Source: Cephalotus follicularis
Lineage: Eukaryota > Streptophyta > Magnoliopsida > Oxalidales > Cephalotaceae
Direction of reading: 5' to 3'
NCBI GenBank assembly: GCA_001972305.1
Contig: BDDD01002131.1
Coordinates: 24,623-88,622 of the forward strand
DNA: 64,000 nucleotides
In this document: piece by piece, positions 1 to 64,000 of the stretch
Layout of the letters: each line of letters begins with the position of its first letter
Position numbering within the stretch: the first letter of the stretch is position 1
The notes under the pieces: generated by a model
The model's database searches: none
What the model was told of the DNA's origin: nothing
The model's input: the letters and a program-made list of their open reading frames with translations, nothing else
Position numbers and translations under genes: made by a program

Positions 1-201
1 CTCCTTCACGTCTAGGGGACACACAACCCTACTCCAGCCCCTCGCTGGAAATGAGCCCTGTCTTGACCACCTCCTTTGAAGTCTTTTCTAGTCCTGCTAG
101 TTCTTCTTCGACGAACGACGAGTCTCAGCTGTCTTCTCGATGTGACTGTCACACTTCTCTTCTGGAGACCAGAAACTGCACCCACTAGTGCACAAGGACT
201 T

Positions 202-2094
202 TCATAGTGGCACCTTCCCGCACGTTGCCAAACCCTTCTTCCCGTTTAATCGAGGAGCGATGTAACCAGGAAAACTCCCATACAGTGCTTCAAACGGTGC
301 CATGCCGATACTGGAGTGATAGTTGTTATTGTAAGAAAACTCTATCAGAGGTATATGATCCTCCCAGGTACCAGCAAAATCAATAACGCAAGCCCGTAGC
401 ATATCCTCCAAGGTCTGGATGGTACGCTCAGACTGCCCATCGGTCTGAGGGTGGAAGGCAGTACTCAAGTTCAGCTTCGTCCCAAAAGCTGACTGAAACC
501 TCTTCCAAAAGTTGGAAGTGAAGATAGCATCTCTATCACATACGATGCTGACTGGAACCCCATGCAGCCTCACTATCTCCTTCACATACAGTCGAGCCAG
601 TTTGCTCGCAGAATCATTAACATGTGTCGGCAGAAAGTGCGCTGATTTGGTGAGTCTATCTACGATGACCCACACTGCATTATGATGGTTCCGAGTCAAA
701 GGAAAACCTGAAACAAAATCCATGGTAACATATTCCCACTTCCACTCCGGAATGGGCAAGGGTTGTAGCAAACCTGCCGGTCTCTGGTGCTCGGCCTTAA
801 CTATCTGGCAAGTCCAACACTTTGCCACATACTCGGCAATCTCCCGCTTCATGCCGGGCCACCAATAACACTTCTTCATATCTTGATACATCTTCGTGCT
901 ACCAGGATGTATACTATACGTAGATTTATGAGCATAGTGGAGTAATCTACCCTTCAATTCTGGTTCATTCGGAAGACACACTGGTCCCCGATATCTCAAA
1001 ATACCGTCATCATGTACCTTAAAATCAGACTCCGAATCCAAATTCTCTCGAATCCTCTGTAATTCAGGATCATGTGGTTGTGCCTCCTTGATGCGATGTA
1101 GTAATACTGGTTCTACCCGCATGTCTGGCAAACTGATTCCCGGTGACTGATTGAATGAAGACCATTCCTGGAAGTCCTCCAACATCTTCCACTGTGACAC
1201 CATTGAACTAGCAAGCATAGCCTTGCGGCTCAAGGCATCAGCGACAACATTCGCTTTTCCCGGGTGGTATTGGATACTGCAGTCATAATCATTAAAGAAC
1301 TCCACCCATCTGCGCTGTCTCATGTTCAGCGTGACTTGACAAAACAGGTACCTTAAACTTTTATGATCCGTAAAGATCTCGAACTGAGCCCCATAAAGAT
1401 AGTGTCTCCACTTCTGAAGGGCGAAAATGATAGCCACAAGTTCCAGGTCATGAGTCGGGTAGTTTTCTTCATACGGCTTCAACTTTCTTGAGGCATATGC
1501 AATCACTCTGCCTCGCTGCATCAATACACAGCCCAAGCCCTTACCCGATGCGTCACTGTAGACTGCGAAGCCCTCATTACCCTCGGGTAATGCCAAGATA
1601 GGAGCGGAAACCAACCGATCCTTCAGTTCACGGAAACTAGCTTCGCAATCATCATCCCAGACGAAAAGTGTCTTCTTCTGAGTCAGTCTGGTCAAAGGTA
1701 CCGCTATTCTTGAGAAATTTTGAATAAACCTTCTGTAATATCCAGCCAAGCCAAGAAAACTGCGTACCTCCGTCACATTCTTTGGTTGCGGCCAATCTCG
1801 TACTACTTCTGTCTTTGACGGATCCACCGCCAAACCTTCTCCAGATACTATGTGACCAAGAAAGATCACATGGTCAAGCCAAAATTCACACTTACTGAAT
1901 TTGGCATACAGCCGGTGCTCTCGGAGAATCTGTAGAGCCAAACTCAGGTGGGAAGTATGTTCTTCCTCGCTTTTCGAGTATACAAGTACGTCGTCAATAA
2001 ACACAACGACGAACTGATCCAAGTACGGTCGGAATACATCGTTCATTAATGACATGAACGCAGCCGGTGCATTGGTAACACCAAAAGGCATCAC
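202..2094 (-). CDS. pol: Ty3/gypsy pol fragment: RT C-terminal part, RNase H, integrase
   Basis: This 630-residue reading frame is part of fossil element Z. It begins inside reverse transcriptase: [12 protein letters not shown] near residues 2-13 and the FIDD catalytic motif at about 32-35. The RT connection and thumb follow (YYRRFI). RNase H starts near residue 175 ([10 protein letters not shown], later TDHKSL) and ends before ADALSRK. Integrase then shows its HHCC zinc region around 390-440 (CWTC) and the D,D-35-E core, with D in TMDF, D in CDRDA and E in DGQSERT. Such enzymes copy element RNA to DNA and insert it into the host genome. The similarity is to the Tekay/Del branch, judged by wording only. 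A chromodomain, expected downstream in that branch, was not recognised. The frame is partial and the element as a whole is broken. Confidence 0.9.
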
Positions 2095-2148
2095 CAGGAA
2101 TTCATAGTGACCGTATCTCGTTCGGAAGGCAGTCTTCTCAATATCTCC

Positions 2149-2505
2149 TTACCTCACCCTCAACTGGTGATATCCTATCCTCAGATCAAGAATTGAGAAC
2201 ACCCTCGCTCCTTGCAACTGGTCGAACAAATCCTCGATGTGGGGTAAAGGATACTTGTTCTTGATAGTTGCCTTGTTCAGCATCCTGTAATCGATGCAGA
2301 GTCTCATTGACCCATCCTTCTTCTTGACGAACAGTACCGGTGCACCCCATGAAGAAAAACTGGGTCTTACGAAACCTTTGTCAATCAGGTCTTGTAACTG
2401 TAGCTTCAGCTCTCGCAACTCAGCCGGAGCCATCCGATAGGGTGATATTCGAAACCAAACAGGTGATTCCAAGTGGCTAAAATGGCCATCTGAAGTAAAC
2501 ATCAC
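2149..2505 (-). pseudogene. Ty3/gypsy reverse transcriptase N-terminal fragment
   Basis: This short frame of element Z carries the conserved start of a gypsy [11 protein letters not shown], then [20 protein letters not shown], then [19 protein letters not shown] and [15 protein letters not shown]. These are RT fingers and palm motifs, and the D of the SILDLR block is the first catalytic aspartate. It lies just upstream of the 202-2094 piece on the same strand. Residues before about PYR do not look like pol; there the sequence passes into LTR-derived block 2447-3622. This is a fossil part of a broken element. Confidence 0.85.
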
Positions 2506-2530
2506 AGTTCAATGATTCCCCATAAAAGCA

Positions 2531-2564
2531 GTCGACGTCTTCTACAAAGACGTCGATGTCTTTT
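2531..2564. repeat. GACGTCGAYGYC module pair
   Basis: GTCGACGTCTT is followed 5 bases later by AAAGACGTCGATGTCTTTT, a near-perfect dyad. The same pair recurs at 6696-6730 in the other copy of this LTR block. Confidence 0.8.
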
Positions 2565-3304
2565 ACAACACAGGACGGGGTTTTTACGGTTTTAACACGC
2601 CAGGCAATTATCAAACCCATTCCCACACGCAAATTCATGTAATCCTACATGCAAGATCAATTTAGTGGATCATAGTGACACTACAACAAGTCCAGAATCT
2701 CAATCCAATCATTAACATGCAATCCACCATGTTATACATTAACTTAGAACTTAAAAAGCACATATAAATCCATCACTTCCCCCTACCTTTGATTTCAAGT
2801 TAGAAATCGAAAGTCCACCTCTTTTAGTACTCCTAGAAGTCACTTGAGTCCACAGGTATGGCTTGGAAGCTTCCCGGTTCGTCCTGGCAGTTGGTGTGCA
2901 AACTCCAAGCTCCCTTGCTCAACAATGGCACATACACCCACTGGTTCCCCTTTTCTCTTTCTTCTGGTGTTATAGAACGAGAGAGAGAGGTGGGGAGGGT
3001 TGGTATTAAGCAGATTCCTCCTACCTAACGCACTTCTTCTGTCATCTAACAACCACACCCGAGATCTCTCCCACTTTCTCTCTTTCTGCATATTCTTTTC
3101 ATATTCTATTCTTCCTTTGCAGATTGCATGTTAGGATGGCATAAATCCTTGCATGTTACATGTGAGGACATGTTCTGGGCATTCCTGGAAATACACAGAC
3201 ATGCTTAACACGTCGAATCGCACTTGAAAAGGCGTTAGGTAAGCCCCTAAACAAATCCCCCTTGCATGTTGTTCTGCCGACGAAGAACGTGCTGGCCATT
3301 CATA

Positions 3305-3465
3305 CAAAGGCGTCGACGTCTTCCCTTAGACGTCGATGTCTTTTCCAGTTTGGCAAGAAGGTGTCGATGCTTTCTCCCAAAGTCGACGTGCATGTCCCTT
3401 CCTTCACGTGTGCCCTGGCTCCCAAAGGAGTCGACGTCTTTCCAAAAGACGTCGATGTCATTTTC
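3305..3465. repeat. GACGTCGAYGYC module cluster
   Basis: About six copies of the AAAGRCGTCGAYGTCTTT-type dyad or its half lie within 160 bp. They are spaced about 18-35 bp apart. The matching cluster in the other LTR copy is 7468-7630. Short open frames here, rich in DVDV or TSTS, are by-products of this repeat. Confidence 0.8.
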
Positions 3466-3581
3466 CCAGAACGTTGCCGTTTCAACTTTGACATACACAT
3501 CCCAATTCCAAGACCATAAATAGGGTTTTAAGCATACTTTGAGTTCAAAACTCAACATTCTCATTAAACCAAGTTTAAGAA

Positions 3582-4022
3582 TTACATCATAAATCGAAAT
3601 ATTACATTTAGGAAAATGCCGGACGCGGAAGTCGACTCTGGAACCTCAGTCTGAGCAAGTACAAAGACTCTACCTTTTGCGATGCCCTTGCCAGTATCTC
3701 TCCTCTGTGATGGTCCTGCAGCCGCACCACTGCTGCTCCCTGGCCCAGTAGGTACTGTAGCTGAACCCTTTGGGCAGTCTCTCACTGAATGGCCAGATGC
3801 TCCACACCTCAAACATAGCCCATTCATCCTCCAGCAATCCTTCTGCAAGTGGCCCTTCCGACCGCAGTGATAACAGGCTCCGGTTCCCGCATTACTCCCC
3901 TGACTAGGAGTCCTCAGCGTGTCTGTCTGCCCAATTCTGTTCCTTGATGACTTACTCGGAGAACCACTACCCTGCCACTTGGAAGAAGCTAGTCTTGTTG
4001 GGTTCTGTTTAGTCTGTTGCAC
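3582..4022 (-). pseudogene. Gag C-terminal segment with two CCHC zinc knuckles
   Basis: The frame encodes CYHCGRKGHLQKDC and CLRCGASGHSVRDC, two CX2CX4HX4C zinc knuckles that bind RNA in gag nucleocapsid. A basic, Ser/Gly/Pro-rich linker follows, then GRVFVLAQTE, the usual lead-in to the protease of Tekay-type elements. After SASG the sequence enters LTR-derived block 2447-3622. It lies immediately downstream of the main gag segment on the minus strand. It is a fossil part of element Z. What is seen is the zinc-knuckle wording; the function is from the gag family. Confidence 0.85.
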
Positions 4023-4037
4023 CCGATCCCTTTCTGC

Positions 4038-4799
4038 TCAGTCCTCAACAGATATGCTCTCTAGCAGCCTCGCCTTCTGTGCGACCTCTGAAAAGGTACC
4101 CAGCTCCATAGCCCTGATCCTCGACCGAAGGTCCGGTCGCAAACCCTTCAAAAACCTCCTTATCTTTTTCACATCATCAGCTACCAGATATGGTGAATGT
4201 CTGGATAGCTCCATAAACCTGGTCTGGTATTCGGCCACAGACATCTCCCCTTGCCGTAACTCCAGAAGTTCACTCTCCCTCCGTTCCTGCTCCATCCGAG
4301 GTACATAGGAATCGAGGAACTCTGTCTGGAACCTCTCCCATGTAGCGTCAAGTCCAACTGACTCCCATTTTTCTTTGACCATCTCCCACCAGTGAGTGGC
4401 CTCTCCCCATAAACGGTACACGGCAAATTTCAGCTTCTGGGTATCGGTACAGTCCATCACTGTGAAAATCTTCTCCAAGTCTTGAAGCCATCTCTCAGCA
4501 ATCGTGGCATCAAGTTCTCCCCGGAAACTAGGTGGATTCTGTCTCATGAATCTCTCGATATCCCTCCCGAATTGGCTACCATCTTCTCCCGGGCAATAAT
4601 CAGGAGCTCTGTGTTGCGGTCGAGCTTGCGCGTGGTACTGGCGCATCTCCTCCGCATTGGCCATATTAAAGGCCATCTGTTGCTGGAAGTAGTCGGCAAT
4701 CCGGGTCATCGGGTCTCTAGTATCTTGAGGCACATTCATTCCTTCAGGGGCATTGGCTCTGGCGGCCCTAGCCCTACCACGCGTTCTCCTTCGATCCAT
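4038..4799 (-). CDS. gag: Ty3/gypsy gag (capsid part)
   Basis: This 253-residue frame starts with a basic Arg/Ala-rich head (MDRRRTRGRARAARAN) about 100 bases after the primer site, as expected for a gag start. The middle holds the retrotransposon gag fold: FRGELDATIAERWLQDLEKIF, then LWGEATHWWEMVKEKW, then WERFQTEFLDSYVP, SVAEYQTRFMELSRH and IRRFLKGLRPDLRSRI. Gag forms the virus-like particle in which the element RNA is copied. The capsid and zinc-knuckle parts are both recognisable on the minus strand. It is a fossil: the element that carries it is broken. Confidence 0.88.
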   Translation of the reverse strand: MDRRRTRGRARAARANAPEGMNVPQDTRDPMTRIADYFQQQMAFNMANAEEMRQYHAQARPQHRAPDYCPGEDGSQFGRDIERFMRQNPPSFRGELDATIAERWLQDLEKIFTVMDCTDTQKLKFAVYRLWGEATHWWEMVKEKWESVGLDATWERFQTEFLDSYVPRMEQERRESELLELRQGEMSVAEYQTRFMELSRHSPYLVADDVKKIRRFLKGLRPDLRSRIRAMELGTFSEVAQKARLLESISVED

Positions 4800-4896
4800 T
4801 TGTTCCTATAAGAAGGACGATGGTTAGTCACGACTTTTAGGGAAACAATTCATTGATTGCCAAGGAAAATATCCTAGCTAAGCATATATGGAATAT

Positions 4897-4908
4897 GCTC
4901 TGATACCA
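4897..4908 (-). promoter_or_regulatory. Primer binding site, initiator tRNA-Met type
   Basis: On the minus strand TGGTATCAGAGC lies 4 bases inside the LTR end at 4913. It is the classic complement of the 3' end of initiator tRNA-Met. It fixes the element's direction and LTR boundary. Confidence 0.92.
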
Positions 4909-5629
4909 CTTCTGTCACACCCCGTCTTTCCACAACATAAAAGTGGTAAAGCAATCAACATATAAATCCAGCTTATGCAATATACCATAAATTTAAACTT
5001 TCTGTATCCAATAATCACTTGCGGAAGCATTTCAAATATAAGCCAAAATAAAACACATCACGCATCCCATACTACGTGATGCTAAAAAATCCACATAACT
5101 GTTGACCGCCCAAAACGGAGCGTGAAATAATACATCAGTACAAGATAACAACGTAAACCATGTTACAAATAATCCCCAAATACATAACATGAAGAATGAT
5201 CAACAACATAAATATAAAAGAGAATATCCAAGCCTTTTCTTTAAAACTCCGTGCATGCTCCAACATGTCCACTCCATCAATCTGTTACAGTAGGGGTTAG
5301 CCTTTGTCCTCACTCGGCTAAGCGAATGAATCCATAAAGTACAGTTCAGGTAACAAGGCAATGAGTATCATGAATGAATGCATAATGATGAGCCATGTCA
5401 TGTAATTTTCATAGTAAAAACACCTCCGTATACACATATAAAAATATATGCATGCTCACAGTACGAGTATAACTCATAAGTTATATCAACAACAAGCAGT
5501 GAATATGTTCACAAAAGGGAACCAGACAGTCCAGTCGTCATGACCGTCGCCACCTCCTGGCCCCAACGCCATGTACTCTTGCTCCATCCCCGTTTGCGAA
5601 CGGTTTTGGGGCAAGTCCTCCGTAAGTTG

Positions 5630-5760
5630 TTTAGCACGACGGCTAAACCAACAGCAAGTTACTAGCACAGTGGCTATGTAATCAACAGGTTATTAAAACG
5701 ATGGCTAATAATCAACAGGTTATTAGCACGACAGCTAATAATCAACAGGCACAAGCATTT
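5630..5760. repeat. About 27-bp minisatellite in LTR Z
   Basis: About five imperfect units on the pattern CAGGTTATTAGCACGRCGGC-TAATAAT. The same array, reverse-complemented, is at 46538-46660 in the other Z-type LTR. The array is therefore an old part of the family. Confidence 0.75.
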
Positions 5761-5869
5761 CACAGTAAAAGTCGAGCAATTACACCAAATCACTTGATCA
5801 AATATATTTGGTCAAAATATATTAATTCGTTCACAAGTTGTAAGAAGTTATAAATCTTAAAACAATGCA

Positions 5870-6180
5870 TTTCTCTGTCTTTGGAAATACTTCCCCAGTC
5901 GTTTCGAAAATATATATAAATTCTTGAGTCGACAAATATACATTTTCGCACAAAACATTTGGTTTCATAATCAATCCTTTAAAAAATTCTCAGTCATTGG
6001 AATTACTTCCCCAGTTATTTCGAAAGTATATAAATTATACATTTTCACAAATTATATTTGGTTTCATAATCAAACCCTCAAAACAGTTCTCCGTTATTGG
6101 AAATACTTCCCCAAACATTTCGAAAATATATAATTTCATATGTTGACAAATATACTTTTTTGTACCCAAATGATCATAAT
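5870..6180. repeat. Three tandem units of about 115 bp in LTR Z
   Basis: Each unit contains TTGGAAATACTTCCCCA, then CGAAAATATATAAAT, then ACAAATATACATTTT and GGTTTCATAATCAA. Two matching units occur in the opposite orientation at about 46200-46420. Confidence 0.75.
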
Positions 6181-6344
6181 AATCAAGCAAGCTTTTCAAA
6201 ATGATTTAACACTTTTAGCAAGCAACCATAATGCAAATCACAGTAACAATGCAATCATATGCTCAGAATACATCTAGGTTCGTTTCTAGAGTCGTTTCGG
6301 GTCTAACGGTTCTCATTCGTGCGAAATTCTACTGTCCAGGAGGA

Positions 6345-6472
6345 AAGACGTCGATGTCATTTCCAAAGGCGTCGATGTCTTTTAGCCTAAAGCGCCAGTT
6401 CTATGCACAAATGTTCCTAGGCCTTTCTGGACCAAAGACGTCGATGTCTTTTACAAAGACGTCGATGCCTTT
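6345..6472. repeat. GACGTCGAYGYC module cluster
   Basis: Four copies lie in two pairs: AAAGACGTCGATGTCATTT with AAAGGCGTCGATGTCTTTT, then AAAGACGTCGATGTCTTTT with AAAGACGTCGATGCCTTTT. Within each pair the copies are about 20-25 bp apart. Confidence 0.82.
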
Positions 6473-7875
6473 TTCATACCAGGGAGTGCCAGTTCGTGAG
6501 CCTCGGTTCTAGAGGGTAAAATCCAACCTTTTAATCCATCATATAAACGAATCTTACTCCATAGACGTATAGGGTATGCTACTGGTTAATAGATATACAA
6601 CCATAACATCAATTCGAAACCAAACAGGTGATTCCAAGTGGCTAAAATGGCCATCTGAAGTAAACATCACAGTTCAATGATTCCCCAAAAAAGCAGTCGA
6701 CGTCTTCTACAAAGACGTCGATGTCTTTTACAACACAGGACGGGGTTTTTACGGTTTTAACACGCCAGGCAATTATCAAACCCATTCCCACACGAAAATT
6801 CATGTAATCCTACATGCAAGATCAATTTAGTGGATCACAGTGACACTACAACAAGTCCAGAATCTCAATCCAATCATTAAAATGCAATCCACCATGTTAT
6901 ACATTAACTTAGAACTTAAAAAGCACATATAAATCCATCACCTCCCCCTAACTTTGATTTCAAGTTAGAAATCAAAAGTCCACCTCTTTTAGTACTCCTA
7001 GAAGTCACTTGAGTCCACAGGTACGGCTTGGAAGCTTCCTGGTTCGTCCTGGCAGTTGGTGTGCAAACTCCAAGCTCCCTTGCTCAACAATGGCCCACAC
7101 ACTCACTGGTTCCCCTTTTCTCTTTCTTCTGGTGTTATAAAACGAGAGAGAGAGGTGGGGAGGGTTGGTATTAAGCAGATTCCTCCTACCTAACGCACTT
7201 CTTCTGTCATCTAACAACCACACCCGAGATCTCTCCCACTTTCTCTCTTTCTGCATATTCCTTTCATATTCTATTCTTCCTTTGCAGATTGCATGTTAGG
7301 ATGGCATAAATCCTTGCATGTTACATGTGAGGACATGTTCTGGGCATTCCTGACAATACACAGACATGCTTAACACGTCGAATCGCACTTGAAAAGGCGT
7401 TAGGTAAGCCCCTAAACAAATCCCCCTTGCATGTTGTTCTGCCGACGAAGAATGTGCTGGCCATTCATACAAAGGCGCCGACGTCTTCCCTTAAACGTCG
7501 ATGTCTTTTCCAGTTTGGTAAGAAGGTGTCGATGCTTTCTCCCAAAGTCGACGTGCATGTCCCTTCCTTCACGTGTGCCCTGGCTCCCAAAGGAGTCGAC
7601 GTCTTTCCAAAAGACGTCGATGTCATTTTCCAAGAACGTTGCCGTTTCAACTTTGACATACACATCCCAATTCCAAGACCATAAATAGGGTTTTAAGCAT
7701 ACTTTGAGTTCAAAACTCAACATTCTCATTAAACCAAGTTTAAGAATTACATCATAAATCGAAATATTACATTTAGGAAAATGTCGGGCGGTACACTGTG
7801 CCACAGAGGGTGCTGCTACAACGTGTAGAGACCAAGTGCAGGGTACGCCATCATCCTCTGCATGCGCCATGACTA

Positions 7876-8047
7876 GAGAAATGCCCGAGGAGAAACGCTC
7901 GAGGAGAAATGCCCAGGGAGAAAGGCCCGGGGAGAAAGGCCCGGGGAGAAACGCCCGGAGAGAAATGCCAGAGGAGAAATGCCCGGGGAGAAACGCCCGG
8001 GGAGAAAACGCCAAGGAGACATGCCCGTGGAGCAATGCCCGTGGAGC
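7876..8047. repeat. 15-bp minisatellite (GAGAAATGCCCGAGG type)
   Basis: About a dozen imperfect tandem units of GAGAAAYGCCCGRGG. Several long open frames cover it on both strands. They are low-complexity repeats and are not called as genes. Confidence 0.88.
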
Positions 8048-8845
8048 CATCCTCTGCATGCGCCCGAGGTGACATGCCCGAGGTGCCCTTGCCGAGGAAA
8101 ACTGCTGGGGACGCCATCATCCTCTGCCATGCGCACTACCGAGCTCGCCCGAGGACCAGGTGCAGGGGACACCATCGTCCTCTGGCATGTGCGCTACCGA
8201 GCTCGTTCTATGCCATTTAACGCCAATACTAATGAGCCACCCTCTGCCCTGCACCACTTGCATGCGTCCCACGCAGGCCCGAGGTGCCATGGATACCCAC
8301 ACCGAGCTTCTCACTGTCCACTGAGTATGCCGAGGTGACATGCCACGGTGATGCGCTGTGGAGCTATGTGTTAAGGTGCCCTGCATGCCTGGTATGAAAA
8401 GTAATGGGCAGAGCTCTCCTCGCACGCATATGAGGATAGGGGGAAAAGACGCGCCAGTGCTGCCTACGTGCGCATTGTGCATGAAACGGGGTGTTTGTGA
8501 TATTGGCGACAAGCACGCTATTTGTCTAATGCTGACCATTTTAAGCGTGAATTAGCGCATGAGCCCGCCATCTTATGCTTGTATGATGGGCTTGGGCCTG
8601 GCCTCCATAGCATGAATAAATGATTGGGGTAAAACATGATAAGGGCAGTATGGGTGAGAAGCACAGTAATATATAAATGATGGCTGTAGCAAAACGGGAC
8701 TATATTAATGGAAGTTAAGTGTAGTTAAGGATAGTGTGAAGGTAGGGAAATAGATAGTGAAAAGGCAGACGCTACAGTGAATGGAAATGTAGTGTTAGTG
8801 TAATGTATTGAACTATTACTGTAGTGTAATGTACTATACTGTGCC

Positions 8846-9040
8846 TGATCACCAATTGAGATGAGCTGACTGATCACCGACTGAGATGAGCCGTCAGACC
8901 ACCGATTGAGATGAGCCAGCAAGGCTATCTTTGAGATGAGGCTACGGGATCACCGAGATAGCCCAATGGATCACCGACCGAGATGAGCCGTCGGATCACC
9001 AACTGAGATGAGCCGACTGATCATCGGCTGAGATGAGCCA
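8846..9040. repeat. 25-bp minisatellite (GATCACCGACTGAGATGAGCC type)
   Basis: About eight imperfect units built on GATCACCGACTGAGATGAGC followed by a short variable tail. The array lies in LTR Y about 470 bp before the hairpin. Confidence 0.88.
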
Positions 9041-9508
9041 CACTGACTGTTACTATTACTGTTATTATTACTATATAGTGTACTGAATGACTGTTGTTGA
9101 TTCTGTATAATGTTTATGTTCCTCTCCTCTTCCTATAACACCTAGAGCGCGTATATTGATCTTCCTACAGCCGAGGAACACGAGGAACCTGTCTGCCTAA
9201 AATGTAATTATTATTCCTGTCACGGCTCCTCTGTCTTAACGTCTGGAGTGCGTTATTGCTCCTCCTTTAGTAGGGGATGCCGAAGGAGGATTTATTATGA
9301 CGGTTAGTGACTGTGAATGACTGTTGATGACTGTTATGGAATGAATGACTGTTAAGGAATGATACGGAATGGATCGTACTGTTATTGACTGCTAGTAGCG
9401 AATGCATGAAGTGTTATTCTGTACTATTGCATCTCATTTGCATTGCATATGCTTGCTGCATTTGCATTCACAAATGCATGGTGGTAGTTCCTACACGACC
9501 AGTGGTCG

Positions 9509-9540
9509 CTGACCCATTGCCTTTTAATTTAAAGGGTCAG
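9509..9540. promoter_or_regulatory. CTGACCC/GGGTCAG stem-loop in LTR Y
   Basis: Arms CTGACCC and GGGTCAG enclose 18 AT-rich bases. Related stem-loops occur at 47596-47629, 59421-59442 and 63845-63876 in other LTRs of this type. Confidence 0.75.
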
Positions 9541-9856
9541 GTACAGGTGAAGTTTCGCAGCAAGATGAGGATTGAAACCCCGAGTGAGTCTCCTCCCTCT
9601 TATTGTAGTTCGACGACACGGGTGTATAATTATATTGTATTTTTGTTTTATGACCTGCCGACTAGTGGCAGAGATTTTATGAACAGTATTGTATAACACA
9701 GGTTTTATCCATGAAAATGATATTTAATTGGATTTATTCCGCATGCATTATTATATTGTTAAAAAATTTTAATTTCTGGTGAATATTGGATAATGAATGA
9801 TACTGTTAGTAGTGCATCAAACCTTGGGGATGACCCTTAGGGTTTGGGGCGTTACA

Positions 9857-10125
9857 CGCTTTCTAGGGACAATTAACCTCTTCCGCAATGCAAGCAATGG
9901 TACTTACAACCATGTTGTCCTATAAATACCTCAAAGAAACACTATATACAGGTCAGTCAATTCCAAAATAAAACTACCTTACTTGTATCTTCTCTGTCAC
10001 TATCTGACTTAAGCATCGGAGTGTCCCCAGGAGTAAACCTTATGAACCTTTGTTTAGTTTACTTCTTGTGTGTAGGGAGGATCGTAAAACATCATTCAAA
10101 CACTATCTATGGAGTACTAAATGCG
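9857..10125 (+). repeat. Degenerate Tat-like LTR fragment
   Basis: CCTATAAATACCTC, TGACTTAAGCATCGGAGTG followed by TCCCCAGGAGTAAACC, and the later TCTATGGAGTAC resemble the TATA, R and U5 parts of the Tat LTR at 11609-11862. No primer site or coding region follows. It is an old scrap. Confidence 0.55.
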
Positions 10126-11367
10126 TCCCTTTCAACAAATCAAAACTCTACACATAAAAGAATATTGTGTTGTTGATTTCGACATCAACAATAACAAACA
10201 TCATGTTTTGAATTCGATATTGACAAGAACATCCGTTATAAAAAAATGCAATATAGGATACTACGTTATAAAGCCAGAGAAAAGAAACTCGATATATAGC
10301 GAAGGTGCAGCAAGGAGACTTGAGATGCATTAAATGCATAGAAACAAGAACGTGGTCCATGCAAAATATGAAGTTTATATAACCTAGATTGACGTACAAT
10401 TCACGCGTTCTGTAACTCGTACTACGAATTTTAAGAGAACTAAAAAAATAAAGTCTTAAGCAATGAAAGGAACTTCTCTTTCTTTTGTACCAGTTGCCCA
10501 TGTCTTTTCTTTATCATCATCAATTATGTCTATAAAACCTAAGCTATAAGAACATAACAAGTCTCTTTATTGGCCGGTAACTTTAATCTCAAAGACTTTG
10601 AGCGTGTAGGGATCTTGTCAATGAAATTAATGAATCTATGTTGCAATAATTAGACCATGTTGCTGTTGTATAATTAATTTTTAGAATAAGTTCCCATCAT
10701 CCACTGAATCAATTAATTAATTAATTAATAAATTAGCTAGAGTACTCTAGATAGGTATCTCCACTATAGTTTGTTAAGCAGCACCCAAAGTCGCTCGCTA
10801 TTATATGTCCCAATAGAGACATTACTGCGAGTATGGGACATGTCAAAGACTCATCAAAGTTTTGCCAATCACTTGTGGGGAAGCGTTATTGTGACTTTCG
10901 ATTCATGGTATTATTTCAGATAGATAAACATGTGGCACAGATGAAATTTACCATCCCATGGACAGAATTTACTGGGATTTTGTGGACTAATGATATAATC
11001 GAGTCGGGGAATAAGAATAATAAGAGTTGTTTATATATGCCATTTATAATTATACAATTGCATAATAAATAATTAAATTAGATAAACATTTGAATAGGGA
11101 AAAGAATGAAAGAAACAAGACCAATATATTTTGCTGCACATTGTCAAGTATGCCATATCCATAGCACCCCTCGTCCATCGTTAATAGCAACCTACTGCTA
11201 TGTATTACCGGTTTTTCCGCTATTAATTATTATTGTTTCATGAATGCTCTTTCCAATAAAGGTTGAAGAAAAGGTTGGATGAATGAATTGAAAAAAAAAA
11301 ATAAAGTACTCCACAGGGGCATTCATTCAATATCCGAATGTGTATCCATTCAGTAACTTTTTCATAC
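10126..11367. other. AT-rich interval without a recognised gene
   Basis: I find no convincing gene or element. Short open frames at 10148-10501 (minus) and 10833-11072 (plus) have no recognisable motif. A small AATT-type microsatellite lies near 10706-10728. The last 100 bases hold ATTCATTCARTATCCGAATG-type sequence that resumes after the Tat element at about 34229. This is therefore its pre-insertion flank. Confidence 0.6.
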
Positions 11368-11372
11368 ATAGT
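11368..11372. repeat. Target site duplication ATAGT (left copy)
   Basis: ATAGT directly precedes LTR start TGATACG at 11373 and recurs at 34224-34228 directly after the 3' LTR end. Confidence 0.88.
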
Positions 11373-11862
11373 TGATACGAAAAAAATTCAGTTTATAAGC
11401 ACTATCACGTGTCATCGAAAAAATGAGACAAATGACTTTCAGAGTCAACAACACGTGAACAGGCATTAACAGGCCCAAATGATCACGTATAATAGCATAT
11501 CGGCGACAAATTCGATTGAGAATCAGAGATATGCCCGAGATCTTCGGCATTTCCTTAGGGTATACATATCAACTCCGAAAGTCAAACAATCAGTTGGAAT
11601 TTGACTCCTATAAATACAGGAATCGAAGATATATCACAAGTCCGTCATTTTTACATAAAAAGTACACTAAATTCCTTTGCATTGTCTAACTTAAGCATTG
11701 GAGTGTCCCCAGGAGAAAACCTTCATGGACCTTCAACGTGTTTGCTCTATTTGTGCAGGGAAAGCAAACAAATACCCATTATCGGAGCAATCAAGCGTTT
11801 CTCTCAACAAATCAAAGTCCTCCACGTAGGATACTGTTGAGTAGAGGTTTTTTGCATCAACA
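11373..11862 (+). repeat. 5' LTR of Tat element
   Basis: TG...CA ends, 490 bp. A TATA box, CCTATAAATAC, lies at about 11607-11617. The LTR is immediately followed by GG and the primer site. The 3' LTR is split by copia A. Confidence 0.92.
11607..11617 (+). promoter_or_regulatory. TATA box of Tat LTR
   Basis: CCTATAAATAC is placed about 250 bp before the LTR end. The equivalent site in the 3' LTR (about 33970-33985) has diverged. Confidence 0.65.
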
Positions 11863-11864
11863 GG

Positions 11865-11881
11865 TGGCGCCGTCTATGGGA
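11865..11881 (+). promoter_or_regulatory. Primer binding site TGGCGCCGTCTATGGGA
   Basis: TGGCGCCGTC begins 2 bases after the LTR end. This non-Met primer site is the form used by the Tat lineage. The exact tRNA was not determined. Confidence 0.85.
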
Positions 11882-13825
11882 AACACAACGAAAAGCTACA
11901 ATAATCATGCCTCCGAGAAAAAAAATAACAACCTCTCTGCACCTGATGGTAGCCAGGCTACTAGAAACAACCCACTAACCGCCGACCAAGTTGCCGCCAC
12001 TTCCGAGCAAGCTCCTATTACTGGGGAGCAAATCAACCAGCTGCTCCAGAAAGTGGGACACCTTACCAACCTGCTGGCAACCAATCTAGCGAACCAAGAC
12101 CAGGTCGGACCTGTCCGACCAGTCGCCCGAGAACAATCTTGCCCGAGCATGCCTGCGCAGGAGAACCAACGCCCTCGTGGGCAGATGCGAAACCCAACGA
12201 GGGGGGAAATGCTCCCACCAAGGCGGTCAAGGGTTGGTACATCCCTGAGGATGAGAGCTGAGATTAATACATCTCAGAGGGCAGAGTCGTCGACTACCAG
12301 GGATGACGACCATGATCATCGTTCACAGCATCACAAGTAGGATCCAATGGAAGTGGATCTCCGAGCGGGTGCCGAGGAGACCCGAGTACGCTCCCATGCT
12401 TCCCACAAGACTGGAACAGTGTGTGGGAGTAGGAAGTCTCATTTGGCCACATTGGCCTGGTAGTCTCATGTTTCCAGCAAGATTAGGAACATTATGGATG
12501 TGGAGGAAGAAATGAACAGAAGGCTTGCAGAGATGGAAAGAATGCTCCGAGTAGCCGAGCAGACATAGGGATACCTGTCCGAGGTACGTAACATTAGTGC
12601 CACTCCTTTTACATCCGAGATCATGAAGGAGCGTATCCCTAGAGGATTCTGGTTCCCGAGTTTGAAGGAGTACGATGGGTCCGCGAATCCCATCTAGCAC
12701 GTGCACTACTACACTCAGGTCATGTTAGGCAACCAAGCCCTGGACGCGATCCTTTGCCCACAACACTGATTGGAGTAGCCAAGTTGTGGTATTCTACCCT
12801 GTCGGAGGGATCGGTGGCAAATTTCGAGCAGTTTACGAAACTGTTCATAACCAAGTTCCTCAATAGCACCATCCAGAGAAGAATTCCACTCGCTGATTAA
12901 TGTGGTGTAGGGGAAAGATGAACCACTCAGAGACTACCTCTCCAGGTTCAACAAGGAGTCTCTGACAGTAAAAGGCCTGGAGCTGTCCTTCGCTCTAGCA
13001 GCACTCAACAGCGGATTTAAGGACAACTCACCTTTCACTTTCTCTCTGATGAAGAAGCCTGCGGTGGATATGGTAGACATGCTGAGAAGAGCCGAGAAAT
13101 ATGCCAATGCCGAGGAGGCGATGGCTGCCATGAAATGAAAAACATCCTGGTCGGGCCATCAGGTGGAGAAAGGGGAGCATTCACGAAATGCTCCCGGGAA
13201 GAAAGAGAAGAGAAAGGAGAGGTCCGAGCTACCCAAGGATAACCTCAGGCACAAGCTCTCCAAGAAAGAGGAATCACCCAGGGGAGGGATGCCAATCACG
13301 GCTTATAACAATTTTGCCCCCATCTTGGAGACATGCACCATAATACTTGCCGTGGAGAAAGACAAGGTCCCCATCCAATGGACCACACCAATGAGGTCCT
13401 CAGCTGAGAAGAGGGACACAGAGAAGTATTGTCAGTACCATCGTGACCACGTGCACGATACCGAGGACTGTAGACACCTAAAGAATCATATAAAAGACTT
13501 GATTCACAAAGGGCACCTACGCAACTATGTTGATAGGAATGCTCCTCAGGAAAGAAGGGAGCGCAGAGAAGAAGCTCCACTGCAACCAGAGGAGCAGCAG
13601 CAGCAGCCCAAAGGTGTCATCCACAGCATCTCTGAAGGGGTCGCGTCTGGTGGCGACCATAAAAATTCCAGAAAGGCCTATGCAAGGCAAACCTTTGTTG
13701 TGCAACAGTACCGGCATAGCAAAAGGCTGAGGACTGGAGGAGAGGAGGAGGTTATATCCTTCTCTGAGGCAGACTATGAGGGAGTACGTCTCCCTCATGA
13801 TAATCCATTGGTGGCAACTCTTTAG
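11880..13825 (+). pseudogene. Tat gag remains
   Basis: The interval after the primer site holds gag-derived frames. Recognised parts are an Asn/Gln/Arg-rich head (after 11880), a capsid part around 12640-13130, and a basic zinc-region segment. In the last, RDTEKYCQYHRDHVHDTEDC, then HLKNHIKDLIHKG, lies at about 13407-13520, followed by the acidic or Gln-rich tail up to about 13825. The CX2HX4HX4C-like pattern is the usual end of Tat gag. The protein would form the particle shell. It is a fossil and broken. Confidence 0.8.
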
Positions 13826-14560
13826 GTGGCACTTTTCACTACGAAGAGGATCCTAATTGACAGTGGGAGCTCGACGGATATCCTGTACAAGCATGCTTTT
13901 GATCAACTGAGGATACCGACCGACAAGCTTAGGCCCGTGAAAATCCCACTGCTAGCCTTTGCAGGGATATGGTCCATCCTATGGGATCCATCGACTTGTC
14001 CGTGGTTGCAGGGACGACCCCAAGTCAGACCGAAATACAGATGGCGTTCCTGGTGGTAGACACCCCGAGCCCATACAATGCTATAATTGGGAGACTGGGA
14101 CTAAATCTGATGGAAGCAATAGTGTCCAGGAGACACTTACTGATGAAATTCCCAACAAGGTCTGGAGTGGGGGAGGCCCGAGGAGATCATCAGGTGGCAA
14201 GGCAGTGCTACAAAACGGCCGTGATGGACAAGGGAAAAGAGAAGGCCTGGTCCATAGCAAATGTGGAGCTGCGAAGGGAAGTGGAGCACGAGCGTCCACA
14301 ACCTATTGAAGATGTATTGCAGACACCCCTACAGGAGGGCAATGCAGAAAGAGTATTCCAAGTCGGCTCACAACTTGGGGAGGTGGAGAAAGGAAAATTT
14401 ATAACGTTCCTCAAAATTAATAAGGATGTATTTGCTTGGTCGGCAGAGGAGGTCCCTGGGATCAGCCTGGAGATAATGGTCCATAAACTAAGCGTGGATC
14501 CTATAAGACCTCCGACCAAGCAAAAGAAGAGGAACTTCTCTCCTGAGAGGCAGCAGCTAA
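13826..14560 (+). pseudogene. Tat aspartic protease and link to RT
   Basis: RILIDSGSSTDILY, with the DSG active-site triplet, lies near 13850-13890 and marks the aspartic protease that processes gag-pol. The following 600 bases contain PYNAIIGRLGLN (14067-14105), a conserved late protease block. They then contain the linker to RT with FAWSAEEVPGI (about 14430-14465), which precedes RT in Tat elements. It is a fossil and broken. Confidence 0.8.
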
Positions 14561-14569
14561 TAGACTAGG

Positions 14570-15240
14570 AGGTGAGCAAGCTATTACAAACGGGGTTCAT
14601 CAGGGAAGTACATTATTCTGACTAGCTGGAAAACCTGGTCCTAGTCAAGAAAGAAAATGGGAAGTGGATGATGTGTATCGACTTTACCGATCTCAACAAA
14701 GCTTGTCCAAAGGATCACTTCCCCCTTCAGAAGATTGTTAAGTTGGTGGATGCGGCCTCGGCGTATAGGATGCTAAGCTTCCTGGACCCATACTCGGTAT
14801 ATAATCAAATACCCATTTATGGGCCCGACGAGAACAAGACGGGTTTCATCTCTGAAAGAGGCATGTACCTCTACAAAGTCATGCCTTTTGGATTGAAGAA
14901 TGCAAGGGCAACCTACCAGCAATTAGTCAATAAAATATTTGAACCTCAGATCGGGAGGAATATGGAGGTTTACATTGATGACATGCTCGTCAAAACTCCA
15001 ACAAGGAATCCCCACATTAAAGACTTGGAGGAAACTTTTGAGGTGCTAAGGAAATACAAGATGAATCTCAATCCTTCGAAGTGTACTTTTGGGGTAACCT
15101 CTGGCAAGTTCCTCAGGTTCATGGTCTCGAGCAGAGGAATAGAGGCCAACCCGGACAAAATTTCAGCAGTCCAGAGCATGAGGCCTCCTCAGACCATCAG
15201 GGTTATACAGAAACTATAAGGCAGAATAGCAGCCCTGAGC
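14570..15240 (+). pseudogene. Tat reverse transcriptase
   Basis: The open part at 14668-15219 begins MMCIDFTDLNKACPKDHFPLQ, the RT block with the first catalytic Asp region. It continues through KTGFISERGMYLYKVMPFGL and the catalytic YIDDMLVKT, the wording typical of Tat (YVDDMLVKS). KYKMNLNPSKCTFGV and the IEANPDKISAVQ block follow. The enzyme would copy element RNA into DNA. Just before it, GFIREVHYS and LVLVKKENGKWMMC represent RT fingers. It is a fossil and broken. Confidence 0.9.
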
Positions 15241-15720
15241 ATGTTTGTTTCAAAATTGACAGAGAAATGCCTTTGTTTTTTCAAAGTACTGAGAGATCCC
15301 AAGGGGTTTTTTTGGTCGGATGAATGCCAAGCAACGTTTGACAAGTTGAAGGAATACCTCTCTTCCCCTCCTCTGATATCAAAACCTAAGGACAGGGAAG
15401 ACTTGTATTTGTACCTTGTGGCAATATCAGGCTTAGTGAGTGCAGTGCTTGTTAGGGAAAAGGAGAAAGTTTAGAGGACGGTGTATTATGTCAGCAAGGC
15501 CTTGAACGATGCCGAGGGGAGGTGTCCAGAAGTTGAAAAATATGCTCATAGCAACAAGAAAGTTGAGACCATACTTCCAAGCTCATACCATCAAGATCCT
15601 GACAGACCAGCCACTAAGGCAAGTCCTAGCAAAGCCAGACGTTTCAGGTAAATTGATCAAGTGGTCAGTCGAATTGGGCGAGTATGACTTAAAATTTGAG
15701 CCTAGACTAGCGATAAAGTC
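15241..15720 (+). pseudogene. Tat RNase H (first, Ty3-type)
   Basis: FKVLRDPKGFFWSDECQATFDKLKEYL precedes RNase H in gypsy elements. It is followed by DREDLYLYLVAISGLVSAVLVREKEKV, VYYVSKALNDAEGRCP, and PYFQAHTIKILTDQPLRQVLAKPD with KLIKWSVELGEYDLKFEPR. The last two are the C-terminal blocks of the Ty3 RNase H. In Tat elements this domain is partly degenerate and a second RNase H follows. It is a fossil and broken. Confidence 0.85.
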
Positions 15721-15779
15721 TCAGGTCTTGGCCAACTTTGTAGGAGACCATACACTTAAGGAGTGTATGGAGGAATACA

Positions 15780-16200
15780 CCTTTGAAGAGGAGAGGGGGT
15801 TATGGAATTTATCTGAGGATGGCTCGTCCTGCATCTCTGGCAGTGGAGCAGGATTGGTGTTAACCAGTCCAGATGGGTGGAATTTGGAGTATGCTCTGAG
15901 ATTAGGATTCAAAGCTACCAATAATGAAGCCAAATAGGAAGCTCTGATTGTAGGGCTGACGATTGCAAAGCACTTTGAGGTAAAAAAGATAGAAGGCTCC
16001 AGTGATTCTCAGCTAGTAGTTGGTCTAGTCAATTGGGAGTATGAAGCCAGAGAAGATTCCATGGCTAAGTACTTAGCACACTTTTAAAGTTTAAAGTCGG
16101 CCTTCCAAGTGGTAAGAGTCTTGAAGGTACCCAGAGCAGAAAATGCCCGAGCAGACCAGTTGTTTAAACTAGCCATAACGGAGGGGCTACAGAAAAATCA
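15780..16200 (+). pseudogene. Archaeal-like RNase H (second) of Tat lineage
   Basis: WNLSEDGSSCISGSGAGLVL, then SPDGWNLEYALRLGFKATNNEAK, is the start of an archaeal-like RNase H. This domain was acquired by the Tat lineage in addition to its own and is a diagnostic mark. The block with GLTIAKHFEVKKIEGSSDSQ, then LVVGLVNWEYEAREDSM, continues to about 16080, followed by VPRAENARADQL, the closing motif. It is a fossil and broken. Confidence 0.88.
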
Positions 16201-17460
16201 AACCGTGCTAGTGGACTATCTGGACAAGCCCACCATTTTAGAGATTGATGTGATGGACATTGACACACCACAAGATCTTAACTGGATGACTCCATTTATC
16301 AATTGGGTAAGGAATGGAATTTTGCCCAAGGACCCTTCGGAGGCGAGGAACTTGTGTATAGATCTAACAGATACCAGCTCCGAGATGGGATCCTCTACAA
16401 AATGTCGTTTTCTTTTCCATGGCTGAGATGCTTGACTCCCTTAGAGTCCGACTATGCTCTAAGGGAAGTCCATGAAGGAGTTTGTGGCAATCACACGGAG
16501 CGTAGAACCTTGTCCAACAAATTGTTGAGGAAGAGCTATTTCTTGCCGACCATGCACCAAGATGCCATAGACTAGTGAAAAGGTGTGATAAGTGTTAGAG
16601 GAACGCTAACATAAGTAGAAGACCTTCACAACCTTTGACGTCTATCATGGATGCTTGGCCCTTTACACAGTGGGGAATGGATTACGTTGGATCATTGCCA
16701 GTAGCAACAGGGCAGAGGAAGTTTCTCATTGTGGTAGTGGACTACTTTACCAAAATGGGTAGAAGCAGAACCTCTAGCCACGATCACAGAGAAGAACACA
16801 AAGAGATTTGTATGGAAATCAATCATCTGTAGATTTGTAGTCCCAAGAACAATATTCTCAGATAACGATAAACAGTTTGATTGCCAAGCATTCGGTGATT
16901 TTTTAAAAGGGTGGAGAATAGAGCACATGCTTGCCTCAGTAGCCTACCCCTAGATTGATGGTCAAGCCGAGGTGATTAATAGAGAAATCATCTCGAGCTT
17001 GAAGAAGTACCACGAGGATAGCAAGGGAACATGGACAGAGGAGCTAAAAAGTATTCTATGGGCTAATGGAACCACTCCTCAGACCGCAACTGGTGAGTCC
17101 CCATACAGCCTTTGTTTTGGAGCTGAAACTATGATACCGATGGAGATTGGTGTACAGTCACCAAGGGTCGTGTATTTCAGTGAATAAAATAATGAGGAAT
17201 GATTGAGAACGCTCCTTGATTTAGTGGAAGAGCTTAGAGACAAGTTCGCCATCAAAGTTGCAGCCTACTAGCAGAGGGTGAGCCGTTACTACAACAAAAA
17301 GGTAAACCCTCGGCCACTAAGGGAAGGAGATCTAGTCCTACGCAACTCGGCCATTGAAGATCCTACCGGTACCAGAGGAAAATTAGCTCCGAACTGGGAA
17401 GGGCCCTATAAGGTGAAGAGAGTGCTCTGCAAGAACATTCAAACTTGAAACTCTGGGGGG
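16200..17460 (+). pseudogene. Tat integrase
   Basis: LREVHEGVCGNHTERRTLSN and KLLRKSYFLPTM are the HHCC zinc region. The core begins with WPFTQWGMDYVGSLP and VVVDYFTK (first catalytic Asp). It continues with a segment around 16840-16990 for the second Asp and the Glu, and ends with SPYSLCFGAETMIPMEIG and the NKKVNPRPLREGDLVLR-type C-terminal region to about 17410. Integrase inserts the DNA copy. It is a fossil and broken. Confidence 0.85.
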
Positions 17461-18465
17461 GCAGGGAGATTCCTAGAGCTTGAAAAGTCGAGCATCAGAG
17501 GAAGCATTACCAATGACTATTGTAAGTTATACATACATCGAAAGATATCAATAACTTTTAATTTTAGATTCAAAAAAGTGTACGAGATCAAAGTTCCAAG
17601 TTTGCAAGGGACCGGAGGCACAATGTTCATTTCCTTAAACCTCTGAACAGCCACCAATTAACTCCCTCAAATGAGAAGCTTTAATATAAGCATCCGACCA
17701 TGCTCCCAAGGGAGTAATCAAAACAAACCAAGGTCTCAATCCAACAAAGTCTCCTTCTGATGAGCACTAAAGACTCCTTCCGAAGAGCACTAAAGACTCC
17801 TTCCGAGGAGCACTAAAGACTCCTTCCGAGGAGCACTAAAGGCTTCGTCCAAGGAGCACCCAAAATTGATCAACTAAAGACTTCTAAAAAAGTAATAAGA
17901 CTCCCAAGGGAGCGAACGCTGGTCGGCACCTCCATGGGAAAATGCCCGACCAATCCAACAACGTGTCTTGAGAGGAAAATCCACAAGAACTCACAATGAT
18001 CAAGTTTGTTGGGCTGAGCACTTTGAAAAAGTATCCCTATGTGGACTTGAAGCTCAGACGACCTGGTCTAGAATGTAATGGCCCAGATGAGATCCTGCTC
18101 GGCAAACCCGTAAGAACATGCCTGAGCAGACCTAAAAGTTGGTCTACGAACACTTCAGAACTTGTAAAGACTAAGTCTTTTAGCCTAAACGCTTTTGAAA
18201 TAAAGTGTCCTAAGGAGACTAGAAGGCTAGGCTAATTAGGTCTGAAAATTGTAAGGCCACAATATAAAGTCTATAGGTTAGACTAAGTTAAAATTCCTAT
18301 GGGAATCGTAAATGCTCGGGTAGGGCTCAAGCATACAACACCAAGAAAGTAAAGAGGGTCCGAGGTGAAAAATCTTTGTATTTTATTGATACTTGATGCA
18401 AATACAAGTTACATTGCTAAAGAAGATTACAATGAAAAAATTACAAGACAAAGAAAAAGAAAAAT
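17460..18465 (+). other. Tat 3' region after integrase, no gene
   Basis: The stretch between integrase and the antisense gene is non-coding. It holds a minisatellite (17746-17860) and otherwise unremarkable sequence. Long 3' regions with tandem repeats are a known trait of Ogre/Tat elements. Confidence 0.65.
17746..17860. repeat. 23-bp minisatellite in Tat 3' region
   Basis: About five units of AAAGACTCCTTCCGAGGAGC plus ACT, nearly identical in the middle and more diverged at the ends. Each unit contains the small dyad CTCCTTCCGAGGAG. Confidence 0.85.
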
Positions 18466-18783
18466 CTACTCTAGCTTTCATCCCCTGAAGGGATGTCATG
18501 TACAAGGTCTGGAGGAGGCAAATGAGGATCCTCGGCAATTGGGTCAGTAGGAGGCAATGGAGGATCCTTAACAACTGGATCAGAAGGAAGAGGAAGGGGA
18601 TCCTCAACCACTAGCTCAAGAAGAGGATCCTCAGTTACAGGAGCATCAGAAGGATCCACAACCACGGGCCCCGGAGTAGGGTCCTCGGCAAGAAGAAGAG
18701 AAAGAGGCTCCACATTCAAAGGCTCAAGGTGGACTCCTCGGCTGGATCAATGAATGGAACCATATCTTGACACTCTGGTGACC

Positions 18784-18788
18784 ACCCA
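18784..18788. repeat. Target site duplication ACCCA (left copy)
   Basis: ACCCA precedes Cassandra at 18784-18788 and follows it at 20048-20052. Confidence 0.92.
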
Positions 18789-19161
18789 TGTAACGACCCG
18801 ATCCTTAACCACATGAGAAATTGTCCGCTTTTGTCCCACGCAGAACATACAGAGCCCATACATCTGTGTTTCCACGTGGACCATCACGGTTTTGTCCTAA
18901 TTGATGGATTGGTCAGACTTCCCAGGAGGTCACCAATCCTGGTTTTGCACTGAGCGCAACACGCTTAACTTTGGAGTTTCCACTAACTCCTCAGCCAATC
19001 CATCAAAAGGTGCCTCATGTAATTAGGTTCAAGGACCATTTCTTATATAGCACAACCATACTTTCCCCCATTTAGATGGATCTGGTTCATTCCTGTCACA
19101 AGGGCGGCTCCATCTCATGGATAGCCCTTTCCTCTTGCCCACTCTTAAGTGGGGTGTCACA
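18789..19161 (-). repeat. Cassandra LTR 1
   Basis: 373 bp, plus-strand ends TGTAACGACCCG and GGGGTGTCACA. The 5S-like segment is about 18916-18979. Confidence 0.9.
18916..18979 (-). repeat. 5S rRNA-derived segment in Cassandra LTR 1
   Basis: On the minus strand the segment reads like the 3' half of plant 5S rRNA: GTTAAGCGTG, then GGATKGGTGACCTCCTGGGA and AGTC. This half includes the box C and box A region of the internal RNA polymerase III promoter. It is not a genuine 5S gene, because it is embedded in the LTR and flanked by unrelated sequence. Equivalent segments are at about 19359-19422 and 19802-19865. Confidence 0.88.
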
Positions 19162-19231
19162 GGCCCACCAGCTTCCGCCTGGTTCGTCCTCGAACCACAT
19201 CTACTGGAGGGGGTCCATCTGTGATACCAAT

Positions 19232-19604
19232 TGTAATGACCCGATCCTTAACCACATGAGAAATTGTCCTCTTTTGTCCCACGTAGCACATACAGAGCCC
19301 ATACATATGTGTTTCCACGTGGATCATCACGGTTTTGTCCTAATTTATGGATTGGTCAGACTTCACAGGAGGTCACCCATCCTGGTTTTGCTCTGAGCAC
19401 AGCACACTTAACTTTGGAGTTTCCACTAACTCCTCAGCCAATCCATCAAAAGGCGCCTCATGTAATTAGGTTCAAGGACCATTTCTTATATAGCACAGCC
19501 ATACTTTCCCCCATTTCGCTGGATCCGGTTCATTCCTGTCACAAGGGTGGCTCCATCTCATGGATAGCCCTTTCCTCTTGCCCACTCTTAAGTGGGGTGT
19601 CACA
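19232..19604 (-). repeat. Cassandra LTR 2 (shared middle LTR)
   Basis: 373 bp, starting TGTAATGACCCG. The 5S-like segment is about 19359-19422. It serves both internal pieces. Confidence 0.9.
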
Positions 19605-19674
19605 GGCCCACCAGCTTCCGCCTGGTTCATCCCCGAACCACATCTACTGGAGGGGGTCCATCTCTGATACCAAT

Positions 19675-20047
19675 TATAATGACCCGATCCTTAACCACAT
19701 GAGAAATTGTCCGTTTTTGTCCCACGCAGAACATACAGAGCCCATACATCTGTGTTTCCACGTGGACCATCACGGGTTTATCCTAATTGATGGATTGGTC
19801 AGACTTCCCATGAGGTCACCCATCCTGGTTTTGCCCTGAGCGCAGCACGCTTAACTTTGGAGTTTCCACTAACTCCTCAGCCAATCCATCAAAAGGCGCC
19901 TTATGTAATTAGGTTCAAGGACCATTTCTTATATAGCACAGCCATACTATCCCCCATTTCGATGGATCCGGTTCATTCCTATCACAAGGGCGGCTCCATC
20001 TCATGGATAGCCCTTTCCTCTTGCCCACTCTTAAGTGGGGTGTCACA
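19675..20047 (-). repeat. Cassandra LTR 3
   Basis: 373 bp, starting at TATAATGACCCG. The 5S-like segment is about 19802-19865. Confidence 0.9.
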
Positions 20048-22403
20048 ACCCAGGTTCCTGAGCATGACTTTGCTCCTCGTCGTAGGCCTGAAGAGCTTTT
20101 TCTTCAGTCTCATCAACGCCATCAGGGAAGAAGTCGTACTTAATCACCGACAGACCGTAGATAATGGAGTCCAACGGAAGCTCTGGAAGGCATTCGACCA
20201 TGTTTCGACAGGTGTAAAACCTCCGATGAAAATTGGCCGAGGACTTTTTAAAGGCCTCGCTGTTGAAATCTTCAGAGGCTTTATAGTCATCCACGACCTT
20301 GTGCTGAGCATCCCAGAATTCCAACGATGCCTTGAAGTCCAGGATGGCTCTCTCCACTACGGCCTTGGTCCGAGAACCATCAAATTCATGGAACTTCGCC
20401 AGCTTTTCACCATAAGCATACATTTTGCTTTCGAGCTCGAGGTTGTGGTGAATTGTGGCTAGTTTGGATTTCCTCTTCATTGCCGCGTCCTTGAAAGCCT
20501 GATTCTTCTCGATGATGAAGGACTATTGTACCCCGAGCACTTCCTCTAGTTGAGAACGGGCTGTGTCCAAGGACCTTTTAAGTTCCACGTTCTCAGCCCC
20601 AAGCTGCTAATTCAAGGCCTTCTCCTCCTTGGCCTTCTCCAGAAGAAAGCGGGCGTCACCCATGGCCTTGGAAAAGAAACACAAGGTTAGCGAAGGAGTA
20701 AATATATCTCTAAAAAAGGGAAATGGAAGGATTTCCCTTACCCTACAGTTGCTTTGGAAGAGATGAGCCCAAATTTGGCCAATCGACCATTTCTCCCTCA
20801 CCTCAACCTCATAAGGGAAAAGTCCCAACCTGTCGAGCTCTATGGCCACCCCTGCCATTTTCAAGTTAACACCCGAGCTGCCTGGCACTTGAACGATTTG
20901 ACTCACTTGACTAAACTCCTCGGGCGGATAAGGAAACTAAGGATCCTGGGAGCTCTCCTCGGTGGTTCCATCCTGAGGATCACGTACCTCCTCCATGCTT
21001 TGCCTTCGGGTGGGATGAGGTAAGGGGTCAATGGCGGGCCTTTTGCCACATGTGATCTCAGCCCTGGCTTCCGCGGCCTCCTAGTTTCTTGCCACCTCGG
21101 CCTCATCGGTCTCGGTCTCCTCGGCCCTAGCTATGGCCTCTTCAACCTCAGCCCTATTTCTGGCCTCCTTGGACACAGCCCAAGCTAGCTCCTCTTCTAT
21201 TCCCCTAGCAGCATCTTGCTTGGCTGCCCTCTTCGTTACTACGACTTTAGTTTTTTCCAAGACCTTTTTCTTCCTAAGGGCCTGCTGCCTCTGCTCCTCG
21301 GGATCAACAGCTCGGGCATGCTCGCGGGCAGCCCTTACGAGGTCCATTGTTGTATCCCGAGATGTCATTACTGGAAGGAATCACAAAGAGATGGTTAGAA
21401 GCACATCAAAAATAAAGAATGAAGAAAAATTAAAAATAAGTATCCAAGGGAAAGCATAATATAGCTCTCTCCTTGGATAGTATCCGAGGATGCAGGTTCA
21501 TCTCAGGCATCCTGGTCCCTCTCTCTCATAATTGCCACGGGGATCTCTTCTTCCAGTTCTAGGCCAACCTGACGACCCGGGGACACGCTTAGCCCAACTC
21601 ACTACAGGCGATCCTCAAACACCACAACATCCACATCCTCACGAGTAAGAATCAAAAGCTTCTCCATGCCAGCATTCTCGGTCGTGGTCAAAATTTTCCA
21701 CTGGTTAAGGTGCACTGTATCCAAGGTGTCATACCATGGACAGGGAATGAAGCCATGGAGATTCTTCACCATGAAATACCTCCCAATCCAACTCTTGACT
21801 GACTTGGTGTTCTCAGCCAACAGTCTGGTCTGTTTTGCACAGGATTTGAAGTAGAAGCCACGCCTATTTGGAGTGGCGATCACGGTGTGGAACTCCTTGA
21901 ATAGCCCCACGGTGGCAGTCACCCCAGACTCCAAGCATCTTCTAAGAAATCGATAATGAATCCCCAGGACTGTGCCTGGAGCATCGAAGGGTGAATTTTA
22001 TAATGCCCAAGGATTGTCATGGAAAAGGAAGGCAGAGGAAGTCTTAGTCCATGCTCTAGGGCATCTTGGAACACTACAAAATAGCCAAGATTGCTCTCCG
22101 TGACCATCATTGGATCATAGGGCATCTCATAGTCCAAGCTGTCGGGATAGAGTATTCTTTGGCTAACTCTGCCACCTTCTTTGGGCGTAGCTTGCTCTGG
22201 TCAAAGTGGGTCCTAAAGACTTGGACCCTAGCTTCAGTGGATGCAACATCTGGCCTTCATGTCCTCCACGGCCCCAAGGGGACGCTTAGCAATGGTGCCC
22301 CCACTGATGCTCGGGCTACCTCCTCGGGATTCCTAATAATCCTCCTGGTTTGTTTTGTTCTAGCCATGGCAGTTTCAGAGAGAGAGAGATGAGGATACGG
22401 TGG

Positions 22404-22413
22404 TTATATAAAA
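22404..22413 (-). promoter_or_regulatory. Possible TATA box for the antisense gene
   Basis: On the minus strand TTTTATATAACC lies about 40 bp before the antisense ATG at 22367. It is a candidate only. Confidence 0.45.
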
Positions 22414-22930
22414 ACCCTTGGGTACCCAAATGAGAGAATGAAAATGAAAGAAGAAGAAGGAATTCAGCTTCTGATAATGATGTTTTGAACAAAGCCTGAG
22501 TTTGAAGTTTGAGAGAACAAAGAAGATGCAAAAAACTCAGAGATTCATATCACAATAAGGGGTAAAGAATTTTTTTCCCAGAGAGATGGGGGGATTTAAA
22601 GAACCGTGGGTAGAATTCAAGCCTTTGGATTCCCTTGGATCTATACGGTAGAGATTGGCTAGGTGATTCAGGCGCGGAAAATGAAGGGTTTATGCACGGC
22701 AACCGAAGATACCAAGTTGTGCAAAACCCTTCCACTTCCGCGTCATGATTGGCATTAATTGGTGGGATGCGAATCTGATGGAACATCTGTCAGACCACAT
22801 CACATTAAATGATAAGCCTGGGCTAGGTTATCAGGCCTAACAAAAGGTTTAGTTCTTCTCAACCACGGGCAATGAGCCCTTTTTTTGAAGTTAGGCCACA
22901 TATTGTCTCCATCTCGTGTCAAGACGAGAA

Positions 22931-22948
22931 AATGAAGACAAGGGGGGC
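22931..22948 (+). promoter_or_regulatory. Polypurine tract of Tat element
   Basis: AATGAAGACAAGGGGGGC lies 3-4 bases before the 3' LTR start TGATACGG at 22952. It primes plus-strand DNA synthesis in this family. Confidence 0.85.
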
Positions 22949-22951
22949 ATA

Positions 22952-23030
22952 TGATACGGGAAAAATTTAGTCCATAAGCCGTGCCACGTGTCCTCGAGGA
23001 AATGAGACAAATGTCTTCCAGAGCCAAAGA
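22952..23030 (+). repeat. 3' LTR of Tat element, first part
   Basis: It matches the start of the 5' LTR and ends at AAAGA, where copia A begins. It continues at 33809. Confidence 0.9.
23026..23030. repeat. Target site duplication AAAGA of copia A (left copy)
   Basis: AAAGA is repeated at 33809-33813 directly after copia A. Confidence 0.92.
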
Positions 23031-25528
23031 TGTTGGAAATTGGGAAAGCAGCGGAAGAAAAACATTCAGGACACTAAGGCTACGGGTGCTCAAATTTAAA
23101 ATTTATGTTCCGGTGAAGGAACCACCCATGACCATTGCACGCAAATGCCCAAATTTCATCCTAGGATCTCTAATTGGACATTAAATGAAGCCTTGGTAGG
23201 TTTCTAAGCATGCAAGATTCGGATTTTGATAGGGTACTCTAACCCTATGAAATTGTCACATTCCAAAATCAATCAAGGTGCATATAAACCTTAATTGATT
23301 CACCATAGTATCCAAACCTTAAAACCATACCCTAATGGTTTTAAAACTCATTTAACCTGAATTTAAAACACATATATAAAACCTAGAAAACCAGGACAAT
23401 GACTTGGCAAAGCCATTGCATCCAACCCACACACCACAAAGTAAGTAGAATAAAGGAGAAGTAAGAATTACATACAAAAGGTCTTTAACTCCTTCACTCC
23501 AAATTTGGTGTATCCTTCAAGATGGTTTCCAAGATTTCTTCCTTCACAAAATCTCCTTCCTTAGTGATGTCTTGAAGCTTTAATGAAGGCAAAGTGGCTG
23601 CCTTAAAGTTCCTAAAACTAGTTCACACCAGGTAAAGATTATTTGACAATCTCCACCTAATATAATTTATGGAGGGTAAAGAGGTAAGTAATTTTGCTTC
23701 TTTCTCTTTGAGCTATGGAACTCTAAATCTCCATGAATTGAAGCTTAAAGAAAGGTGACAATGGAGATGAGAAAGAGGAGAGTGAGATTCGGCCAAAAGA
23801 GGGAAGAAGAAAAATAGAGAGAACAAGACTTGCCCAATAAGACAAAGTAACTTATCTTATCTTATCTTGTAATTACTTGCTCTCCAAGTAACTTATAAAT
23901 ATCTCATTATCACATTCATTTTAACCAATAGGAAGCTAGGAACATGCACACACATTTCTCTTCTTTCTTCCTTCACATGGCCGGCCATATGGATGATTTA
24001 AGGCCTAGTTAATTAACCCAAGTGCAAATTAGAAGTTGACATACATAACTAGTCAACAAACTAACTAGTTATCATCCAATTAACATGTAACTTTCTAGTC
24101 ACATATTAACCATCATTTTGGCACCAATTTGGGCCGGCCCATCAAAATGCCACCCTAGGCTATGGTTAGACCAAAATGGTCTCTCTCTCCATGAATTACG
24201 CAATAATTCATAAATGATAAAATTACCCCTTAGCCCGGAACATACTATTTATGGTGCAGCTCAAACTTACTTCATTAGAAATGATAAAGTCCAGCAAAAT
24301 AAATATTCCTAGGCCAAGTAACATCTCTCTAGATTCCATCCTCTCACTAAATGATATGTGTCCCTTCACATATCATCTGATTCCAAAAATCAGGCAGGAC
24401 CCGAAAGACAGGTTGGATTCCGGTACAATGATATATTTCCCAGAACATCCCATGGTTCTGATACGACCACCCCAATAGCCATTCGACTATCTTGATGGCC
24501 CCGGTGTGATTTCCAATCACCCCCGGATCCGTGAAAAATAGTACCACATCTATCATACGTTAGCCAGATAACCTGTACTCTCCTCACAGTCATCAGTGTA
24601 TTTGTCATGTAACCCTCGTCATCCTTGGCTCCCACCGCGGACTAGGGTTTGGATTAATGTCACCCCAGGTAATACCGCGATAGCTATAATATTTATGAAT
24701 GCACTGAGACTATCGACAGACATCCTAGGAACCTCTTATTCCAGTCTGCCTTCACCTGGCCAGGATTTAAGTCTCAACGGACATAAATTCTGTAGAGCTA
24801 GTCACCCCTCAGTACGGGTGTGACGATCCCATATTGCGCATTCGCACATACATCTCAATGCAGCTTCCACAAGGGCCAGAGACAACCCTTTTGCCAGCAC
24901 GTGGCTAGTGCTGGGGAAGGTGGAAACCAAAGCCAAGCAGTTACTACACAATGAATGCCAGCCGCTCAGGTCTAAGGATACAACTTAAATCACGTATGAT
25001 CTACTAGTCGCCTTGGACTATACACTACCGAGACTATAGGAATCCTATTGACAAAGGTACGAGCATTCCAAATAGGCGTCCTATGGTGGGTCGGTTCAGT
25101 GTCATGCCTCCGCGCATGCACCCCGCATCATCTTTAGGGTAAACCCAAATGGTAATGAGATGATCCATCCTCCCCAACATCGGGAGCAAACATAACACGA
25201 CAAGTCTGTACGGTTCATCAATTGCCCCAAGAGAGTTAACCTATGACTTGGAACGTTTTGTCAGAAGGGAGTAAGGATTTCATTCTCATAGCCTCCCTAG
25301 ACATGATATCCAACCCTTTTGTCGACAGGGCGTTATATGTGTATTCAATTAACATGGTGATTAATTGATCCAGTATTATGGTTTGGGATAATACATATAA
25401 CAAAAATGCCACTTAAAATAAAAATTCCACTTAAAACATTAATGGAATTAAGAATGTTTACATAAAGAGTGTCTATACATTTGCGTACAGCCACCACTCG
25501 TGGCATGCAGGGACACCCATATCTAACA
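23031..25528 (-). repeat. 3' LTR of copia A
   Basis: 2498 bp, the downstream LTR for this minus-strand element. It is followed by the polypurine tract at 25529-25539. Confidence 0.93.
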
Positions 25529-27052
25529 ATCTCCCACTTGGCCCTCAAGCGACGATGATCTATAGCTTAAACCCATAGCACTGCGATGCCGCTCGAGTAC
25601 TGTGCTGTTCATGGCCTTAGTCAGTGGGTCTGCTAAATTTGACTCCGAAGCAACTCTCTCTAGGGTGACGTCTCCTCTGTCGATGATCTCTCGGATCAAG
25701 TGATACCACCGCTGTATATGATTGGAGCGGTGGTGAGACCTGGGCTCCTTGGCCTGTGCAACGGCCCCATCGTTGTCACAGTACACCACAACTGGACGTG
25801 CGATGGATGGAACCACATCGAGTTCAGCAATGAACTTTCGCATCCAAACAGCTTCCTTTACGACATCTGAGGCTGCAACATATTCTGCCTCTGTGGTAGA
25901 GTCCGCAGTAGTTTCCTGCTTTGAACTCCGCCAGCTCACAGCACCTCCGTTCAGGACGAATACGAATCCTGAAACGGACTTGTGATCATCCGGATCACTG
26001 TTGAAACTAGAGTCTGTATAACCCTCAAGTCTCAACTCACTGTCTCCTCCATATGTCAAGAAAGTATCTTGAGTCCTCCTCAGGTACTTTAAAATCCCCT
26101 TTATAATTTCCCAATGCTTCTCACCGGGATCGGATTGAAATCGACTAGCCATCCCTAAGGCATAGGCGACATCAGGCCTAGTACATAGCATGGTATACAT
26201 GATAGAGCCCACAGCCGAAGCATATGGATGCCTACTCATGCGAGTCCTCTCCTCCGACGTCTGTGGAGACATCCTCTTAGAGAGGTGAATTCCTTGGCCA
26301 ATCGGCAATAAGCCACATTTGGAATTCTCAAGGCCATACCGTTTCAGCACTCTGCTGATGTACTGGCTTTGGGAGAGCCCGAGCAACCTATTAGGTCTAT
26401 CTCTATAGATCTTTATACCCAAAATATAGGATGCTTCTCCCAAATCCTTCATGGAGAAGTTCTTGGATAACCATACTTTAGTGGACTGCAACATACCTAC
26501 ATCATTCCCTATGAGTAGTATGTCATCCACATAAAGCACCAAGAAAGTGATTCCTGGCTCACCCTTTTTCTGGTAGACACAAGGCTCATCAACATTTTTG
26601 ATGAAGCCAAATGTTTTAATGGCTTTGTCAAAACGGATGTTCCAGCTACGGGATGCTTGCTTAAGGCCATAGATAGACCTTTGGAGCTTGCACACTCTCT
26701 GTGGATGCTCCTCGGATGTAAACCCCTCGGGTTGGGACATATAAATGTCCTCTTCAAGATAGCCATTCAAGAAGGCTGTCTTGACATCCATTTGCCATAT
26801 CTCATAATCATAATGAGCGGCTATAGCAAGCAGTATCCGGATGGACTTAAGCATAGTGACTGGTGAGAAAGTTTCAGTATAGTCAATCCCATGTCGTTGT
26901 CTATACCCTTTCGCAACCAATCGCGCTTTATAAGTCTCTATCTTACCATCAATGTCGATCTTCCTCTTGAAGATCCATTTGCAACCAATAGGGTTTACCC
27001 CTTCGGGTGCATCTACCAAGTTCCATACTTGGTTGACATACATGGAGTCCAT
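25523..27052 (-). CDS. pol: Copia A reverse transcriptase and RNase H
   Basis: This 509-residue frame starts inside the RT fingers (VWNLVDAPEGVNPIGCKWIF at about 9-28). KARLVAKGYRQRHGIDYTET lies at 42-61, the IWQMDVKTAFLNG block with the first catalytic Asp at about 85-97, SIYGLKQASRSW at 126-137 and the catalytic YVDD at 174-177. RNase H occupies roughly residues 345-490: GYTDSSFNSD, then GAVSWRSSKQETTADSTTEA, then YCDNDGAVAQAKEP with the HHRSNHI motif, and ends DPLTKAM. RT copies element RNA and RNase H removes it. Neighbours are integrase upstream and the polypurine tract downstream. It is a fossil part of an element with breaks elsewhere. Confidence 0.93.
   Translation of the reverse strand: MDSMYVNQVWNLVDAPEGVNPIGCKWIFKRKIDIDGKIETYKARLVAKGYRQRHGIDYTETFSPVTMLKSIRILLAIAAHYDYEIWQMDVKTAFLNGYLEEDIYMSQPEGFTSEEHPQRVCKLQRSIYGLKQASRSWNIRFDKAIKTFGFIKNVDEPCVYQKKGEPGITFLVLYVDDILLIGNDVGMLQSTKVWLSKNFSMKDLGEASYILGIKIYRDRPNRLLGLSQSQYISRVLKRYGLENSKCGLLPIGQGIHLSKRMSPQTSEERTRMSRHPYASAVGSIMYTMLCTRPDVAYALGMASRFQSDPGEKHWEIIKGILKYLRRTQDTFLTYGGDSELRLEGYTDSSFNSDPDDHKSVSGFVFVLNGGAVSWRSSKQETTADSTTEAEYVAASDVVKEAVWMRKFIAELDVVPSIARPVVVYCDNDGAVAQAKEPRSHHRSNHIQRWYHLIREIIDRGDVTLERVASESNLADPLTKAMNSTVLERHRSAMGLSYRSSSLEGQVGDC
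25529..25539 (-). promoter_or_regulatory. Polypurine tract of copia A
   Basis: On the minus strand AAGTGGGAGAT lies directly against the 3' LTR boundary. Confidence 0.85.
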
Positions 27053-27240
27053 CTCGGATTCATGGCCTCTGACCTTCCCTTGGAATCAGTGCTCTTCACT
27101 GCTTCCTCGTAGCTGATAGGCTCAACATCATCGATGTCATTGGGTTCGTCAGTGCCATCCACGAGAAAACCATATCTCTCGGGCGCTGTCAAAATCCTGC
27201 CTGATCTCCTTACTTGAGGAGCGCCTAACTGAGATGCCAT
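27013..27240 (-). pseudogene. Copia A linker between integrase and RT
   Basis: APQVRRSGRILTAPERYGF followed by an acidic segment, then SYEEAVKSTDSKGRSEAM, is the usual bridge between integrase and RT in copia (RRSTR...PERY, then EA...W...A). It continues the pol region of the fossil. Confidence 0.8.
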
Positions 27241-27446
27241 CTCAGGTTAGGATCCATCCCCAACTGTGTCTTTAGAGGGATCTACCTCTAGTTCCTCATC
27301 GTCCTGTGGGTTTTCACCAGGTGGTAACTCTCTTAGATCCACCATGCTCCCACTACTCCCTACAAGTAGGAATTCCTTCTCTAGGAATGTAGCATTCCGC
27401 GAAACGAAAATCTTTCTTCGGTGGGATGGTAAAAATAGTATGTGTT

Positions 27447-27941
27447 TTATTCTTTAGGATACCCCACAAACCGGTAGCAATCAGCTCGCGCCTCCAGCTT
27501 AGAAGGCTCCTGCCTTCTCACATAGGCTGGACAACCCCAAACCTTCAAATGGCTTAGGCTGGGTTTCCTCCCTTTATAAACCTCAAAAGGTGTCGAGGGG
27601 ATGGATTTCGAAGGAATCCGGTTTAGGATGTGCGCTGCTGATTGCAGTGCATAACCCCAGAATGAGATAGGAAGATCAGCAAAAGACATCATGGACCGAA
27701 CCATATTCATCAAGGTTCGATTCCTCCGTTCGGATACACCATTATGCTGTGGTGTTCCTGGAGGTGTCCATTGGGAGAGAATTCCGTTATTCCTCAGATA
27801 ACCCAGGAATTCAGCAGATACGTACTCGCCCCCTCGGTCACTCTGAAGTATTTTGATGGGCTTCCCTGTCTGTTTCTCTACTTCTTGTCTGAATTCTTTA
27901 AATATCTCAAAAGATTCAGACTTGTGTCTCATTAGAAACAC
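27447..27941 (-). CDS. Copia A integrase core
   Basis: This 164-residue frame holds the later part of integrase: FKEFRQEVEKQTGKPIKILQ and SDRGGEYVSAEF with the second catalytic Asp. WTPPGTPQHNGVSERRNRTL follows with the catalytic Glu, then WGYALQSAAHILNRIPSKSI, TPFEVYKGRKPSLSHLKVWG and CPAYVR. The first catalytic Asp (HTDVCGPMS) is in the neighbouring frame upstream. Integrase inserts the DNA copy. It is a fossil part of copia A. Confidence 0.92.
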   Translation of the reverse strand: MFLMRHKSESFEIFKEFRQEVEKQTGKPIKILQSDRGGEYVSAEFLGYLRNNGILSQWTPPGTPQHNGVSERRNRTLMNMVRSMMSFADLPISFWGYALQSAAHILNRIPSKSIPSTPFEVYKGRKPSLSHLKVWGCPAYVRRQEPSKLEARADCYRFVGYPKE

Positions 27942-29335
27942 GTAACCAAACCGTGATAAATCATCGGTAAAGGTGATGAAGTAGGGAAAACCCCATATGC
28001 ATTAACTGACATTGGACCACAAACGTCGGTGTGGACAATTCCCAGTATGTCCACTGCCCTTTCTCCTACCCCAGAGAAGGGAGATTTGGTCATCTTGCCA
28101 ATCAAACATGGCTCACAGGTTGGAAAGGACTCCACATCCTGGATGTCTAAAAGTCCATCCCTAACCAACCGTGTCAATCTAGCCTCGCTAGGATGACCTA
28201 ATCTACAATGCCAAATATATGAAGAGTTTATGTCATTAATCTCTCTTTGTCTTTTATTAGTCCCATGTTGTATTGTTAATTCCATTTGTTCATTTTTATT
28301 TAAAACATATATCCCGTTATCTATGTGCCCTTCACATATAAGAACGTTGTTAGGCATAAGACTACAACCATATGTAGTAAAGGTCATCATCCAACCAATC
28401 TTATACAAATAGGAAAGTGAAACGACATTCCTTACAAGGTTCATTACAAAATAACACGAATCCAGTTTTAATACATGGCCATTCACAAAACATAACTCAA
28501 AAACGCCTACATAGCTGGTGTGAATCCTCGACCCATCACCTAGGCGTAAGTCCAATCCTCCAGCTGCACCGAGTTTTCTAGCCCCTCTTAGCCCCTGCAA
28601 AGAGTTGCAAATGTTAGTCCCACAACCAGAGTCAACTACCCAAGTTGAACTAACATTACAAGCCATAAATGATTCAATCATAAAGGTACCTGAAGAAGAG
28701 GCACCTCCAGCATTGGTATTCCAGAGTTCGGGACATTTTGATCTCCAGTGGCCTTGCTTTCCACGATAATAGCAGGCCTTCTCACTAGAAAGTTGTCGGA
28801 TCCTATTTTGGATTTCATCCCCGTCCACTGCTCTCAGTGGTTTCTTCCCTTTCTTCTTCATCGGCCTCTTGCCTTTACCCTTGGACTTGGATTTAGCAGA
28901 TCCGCCCTTTTTAGGGGCTGTCTGGGTAGAAGAAGATGGAAGCATCATCACATGTGACTTGGACTTCCCATGGTTCATGTCCGCTTCGGCCGTACGAAGC
29001 ATTTCCACAAGTTCAGATAGAGTACATTCCACCTTATTCATGTGAAAATTTGTGATGAATTGGGAGAATGTCCGAGGGAGGGACAAAAGCATAAGGTCAA
29101 TATAATAACCCTCATCCATGATTAGATCCAATTGAGCCAGCTGCTCAATGAGATCAATCATCTTTAGTCCATACGCATGGACTGATGCCCCCTCAGGCAT
29201 TTTCAACCAGAAGAGCTGTCGGGATAAGTTGAACCGCTGGGCTCTAGATCTAGCACCATATAACTCCTGCAGTCTCAGAAGTATGGCGCCTAGAGTCTCA
29301 AGCTTTTCATGCTGTCGTTGTAATTTCGGGACCAT
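27932..29335 (-). CDS. Copia A gag C-terminal part, protease, integrase zinc region
   Basis: This 467-residue frame has the gag capsid part (GAILLRLQELYGARSRAQRF, then KMPEGASVHAYGLKMIDLIE, then LMLLSLPRTFSQFITNFHMN). A Lys/Gly-rich linker and the zinc knuckle CYYRGKQGHWRSKCPE (about 187-202) follow. Then comes the protease with WVVDSGCGTNICN (about 230), and the integrase zinc region with HCRLGHPSEARLTRL, then CEPCLIGKMTKSPF (about 375-425), and VHTDVCGPMS with the first catalytic Asp. The order gag-PR-IN before RT is diagnostic of Ty1/copia. It is a fossil part. Confidence 0.93.
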   Translation of the reverse strand: MVPKLQRQHEKLETLGAILLRLQELYGARSRAQRFNLSRQLFWLKMPEGASVHAYGLKMIDLIEQLAQLDLIMDEGYYIDLMLLSLPRTFSQFITNFHMNKVECTLSELVEMLRTAEADMNHGKSKSHVMMLPSSSTQTAPKKGGSAKSKSKGKGKRPMKKKGKKPLRAVDGDEIQNRIRQLSSEKACYYRGKQGHWRSKCPELWNTNAGGASSSGTFMIESFMACNVSSTWVVDSGCGTNICNSLQGLRGARKLGAAGGLDLRLGDGSRIHTSYVGVFELCFVNGHVLKLDSCYFVMNLVRNVVSLSYLYKIGWMMTFTTYGCSLMPNNVLICEGHIDNGIYVLNKNEQMELTIQHGTNKRQREINDINSSYIWHCRLGHPSEARLTRLVRDGLLDIQDVESFPTCEPCLIGKMTKSPFSGVGERAVDILGIVHTDVCGPMSVNAYGVFPTSSPLPMIYHGLVTCF

Positions 29336-29350
29336 ACCCGTAATCGCTAA

Positions 29351-29566
29351 TCATCGAGCTTGCTGATCCTCGTCTAACCATTTGGCCACTTTGGCCTTAT
29401 GCTCTTCGGTTGGGTTATTTCCCAAAACCGGGAGTGTATCAGTCATCACATGAGCTAGCTTCATTCTCGTGAGTACAAGGCGCAGATTGCGCTGCCAATC
29501 CAAAAAGTTTGGACCCTCTAGCTTATTTGTTTCAAGTATTCGTGCTATTGCGGTACTTACAGACAT
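29351..29566 (-). CDS. gag: Copia A gag N-terminal part
   Basis: MSVSTAIARILETNKLEGPN, then FLDWQRNLRLVLTRMKLAHV, is the classic start of copia gag (NKLxGPNFxDWxRNLRIVL). This frame follows the long leader and precedes the rest of gag on the same strand. The start at 29566 is the natural one by family comparison. Gag forms the particle. It is a fossil part. Confidence 0.9.
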   Translation of the reverse strand: MSVSTAIARILETNKLEGPNFLDWQRNLRLVLTRMKLAHVMTDTLPVLGNNPTEEHKAKVAKWLDEDQQAR

Positions 29567-31296
29567 TATTGCAGAATATATATATATCTAGCAACCTACA
29601 TAGAGGAAACATGAGAAAAATTAGCAAATCGTTCCATTATTAGTTATTACCATAATTCTTGGTCTTTAGAAATATGGCTCCTCCCACTATTCTAATTGTA
29701 TCCCACACCTCCATGTGGAATTCGGGAAACCTCTTGCTTCCTAGTGGGGATCGAAATCTATCTCACTCATTTTGGTCTCAGCCGTGTGCATGACAAATCA
29801 CAATAAGCTTAATAGGTAGACACGAGTGTCAATTTACATTCAGGACCTCTTGCCCTTCATGTAAGATCCGATACAATATTCGGCCTCCCGGCCCTTATGG
29901 TCTCAGCCTTATGCATGACAATAACCATAAGATCCCGATATAAGTCAGACCCACAAACTTCAAAGAAATGGACCCGTTTTGATACCCACAAGTGTGCTTG
30001 TCAGAGTACCAAAACATGGCCACTTCCTTCCAGTGCACCTCACACTGAAATTGAATAGAAATGATTATACGGAGGACCTCAGCCGTGTGCTGTGCTATCC
30101 CCAATATATCCACACCATTCAACGATGATTGTGGAAGGCCAACGATAGGATACCAACTGTGCCCCACCGCTTATGGACTTATTATTTCTCAACTTGGAGG
30201 AATTTAGGTCTCACATTTTAGGTTTTACCAAAACCGTTATTAGATAAATTTAATTATCTTCCAATACCATTTGGACGGCTTAGCATGCTTTGACGTGTTT
30301 GGAAAAATTAAAATTTCATCCATCTCATGTAACCTAGAAAATGGCCTGGCTTGGGACTTATCTATTATTGTGATCACGTGAGCTAAACGTGAGCACTGGG
30401 TCTCCTATGTGATATCATTTAAACATCTACTTTATTACAATATTGTACCATGCATACATGGCCTTCAGATGGTTTTGCATTCTTCTTGATCCCCTCTTCA
30501 ATCTTCATTGTACTCCCATTTCAAAATTATATTAAATGTGCATTAAAAATAAGAATACATTTAAAGGGAGAAAAGAAAATTCTACTCTAAGAATTTATTG
30601 GATAAGAAAAATTATTAGCGCACGTAGGCAGCCTTATTACAAACCAAATGAATTCCATCATAATAAAGTCTTTAAATAACATACATAAAAGAAAACTAAA
30701 CATCTAGGTCTAGTCCCAAGCCTACCATCATGCATAAGAAATTCAAAAAATATAACACAATATATTTAATGAATAAACACGAAAGAATTTAATGTCCAAT
30801 GGATTGTCGATTTATCTACCAGCCAAAAGGGAATTTCACTCCCACTAAATAAATTAATATCTAGCCACCCTATATGTAGTTCAACACTACATTAAAAAAT
30901 TAATCCCACAAAAGGGTTCAATTAAGTGAAAAACTATGCAATTTTATATTAGAATAAACTAATATTTATTATTCCTCTTGAATAAAAAATTGCACTATTA
31001 GAATGAACTTTCGGAGGTCCGTTTGAGATCCTAAATCATACGTAGGGATGTTGGAATGCCCCTTGCAGCATCAACATTCAACGTATTAACCTTCGGATCA
31101 TCAAACAATCCATGTAAATAGGCATTTACCAAAGTTCAATCCATTGACAAAAAATCAGCATGAATTAAAAATTCGTAAAGATCTCATTTTGTCAATTTCA
31201 CTTTAGGGTTAGGAGTTGAAAATTTTGGCCTAGGTTAATGACATACAAAGCAATCCACCAAAAATCAAATTAAGGTCCAATTAATGCCAATTAGTA
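29567..31296 (-). other. Copia A leader (5' untranslated region), no gene
   Basis: About 1.7 kb lie between the primer site and gag. They contain no gene I recognise. Parts match the leader of element B at 48917-49713 and 55864-57467 (for example a CTACCATCATGCA block), so this leader is family sequence and not an insertion. Confidence 0.75.
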
Positions 31297-31308
31297 GCTC
31301 TGATACCA
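31297..31308 (-). promoter_or_regulatory. Primer binding site of copia A (tRNA-Met)
   Basis: On the minus strand TGGTATCAGAGC begins two bases inside the LTR boundary at 31311. Confidence 0.92.
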
Positions 31309-31310
31309 GT

Positions 31311-33808
31311 TGTTGGAAATTGGGAAAGCACCGGAAGAAAAACATTCAGGACACTAAGGCTACGGGTGCTCAATTTTAAAATTTATGTTCCGGTGAAGGA
31401 ACCACCCTTGACCATTGCCCGTAAATGCCCCAATTTTATCCTAGGATCTCTAATTGGACATTTAAATGAAGCCTTGGCAGGTTTCTAAGTATGCAAGATT
31501 CGGATTTGCATAGGGTACTCTAACCCTATGGAATTGTCACATTCCAAAATCAATCAAGGTGCATATAAACCTTAATTGATTCACCATAGTATCCAAACCT
31601 TAAAACTATACCCTAATGGTTTTAAAACTCATTTAACCTGCATTTAAAACACATATATAAAACCTGGAAAACCAGGACAATGAATTGGCAAGGCCATTGC
31701 ATCCAACCCACACACCACAAAGTAAGTAGAATAAAGGAGAAGTAAGAATTACATAAAAAAGGTCTTTAACTCCTTCACTCCAAATTTGGTGTATCCTTCA
31801 AGATGGTTTCCAATATTTCTTCCTTCACAAAATCTCCTTCCTTAGTGATGTCTTGAAGCTTTAATGAAGGCAAAGTGGCTGCCTTAAAGTTCCTAAAACA
31901 AGTTCACACTAGGTAAAGATTATTTGACAATCTCCACCTAATATGATTTATGGAGGGTGAAGAGGTAAGTAATTTTGCTTCTTTCTCTTTCAGCTATGGA
32001 ACTCTAAATCTCCATGAATTGAAGCTTAAAGAAAGGTGACAGTGGAGATGAGAAAGAGGAGAGTGAGATTCGGCCAAAAGAGGGAAGAAGAAAGATAGAG
32101 AGAACAGGACTTGCCTAATAAGACAAAGTAACTTATCTTATCTTATCTTGTAATTACTTGCTCTCCAAGTAACTTATAAATATCTCATTATCACATTCCT
32201 TTTAACCAATAGGAAGCTAGGAACATGCACACACATTTCTCTTCTTTCTTCCTTCACATGGCCGGCCATATGGATGATTTATGGCCAAGTTAATTAACTC
32301 ATGTGCAAATTAGAAGTTGACATACATAACTAGTCAACAAACTAACTAGTTATCATCCAATTAACATGTAACTTTCTAGTCACATATTAACCATCATTTT
32401 GGCACCAATTTTGGCCGGCCCATCAAAATGCGACCCTAGGCTATGGTTAGACCCAAATGGTCTCTCTCTCCATGAATTACGCAATAATTCATAAATGACA
32501 AAATTACCCCTTAGCCTGGAACATACTATTTATGGTGCAGCTCAAACTTACATCATTAGAAATGATAAAGTATAAATATTCCTAGGCCAAGTAAAATCTC
32601 TCTAGATGCCATCCTCTCACTAAATGATATTTTTCCCTTCACATATCAACTGATTCCAAAAATCATGCAGGACCCGAAAGCCAGGTTGGATTCCGTTACA
32701 ATGATATATTTCCCAGAACATCCCACGGTTCTGGTACGACCACCCCAATAGCCATTCGACTATCTTGATGGCCCCGGTGTGATCTCCAATCTCCCCCGGA
32801 TCCGTGAAAAATAGTACCACGTCTATCATACGTTAGCGAGATAACCTGTACTCTCCTCACAGTCATCGGTGTATGTGTCATGTAACCCTTATCATCCCTG
32901 GCTCCGATCGTGGACTAGGGTTTGGATTAATGTCACCCCAGGTAATACAACGATAGCTATAATATTTATGAATGAACTGAGACTATCGGCAGACATCCCG
33001 GGAACCTATTATTCCAGTCTGCCTTCACCTGGCCAGGATTTAAGTCTCAACGGACATAAATGCTATAGAGCTAGTCACCCCTCAGTACGGGTGTGACGAT
33101 CCCATATCGCGCACTCGCACATACATCTCAATGCAGCTTCCACAAGGCCTACAGACAACCCTTTTGCCAGCACGTGGCTAGTGCTGGGGAAGGCGGAAAC
33201 CAAAGCCATGCAGTTACTACATAATGCATGCCAGCCGCCCAGGTCTAAGGATACAACGTAAATCACGTATGATCTACTAGTCACCTTGGACTATACACTA
33301 CCGAGACTATAGGTATCCTATTGACAAAGGTACGAGCATTCCAAATAGGCGTCTTATGGTGGGTCGGTTCATTGTCATGCCTCCGCACATGCACCCCGCA
33401 TCAGATTTAGGGTAAACCCAAATGGTAATGAGATGATCCATCCTCCCCAACATCGGGAGCAAGCATAACACGACAAGTCTTTACGGTTCATCAATTGCCC
33501 CAAGAGAGTGAACCTATGACTTGGAACGTTTTTTCAGAAGGGAGTAAGGATTCCATTCTCATAGCCTCCCTAGACATGAGATCCAACCCTTTTGTCGACA
33601 TGGCGTTATATGTGTATTTAATTAACATGGTGATTAATTGATCCAGTATTATGGTTTGGGATATTCCATATAACAAAAATGCCACTTAAAATAAAAATTG
33701 CACTTAAAACAATAATGGAATTAAGCAATCAGTTGGAATTTGACAAGAATGTCTATACATTTGCGTACAGCCACCACTCGTGGCATGCAGGGACACCCAT
33801 ATCCAACA
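31311..33808 (-). repeat. 5' LTR of copia A
   Basis: 2498 bp. It matches 23031-25528 throughout, except near 33721-33750, where a patch resembles the adjacent Tat LTR. Confidence 0.93.
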
Positions 33809-34223
33809 AAAGACACATGGATAGGCGTTACCAGGCCCAAAGGATCACATATAATAGCATATTGGCACCAAATCTGGTAGAGAATCAGGGATATGCCCGA
33901 GATCCTCGACATTTCCTTAGGGGTTACATATTAGCTCTGAAAGTTAAGCAATCAGTTGGAATTTGACTCCTTAACTACAGAAATCGACGATATATCATAG
34001 GTCTGCCACTTTTACACAAAAAGCACCTTAAATTCCTTTGCATTGTCTAACTTAACCATCGGAGTGTCCCCGGGAGAAAACCCTTGTGGACCTTCGACGT
34101 GCTTACTCTATTTGTGCATGGAAAGCAAACAAACACCCATTCTCGGAGCAATCAAGCGTTTCTCTCAACAAATCAAAGTCCTCCACGTAGGATACTGTTG
34201 AGTAGAGGTTTTGTGCATCAACA
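33809..34223 (+). repeat. 3' LTR of Tat element, second part
   Basis: It starts with the second AAAGA copy and continues to GCATCAACA at 34223. The matching sequence in the 5' LTR is about 11450-11862. The ATAGT duplication follows at 34224-34228. Confidence 0.92.
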
Positions 34224-34228
34224 ATAGT

Positions 34229-34748
34229 ATTCACTCAGTATCCAAAGGTGTATTCATTCAGTATCTTTTTCATGCATCATCTATCATGTGATTTATTTAA
34301 AATCATGTATAAATTTTTGGTAAAAAATAAGAGAAAATTGAAAGATGAAAAGAAATATATAAGACACTATTAATCAGTCAATATTGTTCTTATAGTATTA
34401 AAAGGTTTTTTCTAATTCATGAATGTCATATTCCATGCAATAAATGTCTCATTTAGTATCAAACTTAAATGCCAAGTGCAAACTTTGGTCGCGTGGGCAA
34501 AGGATTGCGGCAAGTTGCAACGATTTCCTTTTAATCAGTGTAAATACTAACTGCATATATAATTACACTACAGTGTTTTTACATTAATTATTAGGGTTAA
34601 ATCTTCGTGTCACAATTCAGGGTATTTATGATACACTGAAAATTGAAAGAGTTCCTCGTTAGGGAATTATTGCTATGCTGGGGACATCAATTTTATTCTT
34701 ATCCATTATTCATACATGGTAGAAGCAGAGTTTGGAATAGAGTTTGTG
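34229..34748. other. Flank of Tat insertion, no gene seen
   Basis: AT-rich DNA without a recognised gene. It opens with ATTCACTCAGTATCCAAAGG, then ATTCATTCAGTATC, similar to the other flank at 11320-11360, so the target site was itself a short repeated region. Confidence 0.6.
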
Positions 34749-35195
34749 TTGGAAATATTTATAAAGTATTAGGTTTTCATTAATTGTTGATTTTGTTTTA
34801 TAAGATTTGTACATTTATAATTTGTGCGAGACGGGTTTGTGGCTCAATTATCTTTTAGTGATCTATTTTGAATAAGTTTGCACACTTCATATTGAAGATA
34901 TGGGCTGTAGTTAGTGTGAGTTTTTGTAACCCAGTATGGAATTATGAAAATGCCCTCTAGGATATATATATATATATATATATAAGTCTTCTCTCATGCT
35001 CCTTAGTGTTTTTCATAACCATCTAAATGAATTACATACTATCTGTAGAAAAAGAGACGTAGATTAGTTCGCTTGATCTTGGAGCGTACCGTACCGTTAT
35101 TCTGCTACAAAATTGAATGTGGCTCGATTAGGTACAATTTTTATTTATCGATTCTGTGCGTTCTAATATCTCATATGATCTATTTAATGTCAACA
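34749..35195 (+). repeat. LTR of copia-type element C
   Basis: TGTTGGAAATATTT starts the repeat and TTTAATGTCAACA ends it, two bases before a tRNA-Met primer site. It is about 447 bp with a (TA)n stretch at 34962-34984. Only one LTR of this element is visible. Confidence 0.78.
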
Positions 35196-35197
35196 TG

Positions 35198-35209
35198 TGG
35201 TATCAGAAC
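35198..35209 (+). promoter_or_regulatory. Primer binding site of element C (tRNA-Met)
   Basis: TGGTATCAGAAC lies two bases after the LTR end and is one base off the standard form. Confidence 0.85.
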
Positions 35210-36221
35210 GGGTTATATGCGAATTGAACATTTTTTTTGTAAAAAAATATTATTCAATTCACGGTTTTATCAAGTTTTTAACCAGAAAATTTCAATTGAA
35301 AATCAAAGATGAAAACTTTGATAATCTGACTCGATTGCATAAAGGTTTTCTTCCCTCAATGAGTGCTTTGATTTGACATATAACTCGTATGATTTCATGA
35401 TCTATAACCGAGATATTGAAATTGGAAATTTTCGTATCTAAAATTATTAAAGATAATCAAATCATCGTCTTATGATGTTTTGATGTGATCTATGCCTTGA
35501 TGCATGTTGTTTATGTGTTATTTAACTAAACAGCTTGATCTGGTTACGATGGTTTTATCGTTTTTTGCCGTGGATTTTGAAACCCCCAATTTCGGTTTCT
35601 AGGGTTCTAACACGAATCTTGCCCTCTCAAATTTCTCGTTGATTTCGTCGATTTAAGTTTTAGTTGACATGGGGGTTGTGTTGGTCGGACCATGGGCTTC
35701 AAAACCCAACCGACAACAGTCGATTTCGTGGCTGGAATCGTCAGGTTTGGGAAAAGGGTTCAAATCGGTTATGGCACGTCAAAATCGACCTGCCAGAGGT
35801 TGAAGCAGAGTTTTTTGAGTCTCTGCTACACACCCACCCGAGCATATGGTGTGTGTGGCCCACTTGTTGGGCCCAAAATTTTTGGGCCCCCACTTTTCTT
35901 TATGATAAAGTTTTTGGTAATTTTTTTTATTATTTTTCGAATACTAGAAATATTATTCTAGAATTATTTACATAAAAATTCTTTTTGTAGTATTAAATAT
36001 TTTGTTTTGAAAAATAATTTCAGTAAAAATTATTATCGTAATTGAAGAATATTTTGACAGCGGGTACTCTCCCAACATCGTCTTTTAATCTATTGTATTC
36101 TCTGTGTGTGTGGTATGCTTGAAAATCAAATACTTCGAAATTAGTCCAAGTTTATTTTGTACTATAACAACATGGAATGTGAGTGATAAAAAAAGATACA
36201 TTTTGTTCAAGTGTCTCATTT
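35210..36221 (+). other. Leader of element C, no gag recognised
   Basis: The stretch reads like the leader of a plant copia element, with Phe/Val-rich open pieces and GGCCCACTTGTTGGGCCC, a perfect 18-bp palindrome, at about 35859-35876. No gag start or zinc knuckle is recognised before element B begins. It is a broken remnant. Confidence 0.55.
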
Positions 36222-37581
36222 TGTAGGATTTGGTGCGTACTGCAGGGATTAGTTTTGCATAGAAACCCTAATTGAAAATTTTGGCCATCACAAAGAAAAT
36301 TAGGTTTAAAAATTTTCTTTACAAAACCAATCATTCTACAAAGATTATTGATGCTTAAGTAAGTTGTTAACTTGCATTAAGAATCAAAATCGAACAAGAG
36401 AAGAAGTATAGAACTCACTCAAAATCGAGTTCCTTTTTTATTCAAGGTAGCCTCCAAGTGTTGGAAGTCCTCTAAAAGTGTTGCACACCAAGAGATCTCC
36501 TCCTTCTCTTCTTGTTCCAAGCCTAGAGATGAATGAAGAACTCCTTCTTGCTACCTCTCTCTTTCGGACAAACCTTAGAAGATGAGTGGAATGTGTCTTA
36601 TTTGTCTTTCTCTCATTGTTAACTTATGCTAGTAAGTTAGTTTAAATGAAAGGATAAGATCAACAATAAAATATCTAAGTCTTACTTAACCCTTAAGTAT
36701 TTGACTTAGTCAAGGCCTTATTTAGTATTGGCCGAATTTTAAGGATTAAATCATCTCATGATTTAATTCAATATGCTTCACACTCGGTATTGAAGATCGG
36801 CACTTATATTGTGTGTGACCCTTTAGATTCATTATTACGCTGACTATATAATTAAATTGTGATTCCTGCAATCTATCAATTATGTATTCTTCATCTCATG
36901 AAGATCATTCTAATTTTCATTCCTAATTAAAACTCTTTTAATAATTTTTAATCCAAAATAGGTTATCAAATTGTCTCAGGCATTCCACTAATCAGCATCG
37001 ACATCTAGCAATGCATACTGACCCCTAGGTAGTATGAATTTTCCTTGGACAATAAAATGCAATTATGTGCATGTTTAATCCTTCCATCATCAATTCTCTA
37101 AGTAAACCTAGGCCAGGGATTACGTCAAACCCTAATAGCTTAATTAATAGGTACCATGATATAATGTCATTGGCTCAATCAAATTAGAAGTGCCCCTCTA
37201 ATATGAACCAGTGATATCTGAACACTTCTTGCATATCGCAGCTCTTACCCTAACCGGGGATTTCTACCAATTACGAATCAATATGAGCATATGTCTCTTT
37301 TACTGGGAGTGGTGGATTCAATGTTGCTCACTCACATATCTCTACCATAAACCTACCATACCCAATAAATGCCTATATCCCATGGTTAGGAGACTTATGT
37401 AAGCATTATTAAAGTATAGCATCCTATGCACAGGATACCAATGGTGGCTCATATCTAAGGACCACTGTTGCACTTTTGCTGTCAGGAATATCCATTTGAC
37501 GTACAGTAAAAATTTCGTACGGGCATTGCATATTGCGAGTCAGCTTCAGTGAAGTCATTCACCCACATGTGTTGCCCTTGT
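36222..37581 (-). repeat. 3' LTR of element B, first part
   Basis: It is homologous to parts of 57481-58850 (for example CTTTTACTGGGAGTGGTGGA against CCTTTACTGGGAGCGGTAGA). The left edge at TGTAGGATTTGG is estimated from LTR length and not certain. It is interrupted by LTR V. Confidence 0.7.
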
Positions 37582-40000
37582 TGGCAGGACCCGTTCCTAC
37601 TACCTCTTGGCTGACGAGCCCTACTCTACTAAAACCACTAAGGTCGATCCTTGGACCTGCTACATAAGGGCCAGACGAGGATGCCTAGGCTGGATGCGTA
37701 ACTAACGGGGCAGAGGACTCAAGGGGCAGAGGATCCAAACTCCCCTCCTCCTTGTGTCCCCAGCATGCCTTAAAAAAAACTCCAAAACACGTCGCAACAC
37801 TTACATCCTGAGGGGAACACCCACATAATCCTCACATGATCACTTAAACTTCATGTCTGCTAAACGCCCAAGGACACACCTCCTCCACGGGCTTTCTCCT
37901 CTCACTTCTTATCATAAAACTAAACCATACCTCAAAACGCACAGCTTAACTTAAAACATTGTAGCGCTACAAAGTTCAAGTCGTCCTCGGATCTCCGCCT
38001 TTCCTATCTCCTCTGACCTTATATCCGAGGACTCCTCCTTTGCTATGCTATCCGAGGACACCCTAGCTCCTCAGATGAACCCTAAAACATAAAGCTCACA
38101 ACATAAAACATTCATCATATCACAAGGCAAAACTAGTCCACTGACTAGAAACATCAGATACTTTCTTCAAAGTGTTATTACATAACAAATTCATCCTCTG
38201 ACTAAAACAACCTCTGCGCAACAAAAGAATAACATGAGCTTACTTTCTATACAAAAGATATACTCTCGGCTACTCTACAACAAAAAGGAGGTAGAGAACC
38301 CAAAAGAATGCCTAAATGCTATGCATGCTAAATGTCTGAGCCGCTTCATCTGAGATGCCGAGGTCAAAAAGGCTACCTTCCTTAGCTCCCTACGACTGGT
38401 CTCGAGGATCTCCTCCTCCTCCTACTAGGTGCTCTGCAAAAGAATTTGCGAGGGGATTAGTCCAACTCACTAAGTGACTGAGATCAAATCATCCTCTGAT
38501 ACATTCCACAAAATGAATGTGCTCAAATAAAACATGCCATGAACATGATTAGGAATCCCAATTGGGAAAAACTAACTATACAACCTAAATGTCATGGCTC
38601 ATGTCAAAAGGAACGCTCAAAGAACAAGAAAGAAAAGCTTACTCTTTCTTCTGCCTAACGGATGCTCTAAGATACTTACAAAAGCTGAAAGAAAACTTGA
38701 GATAAAACAAGGATTAGCTAAGGTGCTCTGAAAGAGGATCCAACTTGGCCTAAAGTGCCGAGAAGGCTGAAACTTACTCTTGGAATAGGACGAGAACTTG
38801 CTTCTTGGAACTTACTTCTTTTGCTTGTTTTACATAATATATATGCCAACTTATAGTGACGCTGAGCTGAGCTGATCTAGGTCGAAGCCTGCTTTGCAGC
38901 GTACCTGCTGAGAACCCATGGTTCTCCTCTGTGCTTGCTATTATTTACTTTACTTTCTGATCTAAACCGAGGGCTAACTGCCGAGGACAAGGTCCTCCTC
39001 TAGAAAACTTACTGAAAGGCTCTAATCTCTGATCTCGGGTAACATAGCTTTGTGCTACTCACCGCTAAACACCATCAGAGACAGCAGTGTAAAGGAGATC
39101 CAGGTAGGACCTGGGGATAGTCTCACTCGGTTTCCCATCATAGTCAATAGTAGACCGAGGAGTTTGGAGCTATGTACATAGGTGCTCGGCTGCGCTCACC
39201 GCTGTACACCGTCATAAACAACAGTGTAAGGAGATTCAGGTATGGAACCCAGGGGCAGACTCGCTTAAATTCCCATCATAGACAATGTTTGGCCTAGGAG
39301 GAGGGTTGATCACGTACTGTTACCACTTTGGAAAGTGACTAAATCACTTAAAAGGAACTTGAGCTCGAGTGCTCGGAAACTCTCTCCTCTGCCTAGGAAG
39401 ACAAACAAAGGACCCTAGGAAAACAATTCATGTTAGAAAGCTCTCACTGTACTGGAAATGAAAACTGAAAGAGTTAGCAAGAAACATATGAGTTCAAACA
39501 TCAAGACAGAAAGGATGTCTCACTCACAGTTCTTGGCTGCTTTCTTTACTGGCTTCCTCTGACGAGAACTTCTCTTCTTTCTCCTCGTCTGCTACTGCGG
39601 CTGGCTACTCCTCCGCTAAGCTTGGAAAGCTTCAAACTGCTGCTCTCCTCCCGCTCGTGAAAGAAGAAGAAGAAGAAGTAGAAGAAGAAGGTAAACTATA
39701 GCTCTCTGTCTCTCTTGCTCTAATCTACCGAAGCTAAGAGAAATGCCAAGACCAAAAAAAATATCTCTTTGCTAATCTCCACAAAAGCATCATTTGTCTT
39801 GGAACTTTAAATCTTCCTTAACAAGGTTTACTCTTAATCCCTTGAACTATTACTAGTCACACTTTACACTTGGGCTTATTAACAAAATCCAAACTTAAAC
39901 TTTCCTTTAAACTCATTTTAGTCCAAAGCCCATAAAACAAAAATTATACACAATAGAAAAAGTTTCTTAAACTCTTTTTAAAAAGTTACGGGGCATTACA
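37582..40000 (-). repeat. Solo LTR V, gypsy type
   Basis: In plus-strand reading it starts TGGCAGGACCCGTTCC, which parallels TGTCACGCCCCGAACC of LTR X, and ends ACGGGGCATTACA. Flanks are CTTGT (37577-37581) and CTTGC (40001-40005), a target duplication with one mismatch. Length is 2419 bp. It contains a (GAA)n run at about 39661-39691 and an imperfect 120-140-bp duplication (about 39050-39300). No coding gene is seen. Confidence 0.75.
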
Positions 40001-40341
40001 CTTGCCTCAACAAGATTGCTTATGAGATCAGTCACCCTGTAAACGAGCTCACATGCTACATGCTGGTCTCATCGGATTAAGTATGCCTTGAGTACTTAAT
40101 CCATGACAAGGAAGATTCAAGAATAAAGCTTACTGAGGTTTCAATTCTCACTTGTTGATCTCATCAAGAATTTGGTTCTTCCAAATTTAATCTCAGGATA
40201 TTCAAATATTAATATGCACATTAATACATCAAATGAACTTATAGACATTGATAACAAAATATAAAATTCTATTGAATATGATTAAAGATAAGTTTACATA
40301 TTACAAGATATAGCAACTACTTGGAGGACTTATCTCTAACA
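40001..40341 (-). repeat. 3' LTR of element B, second part
   Basis: It resumes the element B LTR after V and ends TTATCTCTAACA, as does 61702 (TTATCCCTAACA). The polypurine tract, AGTTGGAGATT on the minus strand, follows at 40342. Confidence 0.8.
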
Positions 40342-42004
40342 ATCTCCAACTAGGACTGAAGCCAGTTGCCATTGTGTATTACACCCATCCCCGAGAGATG
40401 ACGCTCGAAGACTCCTCAAGGCAAAGCTTTTGTCAGAGGGTCTTCTATGTTATCTTCCCCTGGTACACGTTCCATCTTTATATCCCCTTTCTCCACGATT
40501 TCTTAGTTTAGGTGAAAACGGCGCAGAATATGTTTTGATCTGGCATGTAACCTTGGTTCATTTGCTTGAGCTATGGCTCCATTGTTGTCACAGTATATAG
40601 ATATCGGGTCCTCAATGGTAGGAACAACACCAAGATAGAAGATGAACCTCTTCATCCAAACACCTTCTTTAGCAGTCTCAGATGCCACTATGTATTCAGC
40701 CTCTGTGACCGAATCAGTAGTGGTTGATTGCTTGGAACTTTTCCAGCTCACTACGCCCCCATTTAAGGTGCATACAATCCCTGATGTTGACTTTGAGTCA
40801 TCCATATATGTTTGAAAATTAGAGTCATAATACCTTGAATATTCAAAAATTGTCCTCCATACAATAGGAACAAATCCTTAGTCCTGTTAAGGTACTTTAG
40901 GATGTCCTCGATAATTTCCAGTGACCCTCACCAGGATCTAACAAATATCTGCTTGTAATACTTACATCATAGGCAATATCCGGCCTATGCATAGCATAGC
41001 ATAACATACATGATGCTTCCTATTACTGAGGCATAAGGAATATGCAACATCCTTAGCTTCTCTTCAGGTGTCTTAGGAGACATCTGCATAGATCGGGAGA
41101 TTCTAAGACAAAGTGGTATGAAACCTTTTGGAATTCTTCATGCTAAACCAATTCAGTAGTTTGTCAATGTATAAAGACTGGGACAATCCGAACATCCTAT
41201 TTTGTCTATCTCTATTGACTTTTATCCCCAAAATACAGGAAGCTTCTCCCAAGTCTTTCATGGAGAAAACTGTGGATAACGATGCCTTTACGTCCGAGAG
41301 CATATTTACATCATTCCCAATTAGTAATATGTTATCGACGTACAAGACTACAAAAGTCACTGAGCTCCTACTAGTCTTCTTGTAAACACAAGATTAATCC
41401 TGATTCTTTATGAAATCAAACTCTTTGATTGCTTCATTGAATCAGATGTTCCATCTCCTCAATGCTTGCTTGAGTCCATAAATGGACCTTTACAGCTTGC
41501 ACACTTTGTGGTCTTCACCACTGGATATGAAACCATCAGGCTGGATCATATATATGTCTTCATTAATGTTTCCATTGAGGAAGGCAGTCTTCACATCCAT
41601 CTGCCATATCTCATAGTCATAGTGTGCAGCTATACCAAGCAGAATCCTTATGGTTTTTGCATGGCTACAGGGGAGAATGTTTCTTCATAGTTTATTTCGT
41701 CCCTTTGATTGTAGCCTTTGGCTACAGGCCTAGCTTTGAAGGTCTTTCCCTTCCCATCATCTCCAATTTTTCTTTTGAAAATCCCCTTGCACCGCAAGGA
41801 TTTAACCCCTTCGGGTGCATCTGTCAATTTCGAAACCTAATTGGAGTATATGGATTCCATTTCAGAATTCATGGCAATAGTCCATTTTTCAGAGTCCTTA
41901 TCTGATATGACTTCATGGTAGCTCAGTGGGTCATCTTCCATGAGATTTACCTCTTGAGTGCCCTCAATGAGGAAGCTACCATAATATCTGTCAGTTTCCC
42001 GAGT
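40342..42004 (-). pseudogene. Element B reverse transcriptase and RNase H remains
   Basis: Minus-strand pieces match copia pol. RNase H at 40503-40805 includes SWKSSKQSTTTDSVTEAEY and YCDNNGAIAQANEPRLHARS. The RT piece at 41103-41360 includes the catalytic YVDN block and FSMKDLGEASCILGIKV. Further RT blocks are recognisable on to about 41950 (for example the GCKWIF-to-AFLNG stretch at 41590-41800). Compared with copia A the wording is similar but well diverged. The region ends where LTR sequence begins at 42005. It is a fossil and broken. Confidence 0.85.
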
Positions 42005-42670
42005 TGTAACACCTCAAATTTTATAATATAAAATAATGGCTATTGGGCTGGTAATGTTTCCTATGGACTGAGCCGAATGTTGGGCCGAATTCATTTAAAG
42101 GAGAAAATGAGAATTGGGCTTGAAATGTTTATTATTGTTATTGGGCCAAAATGTGAGAGAAAAGAAATGCTTATTGTTATTGTTGGTCTATAAACAGATT
42201 TAAGAGAGAAAATGGATTGTTGGGCTGAACTCCCTAGCTCTTAACCCATTTTGTGAAGGAAATGGTAGAAATGTGTAGGAAATTCCAGAGTCTTCGACTG
42301 AGTGCCTATAAAAAGGAAAGAGGAGTGAGTGGGACGACTGCTATTATGTTGGACAGAAAGTGGCAAGGAGATGGCAATTGTCTGGAGACTTCATGTCTAC
42401 CTTCTCACTCTCTTTTAATCCGCTTACCTCCAAGCTTGGAAGAGCCAAAGAAACAACGCCCCTGGAAGCAAAGGAAAGCATAATCAAACTCCAAAGGATT
42501 TAAGGTAGGACCTACTTCCTACTCACAACCTTCATTTTTATGGGTACTATTTATGAATTGTTATAGTGATGTAATTGCTTACACTAGAATAAGGTAAATG
42601 ATATAAAGGAGGATGATTGGAATGGGTCTTATGGTTCTGGAATTGATGGCTGCATAATCACGTGGTTGTT

Positions 42671-42676
42671 CACACA

Positions 42677-42718
<42 letters not shown>

Positions 42719-42730
42719 CACATATATACA
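42671..42730. repeat. (AC)n-(AT)n microsatellite
   Basis: A run of CA then TA dinucleotides with a few interruptions. Confidence 0.95.
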
Positions 42731-43427
42731 CGTCCTATGCTTCAACTGCACGCTTCTAGGAAATGATGCCCGAGTATGTTGAGCGCCGAGTATGCGATGT
42801 CATGCTGAGCTTCGTAGAGCTGAGCATGCGTCCTGGTATCCATGCGCCGAGCATGCCGAGCATTCTTCCTGCAACCAATTTGCCGAGCATGCGTCCTGGC
42901 ATCCATACGCCTGAGCATGCAATGGCGCCGAGCTCTCTACTATGAGCGTCCTGAGCATGTACGGCACCAGACCACTGTCCACGAGCATGCGTTCGAGGTG
43001 CCAAGGTCTCCACAAGCATGCGTCCGAGGTGCTGAGCATGCAACATAAGGTGCCAAGCAAGGCGTAGTCCCCGAGCACCCTAACGACTGCGTCCGAGCAT
43101 GTATATTCCTGCGCATGCCGAGATGGCACCTAGGCATACCATACCTACACCCAAACATGCAAAGTAAGATGCCTTGGCATGCCAATGGTGCCTAACCTGT
43201 CATTGTATACGTCCCAAGCTCCATGGCGTACGTCCCACGCATGTCTAGCATGTATCCCGAGCATGCATCCCAAGCTATTCCTCTGAGCATAGCTTAGTGC
43301 CGAGCTTTCCATCTCATGCGCACCGAGCTCCTTGTCGCATACATCTCGATCTCTCTATTAATGCCCGAGCACCCATATCATCATCATCTTATCAACATCC
43401 TCATAGCATCGCCTTCATGCACCAATG

Positions 43428-43978
43428 CAGACTAGCCACACATGTTGTATATCGTCAAACTAGCCACACAGGCTGTATCTAATTAGACTAGCCACACAGG
43501 CTGTATCTTCAATCTAGCGACACAGGCTATATATTGTCAAAATAGCCACATAGGCTATATGTCGTAAGACTAGCCACACAGGCTGTATCTCCTCAGACTA
43601 GTCACACAGGTTGTATCTCTTCAGACTAGCCACACAGGTTGTATCTTCAATCTAGCCACACAGGCTATGTATATAATCAAAGTAGCCACACAGGATCTGT
43701 ATATCATTAGGGTAGCCGCACAGGTTATATACATCAGAGTAGCCACACAGGCTCTGTATATCATTAGAGTAGCCACACAGGCTCTGTATAACATCAGACC
43801 AACCACACATGCTGTGTACATCATCAGACTAGCCACAAAGGCTATGTAGATCATCAGACCAGCCACACATGCTATGTACATCATCATACCAGCCACACAA
43901 GCTGTGTATATCATTAGACTAGCCATACATGCTTTGTATATCATCATACCAACCACATAGACTGTGTATATCATTAGA
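43428..43978. repeat. About 29-bp minisatellite (TAGCCACACAGGCTGTAT type)
   Basis: Roughly 18-20 tandem units of AGACTAGCCACACAGGCTGT plus a variable ATATCATC-type tail. The array stops where a different LTR start, TGTAACACCCGAG, begins. Open frames across it, rich in Ile-Tyr-Thr-Ala-Cys-Val, are repeat by-products. Confidence 0.92.
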
Positions 43979-43980
43979 CC

Positions 43981-44112
43981 TGTAACACCCGAGTTTTTCG
44001 CAAAATGTAAGATTACGATTTTAATGTGATCTTATTATGGAATTATTGAGAATAGTGAAATTCTTGAAATTGATGATGTTTTCCATTTTATGGGGTTGAG
44101 TTTTGAAAGAGG
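43981..44112 (+). repeat. LTR W-like 5' end fragment
   Basis: TGTAACACCCGAG and the next 120 bases match the start of solo LTR W (51948-52090) closely, then the two part. Confidence 0.82.
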
Positions 44113-44730
44113 AATGATAAAATTTGTGTTAATGACATGCAATATTTTTCTATGTGATTGAACCAATGACAGCCTTTAACCAATCAACCTTTTGAGAGTA
44201 TCAAGGTGTGACAGGATAGGTTGTACCTTGGCTAAATCACTAGTTTGCTGTGTTAATCAAAGACAGTCTTTAACCAATCAACCTTTTGAGAGTATCAAGG
44301 TTTGACAGGATAGATTGTACCTAGGTTAATTTGGTAAATTTCTGCACTAAACTGAAACATGTGCCATGAATTTGAATATATATATACATGCGGGGATTCT
44401 CACATCTACGGGATTGCTGTTTCATATTTTTCTTATTTATTTATTTTGTTAGTTTACATTAGCTATTTAATTTGAATTGTTTATTTTTTTATTATTAAAT
44501 TAGTGTAATCCAAATCAATTCTCTCTTTTCAATTTATTTATTTGCATTTCTAGCTTAGATTAAATTAATTTAATATTTGTTATTTTTGTTTAGTGTCATC
44601 CTAGGTTTATTTTTATAGCATTTCCTTTCAGCTCTTCGTGGGAACGATCCCTACTTCCACTTGCTAAATTGTTAGATTAGGGTAATTTTGATTCGGCCTA
44701 ACGACACCCATCACCTATGGGGATTGAGGT
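44113..44730. other. Unassigned interval with a 94-bp tandem pair
   Basis: A unit of about 94 bp, containing CTTTAACCAATCAACCTTTT and GAGAGTATCAAGG, occurs twice (from about 44168 and 44262). The AT-rich remainder includes GTGGGAACGATCCCTACTTC followed by CACTTGCTA, a phrase common near the ends of some plant gypsy LTRs (Athila-like). The source is uncertain. No gene is seen. Confidence 0.5.
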
Positions 44731-44751
44731 ACACGTGAATGCATGGGCATG

Positions 44752-44840
44752 CACGTCGACATTGAGAGAAGGCATCGACACCTTCTTACGAAAAAGGAAA
44801 AGACATCGACGTCAAATGAAAGACATCGATGCCTTTGTAA
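44752..44840. repeat. GACGTCGAYGYC module cluster (ATCGAC form)
   Basis: CACGTCGACATT, GGCATCGACACC, AAAGACATCGACGTC and AAAGACATCGATGCCTTT lie within 90 bp. Confidence 0.8.
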
Positions 44841-45591
44841 AGAATGTATGTCATGTTTTTCACTGACAGAGTAACATGCAGTGGGGGATCTTTGGGGGCT
44901 TTACAGACGCTTTAACATGTGCATTGCAATGTGTTGGTCATGCTGGCGTGTTGCCAGGAATGCCCAAAACATGCCCCTCACATGGAACATGCAAGGAACA
45001 TACCATCCTCACATGCAACCTGCATAAGAAAGAAAGAAAGAAGACAAAAGGGAAAATGCAGAATCTGGGAAAAGGGGAGTGAGCACGAGAGTGCCCCTTA
45101 AATGCAAGGAGAAGAATGTTAGGGGGGAGCAACCTGCATAAGAACAACCCTCCCCACTTCTCTCTCTTGTTTTAAAACACCAAAGGAAAGAGAGGAAAGA
45201 AAATAGTGAGTGTGAGAGCCACCATTGTTGAGTTTGCTTGGAGCTAGAGATTAGAGCTTGTGGGTAGCAGTTGCTGAGGGAACCTTGGAGTTGCTGGTGG
45301 CCAGAACTTGGGAACTCAAAGGGGTGGACTTTCCAGTTCCTAACTTGGAACAATAAGGTAGGGGAAAGTGATGGATTTATACATGCATTTTGGGTTTTAA
45401 GTTAATGAATAACATGATGAATAGCATGTTAATGGTTGAATTGTGATTCTGGACTTATTGCGGTGTTACTGTGATACACTGAGTTAATCATGCATGTACG
45501 ATTACATGAATATGTTAATTCATTGTGTTAAGGATGGATTTGATAAATGGCTTGGTGTGTTAATACTGTGGAAAAAGACATTCTGGGTTGT

Positions 45592-45682
45592 GAAGACATC
45601 GACGTCTATGTAATGACGTCGATGCCTTCGTGTGGAAACATGAAAGACATCGATGTCTTTTGATAGACATCGACGCCTTTTC
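45592..45682. repeat. GACGTCGAYGYC module cluster
   Basis: GACATCGACGTC, GACGTCGATGCC, AAAGACATCGATGTCTTTT and GACATCGACGCCTTTT. Confidence 0.82.
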
Positions 45683-45896
45683 TGGGGAAATTGTAGAACT
45701 GTAATGTTCATTTCAGATGGCCATTTAGCCACTTGGGATCACCTGTTTGGTTTCGATATGATGTTCTGGTTATATTCCTGTTAACCAGTAGCATGCCTTA
45801 CACGTTGTGAGAGTGAGATTCGTTTACATGAGGAATTAAAAGGTTGGATTCTACCCTCCAGAATCAAGACTCGCGAACTGATACTCTCTGGTATCA

Positions 45897-46047
45897 TAAA
45901 GACATCGACGTCTTTGTAAAGACATCGACGTCTTTGTTTAAAAAACGCCTGGGAATATTTGTACATGGGATTGATGCCTTATTATAAAGACGTCGACGCC
46001 TCAAGGATAGACGTCGACGCCTCAAGGATAGACATCGACGCCTTTTC
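45897..46047. repeat. GACGTCGAYGYC module cluster
   Basis: AAAGACATCGACGTCTTT occurs twice, then AAAGACGTCGACGCC and two RGATAGACRTCGACGCC units. This is the densest cluster in the window. Confidence 0.85.
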
Positions 46048-46537
46048 TCCTGATCAGTAGGATTTCACCGGAATGGGACCCGCTAGATCCAAAACGACTC
46101 TAGGAACGAACCTAGACGCATTCTGAGCATATGTTGCATTTTACTGTGAATTGCACTATGGTTGCTTTCTAAAAGTGTTAACCATTTTGAAAAGTCTGTA
46201 TGATTATAATAATCATTGTGTACGAAAATGTATATTTGTCAATTTATGAATTTATATATTTTTGAAATGATTGGGGAAGTATTTCTAATGACGGAGAAAT
46301 GTTTTAAAGGATTGATTATAAAACCAAATGTATTATGCGAAAATGTATATTTGCCAATATATGAATGTATATATTTTTGAAATGATTGGGGAAGTATTTC
46401 CAATGACAAAGAAATGTATTGTTGTAATTTTTATAACTTATTACAACTTATGAACGGAATAATATATTTTAAACAAATATATTTGATCAAGTAATTATAT
46501 TTTATTGCTTGACTTGTGCTGTGCAATGCTTGTGCCT

Positions 46538-46660
46538 GTTGATTATTAGCCGCCGTGCTAATAACTTGTTGATTATTAGCCACCGTGCTAATAACTTGTT
46601 GATTACTTAGCCGCTGTGCTAGTAACTTGCTGTTGGTTTAGCCGCCGTGCTAAACAACTT
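46538..46660. repeat. About 27-bp minisatellite in the inverted LTR Z
   Basis: TTGATTATTAGCCGCCGTGC plus TAATAAC, about four to five units. It corresponds to 5630-5760. Confidence 0.85.
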
Positions 46661-47353
46661 ACGGAGGACTTGCTCCAAAACCGTTCGCAAACGGGGATGG
46701 AGTAAGAGTGCATGACGTTGGGGCCAGGAGGTGGCGACGATCATGACGATTGGATTGTCTGGTTCCTTTTTGGGAACATATTTACTGCTTGAGTTGATAT
46801 AACTTATGAGTTATACTTGCACTGTGAGCATGCATATAGTTTTATATGTACATACGGAGATATACTTACTGTGAAAATTACATGTCATGGCTCATCATTA
46901 TGCATTCATTCATGATACTCATTTTCATATGACTCGAACTGTATTTATGGGTTTATTCACTTAGCCGAGTGAGGACAAAGGCTAACCCCTACTGTAACAG
47001 AGTGACGGAGTGGATGTGATATGGAGCATGCATGGAGACTTAAAGAGAAGGCTTGTTATCTCTCTTAATTATGTATTTGGGTTATTGAACATTGATCATG
47101 TTATTTGGATTTTGTAACAAAGGATATTTTGTTATCTCGTACTGTATTATTTCACGCTCCGTTTTTGGGCGATCGACAGTTATGTTGGGTTTATTTATAA
47201 ACTTGTGGGCATCACGTAGTATGGGATGCGTGATGCGTGTTTAAATTCGGCTCATTTACGTTATTGCTTCCGCTATTGGTATTTTTGCATGAGCTGGATT
47301 ATTTTATGTCGATTGCCTTACCACTTTTATGTTGGGGAAACGGGGGCGTGACA

Positions 47354-48385
47354 GCCTATGGCTTTTATGTGATTAGGACCAGCCCAGTATACCACTGCTT
47401 AGGGACAGTTGGTATATTGACGCCGTCCGTAATTGTCATTTGTGCACACGACATACCATACATACATATTATACCATTGCACGCATATCACCATTATGTT
47501 GATGCACTACACGACATACATTGATATACTGTTGCACACATACACTATTATACTGTTGCATGCATAGCATAGTATACCTACACGACATTATGTCGCTGAC
47601 CCATTTCCCCTGTGTGCGGAATGGGTCAGGCTCAGGCACAGGTGATGGATTGCAGTGAGGTAAGCTGAGAAGGACAGGTTCTCTATAACAGATTTTGTTA
47701 GCCAATTGTATATGGAGTTACTGATATGAATTGTATTAAATGAGACAAGTTGAGATGGATGGATTCTTTATAGCATATTTTGATTTGCCCTATTGTACAC
47801 GGTCTTACTTATGGTAAAGGATATGAGTTTGTTTATATGAGTTGTAAAAAGGGCCTCGAGTTATAAATGAACAGTACTGATATGTTAGACTTGTTATGTA
47901 TAAGAGACAGATCTAAAGATATATTAGAGATGTTTTATTTCAGCAATCGACCTGCCGACATGTGTCAGTGCTTATGATATGTGTATTGATGTATTAAACA
48001 GGGACAAGCCCATCATTTGAGGCATTAGAATGATCTGATACTGGTTTAGTTGTGATTGCTGAGGGTTGAGCCCGTATATATAAATAAACTGCTGATTCCT
48101 CCTTCGTGAGTGTTGAGATATAAAATGTGTTTTCCTTTACAGGGGGTTTAGTCCTATAAACGAATACTTCATGCCGAAATTTCGGGAGATTTTAAGAGTT
48201 AGTTTTTATTTGGATTGATTTATTCCGCTAATGTATATATGACTCTTCCGCTTATATGGCTTTGATTTAAAGTTTTAAATTTATAGCACTTTTGGAGTAT
48301 GAATTATATGATATAAATGGATTGAAGGAAATGAATATCACGCATCGGATCGTGGGGGTTTACCCTTGCGGTTCGGGGCGCGACA
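47354..48385 (+). repeat. Gypsy LTR X-type, 3' part
   Basis: It ends TGCGGTTCGGGGCGCGACA at 48385, after which copia B sequence resumes. It matches the reverse complement of the start of solo LTR X (CCGCTTAGGGACGG near 59570). It contains the CTGACCC/GGGTCAG hairpin at 47596-47629. Confidence 0.8.
47596..47629. promoter_or_regulatory. CTGACCC/GGGTCAG stem-loop
   Basis: CTGACCCATTTCC pairs with GGAATGGGTCAG, allowing one bulge, around a short loop. It is the best-paired copy besides 63845-63876. Confidence 0.78.
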
Positions 48386-48916
48386 TTGATCATGTTGAAG
48401 TTGATGATATACTGAGAGTAGGAAGCAGGAAGCGATAGAATGATAACATTCGTGCTCAACTTTGTATCTTGGATGAAACCCAAAGATGCAAGTTGCTCAT
48501 GCAACTGATCATTTTCAGACAATGATCGTTGACATATATTCCTTCTATCATCTTCGAGTAGAATAGCTCTTTGGAGAGCTGATACCGAGCAGTCCTGCTT
48601 CTTTCACAGTACAACTGTTGTAGATGAAGCAAGATAGCTCTTGAGTCAGTCATGTGCTCATGCTAACGTTGAATGTCAAAGATCATTACTGCTATAATGC
48701 ATCATTTAACAATCTCATTCTCATCCTTCCATGTCAGAAAGGCTGTTTTCTCCTCATCACTAGCATCCTCATCAACTCTTGTGGGGATGCTAGCCTCAAG
48801 TACATAGCCTCTCTTCTCAAGAGTGAGTATTTATTGCAGGTTATGTAGTCAGTCCAAAAAATTTGGACCGGTCAATTTGTTGGTATCCAATATACTAGAG
48901 AGTGGGTTTGGTGCCA
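48386..48916 (-). pseudogene. Element B gag remains
   Basis: On the minus strand an ATG at 48916 opens MAPNPLSSILDTNKLTGPNF, the copia gag start. Further pieces read SRAILLHLQQLYCERSRTAR, then KMIEGIYVNDHCLKMI and VIILSLPASYSQYIINFNM, parallel to copia A gag. The rest of gag, protease and integrase are not seen before LTR sequence begins at 48385. It is a fossil and broken. Confidence 0.82.
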
Positions 48917-49713
48917 TTGCATTATCTTTATATATAAGAGAAAAGGAAAGACAATTAGTATGTTTGTTCAAATTATGTTCTGAAAACTTTAAAGATTAGG
49001 TCTTAAATATTTAAGTATATCCTCCCGCTATTTTGCGTGAATTCCTTAACCTTCTAGTAAGGAAGACGAAAAATATGATCTTATCATATGTTCCTTTACT
49101 AGTAGGGATCAGAGTCCCATAAACATGCTTAGTACACCTTGGGTGAGCCCATCAAGTGTAATGTCCCTTTATGGTTAGGTAAACTCTTTGTCAATATCAT
49201 CTCATGATATTCCAAATATATGTTTTGTCTATAGGTGCATAAGACCTTGGGTGAGCCACACAAGTAACTATGCCAACTATTTAAGTTAACCCATCATAAA
49301 ACAAAGTGGTAGACTAAAGATAAAACTCCTTGGGTGAGCCCAACCGGATCCGATCGATAATCCATCACAATGCACATCTCATACATAAGGAATCCTAAGA
49401 ACCCTCTCATAGCCTAATGCAAACCCCCGGGTGAGGCATCTAGTCTACACCTGACAACAATGTCTTAGACTTCTTGAAATGATGGAAGGCAATGGCTGGA
49501 TACTTGCTTGTGTCCATATTGTTATGAATTGATCTTGATTTGAGGGATATTAAAGGTCTTTAAGAATAGCCATCCAATTTATTAGTCCAATTGACAGATA
49601 GATGGCATAATATGGAGAGATCGTTGGAATCTCTATCATGACACATTTACACTAAGCATGCATCTCATACATCTTATCCTAATGGTAAAATCATGGACTT
49701 TTAAACCAATGGT
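48917..49713 (-). other. Element B leader, gag-side part
   Basis: It matches the copia A leader (for example the CTTGCTTCCTAGTGGGGATC region of 29730-29760 against 49060-49110). No gene is seen. It is interrupted by solo LTR D. Confidence 0.65.
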
Positions 49714-49718
49714 CTTAT
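49714..49718. repeat. Target site duplication CTTAT of solo LTR D (left copy)
   Basis: CTTAT recurs at 55859-55863 directly after the LTR end. Confidence 0.9.
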
Positions 49719-51055
49719 TGTTAGGTTAGGGGTATCCTTGTATGCCACGATATGGCTCGTTGATTGTATATATACACTACTAATTTGTACAATTCTGAAT
49801 TCCATTCATATTTCATGTGCATATTTATTTATTGGCAAGGCTATGTGGCTTATCCCAACCAACCAAAAGGAAAAGAATAATTATTCGTAATTAACTGTAT
49901 GTCATATATCACCCCGTCATATCAAAAGGGTTAGATCTCGTGCCAAGGAGGCTATGAGGATGAGATCCTTACTCCCTGTGACAAATGTTCCAAGTCATAG
50001 GTTCACTTTCTTTGGGCCATTGATGAATCGCAAAGACTTGTCACATTATGCTTGCTCTCGGGTTAGCAGTAGAGGATGGTTATCTTGTAGCCATTTGAGT
50101 TATCCCTAAAGCTAAATGTGAGGTGTATGCTAGAGAGCGTGACATTGAACTGACCTACCAATAGGAAACCTATTTGGATAGTCAATACCAGATGTTAATA
50201 GGATTCCTATTGTCTCGGTAGTGTATATTCTGTGGTGACTAGTAGGTCTATAGCCTGCATTGTCTCCTTTGACCTGAGCGGCTGGCATGCATTATGTGGT
50301 GACTACTTGACTTTGATTTTTGCCTTCCCCAGCACTAGCCACGTGCTGACAAAAGTGTTGTCTTTGGGTCCTGTGGGAGCTGCATTGAGATGTATGGGCG
50401 AGTGTGCAATAGGGGATCGTCAAACCCGGGCTGAGGGTGACCGGCTCTATTTATCTATGTACGTTGTAGACTTCAGTCCTGATCACGCATAGGTGGACTA
50501 GGGATGAGAGGTTCCCGTGGGAGGTCTACCGATAGTCTCAGTGTCATCCTATATTCATAGTTATCGTAGCAATACTAGGGGTGACATTCATCCAAACCCT
50601 ATGCTTTGATCAGAGCCAAGTATTACGATGGAAACATGACACAAATGCCGATGACAGGATAAAGAGACTGGCTATTCCGACCATGATAGATAGACATGGT
50701 AATACACGGATTTGGGGGGTGATTGACACTCACATCAAGGCTATTTTGATGGTCGGTGACTATTAGAATGGTCGTACCAGAAATCAGGATGTTCTGGGAA
50801 TTTATCATCATACAGGAGAATGATAGGCTTTCGGGTCCTGCCTAACTTTGAACAGGTTGATATGTGGTGGGACACGTGTCATTTAGTGAAAGGACAATAT
50901 CAGGGAAGATGTTGCTTTGATAGTGAGTATTTCATTTGCTGGATTTAGGTCTATGCAATGCCACGATGAAGTATTCCATGTAGAGGGTTATGAAAATTGA
51001 AGAGATTGTCTCATGAAGAGCATGTGTTGACATCGTGTACAGCTAGAGCCTCTAG

Positions 51056-51345
51056 ACGTCGACGCCATGAAGAGCGTGCATCGACACCTTCTAAACTAGG
51101 GGCTTACGCGTCGATGCCATGGAGAGCATGCATTGACGCCGTGTGTAGCTGAAGTCACTGGTCGTTAACGCCATGAAGAGCATGCGTTGATGCCATGGTT
51201 GTCATAAAAAACCAGTGACTTACGTGTTGACACTATTTTGTTTTTACATCGACGCTTATAAGGAATGAGACAATGCACCTGTTTCATCTTATCGTTGGCG
51301 TTGACGCATAGATAAGATGAGACGCATGGCGTTGATGCCATGACA
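51056..51345. repeat. GTCGACGCC / GTTGATGCC module cluster in copia LTR D
   Basis: About a dozen RYGTYGAYGCC copies: GACGTCGACGCCATGAAGAG, GCGTCGATGCCATGGAGAG, GCGTTGATGCCATGG and others, often followed by ATGAAGAGCATGC. They closely resemble the modules of gypsy LTR Z. Confidence 0.8.
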
Positions 51346-51456
51346 GGCTGATGCGCGGCATCTCACCAAACTTAAGAGAAGTTGGTGAATTTTGGGAAGT
51401 GTGTTCAAGAAGCTAGAGAGTTGACTTGGACACTTTAGGAGAGAGAAGTCAAAAAC

Positions 51457-51467
51457 TATAAATAGTT
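51457..51467 (+). promoter_or_regulatory. Possible TATA box of LTR D
   Basis: AACTATAAATAG, about 30 bp before a region that runs into a (CT)n tract. Confidence 0.5.
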
Positions 51468-51504
51468 ATAAGACAAGAGGTCAAAGCTCACTGAACACAC
51501 TAGA

Positions 51505-51508
<4 letters not shown>

Positions 51509-51558
<50 letters not shown>
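51509..51558. repeat. (CT)n microsatellite
   Basis: About 50 bp of uninterrupted CT. On the minus strand it gives an Arg-Glu repeat that is not a gene. Confidence 0.97.
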
Positions 51559-51561
<3 letters not shown>

Positions 51562-51596
51562 TTGTGCTGGTAGCGTACACGTTGGCGCCATATGCC

Positions 51597-51612
51597 TAGG
51601 CGTCGACGCCTA
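51597..51612. repeat. Perfect 16-bp palindrome TAGGCGTCGACGCCTA
   Basis: This is the most symmetrical copy of the GTCGAC module, lying just after the CT tract in LTR D. Confidence 0.9.
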
Positions 51613-51942
51613 AATCGCCTAGTTCGATTTGCACCCATTTTTAACCCTCATTTCACCCCTCAAAGTTCATGATAGGTGGAGATAACTTGTACACTGCATC
51701 TTATCTTTACGTAGAGTGATTTGGTGTAGGATAAACACTTGGCTTGCATCCTTGCTTCTTCCTTATCCGTGGCTTAAGAAGGAGCTTTGGAGTTCTTGGA
51801 TTCAAAGGGTTGAGGGAGCTTGACTTGAAGGAAGGAATCTTCACCTTGGTAAGAATCTCTTCTCTTCTTGTTCTTGTGGCCGTAGCAGCGGGTTGTAGCT
51901 TAGGTTAGAGAAACCTAGCCGAACCCCCTTGCCCCTTTGGTG

Positions 51943-51947
51943 GTTTC
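51943..51947. repeat. Target site duplication GTTTC of solo LTR W (left copy)
   Basis: GTTTC recurs at 55523-55527. Confidence 0.92.
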
Positions 51948-52261
51948 TGTAACAACCGAGGTTTTCGCAAAATGTAAGATTACGATTTTAATGTAATCTT
52001 ATTATGGAATTATTAAGAATAGTGAAATTCTTGAAATTGATGATGTTTTCCATTTTATGGGGTTGAGTTTTGAAAGAGGAATGATAAGGAAATGTTCTAA
52101 GGCATTTCGCATTTAAAGTCGCAATTATGATGCTCGAAACGGCTAATAAAGTCTATTTTAATGCGCGACAGTAAGGCCCTATGTTCGCATTATTATTACG
52201 ATTATTTTGGTTGTCGTTTGGATTATTTTAGTCGCAAATTGCGGAATAATCGGGACCCAGG

Positions 52262-52290
52262 CTTTAGTATTTTGTCCGTAAATACTAAAG
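52262..52290. promoter_or_regulatory. Perfect hairpin, 11-bp arms, 7-base loop
   Basis: CTTTAGTATTT pairs with AAATACTAAAG around TGTCCGT, ending 15 bp before the TATA box of LTR W. Confidence 0.88.
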
Positions 52291-52305
52291 TAGAAGCAGA
52301 AATGT

Positions 52306-52313
52306 TATAAAGG
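52306..52313 (+). promoter_or_regulatory. TATA box of LTR W
   Basis: TATAAAGG. A start site some 25-32 bp downstream would fall in or just after the first GC-rich hairpin. Confidence 0.6.
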
Positions 52314-52324
52314 AAGAGACACAC

Positions 52325-52345
52325 ACGGGCGCATTACGCGCCCGT
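52325..52345. promoter_or_regulatory. Perfect hairpin, 8-bp arms, 5-base loop
   Basis: ACGGGCGC, loop ATTAC, GCGCCCGT. Confidence 0.9.
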
Positions 52346-52362
52346 GCATGACAAAAAAAAAC

Positions 52363-52383
52363 GCAGGCGCACAAAGCGCCTGC
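52363..52383. promoter_or_regulatory. Perfect hairpin, 8-bp arms, 5-base loop (second)
   Basis: GCAGGCGC, loop ACAAA, GCGCCTGC. It has the same geometry as the previous hairpin, separated by 17 bases that include an A-run. Confidence 0.9.
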
Positions 52384-53060
52384 ATCTGGGAGATGGCGAG
52401 AGAGAGTGGGAGAGAGACCGGCAGAGAGGACGCCGGAGGCAACCGCGTGACCGGGGGAAGACGGTGGACCACCCAGGCGCACCGGCCGAAAGTAGCTCTT
52501 CCTTTCCTCTTTTCTTTTTCTTCTTTTTCTTCCCCGTTGGCGTCACTGTTCGCGCCTCCTCCCGGCGTTTCCCGGCGCCGTTTGCGTCGCGGGTGGGGTG
52601 GGTTTTGATGTTGAAGGTCCCCTCTACCCATTTCGACCACTGGTGTGGCGTGATTCGGCCGGAAACGGCCGGAATCAATGGGCTGAGTCGACTCAGCGAG
52701 TCGACTCATGGCCGCCTAAGACCGCGCGTTTGGCGCAGAGTCTTGGCGAGTCAAGGGCAGGGATGTGTTGACCAGGTAATTGTGAGGCGTTTTTGGGTGT
52801 TGATCGGACCTGTCGAGGTCCGGCGAGTTGACTCAGTGAGTCACGACTCGCTGCCGGCCGTGGCGCGACGTTCGGCGCCGATTCCCGGCGGGTTCTGAGC
52901 GGTTCTGTGTCCGCCGTTCAATGTGGAACCCGTTGATATGTGTTTCGCAACCTGGTTGTGTCGGTCGAAATCCGGCCGGCGTGTCGACGACGGCAATGTT
53001 GGTTTCCGTGCGTCGATCGTAATGTAAATATTTTGTGTATGCAGTGAGCGAGTTGGTAAT

Positions 53061-53795
53061 TTGGTTCGACTATGAAGGGAAGTGATGGTCGATAATTGGC
53101 AACAACTCGAAATGTTCGGAAGTGAAACCGCGGCTCAACCGTACTATTGCTATGGTTAATAGGTGAGTTGTATGATATGTTTAGGAGCATTTCGCATGCA
53201 TTTTTGTAATTGATAAATGCTACGCAAGTGTAATTTGGACTGAATCGTATATATTGTTGTGTTGGTTTTTAATGTTGGGATTAGTTCTGTTGAGTATTGG
53301 CTAGGATGAATCATGGGAGAGAAGGAGATTAAAACGAGGTAAGGATTCTTCAGTTTTTCCTAAAAAGTATTTTATGTTGTAAGGACTCCTATTCTCTTTC
53401 TAAAAGTATTTTACGTTGTAAGGATCTTAAATCGCTTCCCAAAATTACTTATGTTGATAAGGATTTCTACTCAGTTTCTAAAAGTACTAAGTGTTCTGTT
53501 TTACTTTCAATGATTATTTTTATATGAGAAACGAGTTTTCAATACGTTATGCATAGCTGATTTCTGAATGCATTTGAGTTAACCACTCAAATGAAGAAAA
53601 ATGTTTTATGAAGAGAAATGTTTTATGAATGCATTTGAGTTAACTACTCAAATGAAGAGAAAAGTTTATGAATGTTATGAAATGATTTTTATGATTGCTT
53701 TGAGCTGATCACTCAAAGTAAATGAATGAATGAACCACCTTGGATTGCGATCTTCCAAGGGAATGGAGCGAAGGCTCAATATGAATGGAGCGAAA
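53061..53795. repeat. 735-bp tandem duplication, copy 1
   Basis: It runs from TTGGTTCGACTATGAAGGGA to GAATGGAGCGAAA. Compared by eye with copy 2 it shows about three differences. No gene is seen. Confidence 0.95.
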
Positions 53796-54530
53796 TTGGT
53801 TCGACTATGAAGGGAAGTGATGGTCGATAATTGGCAACAACTCGAAATGTTCGGAAGTGAAACCGCGGCTCAACCGTACTATTGCTATGGTTAATAGGTG
53901 AGTTGTATGATATGTTTAGGAGCATTTCGCATGCATTTTTGTAATTGATAAATGCTACGCAAGTGTATTTTGGACTGAATCGTATATATTGTTGTGTTGG
54001 TTTTTAATGTTGGGATTAGTTCTGTTGAGTATTGGCTAGGATGAATCATGGGAGAGAAGGAGATTAAAACGAGGTAAGGATTCTTCAATTTTTCCTAAAA
54101 AGTATTTTATGTTGTAAGGACTCCTATTCTCTTTCTAAAAGTATTTTACGTTGTAAGGATCTTAAATCGCTTCCCAAAAGTACTTATGTTGATAAGGATT
54201 TCTACTCAGTTTCTAAAAGTACTAAGTGTTCTGTTTTACTTTCAATGATTATTTTTATATGAGAAACGAGTTTTCAATACGTTATGCATAGCTGATTTCT
54301 GAATGCATTTGAGTTAACCACTCAAATGAAGAAAAATGTTTTATGAAGAGAAATGTTTTATGAATGCATTTGAGTTAACTACTCAAATGAAGAGAAAAGT
54401 TTATGAATGTTATGAAATGATTTTTATGATTGCTTTGAGCTGATCACTCAAAGTAAATGAATGAATGAACCACCTTGGATTGCGATCTTCCAAGGGAATG
54501 GAGCGAAGGCTCAATATGAATGGAGCGAAA
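53796..54530. repeat. 735-bp tandem duplication, copy 2
   Basis: It directly abuts copy 1 with no spacer and ends at GAATGGAGCGAAA. The sequence that follows (GATCAATGTT) is the original continuation. Confidence 0.95.
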
Positions 54531-54575
54531 GATCAATGTTAATGGAGCGAAGGCTCAATGTTAATGGAGCGTAAA
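54496..54575. repeat. 22-bp minisatellite (AATGGAGCGAAGGCTCAATGTT)
   Basis: About three and a half units. The last unit passes into TAAAGTGCTCAC. It is a short counterpart of the minisatellites in the other gypsy LTRs. Confidence 0.85.
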
Positions 54576-55863
54576 GTGCTCACGGACATACATGTGATGT
54601 AAGGATAGTAATCGGGGAGTGCACAATGCCCCGGTGAAGCGGTGTAAATGGGTTCATTAAAGGTTTTTAAACCACAAGTTTTATGAAAGGTTCTGGTTAT
54701 GACCAGACAATGGTTTTCAATGAAAGTATGTTTTTTAAGTTTGGCTGAGATATATGCCACAAGAATGTATAAACGGAAAACGTTTTGATTGTTTTCAAGT
54801 ATGCTGGTTATATATACCAGAAAAGGTATGATTTTAGAAATGTTCTGGTTTTTATAAAACTAGAAGATGATTTTCAAAGGTATTATGAAATGTATGATTT
54901 TGAAACGTTTTGATAAAAATTATCAAAAATAACGGATTTCGATAACGTTTTATGACTATGATTCTTACTGGGCTCTTAAAAGCTCACTCCTTTCAATGTT
55001 TTGTTTTCAAATAAACTGTTTTCAGGGAACGATCGAATGAAGAATGCGAGCTTTAGAGGAAGCTCATAAGAAGGAAATGTCGGAAAGAAGTATGTTATGG
55101 TATGATATTGTATAAGCGTTTCATAATGTAAGTTAAGGTTGTCTGCTGTGAAAGGATTTATAATAAACGATGTTTAAACGTAAATGTATATGATTATTTT
55201 ATGATGTGATAAGATTAAGATTTTCCACTGTGTAAGGTTATATGATTAGCGATGTACCAATGTAAAGGTATTAGAAATGATCATGATAACGAGAATATGA
55301 CATTTTGAAATTGATGTTTCAAAGATGAAAGTATACGCGATCCTGTGAAGTTATTGAATATGAGTAATAATGTTAGATTTTAAATCTAAGTTAAGATTAA
55401 AAGATATGAAATGGATCGTTGAATAATTAAAAGATTTGACGGTCAAAGGTTACACCCACGTTACGCACCGATCTTCGGAGCTCGCTTTGATCTTAAAGCG
55501 GACTCGGGTCGGGGGCGCTACAGTTTCCTTGCCATCCCTTAGGGTTTGGGTTTGGGTTGTTTGGACTTTTGGCTAGGGGTTGTGTGTTTCCCTGTGAGCC
55601 ATTTTTGGAGTCCATTTCTAGGGTTTACGACAACCCTATTGTTCCAACCCGTTTTACCCTATGCTTGGTTTTGTGTCTCGGTTTGATTGTTTGTTTAATT
55701 AGGGTTCCTTGGCACTCATTGGGACAATTTGGACTTAGATTAGGGCATCCCATTGTTTGGGGATTAATTAGTTGGATGAAATTTAAAATTAATCGGCCAT
55801 AAACCCCGATGTCTAAATTGGTTGTCGTTTTCCGCTACGCTTGAGCCTGTTCCCAACACTTAT

Positions 55864-57467
55864 CCTAGGTAGTTTATTACAATAGTGCTAATGTCCCATA
55901 CAAACCATGAGTGTTATTAATATTACAATTTAAATTATTTTATCTTCTCCATCGGTCTTCCGCTACGACTCTCGCCATGTTAACAAATTACTTCTACTTA
56001 TAAATTAAAAAGAAATTTGATTTCAAATCAAGAGAATTTACAAGAGGAAGAAAAAAAGTTAAACGGATTACATATTTGGAGAGAAGAGGCATGAAAACCT
56101 CAATTAAAAGAATATTACAACACCCACCATTAAAGTAATAAAACTACCATTTAACACTTGCATATATAAAACCATTCATCTAGCCTAAAGTCCATGATCT
56201 ACCATCATGCAAAAAACAATTAAATCTCATTGAATAAACAGCTTTATATTATTATCTCATTTTGAGTATTTGATTAATTTTTATAATATCACACGCAAAA
56301 GTTTGAGAAATTGAGTTTATGTCATTATACTGACGTTATGGACTTCAGATAACTGTAATACTTAGCTAGAGAGTCATTATTATGTCCACAACACTTGAAG
56401 AAAATAATAAAATTTTACTCGATTTGAAAAAAATACTATTCATTTTATCTCAGAAATTACTATTCATAATGGGCCAAAAAACACTTTTGGGCTAATAATA
56501 TTGGGCCTTACGAAACCTTTGGGCCCAAACAACTTTGGACCTTAGGGTTTTAAAAGCCCAAGTAGTAACACTTTAGGGTTTAGGGTTTCAAACCTTAATT
56601 TAAACCCTAACTAAAACCTAAATAGGTGACAACCTTCTGGGCTTAGGATTAGGGTATGAAACCATAAATCCTTAAACCCTAATTTTCCATGTGTCATCTC
56701 ATGACACATGCCACTAGTCACTCATCTAAACCATCTATTTCATGGGTTGAAATCAATCCTTGATTCCAAGATGAAATCCTAGCCATCCATCTAATAGATT
56801 AATCCAACGGCTAGGATTGATCCTTACATTTCACACAATTTTATTAAAGCATGTAAAGGAAGATATTTAGGCATTAAATGGTCAAAAAAATCGGCCAGAA
56901 GGTGTGAGAAGCAAGTTAAACTTTTTAACAAATATCTCTTACATTTTTACTTTACTTTATCAAAGCATGTAAAGAAAGGTTCTAAGGTTAAATATCTAGA
57001 TATTTTAAGGCCTTAAACTTGTAGCCAAATCATGTAAGTAACAAGTAAGACTTTAAGAAAATATCACTTACACCTTCTTACACAGTAAAGACTTTATGTC
57101 ACCATGTAACTTACACAAACTCTTTATGTCATCTCACATCTTATCCATAAACTCTTTATGTCACCTTATAATTGATGTATACGCATCATCTCTTGCTAGT
57201 AAGCTTAATGAATAAGGTTCTTCCTCCATTAATGCGGGTTGAATCCGAAGTTACAAGGAGGTACTAGGTGGTGTTAGGGTGATGGCCTGGTGTTGGTCCA
57301 ATATAGTAAAATGATCACCATGACTAGACCAAATGAATGGCTCTCTCCTATTAACCATCACGACTCTTTCACACACCACAATACACATCAAACAGGTGAA
57401 ATAAAACAAGCTAAACCTGAAATTTTTCTTCATTAATCAAGCTCAAAAGAAATATGAACAAAGATCA
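55864..57467 (-). other. Element B leader, LTR-side part
   Basis: It continues the element B leader after solo LTR D. Blocks such as CTACCATCATGCAAAAAACA match the copia A leader (30723-30760). AT-rich, no gene seen. Confidence 0.65.
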
Positions 57468-57478
57468 CTCTAATACCA
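57468..57478 (-). promoter_or_regulatory. Primer binding site of element B (diverged tRNA-Met)
   Basis: On the minus strand TGGTATTAGAG lies next to the LTR edge, one base from the usual TGGTATCAGAG. Confidence 0.75.
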
Positions 57479-59032
57479 TTTTTTGGCTTCTTTACAAAGT
57501 GCCTAGAATAGCATTTAATCTAAGCCATTAACATGTAAACCCTAAAAGTGAAATGGATCTACAAGTTATGAAACATTTTTTCAAGATGTCCTTGATCATC
57601 ACTATTGGTTATTAACATCAACAAAAGATAGAATTGAAGAGATGAACGTGTAACACTTACTTGGAAGATCTTTACTCCTTTAAACTTTTCAAATCATTAT
57701 CAACTTCAAGGTACTTGTTGAGTGACAAAGGATATGCCACCTCCAAGATATCCACACCAAGAGAGATTGAAGAGAGTGTATTGAGAGACAAAGTTTCGGC
57801 CAAAAGTAAAGAAGAACAAAGCTTAGGAGATGTTAGTCTCTCACTTAGTCTCTAGTATGCTTTTGTCAAATGAATGCCTAAACCATTTACTTACTAACAC
57901 TTAGTATATAGACCAAGTCAAAGGTAGATAACATAAGTAAATGTAACATGTAATTAATCTCATTAATCGCATTAACTTATCACATAAGCATAATACAACT
58001 GTACTAATCACATTAGCATAGTTAATTCTCTCTCATTCTCTTGTAATCCCACACTTGTATTGTATGTGACTCTATGGGTTCATAATTACGCTGGACATAG
58101 GATTAATCGTAACACTTACGATTCCCCAATTAGTAGATTCTAATCGCATTAGAAAATTAGAATCGGAAGAAGAAATTAAACCTTATTTTTAATTCTCAAT
58201 TAAACAAGATTAATAATCAATTGATCTCAGTTATCCTACTAATCAACATTGACATCTAGCAATGCATAATGACTCCAAGGTAATATAAATAAAACCTTGA
58301 ACCTCGAACTATAGTTACATGTACGTATAATCCCTATACCAACAATGCTCAAATTAAACCTAGAGCACGGTACATGCCAGGCCCTAATAGTTAATTCATT
58401 AAAATGATATCATGGGTGACTAGATATCACGATCAACTTAGAAACTCTTTACAATTAACTGATCTATGATATTGGAATCAACATTCCAATACTTTTTCAT
58501 CCTACCCAGGAAATCTTACAGCTAATAAGCCTGAGCATAAACTCCCTTTACTGGGAGCGGTAGATCTCATATTGCTCACATACATATCTACATGTATAAT
58601 CTGTCATTCCTAACTAATACTTGTATACTCCTCGTGGTTAGAAAACGTAGTTAAGTATTATTAAAATACGATATCTTAGAATCAAGATATTATGTGGTGA
58701 CTTAGGTCTAAGGACTACTCACATTACTGCAATACAAGAAGCCTATCTTACGTGCATGTAAAACTCCATACATGTTCCTATCTGTGAGATAGTTCAATGA
58801 ACTCATAAAATGGTGAGTACCCACGCTTATGCCTAATAATAATTGTTAGAAGTGTCATCCTCTCTAGTGAGCTGGCATAACACGTGCTAGTCTTAGTGGA
58901 TTGCATATGTCCTATTTATGCAATCCATCGATTTGGAACATTTTAGACAAAGCTTTACCAAGGAATTAAGTCTCACTACATGATCTCATCATGCTCTTAG
59001 TCCTCATACTTTAATCTAAGGACATTCATATT

Positions 59033-59037
59033 GTACG
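59033..59037. repeat. Target site duplication GTACG of solo LTR X (left copy)
   Basis: GTACG recurs at 61560-61564. Confidence 0.9.
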
Positions 59038-59420
59038 TGTCACGCCCCGAACCATGGGAGGACCCCACAGCCCGACCCGTGGCATACCGTCCATACAATC
59101 CATCAGTACACAATAGCCTAATACCAAAATATGCTACAAATTAAAACTTTTAATACACATTTATACAGAGGGAACATCCATTCAATACTCGCATAAATAA
59201 GCCAAAAGTACATATAAAATCATCACTAAGAGTCCGTAGCACTGCCATAAGCCGGCATGTCAAATACAACTGAAAATACATCACTCTGGTACAACCAGCC
59301 TTATATACTCGAATCTCATATAAGGTAGATAACAAAATACAGAACTGTTATCCGAATCCTACCCTGGAGGTCGGATCCATCACTTCGAAGCATCCTCTAC
59401 ACTTGGCCCCTAGATGTTGT

Positions 59421-59442
59421 GCCCATTTTGAGAGTGGGTCAG
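59421..59442. promoter_or_regulatory. GACCCACT-type stem-loop in solo LTR X
   Basis: GCCCATTTTGAGAGTGGGTC plus AG is a weaker relative of the CTGACCC/GGGTCAG stem-loop. Confidence 0.6.
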
Positions 59443-59749
59443 CCAAACACAACCATGTAGGTAATACTATATGCAATGAAGTGAACATATATACAGGTAT
59501 ATGCATGGCATGTGAGATGCATGAATGCCAATTGTGAAAAACGTTAGTACATCGACCGTCCCTAAGCGGTGGCATACATAACGATGTCCTAACCATCGAA
59601 TCACAATCCATACACCCTAGGTCTACAGACAATCCATCAATCGATCAATAACCATACAATGTACAATCAATCCATAAGGTCTATCTCCGCCGTTTGCACA
59701 CACAGTGTCGTAGACGAGCGAAGTCGAGATAACACTGACCATGCCAATA

Positions 59750-60020
59750 CCAATCCTATCACCTGTCCCTGAAGGTTCCGGCCCAATTACAATCAAATTG
59801 CTAGTCCCCGAAGGTTCTAGCCCAATTACAATCCAATTTCCAATCCCCAAAGGTTCTAGCCCAATTACAATCCAATTGTCAATCCCCGAAGGTTCTAGCC
59901 CAATTACAATCCAATTGCCAGTCCTCGAAGGTTCTAGCCTAAATACAATCCAATTGCCATCCCAGAAGGTTCTAGCCCAACAATTCAATCGCCAGTCCCC
60001 GAAGGTTCTAGCCCAATTAC
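59750..60020. repeat. About 41-bp minisatellite in solo LTR X
   Basis: About six to seven units of GTCCCCGAAGGTTCTAGCCC followed by AATTACAATCCAATTGCCA. Open frames through it are repeat by-products. Confidence 0.92.
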
Positions 60021-60604
60021 ATCCCAATCAATCATTCACTCGATATGGTACCATCTTTCTATAGTCCATCCATAATGCGGTGTCTCCCCAAAGGTTCACC
60101 CCTAAAGGGATATTCTAATAGGGCCACTCAATAGGGGATAACAATTTTGATCCTTAACAATACAATGTGGTCTACACCCCTAACCTTCATGACAGAAATG
60201 AAGATTAGAAATGAGTTATCTTGTAAGGTCTCAAACAATGACAATCTATTAACCAATACCATAAATCATTTAAAAGATACGGACCTAGTCATAATGGATC
60301 GCATAGGATCCACCCATCATCCACTACAACAAGTGATAAATAATTATAGTTCAAGTAGGTCCTAGCTCAGAGTTGTGTTACCGAAGGTCCACCTATAACA
60401 ATACAATTCACTTTTCAGTCCCTATTGGAGTTTATAAAACCATTTATAGAAACCTTGTTGAAAACCCATTGAAGATTGATTTGCAACTCGATTGTGTTTA
60501 AAAGAAGGTTCCCATAGGTTACATGGCCTTAGGGAGGCTTCCTATGGATCCCATTTGAGTGTAGAAAGAACTGGGGTTAAAAAGGGGTTGGAACCATTTC
60601 ATTT

Positions 60605-60805
60605 TGTACAAAAACAGGGCAAAGCGCCTACCCTTTCATGCAAACCGTCAATGGTTTACGCCTGGCAAAGCGCCGATGCTTTGACAAAAGCATCGCAGCT
60701 TTGCGCATATCAGCTAAAGCGTTGATAGAATATCGAAGTGTCGACAGTTTGGGATCCAATTAAAGAGTCGCCTATTGCGCCAAAGCGCAGACGCTTTGAC
60801 ACGAG
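60605..60805. repeat. AAAGCG / GATGCTTTG dyad cluster
   Basis: CAAAGCGCCGATGCTTTGAC, AAAAGCATCGCAGCTTTG and CAAAGCGCAGACGCTTTGAC are short near-palindromes with the same look as the GACGTCGAYGYC modules but a different core. Confidence 0.7.
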
Positions 60806-61352
60806 CAGACACTGTCCGATCGTCATTTTTCACTTCCCAAAATCCACTTCAAACCAATTTAAACACTTTAAATCGTGATCCAATGGAGCTATAAGCTCCA
60901 ATGGTCAATTTCCACTTGAAACCATCTTGAAACCATTGCAATCCACTTTCATTAACCATAAATCGAAAGAGGAAGGAGATTTGGGCAAAAGTCCCAAAAC
61001 TCACTAATCTCTCTCTGATTTCCATTTCTGTTCGTTTCAACCCCTATCAATCACCCTAACTCATTCATCTAGCCTTGATCTATCAGTCCATAACAGTATA
61101 ATCACTCAATATCATCAATATGCGTGAATTCAAAGCATATATGTAGAACCCACCTCAAAACTGTTGAGCTGCAGATCTGGAAGGATAGGTTGTTGAATCC
61201 TTGATCTGCTACCTCCTTCAAGTTCTACACTCTGCCATGAATCTAAGGACTCCTTTCTTGCTCAAATCTGAGCTCCTCTATCTAACTCCGTCTCTCATTA
61301 TCTCTCTAGAATATGAAATGAGAATAGAATGAGAAGGAAAGAGAGTCACTTG

Positions 61353-61363
61353 CCTATATATAG
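61353..61363 (-). promoter_or_regulatory. TATA box of solo LTR X
   Basis: CCTATATATAGG is palindromic, about 200 bp inside the LTR start on the minus strand. Confidence 0.6.
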
Positions 61364-61702
61364 GCTCGATGGGTGGTAAACTCATAAACTCGCCCTAGGT
61401 TCTAATGAACCCCCCATATCCCATAAACATCCATGGAAGGGAAAATTACTATAATATAATATACCATCAAAGCCATCCATGAATACAATATTGTACAATA
61501 CTGTACATATATAAAACCAACTACAATTTGATTTAAACACTTACAACCTGGGGCTTATAGTACGCATACATGTATACGACAAAGCATATAAATGAAAGTT
61601 GCCATTGATTAATACAAAGAAGATCCTCTATTGAACATTAAAAATTTATTACAAACTATTGTTATTACAAGATAACATGGTTTCCAGGACTTATCCCTAA
61701 CA

Positions 61703-62305
61703 AAAGGATGTTGCATATGATTTTTAGCTTTGCCTTAGAAAGGACGACCATACAAACGAAATAGTTGGGCACATATTTGATGGGGTAGAAATAGCATAGA
61801 AATTGTTTATAACATGACATCGACAGTTTTTGCAGTCTTTGAGTGACGGATTTTATGTTTTTAGTTTGCGGTTCTTTAATGAAACTCTCAAAACATGAAT
61901 GTCACTTAGGGGTCACTTGGTATGTTGTGATATCAGGGAGGACATGTGAAAATATAAATCTATTTAGTATATCACTTTATAAAATTATTTGGCTATCTAA
62001 AATTTACTATAGTATTGTATCATCCAAAGCATTCATGCTAAAACCTATAAAAAAAAATTCAATTTGGAGTTGGGGGATATCTAAGATATCCTCCACATTA
62101 CAGTGTAACCAGTGTTTATAGTTTAGAATATCCATTTATAGAATTGCATCAAAAAATAAGTGTGAAAATATTTTTCTCATAATAAAAAAATCAGTTCCGT
62201 CCTCAATCACTCTAAGGGCGCAATTTGAACCCTAAACATAGTGATAAATGATCTCCACATTTCACACATAAAAAAAAGGTCTTCGATTTTATTAATCTAT
62301 ATTCC
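61703..62305. other. AT-rich interval, nothing recognised
   Basis: No gene or element could be supported. Confidence 0.5.
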
Positions 62306-62446
62306 TGTTGTACTTAGTATTCATATTATACTTAGTAATTTTAACGCTATTTAAAGGGTTCTCATGTATACTCTTTTAGATAAGAGACACACAAGAATTA
62401 ATACAAACATATGTTTTCCAAAATTTCCTTCACAATATTTGCATCA
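62306..62446 (+). repeat. Short LTR of element E (copia type, about 141 bp)
   Basis: TGTTGTACTTAG starts and TATTTGCATCA ends the candidate, with TATTTAAAGG as a possible TATA box. A tRNA-Met primer site follows without a gap. Only one LTR is visible, so the left edge is an estimate. Confidence 0.6.
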
Positions 62447-62458
62447 TGGTATCAGAGT
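62447..62458 (+). promoter_or_regulatory. Primer binding site of element E (tRNA-Met)
   Basis: TGGTATCAGAGT directly after GCATCA. Confidence 0.8.
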
Positions 62459-63226
62459 ACGGTTGTTGCTAATCTCGAAGGTATACTAAACCACATTGGC
62501 TAACATCAATAATGTACATCATTTTATTTCTTGCTATTTTTAACAGGTAGTTTATTTTTGTTTCAATCACGAAACACTTACATTTTTCACACCTCTTGTA
62601 CTGTTGAACTCAGCATATCGACATCTATTGGTCTGCAATTTTTCATCGTCATCAGAGCTTCCTTTATTCGTCACACGCCGCCGTTATATTCAGTCAGTTG
62701 TCCATTCTTCATTCCATAAGTTCATGTTATATTCAAGCAACACTAGTGGTACTCTTTGTCCTCCAATATACACCTCCGTGAAATTTCAGGACCTGACGAC
62801 GCTGAATGAAGTCTCACGCATTGTATGCGCCGTTCATTGCGTCTGGTCTTCAGTGCTGCTCCTATCCAACCTTTCAACCAATCTGATTCATTTGATCAGA
62901 CCCGAGCCAGCCACTGCAGAATTGAGCCATCTTTAGCCGAGCCGAGTAGTTGACTTTTACAAAAAAACCTTTTTCATTTCAGTATAGGTCTAATTATTTT
63001 CTTTTCACCGTTATCTAACATTCGACATTGCATGAGGCACCAATATCTAATTTGTGGCGAGGACTGTTGTTAAGACTGTGTCATCTCCTTACTATCACGT
63101 TGCGCATTTGTAATGACTTGAACCTTATGTACTATATTTTAGCATACGCATTTCATATTTATTGCTTTATATTTTGTTTGATTGAGGTATTTTATGCCCA
63201 TTATTATATTATTATGTATGCATACA
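62459..63226 (+). other. Remnant downstream of element E primer site
   Basis: Open pieces here (62531-62719, 62604-62936) show no domain I can name. PPIYTSVKF at about 62760 faintly recalls the start of copia gag. It is a fossil that ends where an X-type LTR begins. Confidence 0.4.
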
Positions 63227-64000
63227 TGTCATGTCCTGAACTGTGAGGAAACCCCCACGACTCGACATGTGATATACATTCACTTCAATCCATTCATATC
63301 ATAATAATCAACCTCCAAAAAGTGCTATAAAATTTAAAACTTTACATCAAAGTCATGCAAGTGGAATAATCAATTGAATATATTCTAACTCTTATAATTT
63401 TATGAAAATCGGGCATGCAGTATCCGTTTATCGGACTATGCCCCCTGTAAAGAAAAACACATTTCATATATCCACACTCTCGAAGGAGGAACCAACAGTT
63501 TATACAATGGGCTCAGCCCTCAGCAAATCACAACTTAAATCAGAATTACATCATTCTAATACCTCAAGTGATGAACCCATCCATATCCAATACATCAACA
63601 CACATATCATAAGCACTGCCACATGTCGGTAGGTCGATAGATGAAATAAAACATGTCTCTTATATATATCAGTCTTATGAATCCATATAAATTAGTTATA
63701 TATACACGAGGCCCTGATAAGCAACTTATACAATTCATATAAGCATTCATAAAAAAAACCATATATAAGATCTGGTTATCATCCATAATCTGCTACAGAA
63801 ATCTGTCTGTCACAATCTCATTCACTGTAATCCATCACCTGGGCCTGACCCATTCCATTACAATGAAATGGGTCAGCGACATATAGTCGGGTAGGTATAC
63901 TATATGCAATGAATGCAACAGTATAACAGTGTATGTGTGCAGCCGTATAACAGTATTCCATGTAATGCAATAGTATAACCATATATGTATATGCATGGAA
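63227..64000 (-). repeat. LTR X-type, start only, runs off window
   Basis: TGTCATGTCCTGAAC parallels the first bases of solo LTR X, and the following GACTCGACATGTGATATAC block does so as well. It contains the hairpin at 63845-63876. The right end is outside the window. Confidence 0.8.
63845..63876. promoter_or_regulatory. CTGACCCATT/AATGGGTCAG stem-loop
   Basis: CTGACCCATTCCATT pairs with AATGAAATGGGTCAG around AC with one mismatched pair. It is the most complete member of this stem-loop set. Confidence 0.85.

Follow-up and report, generated by a model that had tools for sequence, protein, structure and literature searches.

Ty3/gypsy and Ty1/copia retrotransposons of one plant, Cephalotus follicularis, carry in their long terminal repeats (LTRs) the same 18-bp site, arranged by the same short spacing rule, with no other LTR similarity. 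This site, here called the module, is a CpG-rich near-palindrome that often occurs in pairs, as the initial annotation had described for LTRs of both superfamilies. Its abundance, its symmetric and sharp-edged shape, the fixed spacing of its pairs, the confinement of between-family sharing to the modules and, in two copia families, the presence of a TATA box just downstream are the observations behind the reading that we consider somewhat probable, namely that the arrays would work as LTR enhancers, their modules being putative binding sites of a protein dimer that is probably supplied by the host.

The window, i.e., the whole 64-kb stretch of DNA analysed, holds 22 GACRTCGAYGYC-type sites and 69 RTCGAY-type sites, and its relevant features are as follows:

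2447-3625, minus strand: second, partial LTR copy of gypsy family Z (1.18 kb), 98% identical to 6612-7790 and located between gag and pol; modules at 2531-2564 and 3305-3465
4913-7790, minus strand: LTR of a gypsy Z element, adjoining a TGGTATCAGAGC-type primer binding site near 4895 (gag at 4041-4805, minus strand), its end at 7790 being merely where the repeat alignment stops; modules at 6345-6472, 6696-6730 and 7468-7630
44718-47353, plus strand: solo LTR of gypsy family Z, TGGGG...TGACA, with flanks ACCTA and GCCTA (four of five bases of a possible target-site duplication)
44752-44835, plus strand: module group 1 of the Z solo LTR, four RTCGAY cores
45590-45682, plus strand: module group 2, two pairs about 20 bp apart, with an exact 18-bp palindrome at 45643-45660
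45895-46047, plus strand: module group 3, one pair 20 bp apart and three 21-bp tandem units
49717-51966, plus strand: copia D LTR, right end approximate
51020-51345, plus strand: array of the D flavour, GCGTYGACGC, with several pairs 22 bp apart
51456-51464, plus strand: TATA box CTATAAATA of D, 125 bp downstream of where the last array core begins
51597-51612, strand not assigned: exact 16-bp palindrome TAGGCGTCGACGCCTA, downstream of the D TATA box
60605-60805, strand not assigned: solo LTR X, with AAAGC...GCTTT dyads around another core

The dyads reported earlier for family Z are found at their positions, with their orientation reversed: the Z LTR at 44718-47353 is the sense copy on the plus strand, and the inverted ones are the copies at 2.4-7.8 kb. 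Likewise, the repeats of D and its perfect palindrome were borne out. In stretches preselected because the initial annotation had named them, the 12-bp core occurs 11 times in Z (44718-46100) versus no occurrence in any of 300 dinucleotide shuffles, and the RYGTYGAYGC core 7 times in D (51020-51640) versus a shuffle maximum of 1. The copia A LTRs indeed lack the cluster, with just 2 and 3 scattered TCGA per 2502 bp; the D LTR aligns with that of copia A over 49717-50946 (73%), whereas its module part does not. Solo LTR X, also said to carry similar dyads, does so weakly (AAAGC 5 times versus a shuffle mean of 1.0 and maximum of 4) and contains no Z core.

In the whole 1.58-Gb genome, AAAGACRTCGAYGYCTTT has 66,681 forward matches versus 0.25 expected from base composition, 268 for the reversed string and 0 for the core-swapped one, which places the module far above chance. 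Its 12-bp core has 164,372 matches. These totals are dominated by large families and therefore do not count independent events. Pooled sample sites define an 18-bp near-palindrome with a half-site of about AAAGACRTC, the edges of which are sharp in the pool and in Z, and the pooled spacer carries almost no information; smaller groups are noisier at the edges (0.79 bit at -10 in the gypsy group L019, 0.45 at +10 in the group copia1). A second flavour, GCGTYGACGC (RGCGTYGACGCY), has 71,986 genome matches, is carried by copia D and concentrates most of its information within about 5 bp on either side of the centre, and a third, CAGTCGACTG, is likewise abundant. GACGTC, which we take to be the C-box of bZIP proteins, is found 65 times versus 22.3 expected in the sample plus window, a count to which the module itself contributes as it contains this hexamer; many modules have GACATC instead, and their likeness to bZIP sites is one of sequence only.

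Pairing of modules, for which a spacing of 20-25 bp had been claimed, is confirmed, and the range becomes 19-22 bp in the sampled loci. Genome-wide, neighbouring cores lie 18-22 bp apart in 27,279 pairs versus 24-28 bp in 125. Pairs of CAGTCGACTG are also spaced 27-28 bp in 12 of 69 rows, and runs with a 19-bp period were found. That the helical phase is kept past the first step is doubtful, since periods of 10.75 and 8.5 fit the 72 gaps equally well. A single LTR can hold many modules: the Z solo LTR has 12 within its initial 1.4 kb, D has 11 and the copia locus L009 more than 15.

Sharing across superfamilies was first claimed for Z and D, which turned out to carry two flavours (the 18-bp module and GCGTYGACGC, respectively). 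Nor is the D cluster an inserted piece of LTR Z, as BLAST finds no match between D and Z even without masking. The case is stronger elsewhere: in the sample, one 18-bp module is common to two gypsy groups and one copia group, occurring in L009 and L015, classed as copia loci, and in L011 and L019, classed as gypsy; Z, L011 and L019 are Ty3/gypsy by gag, reverse transcriptase or protease domains. Without masking, matches between families are 27-47 bp long, which corresponds to about two modules plus their short spacer, and they vanish at E 1e-4 among copia1, gypsy L019 and Z once the modules are masked with 10 bp on either side.

The distance from array end to TATA box is 125 bp in D and 106 bp in L009, a stretch that also has further TATA-like strings on both strands; of 21 D rows, among them the window copy, 18 keep the box CTATAAATA unchanged or with a single substitution. 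For gypsy Z and L019, no definite promoter position emerged. Within one family, modules are hardly better conserved than adjoining bases, the identity of non-CpG columns being 0.964 in modules versus 0.956 in neighbours for Z (p 0.22) and 0.927 versus 0.917 for D (p 0.20). Between Z subfamilies, module identity is 0.86-0.89 versus 0.76-0.83 outside, a figure that is biased because modules were chosen by motif match in one of the two sequences.

In the proposed mechanism, one dimer would bind each near-palindrome and two dimers would be neighbours on the DNA, at a distance of about two helical turns, so that arrays of site pairs upstream of the LTR promoter would form an enhancer, possibly also a shield against silencing. 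Part of the gain of sites may come from tandem duplication of short segments, about 21 bp long; the spacers would then diverge, while the 18-bp site would be retained in the active lineage. That unrelated elements of both superfamilies use one site, and that the scanned frames show no element protein common to them, points to a host transcription factor as the probable reader of the module. A Pfam scan of 20 of the 37 open frames of at least 150 codons gave no candidate reader; 6 of the 20 lacked any match, and the matches of the others were to ordinary gag, zinc-knuckle, protease, reverse transcriptase, RNase H and integrase domains. Weak matches to PF20167 were seen in locus L006.

The modules could instead be kept for RNA folding, as a source of small RNAs or as an RNA dimer or packaging signal, a live rival that we nonetheless judge unlikely and weaker than the protein-site reading. 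Array stretches do form better folds than their shuffled versions (z -2.0 to -5.8, n=7, versus -1.1 in one control stretch), and maize Sirevirus palindrome clusters are described as attracting excess small RNAs in the part of that study considered (PMC10760457). Moreover, opposite bases at positions 6 to 9 on either side of the centre pair in 243 of 352 cells versus 221.0 (sd 5.2) with arms shuffled within groups, and 72 well-formed sites give 222 outer pairs versus 214.2 expected (p 0.02). This association of the outer arms above chance counts against a view based on protein alone, as a hairpin would also produce it. However, much of the excess can stem from sites in which at least one arm is poorly formed, and when both outer bases have changed they pair in just 12 of 33 cells. 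There is no covariation at positions 3 to 5 (142 pairs versus 147.9 expected), where a frequent variant (27 of 88) combines A at -3 with C at +3 and disrupts the pair beside the centre, and adjacent modules pair no better than shuffled partners (13.74 versus 13.73, p 0.53; 12.68 versus 12.52, p 0.14, for Watson-Crick pairs only). Because the centre lacks covariation, the outer arms show it only in part and adjacent modules do not pair preferentially, the small-RNA hairpin suggested by the initial annotation is not favoured.

We also regard as rather unlikely an anti-silencing system of the VANC kind, in which the protein of one element would bind dense motifs and keep the DNA unmethylated, and other families would have evolved the motif to share this protection. 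Dense short non-coding motifs, tandem-repeat dynamics and distinct flavours do resemble VANC targets as presented in the sections considered (PMC5735166), although VANC21 motifs are there same-oriented. CpG decay, taken as a proxy for the proposed methylation target, gives a mixed picture, as Z modules retain CpG at 0.93 versus 0.82 outside (16 sites each, p 7e-4) whereas D modules show no such protection (0.63 versus 0.61, p 0.77), and the 20 of 37 frames scanned, 6 of them without a match, offer no candidate protein, which is no proof of absence. Neutral expansion of a minisatellite of about 20 bp by slippage, followed by drift, is improbable. The number of CTCAAGGAT-type units in module group 3 does vary among 33 Z rows (two in 3, including the window copy, one in 27 and none in 3), and 19-bp-period runs fit it too, yet drift should keep the spacer about as well as the core, which the sharp edges of the pooled sites contradict, and the same 18 bp would not be expected in gypsy and copia LTRs that match nowhere else. 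Least probable is the unselected transfer of 20-40-bp pieces from one family to another, through template switching or gene conversion, which would suit the length of the between-family matches but should have moved flanks that the masked comparison does not find.

A protein-bound site remains the preferred reading, and the sharing of a spaced motif by unrelated retrotransposons suggests that one DNA-binding protein may serve several of them. Tentatively, and as something possible rather than probable, the modules may amount to a public regulatory code: unrelated families of Ty3/gypsy and Ty1/copia would each have independently come to use a single host system, made up of related dimeric readers and of three or more site flavours that share the TCGA centre and the 19-22 bp pair spacing. 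About a quarter of a million perfect sites would have been seeded through the genome in this way, and its retrotransposons would be regulated or protected together. Should one reader serve all of them, much retrotransposon activation or escape from silencing would hinge on one protein family.

Tnt1-type copia LTRs contain tandem activator boxes in U3. These cis-regulatory boxes recall the modules in being repeated and partly symmetric and in preceding the LTR promoter; unlike the modules, they form arrays of two or three repeats in the descriptions consulted. The targets of Arabidopsis VANDAL VANC proteins are, in the portion of the report considered, dense short non-coding motifs multiplied by tandem repetition and differing between related families, but YAGTATTAY is non-palindromic and lies in DNA transposons, and its reader is element-encoded (PMC5735166). 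In maize, the palindrome CACCGGACNNNGTCCGGTG similarly occurs in two transposable element superfamilies of one genome; these are, however, structured regions of copia elements and Helitrons, and the focus of what was consulted there is secondary structure and small RNAs (PMC10760457). The closest parallel is the 'repeated motif' (RM) palindromes of Sirevirus LTRs (Bousios et al., 2010; PMC2829016), which, in the sections considered, are high-copy, dyad-symmetric and CpG-rich motifs of 10-20 bp, grouped within the LTR ahead of the TATA box, near-identical between LTRs of otherwise very low homology and present in at least 8 dyad copies per element, a number also reached by Z, D and L009. Two of the listed RMs, Vitis CGGTCGACCG and Tnd-1 ACAATCGATTGT, are TCGA-centred, whereas the RM core is usually CGG-CCG (12 of 13 listed); in Cephalotus this signature is absent and the TCGA core sits within RACRTCGAYGYY, GCGTYGACGC or CAGTCGACTG. 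Moreover, the RM is there called Sirevirus-specific among the Ty1/copia elements compared, a comparison in which no gypsy element was noted, while the carriers described here include Ty3/gypsy families (Z, L011, L019) and copia elements not placed to lineage. Among the papers listed for LTR palindromes or for motifs common to several LTRs, no title or abstract opening reports a site of this sort shared by gypsy and copia elements, and the sole literature match to the motif strings was a melanopsin study. Palindrome arrays in LTRs are thus of a known kind, that of the Sirevirus RM, and what appears new, judging by these listings, is their presence in Ty3/gypsy elements and their sharing across superfamilies.

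A CpG-rich near-palindrome sits in the LTRs of both the gypsy family Z and the copia family D of the window, which contains 69 RTCGAY-type and 22 GACRTCGAYGYC-type sites. The window lies on contig C2131 of a 1.577-Gb genome, probably that of a plant to judge from its retroelements. The 18-mer form of the near-palindrome, AAAGACRTCGAYGYCTTT, matches this genome 66,681 times on the forward and 66,647 times on the reverse strand, compared with about 0.25 per strand expected from base composition, 268 and 308 when read backwards, and none genome-wide when the core TCGA is replaced by TGCA. The 12-bp core has 164,372 genome-wide matches (849 backwards; 388 expected from composition). In a sample of 20 stretches of 10 kb, picked by contig number and irrespective of content, 53 copies of RACRTCGAYGYY are spread over 9 of the 20 stretches (50 of the 53 within six stretches having at least seven), and the three core controls occur 0, 0 and 1 times. 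No palindromic hexamer of sample and window together is more over-represented than GTCGAC (107 versus 22.3 expected). The near-palindrome reported in the initial annotation is thus present far beyond chance, and this module forms a genuine palindromic site system, very large and common to several families, with a putative DNA-binding reader; none of the 20 open frames scanned, out of 37, encodes a candidate for this protein.

Information profiles were derived from sites chosen by the 6-bp core alone and having a neighbour 18–23 bp away. Pooling four groups (102 sites) gives high information between −9 and +9 (AAAGACATC/GACGTCTTT) and less than 0.1 bit at ±10 to ±12, with a slight rise farther out, at the start of the next module, which indicates a site of about 18 bp followed by a nearly free spacer of 1–4 bp. 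The Z group alone (47 sites) displays these edges well; the copia1 group (30 sites) has 0.45 bit at +10, the profiles of the sampled stretches L019 (11 sites) and L020 (14 sites) are noisy, and the L006 group (24 sites) has different flanks, CCAGTCGACTGCC.

Genome-wide, in a count starting at 18 bp, pairs of 12-bp cores number 27,279 at centre distances of 18–22 bp, 125 at 24–28 bp, 2,672 at 29–33 bp and 450 at 34–38 bp, and nearly all of the 100 pairs of this last class among the matches listed represent two steps of 19. The only core spacings below 18 bp in the sample are 13 (three) and 15 (one). For CAGTCGACTG, a search from 12 to 40 bp gave 48,681 pairs; among the 69 forward matches listed, all on contig C1, 57 are at 19–22 bp and 12 at 27–28 bp. 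Since both flavours concentrate at short distances, a short spacing rule is common to them; the counts do not establish that longer gaps follow a strict helical rule.

That gypsy and copia LTRs carry the same module holds between other families, but not between Z and D. The D LTR matches that of the related copia family A (73% over 1.27 kb) and gives no match to the Z LTR in sequence comparison, and its motif is GCGTYGACGC, with most information within about ±5 bp and pairs 22 bp apart; D therefore carries a second flavour. Genome-wide, RGCGTYGACGCY has 71,986 matches versus 112 backwards. Separate features of the window and of the sampled stretches are as follows.

Window 2447-3625 and 6612-7790: 1.18-kb LTR Z piece, 98% identical to the LTR copy, which separates gag from pol in a gypsy element as a nested or rearranged insertion.
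Window 52682-52697: GCTGAGTCGACTCAGC, exact 16-bp palindrome belonging to neither the Z nor the D arrays, followed after 13 bp by another RTCGAY site.
Window 53058-54530: tandem duplication of 735 bp, 99.5% identical.
L006:3376-8082: LTR retroelement whose 1.0-kb LTRs are 98.1% identical; the three frames scanned in its short interior match PF20167 (putative plant transposon protein) alone, and weakly. Each LTR contains CAGTCGACTG modules, and the interior has three more.
L014:1-10000: ~163-bp tandem satellite over the entire stretch; possible centromere repeat.
L025:8159-9159: tandem array of 111-bp units, 100% identical.

Arrays can vary in steps of ~21-bp units. In 33 Z rows, namely the window copy plus 32 of 39 others listed, all close relatives, CTCAAGGAT units number two in 3, one in 27 and none in 3. 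In same-family copies, modules are hardly better conserved than the neighbouring bases, as expected if most change postdates insertion. The suggested role as a methylation target fared unevenly: in Z, modules retain CpG better than the sequence outside them (0.93 versus 0.82; 16 sites in each class, p 7e-4), whereas D modules show no such difference (0.63 versus 0.61, p 0.77).

The arrays might also act as hairpins, as the initial annotation proposed. In RNA folding, seven arrays score well (z −2.0 to −5.8, versus −1.1 for one control), and pairs at ±6 to ±9 exceed those of arm-shuffled sites (243 versus 221.0, sd 5.2; 222 versus 214.2 in 72 well-formed sites, p 0.02). However, covariation is absent at ±3 to ±5 (142 pairs versus 147.9), pairing is found in just 12 of the 33 cells with both bases changed, and neighbouring modules pair with or resemble each other no more than shuffled partners do (53 pairs, required to match at 12 or more of 18 positions, which reduces power). 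The favoured reading is that the module consists of two half-sites for a protein dimer, which would tend to stay or vanish together; a hairpin role is possible but less likely.

The placement of arrays in D and in the copia stretch L009 suggests an enhancer geometry, because they end 125 and 106 bp before the TATA-like strings CTATAAATA and CTATATAAAGG, respectively. CTATAAATA is intact or differs by a single substitution in 18 of 21 D rows, and CTATATAAAGG precedes a zinc-knuckle frame of the same strand, in a stretch that also has other TATA-like strings. In the gypsy groups, promoter geometry is not clear-cut.

The module is of the same kind as the repeated motifs (RMs) of Sirevirus LTRs, which PMC2829016 describes as palindromic, present in many copies, CpG-rich and upstream of TATA. 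There, RMs mostly have a CGG-CCG core, two of those listed have a TCGA centre, and they are termed specific to Sireviruses within the set of copia elements compared. PMC10760457 reports a maize palindrome that occurs in both copia and Helitron elements. The dynamics of the short motifs targeted by VANC, the anti-silencing protein of Arabidopsis VANDAL transposons (PMC5735166), resemble those of the module. Relative to Sirevirus RMs, the gypsy carriers and the sharing across superfamilies are new.
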